Of a stretch of 64,000 nucleotides of DNA, positions 1 to 64,000 are shown in pieces. Under the pieces are notes generated by a model. That model saw only the letters and a program-made list of their open reading frames with translations. It did not search any database and had not been told where the DNA came from. Each line of letters begins with the position of its first letter. The first letter of the stretch is position 1. The stretch covers positions 6,882,001 to 6,946,000 of the forward strand of contig NC_079883.1 of NCBI RefSeq assembly GCF_029227915.1, given 5' to 3'. The DNA comes from Hydractinia symbiolongicarpus (taxonomy: Eukaryota; Cnidaria; Hydrozoa; Anthoathecata; Hydractiniidae). Made by a program: the position numbers and the translations under genes.

Positions 1-877
1 TTTTAAAGATTTACTTGTACCGAGGTTGTAAAAATCAGATTTTGTTTAAAAAAGAGAACGTTCGATTTAAATTTCATCGTTTTAATTTTTCAAATACATG
101 TACAACAACATTTAAAAAAAAGAATGCAGTGTTTGTGAAAATAAAAGATTAACCTATAAACATGGAAGATTAGCTGCGTCCAAGATTTTTTACTCTCGCA
201 TTGCTATTTCCGCATGTGACCAACTGAAAATGACCGCGCTCAGACGATCCATTAAAACCACATTATTTTAATGCGTCGTGTGATGACCGCGAACCTCCAA
301 AAGTTTTTGTATGAGGCTGGTGATTACAAAAGTCTTTTGTTTGACAAGAAAGAACTACCTAGTGGTACTTATTTCCTTTTTTGACCTTTACCCGATTATT
401 TAAGTTTGATTTGTATATATTTTGCATTTTTAAGTATTTCATCGTGGAAGCCATGGCTGTCTAATTTTTACCTTTCGAAGTTGCCTTGTCTGTGGCGTTT
501 GAATTGGTTGTGGTTTATGACACTGATGTACCTTAAATGAATTAATTTTCGCAGGAATTAATTTTATAGGAATTAATTAGTTATTTTTCAATTTCAGGAT
601 AATTAGTCCCAGGATTTTTACAAGAATTTACTAGCATTTTTTCGAAATTTTAATTTTCTTCAGGTCTGTTTATTAAAATAAGTTTGCTCATTTGTAAGGC
701 TGAAAATCATTTTTATCAACCACAAAAAAGAAATATTTAACACAAAAAAAAGGAAAATTAAAAATTGTTTTGTTTCTTAAAAAAATTCACGAAGATTAGT
801 TTTAGTGAGTGCTAATGATGCAACATTAACGGCATCAACGGCAGCTAAAAAAGGAAAAAGAACAATATTGGTGTGTA
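1..877. other. Non-coding flank
   Basis: AT-rich sequence with no supported exon. It is the 3' flank of the minus-strand glycosyltransferase gene; a possible minus-strand AATAAA polyadenylation hexamer lies at about 669-674. Confidence 0.5.
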
Positions 878-2259
878 TTAATTGTTTTGCTCTTTCATTT
901 TCTCTTTTTTTTTCACGTCGTCCAACGCAAGTCTTTTGTCATCTTGACGTCCAGCATATACACCCCCTTTAACCAGCTGTTTCCCAGTATCCCAAATCGG
1001 ATTATAAATACAACGTTTTGGTTCATATTGCCATTCCGGTTCAAATACAAAATAATTAAAGTTATGTACTAATTCACACAATTCAGAATTTAATTCTAGG
1101 TTTCCTATACTTTCATCTCTTTCTTTGACCGATGTAAAATTAAACCCTTTACCTTTCTGTTTCCAAAACAGTCTCATATCATCGGGATAAGTTCCGTGTA
1201 TTCCGATATATTTATGACAAACATTTTGCGTATTTCTTAATTGCGGTTTCTCACTAACAATAGGCTTATGATGTATACGGCGATCGTGTCGGAACACAAA
1301 ATCATTTAATATCAAATCCGTCGTCCAAACACCAATCATTTGATCAGCCCAGGGATGACATCGCATTGTATGCGGTTTTTGGGACAGAAAGTATTCTATT
1401 AAATCACGTGACATGAGAATTAAACTCTCCTCCGGACGTACTATCTCAAGTATACAATGTGTATAACCCCAATGAAAATTCGAAATCATAGGTTGAGGGA
1501 GTTCATACAAAAACCTTTCCAAACAAAAGAAATAATCATCGTCTACTCTTACAAAGTAATCGAATTCATAGTAAATCATCGCCCAAACCATGTGATACAA
1601 AAATCGAATACCAAACTCGATCCCACCTCTTAATGGTTGGAAATACATGTCTTTATGAATTTCATTTTCATTCTTAATGCGATCGTAATACTCGTCCCCA
1701 GGCTTCTGTTTGTCCGTGAAGAAAACACACTCAGGTAACACCTGATAAAAAAATAACAGAACAGTAGAAATTTAACATGTTTGACAGGAAAACGTTTCCT
1801 GAAACACAAATATAAAAAATAGTAAAAAAACAAACATACTTTAAAGGTTGGTTTACATTGTGCCCACCACGTGCTCCGGATAGCCTCCCTTCGATCTGCG
1901 CGGCGTGGACCAGACGACACGATAATAAGCACGGTAATCTTTTTTTTCACACGTGGCTTTTTAATATTAAAATTTTCATAAATTGGATTCTCCAGAAGTC
2001 TTTGCATTTTGTCCCTACGACTAAGTTCTGCCCACACCAGGCTTCTATCAGTAAGACTTTTTAATCTCTTTTCTTCAGCTGACATTTTTCGTTGCTGTTT
2101 CCTGATCGGATTGGCTTTGTTTTCTTCCAGTGAAGTGAGTAGCGCAAAATAGAACACCACACACAGACCCATGAAAACTATCACAGAAAAAAACTGTCTC
2201 AACGGTACTCTACCCAACAGCTTTACTAACATAACTAATTCTCGATTATTGCCTTTCAA
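878..2259 (-). CDS. GT31-family beta-1,3-glycosyltransferase, type II membrane protein
   Basis: Two exons, 2259-1840 and 1741-878, joined in phase 0 (donor GTATG at 1839, acceptor TATCAG ending at 1742), give about 427 aa. A cytoplasmic stub of ~22 aa is followed by one hydrophobic anchor (residues 23-44), the type II layout of Golgi glycosyltransferases. GT31 hallmarks are visible: RREAIRSTWW (about 123-132), which matches the family R-R-x-x-I-R-x-T-W block, and VRVDDD (204-209), the DxD metal/nucleotide-sugar site. The expected product adds galactose or N-acetylglucosamine in beta-1,3 linkage to glycans in the Golgi lumen. The usual C-terminal E-D-V-x-x-G motif is not clear; WADQMIGVW occupies a similar place. 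The donor sugar cannot be told from sequence, and a divergent family-31 member is possible. The start is the first ATG before the anchor. Confidence 0.85.
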
Positions 2260-2674
2260 CTGTTACATTGTTATTATCCAATCATTTTATATCCACTATT
2301 AAGTCTCCTTTGTACCATGAGTTCTATTTCTCTTTTTATAAGGCACCTAAAAAACAAATCATGCATAATAAAAAATGAAATTGACAACACTACTGAAATC
2401 TAGATGTCAAATAGTTCAAACACAAAAATTTTAAGGTAGATAAAAAAAAAGAGAGGCAGCAAAATTATGCACATTGAAAGAGAAAACTGAGAACGTATCC
2501 TCATGGAACAAAAATTTTCTCATGAAGCAATAAAACTAATAATGTATTTTTCAAAAAGTAAATAATGTACAAGGTCCTTTTAAAGATATAACTTTGCAGT
2601 GGTACTAATTCTTTTAGAATTTGCTATTAAGAAGCAAGTATATATAAAACAAATTCAAAAATAACAAATAAAAA
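2260..2674. other. Intergenic spacer
   Basis: AT-rich spacer between two minus-strand genes. It should hold the promoter of the glycosyltransferase and the 3' UTR of PRMT7. I see no ORF or clear motif. Confidence 0.4.
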
Positions 2675-4582
2675 TTAAATGAACGCAAACAGTAACTCAG
2701 AATCATTCGGTACAAGAACAACATTGGCTTCCATCTTTTCACTCGCTTTATAATGTTTTGGTTGAGCAAAGAAATAAAGACTTTGTCTCATGTAATCAAC
2801 CCAACTACCATGGGAAGTCAAACCAGTGGAAAAAATTTTCTCTTCATCCATTACAAAATCTACCCATAATACAACAGCATGTGCAATCCCAGCTCTCGAA
2901 ATACATAAACTTTCAGAGAAATACGTCTCCACCGCTGGCATTGGCTTTTCAAAATTAAATTCTGCTAGTATCATTGGTTTACTGATCAACCTGTTTTCAT
3001 ATTCCCACATGGCGTATGGCTCAACGTCTTGATAAAAACCTTGAGACATTTTTACAGGTGACCTAGCTTTTTCAATCAGAGAATCAAATTCTTTCATGTT
3101 AAAACCATCAACATTCTCAACAGGGGCATAAGCTTTCCATAAATCAGAAAATTCGACGACACAAGCTTTTAAGAATGCTTTACATGGATAAATTTTTAGT
3201 TTATTGTTGTACACACTTTGAAGATCTTGTGCTATTGTCCACAACGTTAAACAATGATGCCATGGTAGTAAGGAAGATGAGAAATAAGGATCAATAAGCA
3301 AATTACCAGAAAATGGCAAACCATTCGTATAATCTTTGATAATTTTGATATTTTTCTTATTTTCACTCGCCAAATCGTGAATAATTTGTTTCGAAAACTC
3401 TGAGCATTCGTAATATTTCAAATCAGTTTTACTAGAATGCAATGGAAATAAAGAAACATCTCCTATAATTGATACAATCTCATATTTTTTAATTAGGTGT
3501 GTAAACATTTGACATACTTCTACATTGTTCCATAATGCAAATCGCTCACGACACCAAACCACATGTAATCCACATGAACACAGGGGACGGTCTACAACAT
3601 CTGTAACATTACAGCATTTCACATCAAACCATACGCTATAATCATCGTAAAACATAGTGGCAAAGACATTGTCATTCTGAGAAACTTTCAGTGGTTGTTT
3701 TAAATAGTATACCACCTGCATCCAATGATCTCGCCACACGTATTTTGCATTACTTCTCATCCATTTTGGTTCCATGCTCAAAACAATATTTTTATCCTTA
3801 TGTAGAATTAAATCCCACCAAAACAAAACTGCGTGTATTATTCCCGACTGTGCCACATTTATGCATTTCTTAGTCATAGAGTACTTGTTATCGCAAGTAT
3901 GCTCGTGTTTAGTGTGAAAATTAAAACTAGTCATAGTAATTGAATCACTCAGCAGCTTTATATCTCTTGGGTATAACTGATTTACTTGCACCTCGTGACC
4001 AGATGCTAGTCCTGGACAATTTAATAGCTCTTTCGTAGAGAAAAGGTCATTTGATTGAAACTTGTTCATACTCCATAATTTATCACATTCAATCAACTGT
4101 ACTTTGACATCTGCTGATGCAGGTATAACTTTGCAATTATGAGTTAGCAGTCTGTTGTGTGCATCACGCAATGTTGGAAGAACTCCTTCGCCAATTAATT
4201 CAGAATCGAATATCTCAGTAACAAGAATATTAGCTTTAGAACTCATATCCGTTCCAATTTCAAGATCTGTAGAACACTTATTAACAACGTTTATAATATG
4301 ACTGAGTTTATTCTGCTCAATAATTTTAATTGCTGTGTCTCCCATCGGTTTAAACATTTCACATGCTGAGACAGAATTTGCTCCTGCTTTGGCTGCCATC
4401 ATGGATAAAATCCCTGTCCCACATCCAATGTCTAGAGCTTGTATAAACGGTTGGTTAATCATTTCACTGATTGTGCATTTCAAAGCTTCAAAATACTTTT
4501 TATGTCTTTCTCCATCATGCAACATACCTGCGTAAGTTGAACGTGCAATCTCATTTTTTAGGTCAGCCTCCTCTTCAGTCAT
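2675..4582 (-). CDS. PRMT7: Protein arginine methyltransferase 7
   Basis: A single uninterrupted ORF of 635 aa. The N-terminal SAM-methyltransferase domain shows motif I LDIGCGTGILS (50-60), the post-I acidic residue E75, and the double-E substrate loop TEIFDSELIGEG (122-133) with E123 and E132. The opening block EIARSTYAGMLHD (11-23) is characteristic of PRMT7. The protein carries a second, degenerate methyltransferase repeat (roughly 355-635), as PRMT7 does. PRMT7 makes omega-N-monomethylarginine on histones, RNA-binding and splicing proteins. Human PRMT7 is ~692 aa, and the present ATG lacks the first ~40 residues of the family, so an upstream exon may be missing. In the same frame the ORF is open upstream to a TAG just before GTTTGTC near 4626, and that CCATAG could be a splice acceptor (cis or spliced leader). 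The lack of introns is unusual beside its intron-rich neighbours. Confidence 0.92.
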   Translation of the reverse strand: MTEEEADLKNEIARSTYAGMLHDGERHKKYFEALKCTISEMINQPFIQALDIGCGTGILSMMAAKAGANSVSACEMFKPMGDTAIKIIEQNKLSHIINVVNKCSTDLEIGTDMSSKANILVTEIFDSELIGEGVLPTLRDAHNRLLTHNCKVIPASADVKVQLIECDKLWSMNKFQSNDLFSTKELLNCPGLASGHEVQVNQLYPRDIKLLSDSITMTSFNFHTKHEHTCDNKYSMTKKCINVAQSGIIHAVLFWWDLILHKDKNIVLSMEPKWMRSNAKYVWRDHWMQVVYYLKQPLKVSQNDNVFATMFYDDYSVWFDVKCCNVTDVVDRPLCSCGLHVVWCRERFALWNNVEVCQMFTHLIKKYEIVSIIGDVSLFPLHSSKTDLKYYECSEFSKQIIHDLASENKKNIKIIKDYTNGLPFSGNLLIDPYFSSSLLPWHHCLTLWTIAQDLQSVYNNKLKIYPCKAFLKACVVEFSDLWKAYAPVENVDGFNMKEFDSLIEKARSPVKMSQGFYQDVEPYAMWEYENRLISKPMILAEFNFEKPMPAVETYFSESLCISRAGIAHAVVLWVDFVMDEEKIFSTGLTSHGSWVDYMRQSLYFFAQPKHYKASEKMEANVVLVPNDSELLFAFI

Positions 4583-5404
4583 TCCTTTGTTAATGAATGA
4601 AATAACGAAATATATTAGACAAACCTATGGCATAGAAAACAAATAAATTTAAAGTTATAGGAGATAGATGATGTTAAACTTCTGCTGTAGAGATTAAAAA
4701 GCAACCAGGGAGCTCCGTTTATAACTGAACCAATTAGCAAGCTATTCCTGGTTTTTATATATTTTGATCTCTGTTAATGTCCATTATAAAACGAGTCCTT
4801 TGCTGAGCGTTTTGTTGAGTGAAGATGAAGAGAAAGAAAACAATCACTAAATGATTTATTGAGGTAGCTAACAAATTTTATCACAAATAACAAAAACAAA
4901 ATAAAAATAAAAATAATAACCTCCATTATGTGGTGGTGGGTGATCACATGCTGAACAAGTACTGTGCCTTTGCTTAAACAAAATAAACTTCAAATAATTT
5001 TAAAACAGTATAAATTTGGTCCTAGCAAAATAGTTGGATGAATTAGTTGAATTGATAAGGTAGTGGAAGAAAGGACTAGGAGAGGAAGGCTTAAGAGCAC
5101 AGCAATAAAGTCATGATTCACAGCATTAGAGTGAAGTTTGACACTGTAGTAGAAAAGGAGTTGGTTTTTTGTCGCATCACTTTTGAGTATTGGGTACATT
5201 GGTATTGAGGAAATGTTAAGAGTTGACATAGGTTTGTAGTGTAAATATGAAACTATACACAACGAAATATTTAGCTTTACAGTGGCACGTTAGAGATAAT
5301 TCAGAACAAATTGTTGACTAATAGAGTCTTGCCAATTAAGGTAAAAGGTAGGTTGTATGAGGTCTGTGTAGAGTGTTATGTTGTATAATGGGTACCCAAG
5401 CAGT
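4583..5404. other. Gene-free spacer upstream of PRMT7
   Basis: No supported gene. It should contain the PRMT7 promoter or 5' exon. I looked on the minus strand for codons of the conserved PRMT7 N terminus (N-P-x-T-G-x-x-E-W) and did not find them. A-rich simple sequence lies near 4888-4917. Confidence 0.35.
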
Positions 5405-5580
5405 AAGGTATCTGAGACACAGAAAGAGTTCAGATGAGCTTAGAAGTTGAATAGAAAAAGACTGGGCACCAAGTAATAAGGACAGACTTGATGAGAATAT
5501 AATTAATATAGCCCTGTCCTGCAAAATTAAAATTTTGACAATTTTGGGGAGACTTGAATATGGCACGTGTAATTTATAAA
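5405..5580 (+). mobile_element. Degraded LINE 3' fragment
   Basis: The + strand around 5412-5455 closely matches the reverse complement of 18840-18890, which encodes the RDRKSSDELRS block of a non-LTR reverse transcriptase C terminus. Here it reads RHRKSSDELRS followed by a stop. Further on, ILGRLEYG may be the decayed WLGYLERM block. It is a dead, truncated copy. Confidence 0.5.
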
Positions 5581-6261
5581 GCTAGATTCACAAGGGCAAC
5601 AAAACTGTTTCAAGGACTTAGCACTAAAACTTTCACCTAAAACCAATTTAGCATTCATGTGAGCAGGTTATTTTAAGTTCCAATGCACAAAGGCAAGTCG
5701 TCAAAAACATGTTCTAAAAATCAAAAAAAGTTGATTCTTAAAACATGTTTAAGCTGCTCTATTATTTAGTTGGTTGGGATTTCAAAGTATGGGAAAATTA
5801 ATGTTATTCGTTTTAAAAGTTTATTTTATTAGGTGAAAAATAAAAAAAAATGTTGAGGATGGTAAAAATATCATATTAACCTCCATTAAGATCTTACATA
5901 TTTTCTAAACAAACAAAACAAAAGTATATATTTACCCATTTTTTTCTTAGTTCTTTAATTAAAATATCAGTTAGTGTGTAACTTTCTGGTGCAAGTATCT
6001 AATAACTGTAGCAATAAGAAAATCATGTAAAAAACTAGAAGCTCTTGAAATCTTAGAACCACAAAAAAATGTGTTAGATGCAACACCAGATTTCATGACA
6101 GTGAAAATGAGGACAATAATGAGTTGGATGTTATGGTTACTTAGCGTTTAAAGTATACAGAAAAATAAACAAACAAACATAACATAACATATGTTAACTC
6201 AAAGCACCCAAAGCTTTATAAGCACCTAGTCTAAAGCACCCATCTCTAAAATCAAAAAGCC

Positions 6262-6403
6262 TCCTTATTCCCTCCTGTTAAGCCTTTTTCAGTCTACCTC
6301 CTTTGTCCAAGGAACTTTAAGTCTCTACACTTTCTTACCCAATTACCTCCTCGCTTTTTTCCAAGTGTCTGAACCAACTTAATCTTCTTACCTGGATAAT
6401 AAA
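6262..6403 (-). mobile_element. Degraded LINE 3' fragment, same family as 18.5-18.9 kb
   Basis: The + strand text aligns along its length with 18678-18810 (shared segments include tctctacactttcttaccca and cttcttacctggataa versus cttcttatctggataa). It is therefore a minus-strand, decayed copy of the same reverse-transcriptase C terminus, with many indels and no open frame. Confidence 0.6.
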
Positions 6404-6869
6404 ATAAAATGCAGTTTTAACTAGCTTCTCTGAGATACTTACAAGTATGTGCCTATATAAAGCAAGAATTTTTTAATGTAATTTATTGTTTTTTCTTTTA
6501 TGACACACTAGCATTATATTGACACTCTTGATATCCTTAACTGAATTAATTTTATATAATTTTCTAACAATAGGTTCTGACAATAGAATTATTTCATCAT
6601 TTACTATATACCACCACCAAGCCTTCACATATGACCAATTGTTTTAGCGACAGGTTTTCTTGCATGCGTTCAATTTGGCTTAGAACCAGCAAGGTTTTAA
6701 TCCAGTGATGGAAACAATTGGCTATTCTACTGTGATTGTAAAGATTTGCAAACTTTCACTTGTTGGAAAGCTGGGATGCCTAAAATAAAAACCAACAAAC
6801 TCTGGGATTCAGGAGTACAGAAAAAAGTAGTATAGGTTGGCCTCTGTGATATGAGCAAGTTCAGTTGCA
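6404..6869. other. Gene-free sequence
   Basis: No coding signal recognised. Minus-strand ORFs that enter from here into the following 1.28-kb repeat have no domain similarity I know. Confidence 0.3.
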
Positions 6870-8151
6870 GGCTACTTGGTCTCAACAATAGGCCTAAAAT
6901 AAATTTAAATTGCAAAAAATTACTGGATTCGTGAAAATATTTGATAATACCGGTTTTCGGAAAAGAAAACTTCGCGAAATATCTCGATATGGCTAATTCA
7001 CGACTTCGCAAAAACGTAGAAGTAAGTTTTAAGTCATTTGACACGGTCGTATACTTCCCTGCGTTCCCACAGGGAATCGAAAACCGTTCAAGTTTAGAGA
7101 GGTTCGCGTAAGAAAGAGTTAGGAGTTTTTGTATAAATTTTGTATAAATTGCCAATTACGCGTGATTTTCTCCCTTATACGGAATGGAGACAAGTCTTTC
7201 TTTGTACAGGATATAAAATCTCGTCCTTCTAGGCTAAGAATGGACTGAAAAAATAAAAAATATTTTATCTCAAGGAAGAAAAGAAATCCGAAAACAGACG
7301 TCATGATTATAGAAACTTCAATACCAAAGAATTACGTTTACGTTTTGTTCGCATCATTTAAGACCCTCACACACATGTATAAAACATTTGAATCAGTTAG
7401 ACTCTATTTACGTTTACAGAGCCAAAAAAATGCAAATAAAACTGCTTGTGTCGTATAAACATGTTGCGACGTTGGAGTTATAGAGAGGAAGTACTCGAAG
7501 AGACAAAAAAACGTTCGAGTTAAGGAGAGATTCGAGTTATAGGGGTTCGAGTTATAGAGAGTCCTCTGTAACAGTAAAAAATAATGCATGCAGACGTCGC
7601 AAGTGGAACTTCTTATCTGTAGATTTGATAGCTGCATGGCATTTTTGGCAAATAAACGAAAAATATGGCTAAGTTCTGACATAGCGTACTACTTTATAAA
7701 AATTTAGAAAAATCAGGCTAAAATATGTCCGAAAACTTCTGACCCGTCTCGTCAGAATATCATACATGTAAAAGAGCCCTGGAAACAGGAGTGACTCTTT
7801 TTCCTTGATAAAAAAAAGGGATGGGGAAGGCTCAAAAACAACCCCCTTTTTCCAGGTTTCTTATTTATTTAGCCCTAAAATTGCTTAGCTCGTTGCGAAG
7901 CAACTTGTTTCTTTAAACAACCTTAACAGTGTTTGTTAATGGTGTATTAAAGCTTCAAAGATGATATGACGAATTTACGATCTTGACACTTTTGCACATG
8001 CACATTGTGCTTTTGAGAAGATTTTTTACCAGTTTCACTGAGTTAATTTTTTCAACAATTTAGGGCCTAGACTTGGCCAACTGGTCAGCTTATAGAAATA
8101 GCTGTTTAATTTTAATTTTTTATTTGCAGTAAGCACGTGCTTTTTACATGT
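6870..8151. repeat. 1.28-kb dispersed repeat, copy 1
   Basis: Nearly identical (about 98% by eye, a few dozen substitutions and small indels) to 11076-12355 in the same orientation. Both copies start at GGCTACTTGG and end at GCACGTGC followed by TTTTTACATGT; the flanks differ, so the ends are real element or duplication edges. No protein domain is seen in either strand. No target-site duplication or strong terminal inverted repeat is visible; a weak inverted similarity around TAGGCC lies near both ends. The segment 7474-7570 contains several copies of a TTCGAGTTATAG-type motif, which in reverse complement resembles the ends of pogo/Tigger-type DNA transposons. Confidence 0.85.
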
Positions 8152-9399
8152 TACATGTTTTACATGAACAAGTTTGGTTTTTGGCACATTTACATGTGTG
8201 CTGAGCGAGATTAATGGTTGATAAGCAAGATGACAAGACAAGAAAGTTGCTTTTATTTCTGGACAATTTTATTCAAGATTTGTGTGCTCAGAAGGAGGGG
8301 GTAGAAAGTTTAACAGCTTTATTCCTCTGAAAAATACAAAAATCGCTTGTCCATGCACCCCTTCTTATTGGTGGTGTGACACTTAAGTAGTCTCCCTTGA
8401 AGAATTGCTTAAATATAGAACAGTTTACCCAGGCTGTTTGACTGAAACAAAGTGCTTAGCAGCTTTAGCAAGCTGTTGTTGTTGTGTGCATTGTTTGTGT
8501 ATGCAATGATGATGCAGAAATTGATTTCAAAGAAGGTTGAGCCGTTGAAAACTTTGACAACAAAGAGATTGGAGAAGAAAAAAAATACTTCTCCGAAAAT
8601 TAAAAAACTTTCTGTGTGACATAGCTAGTTATTTTGATTTGACTTTGTGAGAACAATGGGCATGTGTACACTTTTGTGTAGGTAAGAAAAGCAGGACTCA
8701 CACAGGGTAAAATAGCTGTTAATGAAGATTAAAGATTTTTTAGGTAGCATAAGATTCAAGAGTAACTGGATTAAATTTTAACTATATTTTTCAAATTCTT
8801 CTCAAAAAAAATTCACTAATTTTAAATGAACATTTAGCTCATGTTAATTGTGGTGTCTCTGTTGCCTCGTACTTACTAATGTTCCTAGGATCACATATAA
8901 GGAAACTTTACTTGAAACAATATTGGCCAATACAGGATAGGAAACTTGCCTCGCCTACCAGCTTCAAGATGTCTCGCTTATTAGGACAGGCCTATTCAAG
9001 TTTGGCTCTGTAAACAACCAGTTAGAGCTAAAGATTTCCACCCGCCCTCCTTATACTATACTAATAATGCTGTGTGTAGGGTTTTTATGTGATGCCACTC
9101 CAGGTCAACCAATGCGGAGTATCATTGCCTCCTCACCACAAAGCGTTTGTCACCACAACCACTGTTAAAGACAGAGTTAGTGGAGTTCAGTTTATGACTG
9201 GTTTGAACTTGCTTATCCCTCATATATCAACAAAGATGGAGACACTTGCTCTAGCTGCATGGTTTCCTTGAACAACCATTTGGCTAAAAATGTTGTCAAG
9301 GTTTCTGTCCAACAGTGGGAGCAAGAATCTTGGCTTATTACCCATTGCGCGTTTCAACTGATGGGAATGTTGGGCTTCCTAAGTCAGCCATAAATTTGG
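8152..9399. other. Gene-free sequence
   Basis: No exon supported. The start of this stretch is rich in TTACATG repeats (8142-8200). A short ORF at 9089-9271 has no recognisable domain. Confidence 0.35.
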
Positions 9400-9745
9400 A
9401 TTCAAGCTTGTCGTACCATTGAAGTGCATTATGACAAAGAGAATAATAAGATATGCCGTGGGAGACATTCAAGTTTGTCGAACTATTGAAGTGCATGTGA
9501 TGAAATTAATGCCGTAGAGAAGACATTCAAGCTTGTTGTACCATTGAAGTGCATTATGATAAAATGCTGTGGGAGACACTCACAATGGAGTGCGGCCTAG
9601 ATATACATGTCATTAAGGAGTGTGTCATACCATTGAAGTGCATTACGATAAAGAGAATAACAAGATATGCCATGGGAGACACTCACAACAGACTGCAGCC
9701 AAGATGTACATGTCATTGTGAGTGTCTCATACCATTTAAATGCAT
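9400..9745 (+). repeat. Degenerate tandem repeat, ~60-110 bp units
   Basis: Five or so imperfect copies of a block centred on TACCATTGAAGTGCATTA, with accompanying GGGAGACA and AAGATATGCC motifs, at about 9400, 9466, 9530, 9620 and 9727. The overlapping short ORFs on both strands are products of this repeat and not genes. Confidence 0.75.
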
Positions 9746-10420
9746 ATGCTGGGGTTATTACTGTGTTTGTACACATTTTTACACAGTTTTTGCACATTTA
9801 TCTGTCCTGCCTGTTATTGTTTAATCTTATTGCTTGGCATCCCGATCCATGCCGCCAAATATACAATTGCGTTCCAATATCAAGGATATTGTATAAATTT
9901 TCTACCCACAGAAATGCTAGCGCATGTGCAAAAACACCGTAAATTTTTTTTAACTTTTGCAAACATTGGCAAGTCATTATACCTTGCTCGAATTTTCTGT
10001 ACTTGTCTTCTGCACATATATCTGATGTCACAACTAGTCGGCCATTATGAAGCGCATTAATGCGGACGTACAAGGAATAAGTGCGACCTTATTTCCAGCA
10101 CCCTCTCTCGTGAGGGTTTGTTGCCTACGTCAATATCATTACTCCCCTTTGCAAGTTTTTTCATCAACCAATTTTATAAGAAAACAAGTAGAAAAAAAAT
10201 TACTTTTAAGTTTTTTACTCGGCAAAAATTCTTGAGAGAGCGGGGAACGAAAAGGAAAAAAATCCGCCGGCAAAAAGAGAAGCTTTTGTTTTTTATCCAA
10301 TCAAAATTCACCACCAATGGAGAAAAACTAATCAAAATGACAAAGGTTTTCCGCGCGAAAATTCCCAGGAAGGCTAATTCTCAGCAATAAATTTTCGCAA
10401 AATTAGTAGATTTGTCTTAG

Positions 10421-10499
10421 TTTATTATTATTATTATTATTATTAATTATTATTATTATTAATATTATTATTATTAACAATTATTATTAACAATTATAA
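10421..10499. repeat. TTA trinucleotide microsatellite
   Basis: About 79 bases of TTATTATTA with a few AAT/TAAC interruptions. Confidence 0.95.
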
Positions 10500-10502
10500 T
10501 TT

Positions 10503-11075
10503 TACAGGTTGACTACGTCAGAAATATTTACAATCCTGGTATCAAATAGGACCTGTTAAAACAAAAAATAATAATAAATGAAATTTTAAAATAGGTAATA
10601 AATTAGGTAAATACAAGAACAAATAAACAAATAAGGTAATCGAAAATAAATAAATTAATTAGATAGGTGAGATGGAAAAAAAGCAAACTGGTACACTGAT
10701 GACACTGGTACACTGATGACGTAAGAATGGGATAGCACGAAAATTATTCTACATTGCTTAGTCAAAACACTCGCACACAGGCAACAAAATCAATAGAGAA
10801 AGAATCTTATAACAAAATGAAAGGCAATCAGGATACAAAGCGATTCAAATTGGATCAAATAGCATGAGACAAACAAAGTTATTGAGGAAAGAAATTAAAC
10901 AATGCCAGAAAAACAAAAATCAAAACAAAATATACATAGTAACGATACTAATAGAATGATCAGAAAAATATATACATATAAATCACTACAAAATTACTAC
11001 ACTAGTCGCCCAAATCAACATCGCAAAACTTTTGGAAAAACTATTTTTTCTGGGTGATTGAATTTTCCAGCGCAA
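10503..11075. other. Gene-free AT-rich sequence with a 17-bp tandem duplication
   Basis: No exon seen. The 17-mer ACTGGTACACTGATGAC is present twice in tandem at 10687-10720. Confidence 0.5.
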
Positions 11076-12355
11076 GGCTACTTGGTCTCAACAATAGGCC
11101 TAAAATAAATTTAAATTGCAAAAAATTACTGGATTCGTGAAAATATTTGATAGAACGGTTTTCGGAAAAGAAAACTTCGCGAAATATCTCGATATGGCTA
11201 ATTCACGACTTCGCAAAAACGTAGAAGTAAGTTTTAAGTCATTTGACACGGTCGTATACTTCCCTGCGTTCCCACGGGGAATCGAAAACCGTTCAAGTTT
11301 AGAGAGGTTCGGGTAAGAAAGAGTTGGGAGTTTTTGTATAAATTTTGTATAAATTGCCAATTACGCGTGATTTTCTCCCTTATACGGAATGGAGACAAGT
11401 CTTTCTTTGTACAGGATATAAAATCTCGTCCTTCTAGGCTAAGAATGGACTGAAAAAATAAAAAATATTTTATCTCAAGGAAGAAAAGAAATCCGAAAAC
11501 AGACGTCATGATTATAGAAACTTCAATACCAAAGAATTACGTTTACGTTTTGTTCGCATCATTTAAGACCCTCACACATGTATGAAACATTTGAATCAGT
11601 TAGATTCTATTTACGTTTACAGAGCCAAAAAACTGCAAAAAAAACTGCTTGTGTCATATAAACATGTTGCAACGTTGGAGTTATAGAGAGGAAGTACTCG
11701 AAGAGACAAAAAAACGTTCGAATTAAGGAGAGATTCGAGTTATAGGGGTTCGAGTTATAGAGAGTCCTCTGTAACAGTAAAAATTAATGCATGCAGACGT
11801 CGCAAGTGGAACTTCTTATCTGTAGATTTGATAGCTGCATGGCATTTTTGGCAAATAAACGAAAAATATGGCTAAGTTCTGACATAGCGTACTACTTTAT
11901 AAAAATTTAGAAAAATCAGGCTAAAATATGTCCGAAAACTTCTGACCCGTCTCGTCAGAATATCATACGTGTAAAAGAGCCCTGGAAACGGGAGTGACCC
12001 TTTTTCCTTGATAAAAAACAAGGGATGGGGAAGGCTCAAAAACAACCCCCTTTTTCCAGGTTTCTTATTTATTTAGCCCTAAAATTGCTTAGCTCGTTGC
12101 GAAGCAACTTGTTTCTTTAAACAACCTTAACAGTGTTTGTTGATGGTGTATTAAAGCTTCAAAGATGATATGACGAATTTACGATCTTGACACTTTTGCA
12201 CATGCACATTGTGCTTTTGAGAAGATTTTTTACCAGTTTCACTGGGTTAATATTTTCAAAAATTTAGGGCCTAGACTTGGCCAACTGGTCAGCTTATAGA
12301 AATAGCTGTTTAATTTTAATTTTTTATTTGCAGTAAGCACGTGCTTTTTACATGT
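11076..12355. repeat. 1.28-kb dispersed repeat, copy 2
   Basis: Second, same-orientation copy of the repeat at 6870-8151, with ~4.2 kb between their starts. It carries the same internal pogo-like motif cluster (11676-11773). The high identity implies recent copying or a recent segmental duplication. The short minus-strand ORFs shared by both copies are probably incidental. Confidence 0.85.
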
Positions 12356-12796
12356 CGTGTTAACTTTATTACAGGTTATACTAGATGGATGGAGTAAATA
12401 ACTTTTTTGAGTCTCCACACGGGGGAGTGAGGAACTTACTAGGAAAGGGGATAAGTAAATAAATTGGGCCTAAAAAGTGGACTTGCAGTCAATCAAAATA
12501 ATTACAGTTACAAATATTGAAAACATTTACTTATAAGAACTCAGGAAAGATAGAAACAAAATACCAACCAATCAATTGTATCATTGATAGCGGGATGAAC
12601 ATCAACCAAACAGTGTAAGAAAAATAACTGTAACTCAGAAACAGTATGTTTCATATTCGTTTTTGAATTCCTTTCTCTTCTTAATCATAAAATATTTTAA
12701 TGGCTTTGTCCCGGAACAAGCTCGATTGTCATTGACACTTACAATCGTTTCGTAAATAGACGTACGTGTTTCTAGCGACCTGAGACCGTGTTCAAG
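12356..12796. other. Gene-free sequence 3' of ADAT3
   Basis: No coding or repeat structure recognised. Confidence 0.3.
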
Positions 12797-12905
12797 TCGA
12801 TGTGTGTACGTATCGGATGTGTCGATCCATGTTCGTATCGATCTGTGTTTGTATCTATCTGTATTCGTATCGATCTGTGTTCGTACCGATCGGTGTTTAT
12901 ATCAC
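12797..12905. repeat. 16-bp minisatellite
   Basis: Six to seven imperfect units of GTTCGTATCGATCTGT, about 55 bp beyond the ADAT3 stop codon on its 3' side, so probably inside the ADAT3 3' UTR or just after it. Confidence 0.8.
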
Positions 12906-12959
12906 TCCATTCTGTGTACTCCTTTTAATATTATGTTTTAGCAGCTTTTTTAAATATTT

Positions 12960-15900
12960 TTAAACTTCAAGATGTGGACGTTTGTGACTGACATTCCTAA
13001 ATACCTCAAAATGATGATTTAACCCTTCTTCGCAGTGTATTTTATACACGCTTCCAAAACCACCTGCGGACAGGTTAACATGCTTGAAAAACACTCTGCG
13101 TACACGAGAATGGAGAAGTGCCATACAGCACCTAAAAAAACGTTGAACGAATGAATATCGAAATAAAAGAAGTCAGGATGAGAATGTTGACATGAAAACA
13201 TTTTTGAACTCACATAACACATGGTTCGTGTGTTGTGTACACGTCGTACCCTGTACATAAATATCCATCGTGTCTCTTAGTGACTATCCTGCTTGGTGGG
13301 GTAGAAGTCTGTTCGTATGTCATTCCAGAGTATAAATGAGCACCATCGACTATTAAATATCCCTCTGTTGTTTCTTTATATCGTAATGCTGTGTATGCGC
13401 CTCCGCCTTGTAACGTAGCAACCATATCTATAGCAACCATAGCCGAATGATGGAGCGGGTCGTGTACATGACTACAATCACAAGCACATGCCAATATCGT
13501 GTTGCATGTTGGATCTATAATAACCGTGGCAGATGTGTCCTGTAAAAATACACGTGAAAAATTTTGTTAAAACACATAACCTAAATGTTATCCATACAGT
13601 TATAACCCGTGAAAAAATACAGCTATGAAATTACTGTAAGATTCTTACATACAGTTTTGGGGTCTCAAAATCCATCTCGACTATATAAGCCTACCCGGTC
13701 TAGAGCAGAATGAGCGAGACAAAATGTGGCAAGAAGTTATCTGAATAGCCACAGGACAAAATGAATTGTCAAGTTCCAAATAAATAAATTTTTAATTTAT
13801 TACGTCTAAAATGAATTGGTGAAAAAACGAACAAATGAAATTAAAAATATTGGTACAAATTAACTTAAGATCTTTTGGTACATTTACCACATTCTTTTCA
13901 ACGGCAAACAAAATGAGCATAATTAAAGCATAATTTCAGCCAAGAGCTTAGGAATTTGAACCCAAAGTAACAAAAGAAACCTCTTAAATGGAGAGGGGCA
14001 GCATTTTAAACTAAAAACATCAATTTGTTGTCATTAGTACAGTAAGACAACATTAATGAGCAAAGTTGAATTGAACTGTTTCAAATACATTTAAAATCTT
14101 CAATTTAGATGTTGTTGACACAAAACATATCGCTATCTTCAAACAGTACAAATATGAACAACCTTGGTTGACATTATTATACATGTAAGCATATTTTGAG
14201 GCTGAGATAAGACTTTTTATAAGCATACATAAGCTGAAAAAAATACACAATGATTATAAAAAAGGAGTGTACCTCTTTGGATTGGATTGCTACAGATTCT
14301 GCTAGTTGCATGTACACAGCACTCTGTTTCATCTCGTCAGATGTTAAGATAGCTCCACTTACAAGTTTTTTTATTCTAAAATATATTGAAAACGGAATAC
14401 TGTGAAATGCCTATTATTAATCAAAAAAGTGGCATTAAATCAGGCTTTAAAAAAACACAACAATAAGGCACAGAAATGTAATTATAACCACACTTACTCT
14501 TTATCTTCATGAAAACTGGTTGGCCATAATTTTGAAGCTTGTTCAAATTGCTTTCTTGTAAGAGGTTTTGTAAGAGACACAAACTCTCTTTTAAAGTTTT
14601 GCAATACCTTGCTTAATTCACTGTTTGATTCAAGAACATTTATACCATCAACTTCTGAAGTCAAACAAATGATGACATTTAAACCTAGAACCACAAAAAC
14701 ATAAATATAAAAAATATAAAAGACCAGCAAATTATCCTTTATAATCAGCTGTTTTATACACACAAGTTAAAAAACACACAAACTAGGAAACACAAAAGTT
14801 TCACTAACACTGCTTCTCTTTATTTGATTTAATACGTTTCAGGTGAGCAACTGATTTCAGTGGGTATATGTCTTTCAACAACTCCAGTACTTGATTTGTC
14901 TGCAACTTATTCTTGATGGTGGCGACATAAACCTCGACTACAGAAAAGTACACAAATTTGAATAAAATAATATTCACATAACCTAGTGTTTGTCTTGATA
15001 AATTTATATTTAACATTATACGTGCAAAAAAAAGAGCATTCAAAAATGCACATTGGGCTAACGAGCATTTTTTATATCCTAACCTTTTAGGAGGAAGAAA
15101 TTTTTCAGTAAATATATTTTCACAAGTGGAGTTTTCGAGAACAGCAAATTTAATAACACATCAAAGGTCCAGTGTAAATTATTCATTTTTTCAATGTATA
15201 TATTTACTTAAAACTGGAAGGTGACATTTTCGTTAGCTTGTTTTATTTTTTATACTTAAGTCTTCCAAAATTTTGTACCGAGTTTGTCAAACTACCATGG
15301 GTTTCAAAATTTCTTAACCAAGAACAAAACTGCAGTTAAATATTTTTTTCAGACGTTTTGTTTATTTTTGACATGTTATTCTCACAATCATCGAAAATGT
15401 TTCTAAATGCACAAGATGAATCTACGACCATCATTCCTAATTGTAGTCTGAGATAAAGAAATTTTAAAGAAAATAGATACAAAAAACACTAATATTCAAA
15501 TTCCAAGCTGGAGGCAAAAAACATCTGCCTGTTATGAAACAGACTTAAGACTGCAAGTTATCTTATGTGAGAACATAAAATGAGTGATACAGTTATTTTT
15601 AATTTAATCGTCTTTTCATGTGAATGTCATTTTGACTTTGTCAGTAGGACAAAATATTTGTGTACTTATCTCTAAAGCATATTTACATTATAACATTTTG
15701 TCTGAGAGATTTATTTGATTTAACAAAATCTAATAGCGTAAAAACAGAAAAATTGGAAGCTTTTTTTGTGGTTAAAGGTTTAACTTTTTAGATTTTGTCT
15801 GAACAAAATTAAAGGAAGAGGCGAATTGCGCACGGCACGGTTGCTGAATAAAAGTTTATGATGACAGTGTTGATTTTAAAGACCAGACTGACTGTCTTGA

Positions 15901-18900
15901 GCAGACACTCCATAACAAATCATTTTACATGTTACAGCAGCCATCATAACAAAAAAAGTCGCGAAACAGCGACTAAGAATGTTTTAATATTGAAAATATT
16001 GATAGAGTTATAAAAATGTAATGTTTTTCACATAAAATTGGTATTTTCACCTTAAACTTTGCAGAACAACAATACATTAGACCCAAAATAAAAAGTCTAT
16101 TAAAATCTTTGTGAGTGCTGAATTATTTATAATTCAGTATTTTTACACATTTGCCAAACAGGTGGCTAAATTAAAAAAAACAATGGGATATATTTCTCCT
16201 TATTGTGATGGACGCAGGTCAATCGCACAAAATAATTAAACAAGAAAAGGGCAAAGATCAAAATAGCAAAAATGTTGAACAACATATGACAAACATATTT
16301 TAATCCTCTTATACTATTGAACTTACTTAAATTTGTGAGTAAAGAAAATTAAGAAAATGAAGATTCGTACAGTACAGTCCAGATGTAAGCGTACGCGTAC
16401 GCTCAAGTTTCACACCTTTTTCTCGGAGGCGGTAGTTGTTTGTCTTTTGTTCTTATTAATTATCTTGCGAGTCTTGTAAGTCATTAACTTGCGCGTAATA
16501 AACAAAAGATTATCGAAGAAAAAATAGCTTATTATAACTGCGCGTAACTATTGTTAAATAGTGTTAACATAACTATTCCCAATAGCATAATTGCAAATGT
16601 TATCAACTCTATCAATGTGACACGAAGAGCCATTGTTTAATATTTTTATTAAACAAATGTTTTGCGTGGAAACTAAATAAACTAGCGAGAAGGCATTGTT
16701 GGTTGCGCGGGTTAAATAAAGCTTTTAAGAGATAGAAATTATTATATTTTAACAAAGAATGAAACTTTAATTTTAATAGAAATGTTTTTTTTTAGATCGC
16801 ATTTTAAAAGTTTAAAAACGACAAACGGCGATAGAAATGTTTTTTTAGATCGCATTTTAAAAGTATTAAAACGACAAACGGCGATAGAAATGTTTTTTTA
16901 GATCGCATTTTAAAAGTTTAAAAACTAAAAACGGCGATAGAAATGTTTTTTTAGATCGCATTTTAAAAGTTTAAAAACGAAAAACGGCGATAGAAATGTT
17001 TTTTTAGATCGCATTTTTAAAGTTTAAAAACTAAAAACGGCGATAGAAATGTTTTTTTAGATCGCATTTTCAAAGTATAAGAACGACAAACGGCGATAGA
17101 AATGTTTTTTTAGATCGCATTTTAAAAGTTTAAAAACGAAAAACGGCGATAGAAATGTTTTTTTAGATCGCATTTTAAAAGTGTAAAAACGAAAAACGGC
17201 GATAGAAATGTTTTTTTTAGATCGCATTTTAAAAGTTTAAAAACGAAAAACGGCGATAGAAATGTTTTTTTAGATCGCATTTTCAAAGTTTTAAAACGGA
17301 AAACGGCGATAGAAATGTTTTTTTAGATCGCATTTTCAAAGTTTTAAAACGGAAAACGGCGATAGAAATGTTTTTTTTTAGATCGCATTTTAAAAGTTAA
17401 ATAACGAAGAGCGGCGATAGAAATGATTTTTTAGAAAATTAAAGAACGAAGAACGGCGATAGGAAAGCTTCGTTAGATAGTGTTTTAAGTATTTAAAATG
17501 TTATCAACTCTATCAATGTGACATGGCGATCCATTGTTTGATAGTTTATAAAATAAAAGATTTGCGCGAAAACTAAATAGACAGCGAGATGCATTGTTTA
17601 AATCTTTTAAGAGATAGAGTTGCGCTGAAAAAAAACAAAGACAATGTTTTTAACAATAAAATGTAGGTGATACTATAAAACGTCAAAAGTTATATTTTTA
17701 GATTTTTTCTTTCTTCGGTATTAAAATTTAATTTGTTTTCGAAATCTTATCGCGAAGGGAAAAGTCCCGAACGTAGGGTTTTCCCGTTTGCGTTGCTAAA
17801 CGTTGCTTTTTATAAAAAGAACTTTTAAAAGTTTCGCATGTTAAAAAATATATTTCGACGATAAAGAAATATTACTAGAAGTTTTAAAAGTAGCATTAGT
17901 TTTTTTAAAAATATTTAGATCATTGCATTTCTTGTTTTTTAAAAGAGCTTGTGTTTTTTAAATATATCAGATTAAAATCGCGTTACTATAATTAGTTTCG
18001 TTGTTAAAAAAAATTAAAATTCAATGGCCTTCGCGTTTAATTTTTTCTCGCGCAGAGTATTGTTTTTAAACAATGTTTCTTGCTATGCTTTTGTTCTTAA
18101 CACGAAGCAATTATTTTCGCGCAATTTGAATAGAACTCGCTATCCTATTGTTTTTTTTAATGAAAGCAATTATTTTTGCAAGTTGAGCGTACGCGTACGC
18201 TTACATCTGGACTGTACTGTAAATATAGATGCAGCCCTTAACATAAGCGTCCGCATTCGGCACTGCCGACGTAATTGAAGTCCAGAAGTTCTTTCTCCCA
18301 CGCGACACAGCAGGCAATAAGCCAGCCCTGCCCTCGGTTTTGTTGGGTGAGATGTTCTGCGAAGACTCTAACAGTTGAGTCTCCTGAACAGTTTTGCTTC
18401 ACATTAACTGTGTCAGTGACAAGCATTTTCGAAGCATGTCACCGGCAACTTCTGCGATATACAACCTAATGATGCCCTAACCTAATGAGTTCATCTCAAA
18501 CATAAAAAGCCAGTTGGCAGTATACTATTCATCAACATCATCATCATTCTCAGCTTAACGTCCGTTTTCTATGTGAGCATGGGTTGGACGGGGTATATTA
18601 ATGACCCTCTTCCAATCTGATCTAGACTGTGTTAGATCTAAACTCAACTTCCTCTGTATCAAGTCTGTCCTTATAACCTCCTGCCAAGTCTTTCTCGGTC
18701 TGCCTCTGGGCTTTGCCCCAGGAACTATCAAGTCTCTACACTTTCTTACCCAATTATCCCCTTCCATTCTTTCCAAGTACCCCAGCCAATTCAATCTTCT
18801 TATCTGGATAACATCTTTAATTCTACGGATACTTAGCTTGCTTCTTAGCTCATCTGAACTCTTTCTGTCTCTCAGACTGGCGTTACCCATCCACCTAACC

Positions 18901-19955
18901 ATTCTCATATCATTCCTTTCTAAACGTTCACTATTAACCTAACGAAAGTTAGGAAGGTATGTCAATAAGACTTGTATTCCATTTTCATTTGTCATCGTCT
19001 TAAGAGATCAATGCATCGAATTTATGAGAGGTCTAGCCCTAATAAAAAGTGAATGACGAAAGTTACTGTCAGCTGAAAAATTTCACTATAAAAAAAATAT
19101 TACCAACGCAATGCCGACGCACATCAGTTGAAATGTATCTCAAGTCAGTTTTTCAGCCAACGCAAAAAAACTTTAATTTTAGGGGCTGAAGATGAAGCCT
19201 CTACATTGAGAGTTCGATTTGCTGTTGAAAGCTTTCAGTCTGTATATTTATTAAATTTGGCGCCATTTCATCATAACAAACTTCAATGTTCGAAGCATGT
19301 TGTGAAAAAAGACGCAAAACATGAAAAAAAATATTGTTGCTGGTTATGACAGATGTTCCATAACTTTAAAGAAGTTTAAACGAAGGTTATAAAATGCTGT
19401 TACTACTATAATACACAAAATATTCTTGGTTATCTTAAGTCAAAGATATTATTTTTGATGTTCCCTGGTAAGTACATCCAAAACCTACTTATTTTTTGCC
19501 ATAAAAATTCTGTAAAATGGCTGTTAGAAAGATATATGGATACTTAGTCCTGAAATGTAGTTGTTATTACAGTGGCTATCTTAGTAGATTTTAGGATTTA
19601 GAAATGCATAATTTTTTTTTTCTCACTAAAATTTACTTTCTGGCTGCCACAAAATATTTTTTTGTTCGCATCTACTTAAACCAATGACATAACAGCTTGC
19701 TTCATTAAAATATTAAGAATTCAAAATATTATTTCAAAAGCACACAAGGAAAGTTAACATCTCTCAACAAATAATTATCAAAATTTATTATAAAACAGAT
19801 AGCAACAAAATAATAAATAATATATAGATAGACAGGAAACTTGAAACACACACATTAAAAAAATTGAAAGGCCGAACTTCAAAAATACATATAAGATATA
19901 TACCTTTATCAACATCTTTTAGAAGATCATCTGATAAAACTGGCATGAACTTCAT
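12960..19955 (-). CDS. ADAT3: tRNA-specific adenosine deaminase subunit 3 (catalytically silent partner)
   Basis: Six exons with matching phases: 19955-19904, 14937-14809, 14684-14498, 14375-14273, 13539-13214, 13131-12960, giving 322 aa. The exon 2 donor (GTTAGT) is the least certain. The start MKFMPVLSDD lies in a tiny 52-bp exon 5 kb upstream of exon 2. The C-terminal cytidine/deoxycytidylate-deaminase fold shows the zinc His in PLHHSAMVAID (185-195), the zinc cysteines in EPCVMC (262-267) and the ADAT3 ending with GFGS and LNHHFEVFR. ADAT3 pairs with ADAT2 to convert A34 to inosine in tRNA anticodons. In ADAT2 the motif is HAEMVAID with a catalytic Glu; here that position is Ala190 (Val in human ADAT3), the family's inactive signature. 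The N-terminal region with HLKR at about 51-54 fits the ADAT3 tRNA-binding domain. Length is close to human ADAT3 (~351 aa). Confidence 0.93.
15050..16368. other. ADAT3 intron 1, 3' part without features
   Basis: AT-rich intronic sequence. I see no exon, repeat array or transposon end here. Confidence 0.4.
16375..18214. mobile_element. 1.84-kb non-autonomous DNA transposon with 38-bp inverted repeats (Tc1/mariner-like ends)
   Basis: Perfect 38-bp inverted repeats lie at 16369-16406 and 18183-18220. If the ends are read as TA|CAGTCCAGATG, the element is 16375-18214 with a TA duplication at 16373-16374 and 18215-18216, as in Tc1/mariner elements; the pre-insertion site would be the palindrome ACAGTACTGT. 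The inverted repeats contain GCGTACGCGTACGC, itself palindromic. No transposase is encoded. Inside is a 53-bp minisatellite, flanked by direct repeats of ~120-145 bp (16595-16737 and 17496-17612, both starting AAATGTTATCAACTCTATCA). It sits in intron 1 of ADAT3. Assignment to Tc1/mariner rests only on the ends and TA. Confidence 0.85.
16775..17462. repeat. 53-bp minisatellite, 13 units
   Basis: Units of 53-54 bp beginning GATAGAAATGTTTTTTTAGA and ending with CGACAAACGGC or CGAAAAACGGC variants. Thirteen near-full units are present, with decay toward the right end and a partial unit at 17456. It forms the core of the transposon at 16375-18214. Confidence 0.97.
18531..18945 (-). mobile_element. 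5'-truncated LINE: reverse-transcriptase C terminus and 3' tail
   Basis: A minus-strand ORF (18908-18555, open for 117 aa) reads MRMVRWMGNASLRDRKSSDE and later LGYLERMEGDNWVRKCR and GRPRKTW. These are the conserved C-terminal blocks found after the reverse transcriptase of many non-LTR retrotransposons. The match extends upstream to about 18945 (ERLERND). The GATGATGATGTTGATG run on the minus strand at 18531-18548 fits a LINE 3' microsatellite tail. It is embedded in ADAT3 intron 1, in the same orientation as the gene. Confidence 0.85.
18946..19903. other. ADAT3 intron 1, 5' part
   Basis: No exon or mobile element recognised; the ORF at 19128-19349 has no recognisable domain. Confidence 0.35.
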
Positions 19956-20694
19956 CTTTCTGTATATTTTTACTTTTTATTTATTTGTTTCAATTTCATT
20001 TTAAATACTAAAATAAAAAGGGAAGAAAATGGTATATTTAAGTCAATGTTGCAATGTTGTGTATCCTATATGCAATAGATAAGTTGTGGTGTGACATAAT
20101 GTTTTATATTTTGCATTGAGAACAATGGACATATGCACGCAAGGTAATAGGCAAAAAATATAAACAACAGACTGCAATGATCAACAATATTAAAATGAAA
20201 CAAAATGAACCGCTAAAATTAGTCTGCCCTTTAACAGAAAAGATATAGTTGAGGAAACAATTCCAATGCATTTTTTATCTTCCATTCTAAACTTTGTGTA
20301 AATAGCCATTGTGGTCCTTTTTTTCTTGCCTGTCAGGATGTGTGTACATATACAAAAACGTTGTAAACATTTGATATTGGTTGTCATCACAAAACTTAAT
20401 AAAAACAAGTTATTTTCGACATTTTATTAACATGTTTTAGTTATCGTTATCATGAACCATCATCAGCAGGGTTGCCACTCTTTTTATAGAGTCAAAGTTG
20501 AAGAGATTTGAGGACTTTTGATCAGAATTTCAAAGTTCTTTTGAGAAAACGTGTTTTTATTAAAAAAATAAGTACTTTACTATTATTATTATTACAAATA
20601 TTTATACAGGATATAGCCACTTCATATAGTGTTGGAAATACTGTTATCAATGTGGATCCTGTGTTCGAAATTTATACATTATCGATAATACCTA
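19956..20694. other. Presumed ADAT3 upstream region
   Basis: The promoter and 5' UTR of ADAT3 should lie here, reading leftward. I see no diagnostic core promoter element. No coding region is supported. Confidence 0.35.
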
Positions 20695-20832
20695 CCCAAT
20701 TTCCCTCACAAGGCATGGGTTGACCCGTAGCTGTGGTAAAGGCACTTGCTAAATATGCCCGTGTTGTGGACCGAACCACAGACTTTGTGATTGTGAAGCG
20801 AACTTCATAACCACAAGGCCACACGCCACATT
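20695..20832 (-). mobile_element. tRNA-derived SINE
   Basis: Read on the minus strand, the element begins with GTGGCGTG and contains TGGCCTTGTGG (20821-20811), matching the RNA polymerase III A box TRGYNNARNNG in spirit. GGTTCGGTCC (20777-20768) is a near-perfect B box GGTTCGANTCC. The spacing of about 34 bp between boxes is right for a tRNA-type promoter. A tRNA-unrelated body follows to about 20695. The tRNA stems are not intact, so this is a SINE head and not a tRNA gene. The tail boundary is approximate. Confidence 0.65.
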
Positions 20833-21097
20833 TTCAAATTTTTTTAAAAAAATGAGAAACATTGAGGAGATTTTAAAGGAGCGTGAAATATCAAACATGC
20901 AACAGGTTGTGAAATTAAAATTGAGGAGATTTGAAGAGAAAGTTGTTAAAAAATCTACTTGGCTTCATTTCTACCTTTTTCTCTCTTCGAACTTAGCCCA
21001 TTAGCTAACCCTTTCTACTATTGATTATTGCTTCTGATACCTTAAAAAAGATTTCTGTAGCATGAATGGGAGCTTTAAACACTCTTGAACGTCCTTA

Positions 21098-21382
21098 TTG
21101 GTCTCATCTGGAAACAACAGGCAGGGTATATCCCTCAAAGTTAGTAATACTAACCACATAAAATATAAACTAACTGTAGTAAGGAAGGATGTGTTATGGC
21201 ATGTAGATGGTAATGAGGTAGAATTTTTTGCGTTTGACAGTACCGTTCATGAAGTCCCGACGGCCAGAGTTGTCTGCTGTGATGTTTACTTGAAAATTCT
21301 TAGGAAGAAGTGTGGCCACACCACCTTAGTTATTTATGCAAGGCGTAAAAAGCTATTGAGCCTGAAATGTAAAGTTTATTGA
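21098..21382 (+). other. 94-codon ORF, no recognised product
   Basis: An open frame of 94 codons with no domain I can name, overlapping on the other strand a LINE endonuclease fragment (21366-21518). Probably not a cellular gene; it may be part of the same decayed element read antisense. Confidence 0.15.
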
Positions 21383-21518
21383 TGTTGAAGTCAGTAAAAT
21401 GTGTTCCTCGTGAAAAATAAAAAGTGGCATTTTTAAGAAGGAGGTGATTTAGGATTGTGTCGCACCTGTGTGATGACCTAAGTCCTTTAACATTACTGCA
21501 CACAATCGTGATCACCAT
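21366..21518 (-). mobile_element. L1/Tx1-like LINE endonuclease N-terminal fragment
   Basis: The minus-strand ORF starting at 21518 reads VITIVCSNVKGLRSS, then CDTILNHLLLKNATFYF and THFTD. These match block by block the start of the endonuclease at 59.6 kb (VAIVSSNVNGLR, NHLLGEKATFYF, ETHLND). These are the N-x-N-G-L-R and Q-E-T-H motifs of AP-like endonucleases; the catalytic QETH Glu is degraded here. It is a short relic, probably with ORF1 remnants upstream on the minus strand (21600-21930). Confidence 0.6.
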
Positions 21519-22008
21519 TTTACATAATAGAATAAGCAGAGAATAGTTAAGGGTAATGATTGTCCTCGTTTTATCTTCAGAGGTGACCTTGGTATAGTTC
21601 TATGCTGTGGTTCGATTGGCTGCAATTCTCCAGTGGCTGATTCGCCAGGGTCCAGCACTTACTTCACGGCGTCATCTCAAACAAAAGACAGTGATGTCCA
21701 CTTTTACTGTTATTAGCAGTATGTCACATGCACCTGGAATTGTGTAAACTGCGTTGTATGCATTTCCAAAGTTAAGCGTTTGAATGATCTCCAGGTTTGT
21801 TTGCTTACCTGCTGGAATGTGCCAAAGGAGGGACCTTGAGTGAGTTGATTGATGGTTTATTTACCCGCCTGTCCTTTACCTTATGGACAATAGAATTGGA
21901 TGCTCCAGGTATTGTCCTAGTGAAAGGTTAATGGTGAATGCACGCTTTTTGATCAGTGTCACCTCTTCATAAATAGAATTATTTTTCTCAGAATCTTTGT
22001 TTTCTAAC

Positions 22009-22563
22009 TACTTTATTCGGAGAAACTTTCGGGAGAGAAACTTTTGCGAATTTCGTGTTATTTGGCCTTTTTCGCAAAACTTTGTCTCGCAAAACTTTCA
22101 AAAATAACCATTTGCAAAAGTTTATTCAATACAAACTTTCTAAATTGTCGATTCGTGAAAGTTTATCCACTAAAATTTAAAAGAAATTTGCTGATTTTAA
22201 AAGTTATTTCTTGACTCGCCCTAACTTGGCTCACCCTCCCGAAGTCTAAAAATGTGTTTGATCTGTTTTGTGATTTTGACGATGAAGCCAGTTTGTAAAT
22301 AGTTTCTACATACTATTAGCAAGAAAATTACATCGTTAAAAAACACTTTTCTATCATAAGAAATATAGCTAGGCCACATTTTTTATAAGAACACAAAAAA
22401 TCACGTATCGTGAAAGTTTATATCGCCAAAACTTTCCAATTTCAGATTTCGCGAAAGTTTATCCCTTGGAAATTTTTTAATTTGTAACTAGCTAGATTCG
22501 CAAAAATTTATCCAAAAAATTTTGCGAGTTTTATGACTCGCAAAAGTTTCTCCGATTAAAGTA
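22009..22563. mobile_element. 555-bp MITE with 21-bp inverted repeats
   Basis: TACTTTATTCGGAGAAACTT at 22009 and its inverted copy at 22543-22563 (one mismatch over 21 bp) bound a non-coding element. The flanking TA could be the target duplication. The interior is full of the motif TTCGCGAAAGTTTATCC in both orientations (for example 22048, 22150, 22410, 22447, 22498, 22536), so the element can fold extensively. Similar GCGAAA-rich scraps occur at 46.98-47.11 kb and 52.1-52.6 kb. Confidence 0.7.
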
Positions 22564-25343
22564 ACCGTGAGAGTTTGACCATAAACGTCCTTGTTTTTCC
22601 TCAACCAAAAGTTGATGTACCATGTATACATTGCTTTTCTTCTTTTTTTGATATTCCAGATTATAAAAAGCCTAAAAATAATTTCCTAGAATTACCGTAC
22701 AATTTGACACGCAAATAAATTCTTTCTTTAAAGTCCAAGTTGTTCTAAAAGTTGATCTTAGCCATTAGGCCTGCCCGCAAGTAGGGAAGAAGTTTTTTTG
22801 TTTGTTTGCAGAGATCCCATGTAAGAATCGCATTTAAATAATAAAAGCAAATTAGAGATACGTACTGTATAAATATTGCCTAACGTATGCCGGAATATCT
22901 TCTTTGATCGCGTCTAAATATTCGTGCGCCCAGTACTTGCTTATGTCATTGAAACGTGTGGAATGAAAACAAAGAACCGACTGAAAGCAGACGAAAGGAA
23001 AGGAGAGAGGTGATTGACTATTTTTGTTTAAAAAATGTATTGCTATAACTATTTACCACAATAGAAAATGTATATTAACAATTTATTTGAGGCTAATTTT
23101 GTATAATCAATATAGCTATAAGTGTTGCTGAGCGGAAACAGATCCTCTTCTTCTCTGTTTACGAGAGAAAAATTTTACTCGACGGCGCAATCGAGGAGAA
23201 GAAATATTTATTTTCGTTTATATATCTCTAGGGTTTCTTTTTACTATAGGGGTAGAGGTTCTGTTCCGTACCAGTTAGCTAGCTATATAAAAGATAAATT
23301 AAAAGACTAATAGTAGTTCTTTATCTATAAAAGAGGTTGCCGACTTGCTGAAACACCATATATGTGGGGGCAGGCGCGGGCATTGTTTCACGGTTTTGCC
23401 AAGGTTTTTATCTGTAACCGTCTGGGACCATCCAAAACCGCCCGAATTGCACCCAAAATGAGCTCATTGTTCTTATTTAAATTTTGTTGAGAAGAAGGAA
23501 GGTGCTATATTCTCAGTTTATTATTTGTACGATTTTATTACAGCTATTATGACATGGTAATAAATGTTTAAAAACAATGTTGTTTCTGATTGATTCGGGT
23601 TTCAATTCGGAAATTTTAAGTTTTTTTTCAAACGTCAGAAGTTGTCCGACAGCCCCCATGGTTTTTGTGGTAAGAAAGTTAGAGTCATATTGTTACAAAC
23701 CCAAGTTCATTTCTAATTCTTCCTCTTTAAAGCACAGACTGTTTTTCTATACGCTTAATTCAAGAGCCATAATTAAAACAAGCAAAAATAATAAACTTTA
23801 TTAATATTTTTTTATTCCATCTGCTCAAATGACAAAATAATTTATAACTTTCTTTCGTGGTTTTCTTTTCTTATGCTTCTCTTCTTACCTCTTCTCTTTT
23901 TTAAGAAAATGTTTGAACGTCGTTTGATTTCCTAATTTTATTTTTACATTTCGCGCCACCATTACACAGAATCAAAACAGATACAATTTATAAAAAAAAA
24001 TCGTTAATTTTTTAAATACTTTTAAATCTGGAGGTCATAAGCAGAACTCTTATAAGAATATATCTTGAGCAATAACGAAAAGATTGTTTGAAACTTTTTG
24101 TAAAGGTTTGTTACACAGTTCAACATAATTGAGCAACTTGGAGAAAAAATCAACTTTTATAAGGTTAATTTTAAAAAAATGCATACAAATATATTTAATT
24201 ATGACAGAACATCTTATTCATGCTTTTTAGGGCAGGTGTCTTATAGCTATGCGGTGGATATTCGTACACATTTATAAAATGCGTACAGTTATGCCCTTTT
24301 GTTATTGTTTAAATATTGATGTAATTCATTTAGAATTTGTATTGCAAATCATGGTAATTAAAAATTGAAATGATTTTTTGAAATGATCTTGGAGATCATC
24401 CCTAAGTTAACAATGATGGTACACTTGTAGAAAAAACTTGCTAATTAATTCATTTGAACCCTCATTGATTGTATTGGATAGCATCATTTCAAGATGGAAA
24501 GTTTATATACTTTGAGACTTCTGTAATTTCATAAATTACAGCATGTGAGTGGAATGTGCATATTCACTTAAAGGCATCAAGGTGTCTTAGGTCCTGGTAG
24601 CAATCTTAGTTTTAAAGTATCAAATTCTGGTTTAGGGTACACAGGGTTTATTATAACAAAACAACTGTAAATTGTTAGATTTTTCTTGTGAAATATATTT
24701 TTGCACATTATCATTACTGGGATGAATTTTGTGGACTATTTTTAACAGCTTTTTTTTCAATCTCCATGTTTGTACGAATTATAAAAGTGTGTACGAATAT
24801 TTACAGAATATATATTATAACAGGTGATTATGTTCATATTTTTGTGAAAGGAACTTTGAATATGGAAATAGTAACATCGCAAAAATGTCACAAAAATATT
24901 TCATTAAATCACACAAAAAGAGTAGTGTGATATGTTGGCTTAATCTTTTGTCATTGTGGAGGCTGTATTTGAAACATTTTTATCACACTGGATTCGAGTT
25001 ATTGTTATTGCTCATTACATTAAAAATTCTCTACTATTTTCTTGTGTAAACAAAAAGCTGAAGATGTTCCGTTTTCCTGATATAGAGTTAAGGAAGAAGA
25101 CCTTGACTTGAAATGACGCTCTGTTAAATTGTTTTTATATATGTTACAATGCGTAATATTTCTTTCTGTTTGTAGCTAGCCAGAATTTAGAGAGCTTATG
25201 CAGGAAAATTTGTAATTTTTTTTGCATTAAAACAAACAAGCAAAGAAACAAACCAATTTTTAGTATCAAAATTAGTAGAATCAACTTTTTTTTATTTTCA
25301 CTGGTTGTGTATATCATCATGCAAAATCACCTTTTTTTAGATC
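22564..25343. other. Gene-free region upstream of SRPRB
   Basis: No exon with support. Short ORFs (23122-23310, 23577-23804, 24688-24930) have no recognisable domain and AT-driven composition. The last part should contain the SRPRB promoter. Confidence 0.4.
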
Positions 25344-27496
25344 ATGGACGTAAATTTGTTTATTCAACAAATTCAGGAAGTTTCTCTTCAATCTACCAAT
25401 GTTTACATTGCTATTGCAATTGTCCTTGTAACTTCATGTGAGTATTATTTCTGTATATGTATATATATTTGCACTTAATAGACTATGTATGCAACAAGTG
25501 AACTTGACATTTCTTTTTATTTTATTTTTGTTACCTTTCCCTATAGCCCCATGCCAATGTATGCATGTAGTTTTTCATTGAGAAAATTTGCATTCATGCA
25601 TTAATGATGTTATGATTCTGTCTCCAGTTTACTTTTCAAGATCTTCGACATTAACGTGACATAGATAAATATGTTATAGTTAAAAGAATGTATTGTCGAA
25701 ATAATTACTTCTCACATTTGAGCCCTTCAGATAACTGTCAAATTTTTGTCCAACTATACCATAAAAACATAGCTATGTGTAAAGAATTCTACATATTAAA
25801 GTAGATAAGAATGTTTACGTTTTAATATATATATAACTAGTGGTAAGCTTGTGGAAATCTACATCAAATCACCCATCGGAATTTAAATTTTTATTTTAGT
25901 GTTGTTGTGGGTGGTTGTGAGAAGTAGCGTTTCAGGAGATACGATATTGCTGCTAGGTCTATGTGATTCGGGAAAAACATTACTCTTTTCACTGGTAACT
26001 ACTAACTAATATTTTGTATTGGCTTAAAATCCTGCCATGCTGTTTTTATTATAGTATTTTTTGTTTAAGCTGACTACCAAAAAAATTATTGCTACACAAA
26101 CTTCGATAAAAGAAAACAAAGGAAAATGTGTAGCCATCTCTGGAAAGGTAAGATGTTCATTTTTATTTATATTTAGTATGGTATAGTTCAAAGCATCAAC
26201 TTTAGTTCATCGTCAAACTTTTTAGGTTGGAAAATCCTGGAATGTTGTGGATGTTCCTGGTCATGAAAGAGTACGTGCAAAGCATTTGCATCAAAATAAA
26301 GATAGAGCAAGGTAAAGCGCCATTTTTTTACGATGTACAGCAGCACGGCTACTCATGATTATATATTTATGTTTTTATGTTTTAGGGGTGTGATATTTTT
26401 GATTGATAGTGTCAATTTTCCAAGAGAGATCAGAGATGTAGCTGAGTATGATTACCTGCTTATTTTTACATAGTTGCATTAAAAACCTTGCCAGGGCCTA
26501 TGTTGGTGGGGAAATCCTGGATAAGTGGGACTTTTGCTACTTACTAAATCGAACCAGTAAAATCTCACTTAATTAGTGGGACTTTCGCTATAAAGGACTG
26601 ATTTTTTCGGTCCCTTAAGAGTTCTACTTTAGAGGAGTACAGGGCAGGCGTTATTTGTGTGGTCCTGTAAAAACTTGACAACAAGCTAATCGCTGCTCCT
26701 AGGCTCGGAATAAGTGTCTCCTTGTAAATACTCGTCTGTAAACTAATTATCTTAGGTACATATACGACATAATGGTCATTAGAACAATGCAGAAGAACAA
26801 AGCTTCGATACTAATAGCTTGCAATAAACAAGGTTTGGATTGATTTGTATGAAAGGATAGTAACTGTGTGATCCTCCTTCAATTTTGTTCTTACTCACAA
26901 ATGTTCGGTCACTGCTTTTCGTCAATGTTTAGCACTACAATTTCTACCGAGGTAAAATGTATACCCTGATATCCACATTTATTGTATGTACAAGATTCGT
27001 ACAAACCATATTTCTACATATTTTATTCTTGCCCATGCATGAAAATTGAAGTCTTAAATTTTTAAAATTAGTCCCTCAACTTTGAAACCCATTTGATCGG
27101 CCCTGTATATTTTTATTGCAGACATGACCACTGCCAAATCATGTAACGTTATAAAAGTACAGTTGGAAAAAGAATTGTAAGTTTCTTTGTTTTTTTTTCT
27201 GTTTGTTCGTCTTTATCTTTTTGACTTTCTTAGTAGCTAATTTCATAATTTTACTGAGTGATTAAATTTGTAACATCTATTTCAGGAATAATTTGCGTCA
27301 AACTCGATCAGCCGCTCTTTTGGGTATCGATGACTACTCTTCTAGTAAAAATGCATTTATTGGCAAGCAAGGCAAAGATTTTGAATTCGCACATGTACAT
27401 CCGATCAAAGTGGATTTTTGCGAGTGTAGTTTAAAAGATGAACATGGTGAAAAATCAAACCTGGATGAAATTCAAGCATGGCTCAGTGCTTTATAA
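25344..27496 (+). CDS. SRPRB: Signal recognition particle receptor subunit beta
   Basis: Eight exons with consistent phases: 25344-25437, 25900-25994, 26070-26147, 26226-26311, 26386-26445, 26756-26832, 27122-27176, 27286-27496, giving 251 aa (human ~271). A single N-terminal hydrophobic anchor (about 20-38) leads into a small GTPase domain. Visible are G1 GLCDSGKT (51-58, the same P-loop as in vertebrate SRPRB), G3 DVPGHE (98-103) and G4 NKQD (161-164, split over the exon 6/7 junction). The C terminus FCECSLKD, then LDEIQAWLSAL, fits the family ending with its E-C-S G5 motif. The protein anchors SRP receptor alpha to the ER membrane and controls ribosome-nascent-chain docking through its GTPase. 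The start is the only ATG before the anchor, right after a short leader. Confidence 0.95.
26490..26750. mobile_element. Degraded MITE-like sequence in SRPRB intron 5
   Basis: Internal near-repeats TAAGTGGGACTTTTGCTA and TTAGTGGGACTTTCGCTA (about 26522 and 26574), then TAGAGGAGTAC, resemble the repeated subterminal motifs of DNA transposons. No clean ends or target duplication were found. Confidence 0.35.
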
Positions 27497-28264
27497 TTGA
27501 TATCTAAAATATATTGAGAAATTTAGAACTTTTATTTATGGCGAACCGTCTGTTTTTTTTAATTGAATCTTCTTTTTTACAAATGATAAAAGAATATGGA
27601 CGGAAATATGTTGACTATATAAGATAATTCTTTTCACGAAAACAAAGTTGTTGTTTTTTGTTGTATTTTTTACCACATACGTAGCCGAGGTGTGCTGTAA
27701 AATGTCGAGCAGGAGTATGTATTACAAATTCTTCGTTGTCAATGTTATCAAACAATAGATTTTGACATTTTCCAGTCAACAAAATAATTTTTTGCTTCTT
27801 CTGTAATAATGGTTGATTCGTAGCCTGTTGCAGAGGATGCTTAGTATAAGGATATTTAAATCTCCCCACCAGTGAGAGGATAACTGTCCTTTGTTTTATT
27901 CAAAAAGCTAATGATATCGGGTTTTCCTGTTCCTGCAGACTCCTTATACTATAAATTGTTAAACTTTATGCGACTTCAGTTAATCTTAAATCGACCAACA
28001 ACCTTGTGCTGTCCTGACTACTGTTCCACAACATTTAACATCTGCAGAGTTAACAGCACTTATCTTCTACATGCTTAGGTTAAAACACTAAGTGAGAACT
28101 TACAAGTGGAATGTTTTCTGTCAGTCGTACGATTCAAAAGGCACCGTTTTTTCTCCTTAAAAGATTGACCTGTTATAATCACGTGCAGTAATAAAATCAA
28201 ATTATTTTTAAATTTTTATATTACAATACTGTAAAGGATTCTACATAGTGATGTTTCTTAACTT
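27497..28264. other. Spacer between convergent genes
   Basis: SRPRB ends at the left and a minus-strand gene ends at the right, so both 3' UTRs should lie here. The minus-strand ORF at 27615-27869 has no recognisable domain. Confidence 0.4.
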
Positions 28265-30746
28265 CTATGATGCTACTGCATCTGTGTTTATCACATTTTT
28301 TTGGTTTTCACAATTCTTTAGCCTGCTACTTTTCTTATGTGATTTTTTTCTTTTTTTTCTTTGACATCTATTATTTACTTTACTTTGTTGCGTTGTGTTG
28401 TTGTCGTTTGTTGTGGCATGTGTTACATTACCTGGATTTGATCTCAGCACCAGAATATCTTTATGCGTTAACATTGTTTTGATGTAGTGTAAGTCAGCCT
28501 TTAAGTGATTATTTTCATGTTCGACGTGATTTTTAAGTTGTCTTTCGCTCACAAGTACAGCGTTTATTTCCACAAGTAAATTTTCTAGAAAGTAAACAAT
28601 AGGACAGTTGAATACTGAAAGCGACAGTAAAATAAAAACAGTTAGTGCTCGCTTGTTACATACAACGAAAAAAATCGTCTTCACACAATTTGAAAATCTT
28701 TGAACCTCGAAATAATATTTGCGAAAAAAGACAAGCTTGGATTCTGAATTATTCTTGATGTTCAACCCCATTCTCTGACCAAGGTCAATTTTGCTTTCCT
28801 CTAAGGTCTGTTAGCATCAGATAAATAGATTCCCTCTTTAACACAGATTTTTTGGGGGGAAGATGGGGGAGGGCAAGAGAGTGTTCAAATGGAATACCCA
28901 ATATAGGATTATTGTATAACTGCGCGTCTAGTTGCTATTATATGCATTTGCAGTGGTAGTTGAATCTGCTTTTGATAGTATTATGATGGCATGGCAAAAA
29001 AGAAACGTGTATTTCTAATAAGTGTGATTTAACTCTTTTTGTTTAAAAGACGGATTACCTGCTCCAATAACTTTGATTCTATGTGAGTGACGCAACATTT
29101 GAAAAAAGAGACATCTAATGTGTGGTGATAAAACAGGCTTAAATAGAATCGAATAGAAGGTTTTGCATACCGTATTCTTCTCGTTCTTTCTTCATACATT
29201 CTTCAAGCGCTTCAAGTTCTTTTTTCACATTATTTATTTCGCTCTCACTTTCTTCAACAGTGATCAACAGGTGTTCATCCTAAACATTATTTAATGACAA
29301 CTTTTAAACAACGGCTACAAATTTAGTGTCTAGTCCGACAAGTCGACACTAAGGTAAGACTTCCAACTAAACAAATTTTAATTGGTATTCATGGATGCTC
29401 AGGATTTAATTTTCAGGATAGTTTTCTGAGCACCTTCACTTCAACATAGAATATCTCCTCAACGAAAAATCGTAACATAGAAAACCCTGCCATTTTTCAA
29501 AGCAAATTTTCACTCTCTTTCCACTAATTCTATTCGTTTTTTATAAAAAATTTAAAAAGTTTTACTTGTGCAAGGACGGTATGCATAAAGTTGATGTTTT
29601 ATATTCTAGTCTGAAAAATACCGCAAGGCAAATCAATTAGACATATGTATATGAGAAAGTACCGATAAGCATTTGTCCACTTAAAGGTTTGCCATGATTA
29701 ATCATATACTGCGAAAGGATTAAGGATTTTTTGGAGCATTGAAGTTTGGAAATTTCTATTAGCTACGATGTTCTCTTCATAATTCTTTCACCCTTCAACA
29801 AAGTTTCTTGTGAGAAAAATCGAGGATGGAAGCAAACCTAGAGTCGATAAAAGTTCAAAAGATGAAGGGCGGGTTACTGAAATGTAATGTTTTCCAAAAC
29901 AAAATCAATTAGGAATAATGTCAAATGATCAAATGATGATTCCGAAGATCCTCGAAAAAAGTTCGTTTCTTATGTAAAAGTAAATGTTAAAAAATTGCGA
30001 TAAAAAACTTTCCATTCAAAGCTAACTTTATCTTCCTATTTCGTTTCATTTCGCTTCATTTCCACAGAGATACAAAATTGAAATGTGTTTAGTGGGAAAA
30101 ATTAATTTACATGGGATGTGTTGCTGTTGATAATTGCACACATTTTATGACAGAATGGAGTGATCTGTACTGTAATGTGTTTTCAGCAATGGTAACGAAT
30201 TGTCATTCTTCTTTCAAAATATGAATAACACTTATGCTTTATGTAAAAACATGGAAGGTTTGGGGAATGCTATGTTCTTTGCAATCAAGCTAGTTCTATT
30301 TACTATCGTCCAGTGAATTTAACTTTGGAGGAACTATTTATTAAAACATAAACTTGCATACTAGCCTGTTTTGTCAAGATACCATGATGCACTGTAAGTT
30401 TTTTAAAGTCAATTTCACTCAGTTTAACTTTTTGCAATTCCTTTTTCGTCGATTTCAACTCTTCCTGCAGATGAAATATTTCAATATTACGCACTTCTTT
30501 TTCCTTCTTAAGTTCATCAGATACCTTTCTAAGATTCGCTCTCAATTCTCTTTCGCTGTTCTGATTTCTTTCTTGTGAGGTGTTAAAGACTTCTTTTAAT
30601 ATTTGAAGCTGTCCTTTCAAATACAAATTTTCGTACGTACACGCTCCATCACAAGCTTTCCGACGCAGTTTGCAAACTTCTTCGCTTATTTCGCCTTTCA
30701 TCTTTAACTTTTCCTCAACTGAATGCCGAGATTCATTTGATGTCAT
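28265..30746 (-). CDS. Uncharacterised coiled-coil membrane protein
   Basis: Proposed exons: 30746-30393, 29279-29171, 28800-28265; together 332 aa with an open frame throughout. Exon 2 (EEY/G) and exon 3 (acceptor CTTAG at 28801) join cleanly in phase 1. The exon 1 donor is uncertain: the GTGCAT site at 30392 keeps frame with exon 2, while the stronger-looking GTATCT at 30382 would need an extra exon between. Exon 1 and 2 products are charged heptad-like coiled coil (for example KVSDELKKEKEVRN, EINNVKKELEALEECMKKER). Exon 3 adds one hydrophobic segment (about 206-226), a second short helical stretch, and a Lys/Arg-rich tail (RCQRKKRKKSHKK). I do not recognise the family. The design suggests an anchored scaffold or tether, but no function can be assigned. 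Confidence 0.6.
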
Positions 30747-33700
30747 AAATTAAGTTTTTCGCATCAAGTTGACGTCAAATTATGTTGCAAAGACATCATT
30801 ACAGTGATTTATTCGCAGCTTGGTCGAACTTTTGTTTTTTATCTCCTTTTTACACCTGTTTATGTCATCTGTCTAAACTTTGAGATAAATTGTTGCTTAA
30901 TCTTCTGGTTATAATTGATGTCAAATGGATGACTTGATGTCATTGCAATGCATAACATAAAAACGAACTCAACTGTATGTAAACAAAGAAAAACGAGCAC
31001 CAGTGTGAACATAGAGACGATCTTTTACTTCCAGTAAAACAATAAAACATTCGTAAACCATAGAAAATGGTGATGAACCCTCCACACATCAACCGCTTTT
31101 GTCAATGTTATCTGTATTTTTATGAAATGACATTTCTGCAGGCATTTAAAGAGATTACAAAGTAAGACAAATTCCACTTCATTGCGTGACAGTGTGTTGT
31201 CAACCGCATGTTGTTTACTCTATATAAACTCCATAAACAGCAAATATGCTTCATTATTAGAAGAGATAAACGTTTGGGATATCAATGTCACGAAGCAACA
31301 ATCACGTCAGTGCTGCGACTAAAATGGGGAGGTTAGTACTCGAATTTCCGGTTGTTTCACCAAAATACGCACCACAATAAAATTTCAAACACTGAGCTGA
31401 TTTTTTTATGTTGATAGCGCGTCTGGATGCTTGCATTTTCTTGGATGTATTCGGCGATGCTTGACACGCTTCTCAAGATGTCGTGACTTCCACCATAATA
31501 AATCATGACATGTCTGATTATTTGTGTAATGGTATACTAATCCGTTCTTATATAACGGATTTGAAAGTTAAGTTGAAAATAAAATTTAGTGCATTCTACC
31601 CTGGATTATCTTCCTATTTCTTCCTGTAGTTAGTATATCACGCTGTCGTTACGCAAATGTCAAGTTTTTGACGTTGTTAGAACCAGGAGGAGTTTTGCAT
31701 CAAAGTCGTTATATCCGTTTTGAAATAATACAAATAACATCGTGTGTTTACAAAGACATGACTTGCGTGTTTTTTTGCATCATTATTAGTGAAGAAAATC
31801 GCTTACTAAGATACCAGCTTAAATACGAGTTATTGTAAATACATACAGTAAATGAGGTGTTCAAACATCTTACGCTGTGTCATGTTTTTTTGAAATGTTT
31901 GAATGTTTTGCTAGTTGTTTTCGTAAGAAAAGCAGTTTTTATTTATGAAACAGAAAAAAAAATTCTTTAACTTTCAACTTCTATCACCCATGAAGCAAGC
32001 GCAGTGATTGGAGTTGTATTCGTCCTGAAACCTTTGCGAATAAGAAATAAGTAACGTGGAAAGTGATTATCATTTCTATGTTTATTTTATCGATATGCCT
32101 TAGCTTTGAAAATGCAGTAAATATTTAGCTATATACGCACCGTAAACTCTCCTTAAACGATATATTCCCAAAAAAACTCGCTTTTTTGGTGGTGGTAATT
32201 AGAAAGCCCGAGTAAAGCAATTCTTTTTTTTGCAGAATAACTTGGCAGAATTGTTGAAGTTAATTTTTCATTATCAAATATAATTTGTAAGTTTTTTTTG
32301 TATGTTTCATTGTTAGTATAATTGTTTTCGTACAAGCTTTAACAACGTCATACTTGACGCAAATTTGGAACTAAATGCCTTAAGTGACGCAAAATAAGTT
32401 TTGAGATTTTCTTATCGGTATCTTATCTTAATTTCTTCACCCAAGGGATCAGTTTGTGCTAACAAAACTATCGTATTATTAAATTTTCCGTATTTGAAAT
32501 TATGATGACACAAACAGAGAAACTTTATACAAAAACAAGGCCGTCCTTTAAATTCCACGCTATTTTGTGCGCCCATATTACAACTTTTCTCTCGCGCACA
32601 AAACAGACAGAATACGGCTGTTAATAAAGTCACTAGTCGTTAGCTCGTCAGAAATCTACTGCAGCAAGGTCAATAACAAGATAATGTATTTGTTATTTGT
32701 AGCTGAGGATTTCATGCGTGGTTTAGCATAATCCGATTTGGGCCGACAGACAGACCGCGGCTGTTATTAAAGAGATATACTCATCAGCCCAGGGAAAAAT
32801 TCACGGGTTCACCGGTCCTCAGATTTTCTACCGTCGTACATATCACGGGAATCAAAGCATGACGTAATTGGATTACTTTGCGGAGGTCTGCAGAAAGTGT
32901 GGGTATTATCAGTGTGGAAATATAAGAGATTTACAGGAGAAACACAGTCGGGTGACGGAAAGTAAAATTACACTTATACTTACGTTCAAATTCAGGAAAG
33001 AGAAAAAATCTTAGAAATCACGAATAAATAAAACATAACTTAGATAGTAATAACGATTTTGATCTTTAACACAATTCTTGCAAATGGTTTGTTGTGAAAA
33101 TGAGGTTTTTTGATTGAGATCACCAAATTGACCGATTATTCTTAATTACTTCGGGATGTTATTAAAATGTGTTTATAATCAATTGTCTGTACTTGTGTCA
33201 AACTTAAGACTTATTTGAATTATAAACAGAGGTGCAACTTTTTTCGTTATCTTACATCTAATGTAGCAAATGTTTTTAATTCGCAACAGCGTTCGATTTA
33301 GAATTCGCAAGAGTTGAGCTTCATTCCTAATTTATTCGTTTTTCATTCTAAGTTTTTACATAATTCGACTTGACTGCAAAACACTCTTCACACCTACTGT
33401 AGCAGTCATACTAAAAATGTTTTTATTAACTAGCTGTCGAAATTAAATGGCCGAGCCTCTGTATAGATAGAGTTCAATATTCATCAACGTATTCTCTGTC
33501 ATCCAGAAACGCAGGAAGTCAAAAAGAAAAACAACAGATAAAATATCTGTTAAGCCGGATTGGCTCCATATTTTTTCTAAATTTTGTATTTCCTGGTTGT
33601 TTTAATTTCTTGAGAAAAAAATCTGAAGTTAGTAATGGATTATATTTTTCTTTTTATCCCACAGAACAGTAAAAAAAGATTTACCCAAAACAGAATTTTA

Positions 33701-34310
33701 TAGAAAGTTCCATCCGTTCAGGAAATACGATAGTTGGCACTGGCAAAAATATGACGTCAAATAATTTCAAAAGAAATTCCAAGTTTTAAGCTCATCTCTA
33801 TTCATCTACGTATATGATATGATTACTTCGTAAATTACATTTCAATATGGCTAATTAATTTGGCTAACTGAATTCACAGTGTTATGGGAACGTGTACAAT
33901 TTATGAAATAGAACAGTCTTGTAAAAACAATGAAGAAATGAGTAAAGAAGAACAACGAAAATAAAAAAAAAGCAAGGCTGAAATTTACTGATTTTCCTGT
34001 TTACCCGAAAAAAGATGAAGAAAATCTTTCAAGACAGAAATTTTCGCCAAATGACAACAATTGATTTTGTATATATTCTTTTGGGTCGGAACAACATGCA
34101 ATGTAAAATATAAACATGCTCAAAATGTTAGAAAATTTTGGAATGTGGGAATTCCCATTTCCCAATTCTAGTAAACAACGTAATGTATTTTCATTGTATG
34201 TCCTAGTAGTGGTGTTTGTAGTGAAAAGTAATTGACTTTATTTACATTGGTCATCTCATCACCACCTGCGATAAAACTATTTAAGCTGGTATGATTGTGG
34301 TTGTGCTAAA
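30747..34310. other. Long gene-free region
   Basis: Apart from the promoter expected just right of 30746, I see no exon with flanking splice signals. Short ORFs at 32153-32335 and 32412-32633 (minus) have no domain and biased composition. Confidence 0.4.
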
Positions 34311-34422
34311 GCTGGTTGAGGTGGGTTAAGGTGGATTGAGGTGTGTTGAGGTGGATTAAGGTGGGTTGAGGCGGATTGAGGTGGGTAGAGGTGTGTTAAG
34401 ACGGGATGGGCGGGTTGAGGCA
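34311..34422. repeat. 10-bp G-rich minisatellite
   Basis: Eleven consecutive decamers of the type GGTGGGTTGA / GGTGGATTGA / GGTGTGTTGA, nearly in perfect register. The + strand has almost no C, so the array is strongly strand-asymmetric, in an otherwise AT-rich region. Confidence 0.95.
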
Positions 34423-37400
34423 GGAACATATGTATATTGAAAAAGTGAAAGGTGTCAAGGCAAGGTTGTTTATGACAGATGATGTTTTTGGAAATTTAAT
34501 AAACATGAGCACTATTTCAGCGGTACTTATGACAGAGTGGTGACATACGAGAACAGCCTTGTGGAAGTAGAATTAGGTATGACCTTATGACGTATATACA
34601 TTTCAAGCTTGTTGTTCAAAGTAGACGCATTTTTAGAAAGAATGTGTCAATATCTATACATAAACAAAATAAAATTATGCAGCAACCTTTTTATCAAAGA
34701 AATGTCAATCAAATCGTTTATCCTGTTAAGATAAGAATCTCTTTACACTGCTAATCAGATCTAAGCCTACCGATCAAGCTATGCGGAGGGGATATCAAAG
34801 AAGTTATCTTAGACTACCATCTGTTGTATTGTTTCGGTGAAATATAACTTGTTCCAAAGTAATTTTGATAGTAGTATGTTTGTTTTGTTAATTGAGCTTA
34901 GCATACCTAACTAACTGATCTGTCTAGACATGTGAAAATTGCAAATTAGCTTGTGGACAAATTGATTGATTTTGTTTTTTCCCTTTCAAGTTTTCTTATC
35001 AACATATAATTTTATGGTACTAAAGATCTTCGTAGTTTCCGCTACGTGTTCGCTAACTCACATCAGTTTTAGCAGCTGGTTTATAGCATCATAATTTTAT
35101 CTGTTTCAAAACTTCTTAATTAAAAATAATATGACGTCACTACGGTTTAGAGGACAATTAACTTTTCAATCTATTTTGTACCAGGCTTAAACCTCCTTGG
35201 TATCATGAGAACAGCATAAACAGGTAAGGAGATTTTGCTGGACAAATAATAATAATGTTTCTAGTTTATTTTTTAATAAAAATATATTTTACTCAGAAGC
35301 ATTGTAATAAGGTATAACTTAATTAAAAATAGTATCAACAATGGATAGATTACAATACAATTATGTTTTACGTTTGACAGGACAAAAGAAACTGTTTCAG
35401 TCATTCTGTCATCATTTGAAACGCCCTTCCAAGTTGAAACAAAATGGCGCTATTGATGGTCAAAGTGGACAATGTTCTTAAAGAGAATTTATTTTACCAA
35501 CAAGTTAAAGGAGTCTATATTTATGAAGCTGACTAATTTGATACCTCGGATTGATTTTGGATTTCATTAACATGATATGTATGTTACGGGGGTTGTGAGA
35601 AATTCAAAAATAATAAATGTTAATCGGTTATTATGCATAATAACTATAACCCTACCCCCTGATGCCCCCTAACAATGTGCAGCAACAGTCAAAAGTTAAT
35701 TAACAATCGACAAACCTTCTTTTTAAATTTAGGGCAAGCCGATTGCGTTCACGTATATAGAACAAGATCAAAACAAACCTAATTTGATACTCCTATCATA
35801 AAACGACGTAATTTTAATACTTCCCTTATTTACACCATGATGGAATTATAATCCATAACACCCCACTCTCCTGGCCACCCACAAATTATTACAGAGCAAC
35901 TCATTAGGGTGAATCTACGCTCTCCGTCCTATCATAAAAAGTGATATACAAATTAGCCGAGTTTTTGAATATTTGCAAAACTTTTTATCGTTTCGTTCTC
36001 GTTTTGCTTTCGGTTACATTTAAAAAAGTTGTCTTATTTATAAATACACGTATTGCACCAAAATTAGCGTAGTTAAAATTTTGTTCATCAAAGCCAAATA
36101 TCCTTTTTTTTAATTTACCAAAACTTTTGTAACATGCGATATTCGTGTTACTTTTTATTGTGTGGTGTTTTTTTTTAGAATAAGTTAATGTTGAAAACAC
36201 AACGCTTAGCTATTAAATATCACTGGAATTTAATTTTCAGAGATGGCAAGTTTACATTTTCAATTTTCGTGGCTAATAAATTTCGTCGGGTCTAATATAA
36301 GAAAAAATACATAAAATATTATTTTAATTGCGTTCGGTGTCCAACTCATCTTCCATACCCTCGATCACCTTTCACTCAAATTGGCTACACCTTTCAACAT
36401 TTATATTTTCTCAAACATATTGGATCATTTCAACATTAGTGCATGCAAGCTTTTGTAGTATTATTTTTTATTGTATGACTGAAATTATTATTCCTTATAA
36501 ACATCAATAATGGCGACTCTACTCCTATCATCAAAAGTTCAAGTGCATATAACGTTCTACATCCAAAAATAATTTTAAACTAAATAATTTCAAAGTCCAC
36601 GACAATATGGTGAAGAACCTAATTTTGCCACACATACCACATTACAACAATATTATTAGCCTCGTTCTCACTGTGAGATTAATTTTTTATTATTATTATT
36701 TTCATTAAATTTAAGTTCATCGAAGCGTATAACCATTTTATGCGATGTCATGATCACAACTTTTAAATTAATTTTTTTGACAATTCATCGCATTGATTTG
36801 TCACTTGAATTTTGAACTTTTCCCAGCATCAAAGAAAGCTGCCATTTTTTGATGACTTCCCACACTGGCAAATAAAAAAGAAAAACAAAACATTTCTTGA
36901 TTGTTTGTTCATATGTGTTTAAAAAAATTTCTACAAAAATATAACCCTGTTGAAATAGATACTAAGATTCATTTTTTTCCTTAATTATACCTAATGCATT
37001 TAAGTATCATTAGCGCCCAAACATCGCCTCCATCCAGTATAAAAAGTTAAAAAAACCTTTCTGACAAAATGCATGTTTTCGTCTTCAAGTAACTAATCAC
37101 TTTTAAGTGATAAACCTTAAGCTTCCAGCTTTGAACGATAACTTTTAGCGGATGTCTTTCTCTAGTTTATTCGTGTATTTCAATATATGAATCAACTAGA
37201 GCATATTTTAGATAAAAAAAATCTCAGGACACATTTGATTCTGAACTAAAACTTTTGCATGTCATCCGCCCGTTTGTTTCCGATATGGTTTCTCCGCCTA
37301 AAACACAATTTAACGAAGTCTAGCACAACAAGTGGCGGAGAAACCACGATCATCACGTTAACACGGTCAAAAAAAAAACATGTCCGCTTTATAGTGTTGT

Positions 37401-38812
37401 CCGCTTTGGAAAGATTGCATTGTGACAACTTCTTAAAAAAGGTCTTTTGGACCAAATCAAACTTTCCGTCTTATAGAGATGATTTCTAAGGAGAGGGACT
37501 ATCGTGAACACCCATGTCATGCGTAAATAAATACCCACCCACCCCCAATTGAGTCAACCCTTCCGCCCTCACTGTTACTTGGACACTACCTACAGATTAT
37601 TTAAATTATGTCTTGTGCGAAAGAAACTAATTACTTTTGCATACACAACTTTCGCAGATTGATATTCTTCATACAAGTATTTAAAAAGAGTTTCCAAGTC
37701 TCACCTGGTTGTTAGATATTTTACGTAGTAATGCAGTTGACATATGGAAAAGAAAGGATTTGTTGTCGACCTTGCGCCCTATTGAATGTAATAGCTTAAA
37801 TAGAAAAGAAGATCCTTTGTTGCTCTCAAAATAGCAATTTAATTAAATAAAAACATTGTTAACCTCTGACGCAACTGCACAGTATAAGTAGACCGAATGA
37901 AACTAATTTCTTATTTCCATTTTGAAGTTCTCACAAGGACGACTCGCGAGAGATTTAGGTAAACCTTAATTTGTATTTGTTTATATTTAAATTATCTTTG
38001 TTTTTCTTCTGAAGTTTTGTTTTTTTGTTTGTTTGTGTGTTCATATGGTTTTTTTATTTCTTTCTTGAATGTATTGCACCTCACAACTCCTATGACACTA
38101 ATAAACTCAGCATTGATAACACGATCAATGTATAAGCGGTATAATAATCTGAAAATTAAAGTACAATTACAATCAGAGAAAAAAATAATCCATAGGATAT
38201 TATAGAAAATCATAACATGTTTTGTAGAAGGCACTTTTATAATAATCTAAAAAACTTGAATACGAAAAGTCACTAGAAACAATACAACCGTTAGAGTTTT
38301 TTTTCGTAAAAAATAATCAATAAACACAAGGATACTGCTGTTAAGCGGAAGAGTTGCAAGCTATGATTTTTGACACAACTTCTCAGGTAGGCTTGTTAGG
38401 ATTTCTAAAGATGTAAAAAGTAGATGTTATTGGTAACTACTGGAGACAGAGAAAAGCAGAAGTAATCAAAACTGAAATGGTAATTTAACGCAACCTATAG
38501 AATCTATTCTAATTCAGTAGGAAAACTAGTGCTATCATCTTTTGATAGTTTGACTTTCGAAACAGGTTATTACCATTGAAACCAGGTACGGATTTTTCTC
38601 TTGGCTATTCGCGTTATTGCTGGGCCTTCTTTCTATTTTCACTTTCTCATTTTTTATGTCGAACCATATGCGAAGTAAAAAAGATTGTAGTTGAAAGCTG
38701 TGTAAAAAATTTGCATCATAACATGTTTATTCTAAATACCATTGATTGACATTTAGCTCAGATCTCTGCGATAAAACAAAATATTTCGGTATGTAAATGC
38801 AAATGAAGGAAA
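34423..38812. other. Long gene-free region
   Basis: AT-rich DNA without supported genes. ORFs at 35985-36200, 36328-36510, 37246-37489 and 37992-38234 overlap on both strands or lack any domain, and are judged chance ORFs. Confidence 0.4.
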
Positions 38813-39130
38813 TTAGAGTGACAAGAACTTTGACTTAACTGCAACCCCCACCATGACGTACAAACCTTGTGGAATGTTTTTAATTACATGGTTGTGGATA
38901 CATGACGGGCAATTGACATCATCAGTCCCACCAAAGAAATAAAGAAGATGATGACAACGTAACAAAGCATGGCAGACATGACCATGCAATATCTCTTTAA
39001 AAAAAGGAGCTGCATTTCGTACATAGCCTTTATTGATACTTCCTCTTAACAATTGTGAAGCGATAACTATTGTTTTGCTGTGTATGTTTTCAAAATAACT
39101 ATTTGTTGTCAAAGAAGATGCATCGACCAT
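38813..39130 (-). CDS. Hypothetical ORF, 105 aa
   Basis: Starts MVDASSLTTNSYFEN and ends VGVAVKSKFLSL, with a Cys/His-bearing stretch (CHALLRCHHLLYFFGG, DVNCPSC). It is longer than most chance ORFs nearby and compositionally balanced, and lies 425 bp upstream of and divergent from the peroxidase gene. I do not recognise it. It could be an exon of a longer minus-strand gene or non-coding. Confidence 0.25.
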   Translation of the reverse strand: MVDASSLTTNSYFENIHSKTIVIASQLLRGSINKGYVRNAAPFFKEILHGHVCHALLRCHHLLYFFGGTDDVNCPSCIHNHVIKNIPQGLYVMVGVAVKSKFLSL

Positions 39131-39555
39131 CGTTAGTTTCTTTCCTGTTTCTTAATCTATTAAAAAGGAGATGCATGTTTTACTGACTTTAATGTTCGAA
39201 TAGCTGTCAAACGCATCGTACGAAATATGTTTGGATATTTGTAACTTCTCTCAGTGAACAGAGCAATAACTTTGATTTTGTTAAATGTAAATAATCTTTG
39301 AGCCTAGAAACTGGATTCATGATTTGTTGAAATATTAACATAATATTGTCCATAGCTTGAATACTCTTTTTGTATGTAGTAATTCATTGTTCAAATTTGT
39401 AATTTTAATTATTAAGAAGAAGTATATACAGTTCGAGTGTATTTAAAAAAAATTGCTAAAACTTTTATTTGAATTCATATATGAATGTTGATGTTTTATT
39501 TTATGTTCTTATTTTAGATATTTTGTAGATAAAAAGAGATAAACGAAGAAGAAAG

Positions 39556-42500
39556 ATGTATCTCACTGTCCTACTTTTGTTGACCGTTTGTCAACCAATA
39601 AGAAGTGAATTTACAGTGCGCAATGACGATTTTTACGGATTCTTTGGTCGCATGTTTCAACGAAGAACAGACGAGAGCGGAAGAAATTGGGAATATAGTG
39701 TCCAGCCTAATAAACTTGAATTGTTAAGGAACGATGCGGTCTATCCTGAGAAAGGTTGGAAAACATGTAAAGAGAAAAACAAGATCAAAAATAAGGAAGT
39801 TATTGCAAAAAATATGACATTTGAAGAAATTGCAAAGGTTAGTTCAAATTTGTTCAACAGAAATCCATAAATTATTTTGATGCGTAAGAAAGTAAAGAAA
39901 ACGGAAATTGTTTTCATAATCTTTTCAGTAAAATGTTAAAAACACAAACAAGTAAATATAAACTATGAAATGTGGAAGGTGTAGTTTTATTTATTAGTTT
40001 CTACTTGAACAGTAAACACTCTTAAAAGTTTTTACGAATCTCGTTTGTAAATTAAAGAAAGAGGAACAACAAAATTTTTTGTAAAAAATGTTACGGAACG
40101 AAACGTGTCCAATGTTGTACATTTTATTTATTAAAATATTTTTACCACATAATGCGTTGATGCATTCCTCTACCATGCTTGACAGGTCATGATTCGAAAA
40201 GGGGAATGGGTGTGGAAAAGTGATCACCCTTGTTACCTAAATTAGAGTGACAGTAAAATTATTTTTTTTAGTTTGTTAAAATTTAGTCGAAGTATGATTG
40301 TGGATTAAACTCCAGTGTCCAGAGGGTTATTGTGTTGTGCAGTCCAATATTCGCATTTGATTTCTGTAAAGACTGCAAAGAGATGTTTAAAATACCTTCG
40401 TTGTTTATCATGGCATGTCGATTAACATTGGTGTCATGCATTCCATTTTTTTTGCATGGAAGATTTTTTAGTCACTTTATCTTCGAGCGCACGCGCAAAT
40501 GCGTGTGGAAGGTTATAAATGTAAAACTGATCATAGGTCAAAGTTTTGTTAACACGAAGATAAATGACACGATCTGTCCATAGATGGAATGACAAATTAG
40601 ATATTTGATTGTGTATTGATAAAAGGTGAAATAATTGAGCTACCGTGCTACTTATCATCATCACTCATCTGTGGTGGGGGGAGTTGAAAGGACAGTCATG
40701 ACTGACCTTCCTCGACCTTCATTATGTAATATCTGTCGAAAACATTTTTAAACAATTATCGTCACGTTCCCCTTTAAAAGAAAATTAAAATGAGAGACCA
40801 AGAATTTAACAGTTTGGTCTTAAAACAAATTAACTTTATACCTTTTATCCGGTAACAAAGCAGTAACCCCGCCTTAAACAGCGACGGTAAGCCTTTTTCA
40901 CTGGCAACGAGCCAAGCAAATGTGGACGTTATTAATAATATTTTTGTGCTTATAAACCATTAGAAGCATAAGAAATCTGGATTACAGTATTGTTCGATTA
41001 CATGTAATTTTAATTCTACCAATTTCCTTATTTTAAACCTTCCGACAAAACTATTTTAATGGAATGTTACGAAATATCTTAAGAAGGGAAAAATGAAGTT
41101 CAGATGAGTTTTCCCTATCTTGAGTCATTTTTTATATAATTTTTTAAAAGTTAGGAATTTAAAAAAATTGATTAACTCTGTTTATGCCCGGTTATAGGGG
41201 AGCGAGGTAGTGTCAGGAGAGGGGATGGGGAAGGGGACAAAAATGCCCCCATAATTTTCCTTGTGTGTTTTTAGTTACAAAACTTGGTGAGAACGATGGC
41301 TGTCACACGATAATTAAATCATGACTGTCAGCAATAATTTTTGCTGACATCAGCAGTTTTTGTTAAAATTGCAGTTTTCAAAAATGTGATGTTGCGCGTA
41401 TTATATTTGTGATGATTGGTTAAAAGTATTTAAATTAAATTAAGTATTATTTTGATACGGATATTTTAACTATTCGAATATAATATGTATTGGTCAAACG
41501 GTGCGGTTTTATGTTAGTCAAGTGAAAAGTAATAAGTAACTGATGAGAGGGTGTGGTTGCAAATAAAACCATTGAAGGGTACTTCTCTTTTGTCTTTTCT
41601 CTTTATTAAAAGAACAATAATGAAAAAAATATTTTTAATTTGAAGAACAAGCTGTAGGTACCACTATTTATACGGCATTTGTCGTATGTTGGACGTTGTG
41701 TCGTACGCACGATTAAAATGGCAAAGTAACAGGACCAGTAGTGCATTATAACACGAGGATTAAACACTGACTGCTATGACACTGAGAACATTGGTCACTA
41801 AAATAGTCCTTCATGGCCACCCTAGAAGAGACATCTGCACAGATTGGTGAAAAGGCATGTATTGACGTCAGCGCTTGCATAGTGACGTCAGAAGCCATAG
41901 CAACAATAGAATGTCTTAATCCACCTTCAAAAGAAAGTTAAAAATTTGCAGACAGCTAAAAAAATGCGACAAGAAAAAAATGAGCTTTTATCAGATTTAA
42001 AGTAAGCGTACCCTGCCGACAGAATTACTCCATGTCTGTTTGACTCCCATTATTATTATTTCCAACTACAGAACTTCCGCCAACACCTAAAGTGTTCAAC
42101 ATATTTCTATTTCTACATTGATAACTCAACTTTTAATTTAACTTGTTTATCTTTGTGTTTTATTTCTAGAGAGTTGGATTTAATCATGTTCATCGAGACA
42201 GTCTTGCAGTTCGTCCCCATTGTCAGTTCGATTTCGTGTTCCCATCACGTGGTAACTTTACATCCCGGATGAGTAACGAACTATGTGTAATGGAGATGTT
42301 GACAGCTGGTGCAGCAGTTGGTGATTATGATAACGATGGATTGGACGATATTTTTTTTACTGTATACAACACAAGAAGTTTACTCTACAGAAACAATGGT
42401 GCGCCACCTTGTATTTGAATGTGCTTTCTTGCAGCACTCATCATTTTCTATGCACAAGGAATCACTAGAGTTTATCTTTCATGTTATATTAAAAAACTCG

Positions 42501-45500
42501 TCCTTATAACACGTTTTTACAAATATAAAATGGTGAATCAGCCATCAGGGATATGTTTAAAATTCTGTAACTTAGCCGTCCGTCATTCATATTTCCAGAA
42601 TCGTTATTTCATGAATCCTTGCCTGCCTGTTAGCATGAAGTAATAAAATTTACTAGGACGGGGGTTATTACTATGATTGGAGGTGCGATGATAATGGCGT
42701 ATTTAGTTACTAAACCCCCGGTTTTTAAATTGGCTCAAGACAGCCATATAATTTCAATATTGATATAATATTATTTGTCCTTTAAAATAAGTCTCCGTAC
42801 GTTTGCACAATTCTTATACCAAAACATTATCTCACCCCAATTTATTATTTTGTATTAAAAAAAAACGTTATCCCGATTTTATTTTCAGGTGATGGAACAT
42901 TCACAGATGTCACAGTGTCCACTAATGTTGGTCCAGAAAGATTCGGTAATGGAGCAGGATGGATAGACGTAGACTCAGATGGAGATTTGGATCTATACGT
43001 CACAACAGTGGGCGATTCAAGACATTACTTATATGTGAACCAGGGTGGACACTTTACAGAAGAAGCTATAGACAGAGGACTTTCCTTACAGTTTCCAAAT
43101 AATAGAAAACTGGCGGGCTTTACTCCAAACTTTGGAGATTTTGACCAAGATGGATTTCTTGATGTTTACGTTTCAGAGTGGACGTACCACTCAGTCTCTG
43201 GCGAGGTATGATTTAAAAGATAAAGATTTTTATAATACTAATGTATTATTTTATTTAGCGATATGTTATTATTTTATTTATGTGTTTAGGTGTCTGCTAG
43301 CCGTCTCTTCAAAAACATGGGTCTCTCTAAACCTGGGTAAATGAGACTTTATTTGTTTAGTTCAAAGTAAAAAGAACGATTTTGACATTGTGATGTTGTT
43401 GCAGAAATATAAAGATTTCTTAATTTTTGCTTTAGATACTTTGTGGATGTTACTGATAGCGCAGGTGTAAATATGGATGGTTACTGGAAAACATTTCGAA
43501 ATCAACATGGATCTGGTATACACACATTTGGAAGTTCTTTCACTGTAAGTACAACAATATTGAGAGAATTCAAATGTAACTGTATGGTTGGACTTTATTT
43601 ATTTATGTATTCATATGAGGAAGGTTTTTCTCCTATAGTAATGAATGTGTGTATGGCAAAAAATGTTTTTTTTTTAAATTATTTAAATTATTTTTTCAAT
43701 ACGCTTCCTTAAATTTTAATAATTTTAACTCAATACCTACATACGATGGCAACACTATCAACACACCTTACTCGAGATTATTTACTGTGGCATGAAAACG
43801 AGGCTCGTTGTAAAATTTAAACATATTTTTTTTTAGGATTTTGATAATGATGGCTGGCCTGAGTTATTCATCACAGGTGACTTTGGACAATCCAAGTTAT
43901 TTTGGAATAATAAAAATGGTACATTTTCGGAATGCACGTCGAAATGTGGCGTCAATGCAATGAACGTATGTTGTCTTTTTATTTCATTTAATAATGTGAG
44001 ATTGACACAGAACTAGTTGCTGGCTCCTGACAAAACCCTAAAGAAATATTTCATGCCTCCTCAGGGTCCCAAATAAAGCTGTACAGGTGGGATTAAAAAC
44101 GTTATTCTGATTTTATTTAACACAAAGACAAAATTTGATACAAATACTGAATTTTAATATCGACATTTTTGTAGGATGGAATGGGTCATACGATTGCTGA
44201 CATAAACAATGACGGATACATGGATGCATTCATAACTGCTTTGACATATTCTGCAAAAAGTTGCGCTCTTTACACTTGTGCTGTTGGAGCAGTCGGTAAC
44301 GCTCTTTATGAAAACCATGGAAACAGAAATTTCACAAATACAGCGATAGAGGTATACCTGTTTTAAAAAATGTTTTTCTTCAAGGAAGCTGTCGCAACCT
44401 ATGGATCTAAAGAGGTGGGGACGGCCCCCGAACATTTTTTGTCGATCATATATAATGTTGAAGAGATTTATTTTGGAAAGCTTACCTCCCGTGAATAAAA
44501 AAGTTGGTTTAATACTAAAAACTATAAAAGTTCTGTATGAATCTTTTTACCCTTTGGTAAAATATTTGTTTTCTATTAAGTTAGATAATTATGCAAAATT
44601 ATGACATCATAAGTTAGATTCTGTGAAAAAATTGTTGGTATAAATAATAATCAGGACAACTGAATATTTATATTCACGTAAATATGTTCAAAATATCAAA
44701 CTGGACTGGTTTACATATATACATCGCCACATACCTTGATAAACCCTTAAAACAGTGCTTCATTTACATCAAGTATATGACGTCATGATGTCATGAATTA
44801 ATTATAATTAATAAAGTCAAAAATCTTGAGAGTTGACTTCTTTCATATGAATCCAATTTGTTTTTTCGTAGGAGTAAGCTTTAAGGTCATAAATTTTGCA
44901 AGTTGGCTTGTCGTGTCCAGTAAAAAAAAGGAACATAGAAAAAGCAGTCTTGCCATGTTTATTTTGATTATACTGTTTATTTTATTGTAGCGTGGCGTTC
45001 GTGATGGTCACTGGGCGTGGGGCGCATCGTTTCTCGATTTTGATAACGACGGATTCCTTGATATAGTCTCAACCAATGGATTTGACAGTCCCTCCACCAC
45101 ACTCGATGATGAATATGGTAATGATAACATGCAACTATTTCACAACCAAGGAGAAGGGATGTCGAATGAAATGATAGATGTTGCCTTAGAACGAGGCATG
45201 AAATTTTACGGGTTAGGGCGTGGATTGTTGATATTTGATTTTGATAACGACGGTGATGAAGATATTATGGTGGCTGCCAACGTGGGACCACCAAAACTGT
45301 TTGAAAACAAAATTGGAAATAAGAACAGTTGGTTAAGAGTTCGAGTGTTCCATAAGTGAGTATATTTTGAAAATAATTTATGAATAATGACTTATGACCC
45401 CGTTAATTGTTTTCCCTTTTGACCAATATCAAGCCAATAATTTTCTGAGAAGCACCGCGTCGCTTGTAGCTTAAGTGAATAGTAAAGTTCGCAACGTTTT

Positions 45501-48500
45501 TCGAGGCTGACTCACCTTAATACTCGATTGTTTTTTAGATGTTTAACTAAAGCCTCCAAACTGTGTGATAGTTATGGTGCTCGAGTTCTAGTAACATCAA
45601 AATCTGGAAAGAATCAGGTATTTTTTTTTTGTAAATTAGCAGCAGTTCTTCATCTCTTAATTAACTCATTCTCTGTTCTCATCTATTCGTTTCTACGTCA
45701 GACATCAATGATTGGTTCGAAAACTCACTTCTTGGGTCAGAGTGAAATAATCGCACATTTTGGGCTTGGTACAAGTAACAAGACAGTTGCTGTTGATGTG
45801 TACTGGCCGACTTCAAAGAAAAGGATAACACTGAATGACGTTGCTGTCAATCAAGTTTTAAGAATTGTTGAACCAGAAGCGTAAGAAATTTATCTGAAAT
45901 TTTGTTTACCAGGAAAAAAATAAAAACAAAATAAATATGGTTGGCTGTAACTGCATTTAGAGATACACATGAAGTTCGTGATTCATCAACTGTGAAAGAC
46001 TGTCCCAAAATAAAAATATCACACATTACTACTCAGGTAAATTAAACATCATTTTTTTAACTAATAGTGCTCTGTTACATACGTCAATGGTAAATGTTTG
46101 ATTATGAATAATTTAGCCTACACAAGGATTTGTCAAAATAAATGAAGACGGAATTTCAGTGTCGTACCATCCTGGCAATTTGACGTTATTTGATATCGGC
46201 GTCCAACATTTTAAATACAGCGTCGACGTGCCTTTTCCCATATCACAGAATGTAACACTTAATGAAGGCACGGTGACGTTGGATTTTAGAGTGACACCTA
46301 ACATTTATCCTGCATGTAAAAATGGAAGACAAATAATTGAAAACAAATTGCCAGACTTGTCCGCCGATAAAAGGTATTGACTCTCTTAAACTTAATCAAG
46401 GCTGACATTGTACACTTAGCATAAAGAGTTCAAATGTTTTCTGACAAGTTCTGACTATAGGTAAAAAAGATAATGGTCGACGAAGGTTACTTGTAGTATT
46501 TCATTCAGATTCTTTTCTGCATTTTATTTACACAGACGTTTGGACGGACTATCCAATAATCGTGACAACGTTTACTGGGGCGCCACCAAGGAGGATCTTT
46601 TGAGATTTGCACCACATCGGTATGCAGACAATGTATCAGAGCCGGCTGGAGCGTGTACGGCACAACAAACTGTGTCGAAAACTTGCCCTTACCCAAAGGA
46701 ACTGAGTGGAATTGGTTCCAACCGACCATCGCCGAGATTAATTAGTAATACGCTAATGAGCCAGGTAGGAAAGAAATATTTCTTGACAGCAAAATCTAAA
46801 ATATTTTAAATGCTACATTAGGAAATTAAAGAAAATAAAATTTCGTAAAAATTTTTTATTCTCTTAGTTCAAAGATCATTTCAGTAAAAGAAATCTAAGC
46901 GATTTTACAATGCATTATGGGCAGGTAAATAATATTTGTTCTTCTTAACAGTGCTGGTATCAAAGCGTAGGTCCCCTATCCGTAAAAATTTTCGCGTCTA
47001 TTAATTTTCACACAAGTTTAAATTTCCCATGGATAAAAATAGGTGATTCAGGATTTTAGACAATTTAGATGAGTTTAAAACATCAGTTTTTCCGTGCGTA
47101 TCAATTTTTATTAAGAAATAGTTCACATGAAGTCATGTAGTTGCCACACATTTTATTCAATCGAATATGTTTTTCATACTAAAAAACTTTTAGATATGTA
47201 TTTCTTTTAGTTTTTGGTTCACGATACAGACCATTCATCGCCTCTTCCACGATTTGAGTTTCAATATTACAATAATCATGTCTGGATGCCCATTACAATT
47301 CCAAAGGTACGAACAAGCAGTCTGTTCAAGTTTCTGTCTCTTTGCACTCTTATAAAATTTCAAGTATAAACGAGCATAATTAACAACGTCAATTATGTTT
47401 AGGGAGATGTCCACTTTGATCCTTACAATACAGGAAAAGAAACAATGTCATTTGTCAGATCAACATTTAACAGGTAACTACTACTTCAAGTAATTTAAAC
47501 TGGATTAGAAAACACTTGTCTATTTCTGGGTAGAATGCACGCGTACATTGTTCTGCTTTGTATGAGTCATATTATAAATATCGCTAAAATCTATTTTTAG
47601 ATGCACAGGGCAATATCCTGGCACAGCGCCCCGCAGTCAATTTAACGCTATTACAGCTTACCTTGATGCAAATATGGTGTATGGGGTGGATCTAAACAGA
47701 TGCAGCCATTTGAGGGAATATAAAAATGGTAGACTCAGGATAGGACCAAATCTTTTGCCACCCGTAAGTACATGTTTTTTATTAACATAAAACCAAGCTA
47801 CAAAATCTGGCAACGATATGCATGTGATATACTTTCCTCTTTTTAGAAAAACGAAGACTATCTTGCGAATGAGAATCCACTTGGTAGACCAGCAAAAGAA
47901 CTTTTTATGGCTGGAGATATTCGGGCAAATGTTCAACCGGGTTTAATGGCACTACATGCTTTGTTTATACGAGAGCACAATCGTTTGGCGCATCAACACA
48001 AATTGAAAAACCCATTAGTAAGTTTGATATTATTCTCATCACTCAAAGCATTGAAATTTATCTTTATGATCAAAGTGAGTACCAACAGAAGAGAAGAACA
48101 CGAATGATTACCATCATAAACAACGATTTTTTCGATGATGTTTTTATCAGACTGTAATTGTTATTGTTTTTTTAGTCAACTGACGAAGAAACCTTTCAAA
48201 AAGCTCGTCGAATGATAATTGCAGAAATTCAATCAATAACATACAATGAGTATCTACCTGCAATTTTGGGCGGAAGTCATCACATCCCAAAATATACAGG
48301 TTATAAGAGCAATGTTAATTCTGGTATCACGAATGAATTCGCAACTGCTGCTTTCAGGTAGTTGTTCTTAGAGATTACTATCGTAGCATTTACAGGGTTT
48401 ATTAATCAATTTCGACATAAAATTTGTAAATTAGCTATAAGTATACAAACCTTATTTTATCTAGATTTGGACACAGTCAAGTCAACACGCATATTTTCCG

Positions 48501-49798
48501 TCTTCAAAAAGACGGTTCACCAATAAAAGAAGGACATGCTTTGTTAAGAGACGTTTACTTCAAACCAAACAGACTAGAGATGGAAGGAGGCGTCGACCCA
48601 GTGTTTCGTGGTGCGGTTGCTTTTCCCGCTCAAGAAATCGACTTATTGATGGTTGATGAAATGAGAAATACACTCTTCCCCACAACTGCTGCTTCTCCTG
48701 GTAAACAAACTGGATTTGATTTAGCTTCGCTTAATATACAACGGGGAAGGGATCATGGATTGGCTGATTACAACACCGTTCGCAAAAATTTGGGATTAAA
48801 AGGTGAAGTAAAAGAAAAATCAATTTTATACAAAATTTCATTTGCATAGATTATATGCGGCATGCTTTCAACATATCACATATATATTCTTTAGAATACA
48901 AATCATTTTCCGAAATTACAACAAATAAAGATGTTGTGAAAAAATTGAAATCATTGTACAAAGATATTAACAACATTGATCTTTGGGTGGGAGGACTTGC
49001 TGAGGATCATGTTAAAGGTTCAGAGCTGGGCGAGACTTTTCATACCATTATCGTAAAGCAGTTTACAAGAATTAGAGATGGAGATAGATTTTGGTATAAA
49101 AATGTCTTGACAAAAGAGGTGAGGATCCTTTATATACATCAAATCATTTTCGAGTATTTGATTGCTGGTGTTTCTATTGATGACAACGCCTAGAATGTAC
49201 ATAGTAAAAATAGTGTCAACAATTATAATTTGATAATGTCGCATTTTTTTCATAGGAAATCAAGGATGTTGAAGAAACCACACTTGGCAAGATCATCAGA
49301 TTGAATACAGGCTTTGAAGAATGTCCTGATAACGTTTTCTTTTCAACAAAGAACTGCATTGGTGTAGAAAAACACCAATGTGTACCCAAACTAGAAAGTA
49401 ATGAAATTGTTGAAATGAATGAAAAAAATAGACAGCTGAAGAAAGACGTAGAAGAAAAAGATGAGAAACTTAAATTATTGATTATACTTCTGGGAGTGAT
49501 AAGCGCAGTTTGTTTGTTTGTCATTCTCATTTCGGTTAAAATCGCAAAAACAAAAAGCAAAACAGACAAGGGTAAGGATATGTTATTTTTTAGAAACAAA
49601 AATTAAAAAAAATCAAATTTTTTAGTAAAATTGTTCTATCTGGAAGTGGAAATTGAAGGTTGTGTTCGAAATTATAAACAAATTCTTTTAAAAACTTTTT
49701 TTTTTATTATTTTAGGACAAATTCCATGTGTTGTAACAAACACACAAAAGAAGGACATGGTTGAACTGGGTGAACCAAATTATGCAGTCGAAGCATGA
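39556..49798 (+). CDS. Membrane-anchored FG-GAP / ASPIC-UnbV / animal heme peroxidase fusion protein
   Basis: Twenty-three exons, all phases agreeing: 39556-39837, 42170-42398, 42889-43205, 43290-43336, 43436-43544, 43837-43965, 44175-44351, 44991-45355, 45539-45617, 45702-45880, 45961-46036, 46117-46373, 46536-46764, 46868-46924, 47211-47306, 47403-47473, 47601-47763, 47847-48017, 48176-48357, 48465-48802, 48895-49118, 49256-49571, 49716-49798; 1391 aa. Signal peptide ~1-17. Seven D-x-D-x-D-G calcium loops (DYDNDGLDD, DVDSDGDLD, DFDQDGFLD, DFDNDGWPE, DINNDGYMD, DFDNDGFLD, DFDNDGDED) form an FG-GAP/VCBS propeller, ~95-535. ASPIC/UnbV domain ~555-637 (HFGLG, VDVYWP). Heme peroxidase ~749-1285: distal Q844 and H848 (GQFLVHD), R980 (GDIRANV), proximal H1075 (FRFGHS), N1162 (LNIQRGRDHG), calcium loop ITAYLDAN. 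Then coiled coil and one TM helix (~1337-1357). Expected to be a type I cell-surface or vesicle peroxidase. The two heme-ester carboxylates of myeloperoxidase are Val847 and Val983 here. Confidence 0.93.
39838..42169. other. Intron 1 of the FG-GAP/peroxidase gene
   Basis: The largest intron of the gene (2.3 kb, donor AAG|GTTAGT, acceptor TTTCTAG). No further exon was found: the frame is open from exon 1 to exon 2 in phase 0, and the ORFs at 40332-40583 and 39994-40227 lack domains. Confidence 0.5.
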
Positions 49799-49889
49799 AG
49801 ACAAATAAAACAATCATTTTGAACACGAAAATTTGATCTTGATGATACTACTCTGGAATATAAATTAATTTTATAACTTGTACTCACAC

Positions 49890-49895
49890 AATAAA
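49890..49895 (+). terminator. Candidate polyadenylation signal
   Basis: AATAAA, 92 bp after the stop codon of the peroxidase-fusion gene; another AATAAA lies at 49804-49809, closer to the stop. Either could direct cleavage. Confidence 0.5.
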
Positions 49896-51089
49896 TGTAA
49901 ATTTTGCAGTATTTTAATTACACTTTTTAAACAGTCTTTTTGGTCCCTTTACTATCCTGATCATTTAAATACAATTTACGGAGATAAATAACGGCCAGTC
50001 TGTCAATTGGAATGAGATCCAGGTTTATCCATTGTTTCTTTGGTGTTGATGAGAGCGAAGTAACTATGCTTCAACAATCAGATATATAAACTCTCCAAAC
50101 TCATTTAGAGAAAGAAATGTGAACCAGGGAACAACAAGGAGAAAAAACATGATAGGGTAACTGCTAAGAAAAGTGTAAATCGCCAATGGGTGTGCATGGT
50201 CATAATACACTCCACTCTAGGTCCCTCTGTTGAAAAAGCGTTTCTTTGTTCTCTACGTGTGTGAGAAATCTTCGTCATAGTCCAGTCTGATAAACATTTG
50301 CTTGTGTAATAACGAAAGGGTGACATCAAGTGATTTCGGTAAGCACCAATACTTCATTACTTCACTGCGTGTAAAATGTTCCAAAATACGAATGAAACAA
50401 ATATTATGATGACATTATGATGACAGCTTTGCTGCTAAAATGTAAATCGAAATTAAGCATACGGTAACTCTTTCATTCATTCTCATTCAAAATAATTCAT
50501 TCAAAAATGTTACTCCGTAAAATGTTTTACATAACTTTTTAAAATAGAATTACAAAAATAAATCAGGAAGCAAAATTAAACAAGGAAAACATATGATTTC
50601 TTCCAAACTATTTATTTTTGTGTTGATAACTCTCCTCAGCATTTTTTTTCCTTCAAGAGTTTGGATTTTTTATTTTAGAGGTCCAATAAATATTGCTTTA
50701 AAAATCTACTCTGCTTGTGTTAATTGAATCTAAAGACAATATCTTCTCAATGTCATGGTCCTAAAAAACACATATTTTTACTTATTCTGGAATTTTTTTT
50801 ATGACATTAAAAAATCTCCTTTATACCACATTTATTGTTTAAGGTGTAATAATTGTTAACCAATCCTTTGCATCGATTCAAATCACGTGATTGGCATCGT
50901 TGATAGAAAGTTACCTCCCTTTTTTTTACTCGCGAAAGTTTCTTTCTAAAGTAATGTAAATTAGACGTACGCTGTAGAAATGTATTCGCTATATCGCATC
51001 CGTCGTGTACATGTCGATATGCGTGTTTAACCGTCATTTATTTCATCTGTTTCTGAGAAAAGTGTTCATTTTAGCTAGTAGGAGGGATG
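49896..51089. other. Gene-free spacer
   Basis: No exon or mobile-element end recognised. Minus-strand ORFs at 50105-50329 and 50807-51037 have no domain. Confidence 0.4.
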
Positions 51090-51092
51090 TTA

Positions 51093-51839
51093 AGGCGGGG
51101 CAAACATTTTTTTCCCATGTTGGATGAAAAAATGCATGTTGGATGAAGCAAAATTGTAGGTTTGTGGGACTGCTTTTAAAAACATATGAACGATAAAGAG
51201 TTTATTTATTCCTGAAAAACAAAATGGCGAACGGAAGGAATTCTGCAGTGCTGCTTATGTTGCTGAATGAACTCGTCGATTCAGACGATGAAAAACCAAC
51301 CCGCGAAAAAACAAGAGAGTGGATAAAGAGGAGGGAACAAAATGGATATTTTAGTAATATCATTAAAGAATTGAAGATCGAAGACAGATTCGGATTTAGG
51401 GAAATGTTTTGGATGGATGTGGGTGATTTCGATATTTCCTCCTTATTGAAATATCCCATCTGATATCGCCGGGCCAGATGAGCAACTGTGGTGGACAGAC
51501 CAATCTTGGCAGAGGAAAGACTCGTCCTTAGTCTTCGTAATGTTTTTATTGAAACGCCTCAAATTAAAATTATTCTATCCAAAAATTCAACGTTCGAAAT
51601 TCGCGGGATTTTTATATGTTGGATGAAAAGTACCACCAAACCAATCCAACATGAAAATCCACGCAACTCAGGTAGAGAATTCCTTTGATCTTGCCAAAAA
51701 TGTTGGATGAAATGTTTGACGGCGATCAAACTTCATCCAACATCGTCCAACACTATTTTTTTCTTCTTTTTTGACTCAAACCAGTCCTATATTTCATCCA
51801 TCATGTTGGATAAAATGTTGGACCGGTTTGCTCCCGCCT
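51093..51839 (+). mobile_element. PIF/Harbinger transposon, internally deleted, with intact ends
   Basis: The ends AGGCGGGGCAAAC (51093) and GTTTGCTCCCGCCT (ending 51839) are inverted repeats with one extra base. They are flanked by TTA on both sides (51090-51092 and 51840-51842), the TWA-type target duplication of PIF/Harbinger. The element is 747 bp. The motif TGTTGGATGAA recurs near both ends in both orientations (51118, 51136, 51617, 51702, 51734, 51750, 51803), which suggests subterminal binding sites. It carries the beginning of a HARBI1-like transposase and has lost the DDE core. Confidence 0.85.
51224..51463 (+). pseudogene. HARBI1-like transposase N-terminal remnant
   Basis: A 79-aa ORF beginning MANGRNSAVL and containing TREWIKRREQNGYFSNIIKE, then ELKIEDRFGFREMFWM. 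This is the N-terminal R-x-W ... G-x-[FY]-x-x-L-x-x-E-L ... F-x-x-x-x-R/W-M layout of PIF/Harbinger nucleases. After its stop, the frame resumes with RPILAEERLVLSLR, matching the family's I-x-x-x-E-R-L-x-x-T-L-R block, so a stop (and probably a small shift) interrupts the gene. The catalytic D, D and E are absent. Confidence 0.75.
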
Positions 51840-52129
51840 TTAGCAATTGTAGGCTCAAGATTTATTGAGCTTAGCAAGTCATAACCACTAATCATTAAAC
51901 CTCTTTTGGCTACTCAAGTTCAAATTGAACTAATGTTTTGAAATTTCGCCCTGCATTAACTAAGAGTTATATAACTAACCTTCTTGGCCGAAGTAATCCA
52001 ATTTCCAGTACAATATTGTTGTAATGTCTGCCAATAAACACATACAATATTATTCATCTTTCAGAACGCGCCCACTGCGGTTCCTTTACACTAATCACAA
52101 TTATGCAAACATTGCTGTCCTTTTTTTGG

Positions 52130-52610
52130 CAAATTCACAAAACGCTTTATTTTTTAAAATACAATTCGCGAAGTTAGATTCTCGCTAAATTTTACATTTT
52201 TTAGGATTTTTTTATTTCACTGTAAAAACTTTTTGAAACAACAAAATCTGTTAGTCAACGATACAGCTGAAAGTTGTTCAGACGATATATCTGACGGGGT
52301 GGAGGATGGAAGGCATGCTTTTGGTTGTTATATCGTTTGTTTTACTTTTCATGAAAAATTAGTTGTTTTTTCACATTTATTTACAAGAAAAAAAGAGCGA
52401 AAACTGATCAAGCATTTATAATAACAGGAGTTTATAGAAAAAACAATTTATTTACAGCACCTTAAAAACATTATTGAAATGAATAAAAATTCGCGAAATT
52501 TAGTTTTCGCAAAAGATTCAAGGAATACCCATTCGCGAAATCTAAAAAATAACTAAAAACGCGAAATCTAATAAATGTTAATTCTCGCAAATAGTGAGTT
52601 TTTAAGGAAT
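52130..52610. mobile_element. GCGAAA-rich MITE remnants
   Basis: Clusters of ATTCGCGAAATTTAG, TTTTCGCAAAAGATTC and GCGAAATCTAA (52165-52195 and 52488-52595) resemble the interior of the MITE at 22009-22563. Ends were not resolved. Confidence 0.4.
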
Positions 52611-52659
52611 GCTAGCGCTAAAATATCAATGTAACTTACAATTCTTTTTGTTTATACGC

Positions 52660-53147
52660 TCAGGGAGCTATATAAAGTGAAGTAGCACTATCTCGAACAA
52701 AAAATTTGGTCCCGTCAGCATTTACGGTCTCGCTAACTGAAATCTCTCCTGCTATCTCGAAATAACTTTCAGTTCCTCGGAACAAATTACAATCTTTATC
52801 TCGAACGTTTTGTTTTTTTCTTCATTTTGTGTATCTTTTATCTACGTTGTGTATTTTCACTCTTCAGAAGTCAAAAGAAAGGTTACTGCAAAAACATTGA
52901 ACGAAAAGCACTTAAAGAAATAGAGGAAGGATTTTTAACAAAGATGTTGCTATATGTTCATATTTTTTATTGGATTTTTTTTACCCCCAGTCTGGTTTAG
53001 GTATCTTACTTTAGGAGTTTGCTTTTGTAATTTTTCATACTTCTATTTGTTAAAAGTTAATATCCCGCCATTTTGAAATTTTCTAGGCGTAATCCCGATA
53101 TCTCAACTTTTTGTTCGATGCGCCGAAGTTCGACTCGACTGCACATT
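52660..53147. mobile_element. Possible pogo/Tigger-like relic
   Basis: The right side, in reverse complement from about 53145, reads CAGTCGAGTCGAACTTCGGC and then ATCGAACAAAAAGTTGAGAT. The left side has ACTATCTCGAACAAAAAAT (about 52691). Repeated TATCTCGAA and ATCTCGAAC motifs suit the ends of pogo-type elements. The left end is not clean and no transposase is seen. Confidence 0.4.
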
Positions 53148-55107
53148 TTTCAAGAAATAACAGCACGTCAAAGCGCGGTTATTATGATAATTCTTATCAT
53201 ACACTTTCGTTTTCAAATTAACGGTATTATTGCATATAATTAAAAAATCCCAACGGGGAAGAATATGGCTGAGGCGCACTACAGAGATTAAAAAGTAAGA
53301 CAGCCAGTGAGACTAGAAGCTGTCTTCAGTTGGTGGGGTTTCGCCAGAAATAATTTTCGCGAAAAAGAACATTTCAACATTTTATGGAAAGAATCAGAGA
53401 TGAGGTTAAGAAAATGTCAAAATTTTGGGCTGAGCGTTATCTACGAAATTAAAACGGTCGAAAATTTATAGTTAATGTGAGTGTATTTTTTGGATGGTGC
53501 ATCGCAGATTTATCGAATTACTGTTCTGGACGTCTGTACTTGAACAAAGTTAAATGCGCATGCGTATAATTTTAAAACCAACAACGCTGTGAAAGCTAAA
53601 AGTCAGTCACCATTACGTCACTTTTATGGTTTAAATTTCATATGAATTAACATTTTCGCAGTTCACAAAGTTTCAGGAGATTCGATGTTGACTTCAATTT
53701 CCAGGGTTTGGTAAAAAACACGGAACATTATATACGTGAAATTTCATTTGTCTGTTAAAAACGTAAAATCAAAACAGATATTTGAATTTTTTTTTTACAT
53801 TTATTGAAGTTCCTATACATGAACGATAAATTAAAAAAGTTCCACATTACATGAACGATCAATTGATAAATAACAAAAATATACATAAAACATAAAGTTG
53901 AAAAGTATACATAAGTTCAGATTTTTTTTTAAAAAAAATCGTATAGTAATATCTCCAAGCCTGAGAACTTTTTCTCACTCTCATATCTTCCTAAATCAAG
54001 TACAAGGAAAACTGTTAATGATAAGAAAAAGCAGCATTTTGCATGAAATAATCTTGAAACTATACTATGTAAAAAAGTGGAACATGCAGCCATGACAACA
54101 AGTATCAAATTAGTTTGTAAAATTAAGCATATACATATACTTTCAGATAAAATTGGAAACATCTTAAAAGCTCACAATTAAGCTTAATTTGCTTATTAAA
54201 AAAAGTGAATTCGTTTTTTTTTTACATTTATTTAGGTTCCAAATTACATAAATAATAAATCGAAGAAAGCTACAAAATAACATGCAACCTTTTTATAAAA
54301 AATGCATGACAATATCATAAAGTCAAACTATATATATATATAAAAGAAATCAAATATTAGACATGCATGCTTTGACCATAACATTTCATAAACAGAGTTG
54401 TTCTCCCCAATACCTTTTACGTCTTAAAACTCGCGTTTAATCAGAGTGCACCTACTACAGCAAGGCTTTGAGCCAGTGCGGGATGGCTTCTGTTAACGTA
54501 GTTTTGTTATTATGGAGATTAAACTAATTATGACTTTTGACTATTGTGGAGTTAATTGGCGCAAATGAAATGTAGACGTGTATTGTGGAAATTATTATTT
54601 CGACCTGCGGCTTTTTGGTTGTATCAATATAATGTCAAAAATCCGAAAGTTCTGATGAAAAAGGTTTTGAGTAAAGTTAGCTAGCTAGCCATTGAAAGGC
54701 TTTCGGTGGGTCATAAAATGTCAAGAACAATTACGAAAACCTGAAATATACATCTCTGCAATGCAGTATTCATAAAGCATGGTTTGGTAATGTTTTTGTT
54801 AATTTTAGTAGCTACAAGTGCTGTTACCTAAGCTAATATCAATTAAAAAAATGTTTACAGAACTACAGAACCCGACTTTCTGCATTTAGCTGTCTTCGGA
54901 TAAAGTTGTCGATAACCGATAAACACGATGCTGAAATATTTAACCTAAATTTATAGCAGTAAAACTTCGGTTTATTAGCGTAGTTAAAAGAACGCAAAGC
55001 TTAATTAATCGTAGCAGATATACAACCATTCAATTAAAGGGTATTTATACATAGGTTTTATAATTATTTACCTTTAGGGTTTATTTTATAGTCATTAAGG
55101 ATTTTAT
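53148..55107. other. Gene-free AT-rich sequence
   Basis: Contains two related segments with TTTTTTTTTACATTTATT followed by GGTTCC or AGTTCC (53790 and 54218), suggesting an old duplication, and a TA run near 54331-54342. No exon supported. Confidence 0.4.
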
Positions 55108-55341
55108 TTGAAAATAGGGTATATTTTACGAGGAAGAAACAATATTATCCCCAGTGTCTTGCTTCAGCTATCTTGTGTCAGAGCATTACTGCATCGAAAC
55201 ACTGTAAATGAAGGAGATGTTCCAGAACTTTTAGAAAGATGCACTCCACAGATGGTCATAAACGAAATCTTCAACACAATTATGAAGTACTACACAAAGG
55301 AGGTGCTAAGCTACTACGACGAAGAGGAAAACACATCTTAA
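55108..55341 (+). CDS. Hypothetical ORF, 77 aa
   Basis: Begins MKIGYILRGRNNIIPSVLLQ and ends YYDEEENTS. It is compositionally protein-like (Leu/Val-rich helix, acidic end) but no family is recognised. It lies at the left edge of the transposon-rich tail of the window and may belong to a mobile element. Confidence 0.2.
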   Translation: MKIGYILRGRNNIIPSVLLQLSCVRALLHRNTVNEGDVPELLERCTPQMVINEIFNTIMKYYTKEVLSYYDEEENTS

Positions 55342-56465
55342 AAAGTCAGCAATGACGGCGACGCTATAAATTGGAGAGATCCCAATCACGTAAGAATACA
55401 CGGAAAAACAAAAGAAAGAAAGAACCATCATCACACAGCTATAATGAAGAAAGAAAACATCATAAAACTGTCAAAAATAATTATAATTATAGAAGAATAC
55501 AAGAACTTAGAAATAAATCAAACAATAGATAAACAGTAGACTTTATTGTCAGTACACTGTTATCAACTTATGAAAATATTTTTACTCAAATGAAAGTGAA
55601 GAACTTAAAAAGTGCATACTGGAAGAAGTTAAAACAGGATGGAAAAGAATCAAACAAAATTAAGAAGACGTAAAACGTAAATTTGAGAAATATATACTAC
55701 AAATAAAATGATTCTATATACTTTGTGCATGTGCTGCATGTGCGCGCTTTCTTTGATTCTCATCAGGGTTGGTACCTGAAACACAACACAGATGAGTCCA
55801 TGTAAACTTCACAAAACTAGCTAATGTTAAAAGTGCAAAAAACAAGATACGTCCAGGTTGTGCAGCATGCCTTCAACATACTAGCTACAGCATACTATTA
55901 ACAACAACCCTGAAAACACTTAACAAGACACAACCCTCAACAACTCACCTACGCCTCTCCTGATAAAACGGTCAACAACCCACCAACGCCTCTCCTCACA
56001 TTACCCAAATCAAACACTTATTTTAACACGATAAAGGACAATAACTTTGTTAAGAGGGAGAAGGCTCTCCTTGGAAGAACTTTTACGTTTTGAAACGTTA
56101 AAGAAAACGACAGAAGACTGCATCCAAAACAAGCAAAAGAAGACTGCTTCAACGTCCTGTTAAGTGATCGCCTTCTACAATCTGCGAAAAGTCGAGGATA
56201 TGCCACCATAAGCAGAAAGTTACCATCCGAAACCTGCTGTGCATCCAAAAGTCATCAGTCCTTGGTCGTGTGCTATTTTATCTTATGACCTAGGTCCCCA
56301 GTATCTTCCGGAGCTATTTTCCAGTTCCTTTTTCTGGAACTTTCACTTCATTTGCGAGTTAACATATTTGTGATCTTCATATTCACCCCATCAAACCATC
56401 ATCTCTATCCAAAAGGTAAAAAGAGGGAAAAGAGAAGGGAGGGAAAAAAGAAGGGAGAAAAAAAA

Positions 56466-56621
56466 ATGGACCAAAGCCAACCCTCTCCTGATGATATATT
56501 CAATTTTATTGATACTCAGTATGATCAAATTAATCGAACTGAAAACTCAGATGGTTTTCAAACGGTCGTCCCAAAGGGGACAGAACGAAAAGAAACTTTC
56601 CATCAAAAAGTACCAAAATAA
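56466..56621 (+). pseudogene. Possible LINE ORF1 start
   Basis: After a purine-rich leader (56413-56465), a frame reads MDQSQPSPDDIFNFIDTQYD, then GFQTVVPKGTERKE, and stops after 51 codons. Its position upstream of L1/Tx1-type endonuclease fragments and the leader-ORF layout suggest a LINE ORF1 N terminus, but I cannot confirm this. A poly(A) run lies at 56812-56827. Confidence 0.3.
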
Positions 56622-56984
56622 CATTAACCTGTACCATATTCCCAAATCTTTACACAAAAACGAAAACTTTATCAAAAACTGAAACGCTGCTAGCCACCTT
56701 TAAATATTTGGTTATTTATAAGTAATAATTTAATATTTATTTATTTTTTGATGAAAATGAATGATCTTTGAAAACTTAAATTTTCTCTTTCTTTAGAATG
56801 AACCAAAATTGAAAAAAAAAAAAAAAATTATTGGAAGATGGAGGGTGGACCATGGATGGAGGATTGGGACAGAGAGTTAGTATCTGCACCAAAAGCAGCT
56901 TTTTGTCTCCCATTGTAAACCTAAATAAATAAATATATAAACACAAAAAAGAAAAGAAACCAAAAATTTTGTTGTTTTGATTCA

Positions 56985-57179
56985 TTGTTGAAAATGTTTG
57001 GAAAATCCACATTGATGGAGACATTGAAAGAGGCTTTTATCAAAATAGGTTTAGTTAGGAGTTCAATTGCTGCAAACTATAAAAACGTTATTGAGAGTAT
57101 AAGCGAAGAAGTTGATAGCAACTTATCTCTCTCAGACAGTTCTGGAAGTGGTTGGAGAATTGCTGATAAGACAGCATAG
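56985..57179 (+). pseudogene. Decayed ORF, possible transposon fragment
   Basis: A 64-aa frame with LVRSSIAANYKNVIESISEE and GSGWRIADKTA before a stop. The G-W-R-I-x-D block recalls the opening of Mutator-like transposases of the type at 62.6 kb, but the match is short. Downstream frames continue with many stops. Confidence 0.25.
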
Positions 57180-57654
57180 GTTATCCATCAAAAACTTGTT
57201 GATTCAGCTTTCAAGGAGCGGCTGTTTGGTTAACATGGATTTTATTTTGCATGATGCCAAGGAAGACGGTGATAACTCTAGAGCACTTAATAGTGTTTGC
57301 GCAAGGAAAAAACTTTACATGGTCTGAACTTTGAAAAATTTGATGAACCAACAGCAAGCGATTTGGAATTTATTGATGATATGTCGTTGTATTCCGAAAA
57401 AGAAGAAAAAGTAAATACAAGGAAAAAAGAAAACGTTGTACCGAGATTGGCTTTAAAAAGAGAAGGAGAGTAAAAGTTGATGACCTAGACGTTGATTTTG
57501 AAAAAGAAACAAAACTAACAAAAACAGGCAGTTGAAGAGCAGAAAAGAATACAAAACAATCGGTGAGTGTTCGAAGAGTGGTAATATAGCACTTGTCATA
57601 TTTCTTGTGTTTTTTAAATACTTAATTAATCTTTAATTAATTTTTATAGTTACC

Positions 57655-57790
57655 TGATAAAAGCGACAACAATGATGATGACGATGATGATGGTGATGAT
57701 GATGTGGTTGCGATGATGATGATGATGTTGGTTGCGATGGTGATGATGATATTGGTGATGATGGTGATGATGATGTTGGTGATGTTACAC
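57655..57790 (+). repeat. GAT/GGT trinucleotide repeat
   Basis: Imperfect run of GATGAT with GGTGAT and GTTGGT interruptions. On the minus strand it yields the His/Ser-rich ORF at 57633-58067, which is an artefact of the repeat. Confidence 0.95.
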
Positions 57791-58384
57791 AATTACAATT
57801 ACTAGAGTATAAAAACGTATCTTTCTTCAATATCCCTATGGAAATACCAGATGATATAGATGATATAATAACTGAACATCCCGAACCCATGGAAGAAGTA
57901 TTACAGGAAGGAAAAATTAGTAGTGAGAGACCAATAAGCAAGAAAGAAAAAAAGAAGAAAAAAGGAACAACAATCGGACAGCGAAAATATCCCAATTGAT
58001 ATAATGAAGAGAGAGACTTTAATAAACCTATGTCACAAACAAAACTATAATTATAGAAAAATACCACAAATAAAAAACAAATTAAACAAAAAAGAAGGAA
58101 TAGATTTTATGGTTAGTATGTTATTATTATTGAGCTATGGAAAATATTATCCAAATAATTTTGTGCAATTGGAAGATAGCATACCAGAAGAAAAACTAAT
58201 ATGGACGAAATCTAAATAGCAGACATAAAAAAATGGACAAATACCTGCATAAAATACGAAGGTAAATCTTCTATAATGTTAATTATATATATATTAAATC
58301 AAAAATAAAATAAAATAATAATAATAATTAATGATAATTTTATTTTTTGTGCATATGGGTGTGCGACGTGATTTAGTTTTACTT

Positions 58385-58800
58385 ATGGCGGGTATAACGG
58401 TAGCTACGGCAAATGTGAATGAGCAAATGTAAATGAGCTAAGAGACGTCCAAAAGAGGAAAAATATTTCTAAATTATTTTTTGATACCCCTTATGACTTA
58501 GTGAGCATCCAAGAAACGCATACCACAGAAGATAACCAACAAACCTGTAAAAAAAAAGTTAAAGGGAGAATCATACTGAAACAATGGTAGCTACAGCAAA
58601 TAGTGGTTGAGCGGCAGTGTTAATTAAACCAAATAGCAATATTAAAGTAATCAATTACAATTACCATATGAATGTTAGATTAACATTATAATCGAAATAC
58701 AAAATCATCTTATTTAAATTGTAAATATATATGGACCAAATAATCCCCAAGAACAGGAATTCTTTTTACAGTAATATTAAAAATTTTATAAATGCAAAAA
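58385..58800 (+). pseudogene. L1/Tx1-like LINE endonuclease, frameshifted
   Basis: Across frames one reads MAGITVATANVN, then NELRDVQKRKNISKLFF, DLVSIQETHTTED and, near 58728, IYGPNNPQEQEFF. These are the N-x-N-x-L-R, QETH (catalytic Glu intact) and YxPNxxxE-Q-x-FF motifs of the LINE AP endonuclease. A small duplication (AATGTGAATGAGCAAATG) disrupts the first block. This is a different copy from the one beginning near 59.6 kb. Confidence 0.65.
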
Positions 58801-59624
58801 CGCAATTGTATATAGTCCTGGCACCGGGCACAGTCACGGCACAGTTAAGGATAGTTCTTACTTTATTAACATCTTTTGAATGCCTTGAAATTAGTAAAAA
58901 AAGATTCAATGGTTATTAATAGAAGAGATTTTGTGGTTATTGTACTTCTGGTTGGTTCCAGGCATTATTTTTGGCAGATCTGGTATATTTACTTAAAAAA
59001 GCAAATAAGTAATAATACACAAACGAACATGCACCATTAACCTCCTGAAAATACTCTATTCAACAACTAAGCAAGTTCCTTCTGGAGTTTGGCTCGCTAC
59101 CTTTTCAACAGCAACATCCGACATCCGACTTTGGTGGGACAGAAAACCCAGTTTACGCTATCACAAGAATCAGGGATAGCATCCTCATAACCGTCAAAGT
59201 CAACGTGACGGTTTCCATATCTTTCTAGAAGAGTGAATAGAACATTCTAGTTGTATTTGGCTACAAGTATGACACACTTAACATGATATTTACTCACTTG
59301 ATGTATGATATTTGCTGCATGATTAAGATTTGCTTGATGATGTAAGCATATTTTCCATGGAATCATCTAGTTTATGAACAATCAAGAAGCACTTGTAAAT
59401 AGTACATAAGCACGAATGATTTCTTGTTAGAGTTAGTTGTAATTTTAGAGTTGGTGATTAAAGAAAAAAATATAACTTCAACAGAACTAACACGTAGGTG
59501 ACTGTTGGAGCCTCAAAACGAGAAACATCCATGGAACGAGGCATCAGAGAACCTGAAATCATTCAAGGTGACGTACAAAAATGTCACAAAAAGACGGGAC
59601 CACTGTTTTTTGTAAGAAAATATC

Positions 59625-60953
59625 GATGGCGGTCGCAATTGTCTCCAGCAATGTCAATGGACTTAGACTCCACATAGGTGCCAAACGATACTAAACCACC
59701 TACTTGGAGAAAAAGCTACGTTCTACTTTTTACAAGAAACACATCTAAACGATGCCGACATAAACAAAAAAAACTTGGACAGGCTCTGTAGCCTACTCGC
59801 CTTTAATCAACAACTCAGGCGGAGTAGCTACACTTCTTCCTAGTGACTCCAAAGCTGACATTACTGCAGACAGTAGGGGCCGCTGGGTCTCTGCGCGCGG
59901 TATTATAAAAGGAAAAAACATTTTTCTCATTAGTATTAATGCACCTTCTGGTGGTACACATGCCAAACAGGAGGAACGTAGACTTTTTCCCACCGACTAT
60001 CTCAAATGCTCTTAACACCTAGCAAAAACAAAATTGTTTGTCTGGGAGGCGATTTTAATATGACTACACACCCTGAAGACGGTGAACAAAATGAACAAAA
60101 ATATAACTGCTGCCCTAGACCTTCCTTGCAACGTCTATTGGCCAAACTACAGGTTGAGGATACCTGGGGTGTCCTTAACCCACACGAAAATTTCTACACA
60201 TTCTTGCCACGCTGTAAAACGTGTACAAGGATAGACAGATTGTACATAACAAAACAACATTAACCGAACATCGCTTATATCACATATAACCCGACAATAA
60301 TGACTGACCACTACAATTTGGTAAAGACAAAACTGAAGTTGGGCAATCTCGACCGAGGCCCCGGCTACTGGCATTTTAACAACGACTTATTAAATAATGA
60401 CACCTACAAAACTTGGCAGCCACAGAGACTCAACTTTTCGTCAATTGAGAAATGGGGAGAACAAGGAAAAAGCTACCTAAAAAACCTATTCGCTACGCCT
60501 CCGACTTTAGTTAAAACAAAAAAAGGCAAAGAAGACACCTCAAAAAATCCCTAAAAAATTACCTTAATAAACCCATCCTTAATGGAATTCAAATTAACAC
60601 TTTAAAAACTACCTGACAAGCAATTAATACCAAAGAGTCTCAAGCAGCCAAAATACGCTGTAAAATGAATTGGAAACTAGGTGGGGAAAAATGCACCCCC
60701 TTATTGTTTAACTTGGAAAAAAAGTAGGGATGATGAAAGAAATCTTTCCTCCCGCAGTCGTGAAGACGGTACAACTGCAGACACAAACCCAGACATTACC
60801 CGAGAAATAACGGAATTTTACACTCCACTGTATACAAAACAGGAGACGAACAGGACGGATCAGGACCAACTCCTGCTCAGACTACACTCCAGAATACCGG
60901 AAAATCTACAGCCCACGTTAGAACAGGACATCACGGTAGACAAACTAGGGTAG
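59625..60953 (+). pseudogene. L1/Tx1-like LINE ORF2 5' half: endonuclease and linker, broken
   Basis: Pieces in shifting frames: MAVAIVSSNVNGLRLH; NHLLGEKATFYF and ETHLND; SGGVATLLPSDS; SINAPSGGTHAKQEE; GGDFNM (about 60050) and TRIDRLYITKQ (about 60220), which hold the D-x-N and R-I-D-x-x-[LY] catalytic blocks; then WGEQGKSYLKN and, at 60780, TREITEFYTPLYTKQ from the pre-RT linker. At least four frame changes or stops make it non-functional. The match ends near 60950, where a transposase fragment intervenes. Confidence 0.8.
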
Positions 60954-61019
60954 TTTTTGGACTGCCAAATGAAGTGACACTTTTATTTTTCTAAAAGTTA
61001 TACCATCAATAAATATGTT

Positions 61020-61538
61020 GTGTCAAATCATTTAAGCATCACACCAAGTGACTGCAATAGCCTTGTTTTTGAATCCTTACATACAATTTGTTATCCACCT
61101 GTACCATCCCATGTTACAACAACAAGCATTGTCACACCACAGATTTCACAATCACCTGTAATTTTAGAAGCTTGCGCAGTTACAAAAATGCCTTCTCCTA
61201 CACCACCACCTTGTAGTAACATGCCAGACAGTTTATTACCTGTGAATAAATTTGATTTGTCATTGTACCATGAGAAAATGAGAACTTTGAAAAATAACAC
61301 TTCAGCAATTCTAGATCTCAATAAAAACGTTTTTAAATCAAATAGCAATTATGTGTTCCCAAAAACTAAAAGATGCTTTCGTTTTGAATGGTTTAACAAA
61401 TTTTCTTGCTTGTGTTATTCACCAGCAGTTAATGGTGCATATTTACTCCTGTGTGCTTTATTTGGAAAGAAATTTCCAATCAAAATTATTAGAGGATGGA
61501 GAGACCCCTTCAATTATTTTCTTTTCAGAAGAATATAG
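61020..61538 (+). pseudogene. hAT-type transposase N-terminal fragment with TTF-like zinc finger
   Basis: A 172-aa open frame. The N-terminal half is low-complexity and Pro/Ser-rich. The C-terminal half reads KRCFRFEWFNKFSCLCYSPA, then GAYLLLCALFGKK and GWRDPFNY. This is the W-F ... W-L-x-Y-S ... C-x-x-C-x-L-F-G ... G-x-x-x-W pattern of the TTF-type finger that precedes hAT dimerisation/DDE domains in many animal transposases; here one zinc Cys position is altered (LLLCALF). The catalytic domain is missing. It interrupts the LINE remains. Confidence 0.6.
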
Positions 61539-61599
61539 AAAACAAAACAAAAAAATATAACAATCTTAAATTACAAACAAATGGAAAATCCAAAAGAAA

Positions 61600-62540
61600 T
61601 ATTAGAAGGTAAGTAAACAACAAAAAAGTAACAGAACAAGAAGTGAAAGATACAATTTTGAAGCTAAATACAAATAGATCTCCTGGGATTGATGGAATTC
61701 CAGCTGAATTTTACCAAACTTTTATTGAACAACTAACCCCAATACTAACCAAACTTTTTAACAGTATACTCACTCAAAAACATCTATTTATATTATATAA
61801 TTAACACTCAAAAAATAGGAATAACAAACTTGATTCCAAAAAAAAGGAGACACCAAAAATATTAAAAACTGGAGACCTTATAACTCTGCTGACAGCAGAT
61901 TATAAAATACTGTCAAAAATTCTTGGTAAAAGATTAACACAAAAGAATGTGGTCAGACGTGCGCCGTACCAGTCAGGAAAATATTTTGTAATATCATCCT
62001 ACTCATGATTTAATTCAATATTACAAAGAAAAAGGGGGTACTACTTTTATTATACAACAAAACAGGGTGGAACGCAACTTCATTGGAAAGACATTATAAG
62101 CAATGGGTTTTGAAAGTCCCTTATAAGCTATATAGAAACATTACACAAAGATGTTAAAGCCACCGTTTCAGCAACCTTCAAAGTTAATAGGGGAATAAGA
62201 CAGGGATATCCCCTATCCCAACCATTATATGTGCTCTTAGCAGAGGTAATAGCCAGATGTATGAGGACTGAGCCAAAGGTTAGAGGAATATATCTCCTTG
62301 GAATACAGAACATAAATTGTCCTAATATGTGGATGATACAACACTTTTTCTTCAAAATATAATATCTTACAATGAAGCTTTAAAAATATATGACAAGTAC
62401 AAAAAGGCGTCAGGTGCAAAACTCAATCAGGAAAAAACAATTGGCCTCGTAATAGGAGAACAAAAAACAAATTTTAAAACACACTAGCGATTTTTTGTAA
62501 TTCTCAACGTCCTTTACCAACAACACGACTACCAAGAAAG
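61600..62540 (+). pseudogene. LINE reverse transcriptase, degraded
   Basis: In successive frames: EQEVKDTILKLNTNRSPGID plus GIPAEFYQTF (RT block 1, 61637-61720); NRGIRQGYPLSQPLYVLL (block with R-Q-G-x-P-L-S, 62185-62240); and YVDDTTLFLQN (the catalytic Y-x-D-D, 62326-62358), then GAKLNQEKT. Several stops and frameshifts separate the blocks. This is an L1/Tx1-type RT and may be the 3' part of the element at 58.4 kb or 59.6 kb. Confidence 0.85.
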
Positions 62541-62590
62541 CTTCTTTTATTCATTAAGACTTTATATGGCAAACATGTACAAACATGTAA

Positions 62591-62842
62591 TTGAGACAAA
62601 ATAAAATTAAAATAGCAGCAGAGAGGACAAAAGATATCGTTCGGAAGGAGTATGGAAGTACTGGAAATATCATTGATATTCCAACTAGTTTTGATGGTAC
62701 TTGGCTTAGTCACGGCTGGACTGCTAATAATGGTGTTGTATCAGCTATTGCAGATTGTTCTTTGCAAGTTTTGGATGATACATTGAAATTAAGACATGCA
62801 AGCAATGCCCCGATATGTCAGGGAAGAAAGAAAATGGACTGA
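62591..62842 (+). pseudogene. Mutator-like transposase fragment
   Basis: An 83-aa frame with IIDIPTSFDGTWLSHGWTAN, then NGVVSAIADCSLQVLD. The pattern I-x-V-S-x-D-G-T-W-x-x-R/H-G-[FW] ... N-G-V-V-x-x-I ... G/S-K/L-V-L-D is the start of the DDE domain in the Mutator-like transposase family common in cnidarian and mollusc genomes; the D of DGTW would be the first catalytic Asp. The rest of the domain is gone. Confidence 0.65.
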
Positions 62843-63047
62843 TTCAAAATATTGATTATTTTATCACCGCTTTGTCCTTTCTTCTTATTATTTCTTATCT
62901 AACCCATGTTTTTTCGTTATGATCAAAGTGCGGGAGTAAGTAGACATGTGCGCATCATACAGAGTGTTAAAGTTACATTGTTACTACGGTGACGAATTAA
63001 AGTTTTTTTTTCAGAAGTGTACCATACGTTTTAACTCACTGAACCCC

Positions 63048-63108
63048 AAAAACGCATATATGCGTTTTTAAAAACTTCTTTGAATTCCCTACAGACGCAT
63101 ATATGCGT
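63048..63108. repeat. Twin ACGCATATATGCGT palindromes
   Basis: A 22-bp perfect palindrome (63048-63069) has the core ACGCATATATGCGT, and a second copy of the 14-bp core lies at 63095-63108. The AACTCACTGAACCCC leader and the TTAA at 63031 suggest one end of a TTAA-targeting DNA transposon, but no partner end was found. Confidence 0.8.
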
Positions 63109-64000
63109 TTCATGCTAGTGTTTGTGTGCTCATAACTAAAAAACTAGTGATTAGAAAATAAAATTTGTACCAAAATAATCACAAAAATATTATTGTTAAA
63201 TTTCCGATACATTTAGTAAAGGTTCGTGGTGACAAACTAGGAGAGAGGTTGAAAAAACTTTTACTAAAAATCTAACAGAAAGTTTATTTTACCTATAGAA
63301 ATTATGTTCTTTAGTTTTTGTTTCAACTATGTCGTTTTAATTTTCTTGTACTCCATCTTAGCGCATTGTGTATCATGACTTTAGAAAGAAATTATTTACC
63401 TTTCAAAATCCTTGTTTCCATCAACATAAGTAAATATAAATTAATAAATGTTCAGAAATATTAATATTTCAGTGTGAATTTTTATGTTTGAAAACGAAGT
63501 TTCAGTTAGAAACTTTCTACCACATCCTTCGCAACTCTAACCATTACTTTATGGAGATAATACAAAATCTCAATATGCTTATTGTTTCTTCGCTCAAAGT
63601 TAATATCAAACTATGTTATCTCTCATATACTATGCTTAGTTTATAAAAACCACAACGGAGTGTAAAACAGTTTGAAATTGCTTGCACATGGAACAGATAT
63701 AGTCAGTTGGGGGAAAACGGTCGAAGTGTGATTCTCAGGGGAAAACAAATGAAGCAACCATATAAAACTTCCTATATTATTAAATAATTTTTAAACAGTG
63801 AAAACTTTTTTAAAAAAATTGAGAATACTTCTAGTTATTTAGCACGCTTCGACATATTTTAACCCCCCGAATTATAAACTTTCACAGAAATATATTTGTG
63901 AAGATAAAAAATCATTTAATTTAGCGCACCAACGTACAGATTTTTGAAACAATAGGTACTAACATTTTTTATTTAATGAGTTAAAAAATATCTGCAAAGG
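63109..64000. other. Gene-free right flank
   Basis: AT-rich DNA with no ORF or motif that I can support. Confidence 0.4.

Follow-up and report, generated by a model that had tools for sequence, protein, structure and literature searches.

A fusion of a CRTAC1-type propeller and a heme peroxidase without heme-ester residues in Hydractinia symbiolongicarpus

A covalently modified heme is said to be unique to the peroxidase-cyclooxygenase superfamily (An_peroxidase), and the number of its ester bonds is said to track the redox potential (excerpts of PMC4420034 and PMC5787809). One bond is made by the aspartate of the signature G-Q-X-X-D-H-D, seen outside families 4 and 7, and the other by the glutamate of R-X-X-E (PMC4420034, excerpt). 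Human peroxidasin 1 has two such bonds and Dictyostelium peroxidase A (DdPoxA, 'Peroxinectin A', PDB 6erc), which keeps the glutamate, has one, with an Fe(III)/Fe(II) potential of -0.276 V (PMC5787809, excerpt). DdPoxA is secreted, has isoleucine at the aspartate position and, with a solved chain of 511 residues, is too short to include a propeller. This one-ester enzyme was reportedly called unique by its authors in 2017.

Other described systems each share a part of the protein reported here. CRTAC1 has the propeller and a C-terminal calcium-binding EGF module but no peroxidase. Peroxidasin (Family 2), likewise a multi-domain extracellular animal heme peroxidase, combines the peroxidase with LRR, Ig and VWC domains. 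In dual oxidase (Family 7) the peroxidase accompanies an NADPH oxidase part and has lost its proximal histidine (PMC4420034, excerpt). Peroxinectins (Family 3), which group with arthropod and nematode peroxidases, have lent their name in databases to proteins of Hydra and Durusdinium that belong with ours. Bacterial peroxidases from Planctomycetes and others, one of them solved (8s6c, cyanobacterium TDX16), have domains that are 39-46% identical to the one described below in the 80 loci kept for comparison.

Gene and domain structure

The window is a stretch of 64,000 nucleotides from H. symbiolongicarpus, and positions are counted from its first letter. The gene lies on the + strand at 39556..49798, with 23 exons and 22 introns, all of which (22/22) have GT donors and AG acceptors. 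Re-joining the exons, all on the + strand, reproduced the start at 39556, the end at 49798 and one stop, so that the 1391 in-phase codons given by the first-pass annotation were recovered; the coding sequence is 4176 bases, stop included, and the introns total 6067 bases (10243 minus 4176).

Exon 1 (39556..39837) encodes amino acids 1-94, comprising a likely signal peptide, which the N-terminal residues resemble by eye, and N-terminal strands. The propeller begins at residue 95 in exon 2 (42170..42398) and continues through exons 3 (42889..43205), 4 (43290..43336) and 5 (43436..43544), exons 6 (43837..43965) and 7 (44175..44351), both with FG-GAP sequence, and exon 8 (44991..45355), which holds the final two calcium loops. 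In Pfam, FG-GAP_3 matched four stretches (E 1e-42), and seven DxDxDG loops, at residues 146, 197, 254, 329, 380, 446 and 513, bear out the calcium-loop propeller that had been proposed. UnbV_ASPIC follows at residues 564-631 (E 1.3e-12), beginning at 45573 in exon 9 (45539..45617) and ending in exon 10 (45702..45880). An_peroxidase (PF03098) covers residues 749-1287 with 516 bits, an E value of 1.4e-154 and positions 2-530 of the 530 in the profile, which agrees with the full peroxidase assigned earlier. It starts in exon 13 (46536..46764) and includes exons 16 (47403..47473), 17 (47601..47763), 19 (48176..48357) and 21 (48895..49118), together with the four exons that bear the heme-site residues discussed below. 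Exon 22 (49256..49571) holds the end of the domain, a stalk and the one strong transmembrane stretch found by hydropathy (residues 1333-1351, 49475-49531), as expected of the membrane anchor that had been claimed; exon 23 (49716..49798) adds a short tail and the stop. A Pfam search found no EGF, LRR, Ig, VWC or NADPH oxidase domain in the protein, which sets it apart from CRTAC1, peroxidasin and dual oxidase. At the C-terminus an AMA-1 match reached 19.3 bits (cut-off 21), and 21.2 bits in the close relative P0001, the match being limited to 1 of 27 members; we took it as chance similarity of a charged, coil-like stalk.

The domain borders fall near exon borders, as might be seen if two adjacent genes had been mis-joined, though we consider the chance of this negligible. 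P0001, which is 97% identical to the window protein over 100% of its length, is a single 1391-residue open reading frame on a contig of 4432 bases, and since the introns alone come to 6067 bases in the window, that contig must be spliced; a mis-joining is thus ruled out for this near-identical relative. Five further proteins (P0003, P0004, P0008, P0009 and P0011) are single open reading frames of 1343-1454 residues on transcript-sized contigs of 4444-5292 bases, and the fusion recurs in 33 other proteins, all of which supports the earlier reading of one gene.

CRTAC1 is 21% identical in the alignment with PDB 9etn and scores 75 bits by sequence, against 397 and 390 bits for the bacterial-type proteins P0098 and P0105. 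A structure model of a sea-anemone relative, P0014, matches the CRTAC1 fold across propeller and ASPIC, the comparison being read from fold-match lists and the pLDDT being low in the peroxidase half.

Distribution and origin of the fusion

The same domain order occurs in 33 further proteins, among them those of Hydra, Clytia, corals, sponges, a dinoflagellate and a bolidophyte, the closest to the window protein being those of hydras and their kin. A survey of domain order, which had been suggested from the sequence, thus extends the fusion to other cnidarians, to sponges and also to marine algae; no fused bilaterian protein was among the matches listed. Seventeen fused non-animal rows carry the label 'protist', with hints as to source for P0018 (dinoflagellate), P0022 (bolidophyte) and P0029 (MMETSP), and P0001, P0003, P0004, P0007, P0008, P0009 and P0011 were placed as animal by the trees. 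The transmembrane survey covered all fused members except six added later, and found no C-terminal stretch in P0012 (Corticium), P0121 (Sycon) or the non-animal P0016, P0017, P0021, P0024 and P0029.

The first-pass annotation knew of no described protein with this architecture. This stands as regards publications, as no description of the propeller-ASPIC-peroxidase order was met in the parts of the literature searched and the excerpt of PMC8023676 does not mention a fused protein, but sequences were already in public databases, under the names 'Peroxinectin' (Hydra, V9GVG1), 'Peroxinectin A, partial' (Durusdinium) and 'ASPIC/UnbV domain-containing' (Triparma). We therefore regard the fusion as a conserved family rather than a unique gene, and, as far as the literature was covered, as a eukaryotic peroxidase family without a published description. 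The early-animal toolkit (sponges and cnidarians; also marine algae) thereby gains a putative surface enzyme that is conserved but unstudied, and peroxidase work in Hydra gains a candidate gene whose annotation there goes no further than 'peroxinectin' or uncharacterised. The KGD tripeptide at residue 876, which resembles the integrin-binding motif of peroxinectins, lies inside a peroxidase motif, PKGDxxFDP, common to the non-animal members.

In a peroxidase tree, 33 fused rows and DdPoxA fell on one side of a branch with a support of 99; in another the grouping was less secure, at 87. P0014, with half a domain, was omitted from the peroxidase trees, one of which used 37 of the 73 unfused peroxidases. 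A quick tree, built with every sixth unfused row (24) and 10 of 13 metazoan rows, put the fused rows in another clade than the 11 bilaterian peroxidases that were included, apart from the group to which peroxinectins belong. The unconstrained CRTAC1 tree, for which 45 of 122 unfused CRTAC1 proteins were used (47 passed the length filter) and from which P0024 and P0101 were omitted, placed one unfused row (P0173) among the fused ones. Holding the fused rows together raised the likelihood for both halves, by +9.95 for the peroxidase (p-AU 0.683) and by +3.64 for CRTAC1 (p-AU 0.662), so multiple origins of the fusion are unsupported; the constraint tests fit vertical descent and transfer between eukaryotes alike.

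At least 542 prokaryotic stretches were confirmed, of which 80 were kept. None of these 80 loci has a CRTAC1 match in its flanks (up to 6 kb, often shorter; tblastn with the window propeller, E 1e-5), and we set aside an origin in bacteria for the fusion as a whole, of which they gave no sign. There are proteins of bacterial type that combine FG-GAP with a peroxidase, with no ASPIC among their listed Pfam domains. The calcium loops come after the peroxidase, the reverse of the fused order, in six of the eight examined (P0249, P0251, P0278, P0283, P0286 and P0296); P0110 has four loops ahead of the peroxidase and one behind, and P0311 a single loop ahead.

Heme site and predicted activity

The distal residues are Gln844 (46922-46924) in exon 14 (46868..46924), His848 (47220-47222) in exon 15 (47211..47306) and Arg980 (47922-47924) in exon 18 (47847..48017), and the proximal His1075 (48472-48474) and Asn1162 (48733-48735) are both in exon 20 (48465..48802). 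At the two positions where lactoperoxidase (LPO) forms its esters the protein has valine, Val847 (47217-47219) for the aspartate and Val983 (47931-47933) for the glutamate that DdPoxA retains, so that GQFLVHD and RANV fail to match the signatures of the superfamily. The aspartate is absent from all 34 fused proteins and present in every unfused relative that has a residue at that position (160/160); the glutamate is absent from 30 of the 34 and present in 160 of 161 unfused relatives, this unfused set being the best-scoring relatives from the searches and not a random sample. Bacterial peroxidases keep each ester residue in 79 of the 80 loci, unlike the fused proteins. P0010 and P0015, from corals, together with P0021 and P0029 keep the glutamate, and a single ester bond is possible in these four. 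Unfused P0314 has no residue at 847, one unfused row each has a gap at 844 and at 848, and for P0274 the larger alignment, with aspartate at the ester site, was followed over the smaller one, with phenylalanine. Loss of both residues is a point absent from the first-pass annotation.

The distal Gln, His and Arg are kept in 34/34 fused proteins and the proximal His with Asn in 33/33, truncated P0014 having no residue at 1075 and 1162. The combination of lost ester residues and retained catalytic ones appears from the alignments to be the new element of this family. It is this retention of all five residues in each member covering them that makes it quite unlikely that the protein is an adhesion or recognition receptor whose peroxidase merely serves as a scaffold, as has been said of the dual oxidase domain with its missing proximal histidine, even though the propeller has a fold akin to those of integrin alpha chains and LGI1 and the ester residues are gone.

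With the ester-forming aspartate and glutamate gone, heme b is predicted to be held non-covalently and its reduction potential to be low. Non-covalent heme is a feature of cyclooxygenases and alpha-dioxygenases too, and the catalytic tyrosine of the former lies three residues ahead of the proximal histidine. That position is Arg1072 here, in an FRFGH context in common with LPO; the full set of peroxidase residues is kept, and the top PDB matches are peroxidases with COX far below. A lipid dioxygenase-like enzyme is consequently very improbable, and given the missing tyrosine we set it aside.

The reading that we favour, with slightly better than even confidence in it as a whole, is that of a type I membrane ecto-peroxidase with a propeller head and a non-covalent heme b. 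The part outside the cell would consist of a CRTAC1-type propeller of seven blades, loaded with calcium and joined to ASPIC, which probably sits within a split Ig module of bacterial type (Big_9), and of the catalytically equipped peroxidase behind it; a short stalk would lead to a single transmembrane helix and a short tail. The enzyme would use H2O2 produced nearby, and the propeller, proposed earlier as an adhesion or matrix-targeting module, would choose where oxidation takes place. One-electron oxidation of phenols, giving tyrosine cross-links in cell-surface or matrix proteins, would be favoured, and iodide or thiocyanate would be easy substrates, preferred over bromide or chloride. A surface peroxidase that makes antimicrobial hypohalous acids, like vertebrate or arthropod immune peroxidases, seems unlikely: the distal glutamine kept in 34/34 has a seeming role in halide binding (PMC4420034, excerpt) and DdPoxA is reported to be antibacterial, but both ester residues are gone in 30/34 and DdPoxA, with one ester, is already poor at oxidising bromide and does not oxidise chloride (PMC5787809, excerpt).

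Tentatively, and with somewhat less than even confidence, we suggest that covalent heme was lost stepwise, the aspartate with the DdPoxA ancestor and the glutamate later, with the catalytic residues kept and the propeller nested in an Ig domain as a targeting head, in a family of surface peroxidases common to sponges, cnidarians and algae. On this reading the family would be a natural zero-ester case, one step beyond DdPoxA, and would represent a matrix cross-linker, or a source of oxidants at the surface, that predates the bilaterians. Lacking both ester residues in most members and keeping all catalytic residues, it offers ready material for asking what role the heme links play.

Linker between ASPIC and peroxidase

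The ASPIC domain had been said to run into the peroxidase with no stop, start or spacer. The reading frame is indeed continuous, but a separate module of ~110 residues (~638-748) lies between the two, beginning in exon 11 (45961..46036) and reaching residue 748 in exon 12 (46117..46373). In relatives it matches the Big_9 profile, which found no match in the window protein. Perhaps the linker and the N-terminal strands of exon 1 are two halves of one Ig (Big_9) domain split by the propeller. Joining the N-terminal piece to the linker raised the Big_9 score from 20.7 to 27.2 bits in P0019 (reversed control 19.9) and from 22.3 to 31.8 bits in P0023 (reversed control 24.3), with no gain in P0022 (28.1 to 27.6 bits); the joined pieces gave no match in the window protein, P0007, P0008 or P0012, nor did the N-terminal pieces alone in three of three cases. 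Cadherin_5 also fits the linker, with no gain worth naming on joining (P0019, 18.1 to 17.1 bits; P0023, 20.1 to 20.6; P0022, 28.7 to 27.9). The propeller fills the fold-match lists, in which no Ig fold is named, and the split domain is thus one that we infer. A disulfide between the conserved Cys71 (39766..39768, + strand) and Cys652 (46001-46003, exon 11) is proposed. In the Cys652 column, P0021 has a gap in alignment A3 and a cysteine in alignment A1.

Gene structure and domain architecture

Reading window positions 38500-50400 and joining the exons into one reading frame gave a gene of 23 exons on the forward strand, with GT-AG borders at 22 of 22 introns, an ATG at 39556 and a stop at 49796-49798. 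There is no break in the frame of 1391 codons, bearing out the first-pass annotation, in which all exons joined in phase as one gene. Exon 1 ends at residue 94 and the CRTAC1 piece used in comparisons begins at residue 95, placing an exon border near the domain border; exon 13 begins at residue 749, the first residue of the Pfam An_peroxidase match. Since the intron phases at the ends of the propeller differ (0 and 2), the propeller did not move as one symmetric exon set. The annotation had named transcripts ending after exon 10 or 11 as the sign of a split. The fusion is intact in P0001, a near-identical relative rather than H. symbiolongicarpus itself, with 97% identity across the full 1391 residues. 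Its contig must be spliced, because it has only 4432 bases against the 10243-base genomic span of the window gene.

The architecture is demonstrated by Pfam matches to FG-GAP_3, FG-GAP, UnbV_ASPIC (564-631) and An_peroxidase (749-1287). Seven DxDxDG loops and ten N-glycosylation sequons are present; the N-terminal start is hydrophobic by eye, and a single transmembrane stretch (1333-1351) is followed by a short tail. Among solved structures, the best relatives of the peroxidase part are 8s6c (from a cyanobacterium), Dictyostelium PoxA (DdPoxA) and lactoperoxidase (LPO), and that of the other part is CRTAC1, whose fold is seen in the structure model of a relative.

Elsewhere in the window, an open stretch at 878-1771 (minus strand) is Galactosyltransferase-like (PF01762, E 3.5e-05, 24.1 bits, cut-off 23) and an overlapping stretch at 1630-2262 has no Pfam family match. 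A stop-to-stop open stretch of 649 codons at 2675-4624 (minus strand) is protein arginine methyltransferase-like (PRMT_C, two stretches, E 1.4e-24).

Distribution of the fusion and number of events

Three protein searches each scored about 8000 candidates, and the counts rest on the best 120 of each. Besides the window protein, at least 33 fused proteins are among the matches listed (27 in an earlier, smaller set), and in every one the CRTAC1 part comes first, then the linker, then the peroxidase. Named cnidarian members come from Hydra vulgaris (two), Clytia hemisphaerica, Porites lutea, Oculina patagonica and Actinia tenebrosa, and sponge members from Corticium candelabrum and Sycon ciliatum (two). 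Of the non-animal members with a source, one comes from the dinoflagellate Durusdinium trenchii and one from the bolidophyte Triparma verrucosa, and a third is an MMETSP transcript. No bilaterian fused protein is among the matches listed (best 120 of about 8000 per search), which does not prove that there is none. In one alignment (A3), each of the 27 members matches An_peroxidase, FG-GAP_3 and UnbV_ASPIC with E 0.01 or better. The fused proteins themselves are public database entries; no description of a CRTAC1-peroxidase fusion was found in the literature searched, which covered neither bioRxiv preprints nor the bulk of subscription journals. This multi-domain peroxidase family does not fit the family descriptions examined in PMC4420034.

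The Sycon ciliatum protein P0013 has 634 residues after the peroxidase, a very long, repetitive-looking stalk, with a membrane stretch only at 1863-1881. Six bacterial-type peroxidases (P0249, P0251, P0278, P0283, P0286 and P0296) carry a calcium-loop FG-GAP array C-terminal to the peroxidase, a separate pairing of both folds with the order reversed relative to the fused proteins.

The trees all come from quick searches and contain long branches, including those of DdPoxA and LPO. Animal fused rows form one clade in the peroxidase tree, with support of 99 in a smaller tree and 100 in a larger one. A branch of the larger tree (support 99) places 33 fused rows and DdPoxA opposite 40 others (24 bacterial-type, 11 bilaterian, 4 unplaced and 8s6c); the corresponding fork of the smaller tree has support of 87 and is drawn open. 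In the CRTAC1 tree the animals again group as a single clade (99); the non-animal fused rows lie close to it, and one unfused row falls among them. For both halves a tree holding all fused rows together outscores the free quick search (p-AU 0.683 for the peroxidase, 0.662 for CRTAC1), so a single fusion event is allowed and is the simplest reading, though not a proven one.

The linker and a proposed split Ig domain

About 110 residues separate ASPIC from the peroxidase, and in some relatives this linker matches Pfam Big_9 (profile length 89, cut-off 23.6 bits) over the C-terminal part of the profile only. The match covers positions 37-88 of 89 in P0024 (E 1.1e-9), 35-82 in P0022 (28.1 bits), 36-82 in P0023 (22.3 bits), 36-88 in P0019 (20.7 bits, under the cut-off) and 33-75 in Clytia (18.5 bits). 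There is no Big_9 match in the window protein, P0007, P0008, P0012 or P0003, the last tested with its linker only. By eye, the missing N-terminal part of Big_9 looks like the residues ahead of the propeller. Joining the protein's own N-terminal piece to the linker widens the match to 2-88 in P0019 (27.2 bits; reversed-piece control 19.9) and 2-82 in P0023 (31.8 bits; control 24.3). Evidence against a split domain is the lack of a Big_9 match in the proteins listed above; in addition, P0022 shows no gain (27.6 bits), the related Cadherin_5 profile barely shifts (P0019 18.1 to 17.1, P0023 20.1 to 20.6, P0022 28.7 to 27.9 bits) and none of the three N-terminal pieces alone matches Big_9.

Cys71 and Cys652 stand on either side of the propeller insertion. 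Cys652 is invariant across the 21 rows of alignment A1; P0029, the sole row with a non-Cys residue at 71 (Ala), also has Gly in place of Cys652. The structure model of P0014, from a sea-anemone relative, has strands at 26-71 (block means 84-87, residues 31-70) and 653-734 (block means 83-94, residues 651-730) with a mostly confident propeller between. We propose that the propeller may be inserted into a split Ig domain. P0019 and P0023 appear by eye to carry an extra Big_9-like repeat N-terminal to the proposed split one.

Heme pocket and putative function

Typical signatures of the superfamily are GQxxDHD and RxxE, of which the first Asp and the Glu form two ester bonds to heme (PMC4420034); the window protein reads GQFLVHD and RANVQ. 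Conservation and residue state are demonstrated by counts on one alignment, in which unfused rows are top search matches and not a random sample. All 34 fused proteins retain the catalytic Gln, His and Arg, and all 33 that cover the sites retain the proximal His and Asn. The ester Asp is found in 0/34 fused versus 13/13 metazoan unfused proteins, and in 147/147 other unfused proteins with a residue at the site (1/148 has a gap). The ester Glu is found in four of the 34 fused proteins (P0010, P0015, P0021 and P0029), 12/13 metazoan unfused (His in P0294) and 148/148 other unfused. At 80 prokaryotic genome loci each is present in 79. On the tree the Asp site has at least two changes, one taken to be P0274, which reads differently between alignments, and the Glu site at least four.

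According to PMC5080974, the Hydra foot is known to have peroxidase activity, and what Hydra peroxidases do has yet to be worked out. The peroxidase rows examined in its table are plant-type (PF00141) and PPOD1-like, so they give no link between the window gene and the foot.

Loss of the ester Asp is common to the fused proteins and DdPoxA. DdPoxA is reported to have a single ester bond and a lower potential; its oxidation of iodide and thiocyanate is fast, that of bromide very slow, and chloride is not oxidised (PMC5787809). By extension from this one-ester enzyme, a zero-ester one would probably be even weaker on halides. The fused peroxidase would have a membrane topology, its propeller loops may hold calcium, and heme would probably be held non-covalently at low potential. 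Likely substrates would be tyrosine or iodide/thiocyanate, and the propeller might target the enzyme. The stony-coral proteins P0010 and P0015 (Porites, Oculina) have Glu at the second ester site, Val in other animal members, as if it had been regained.
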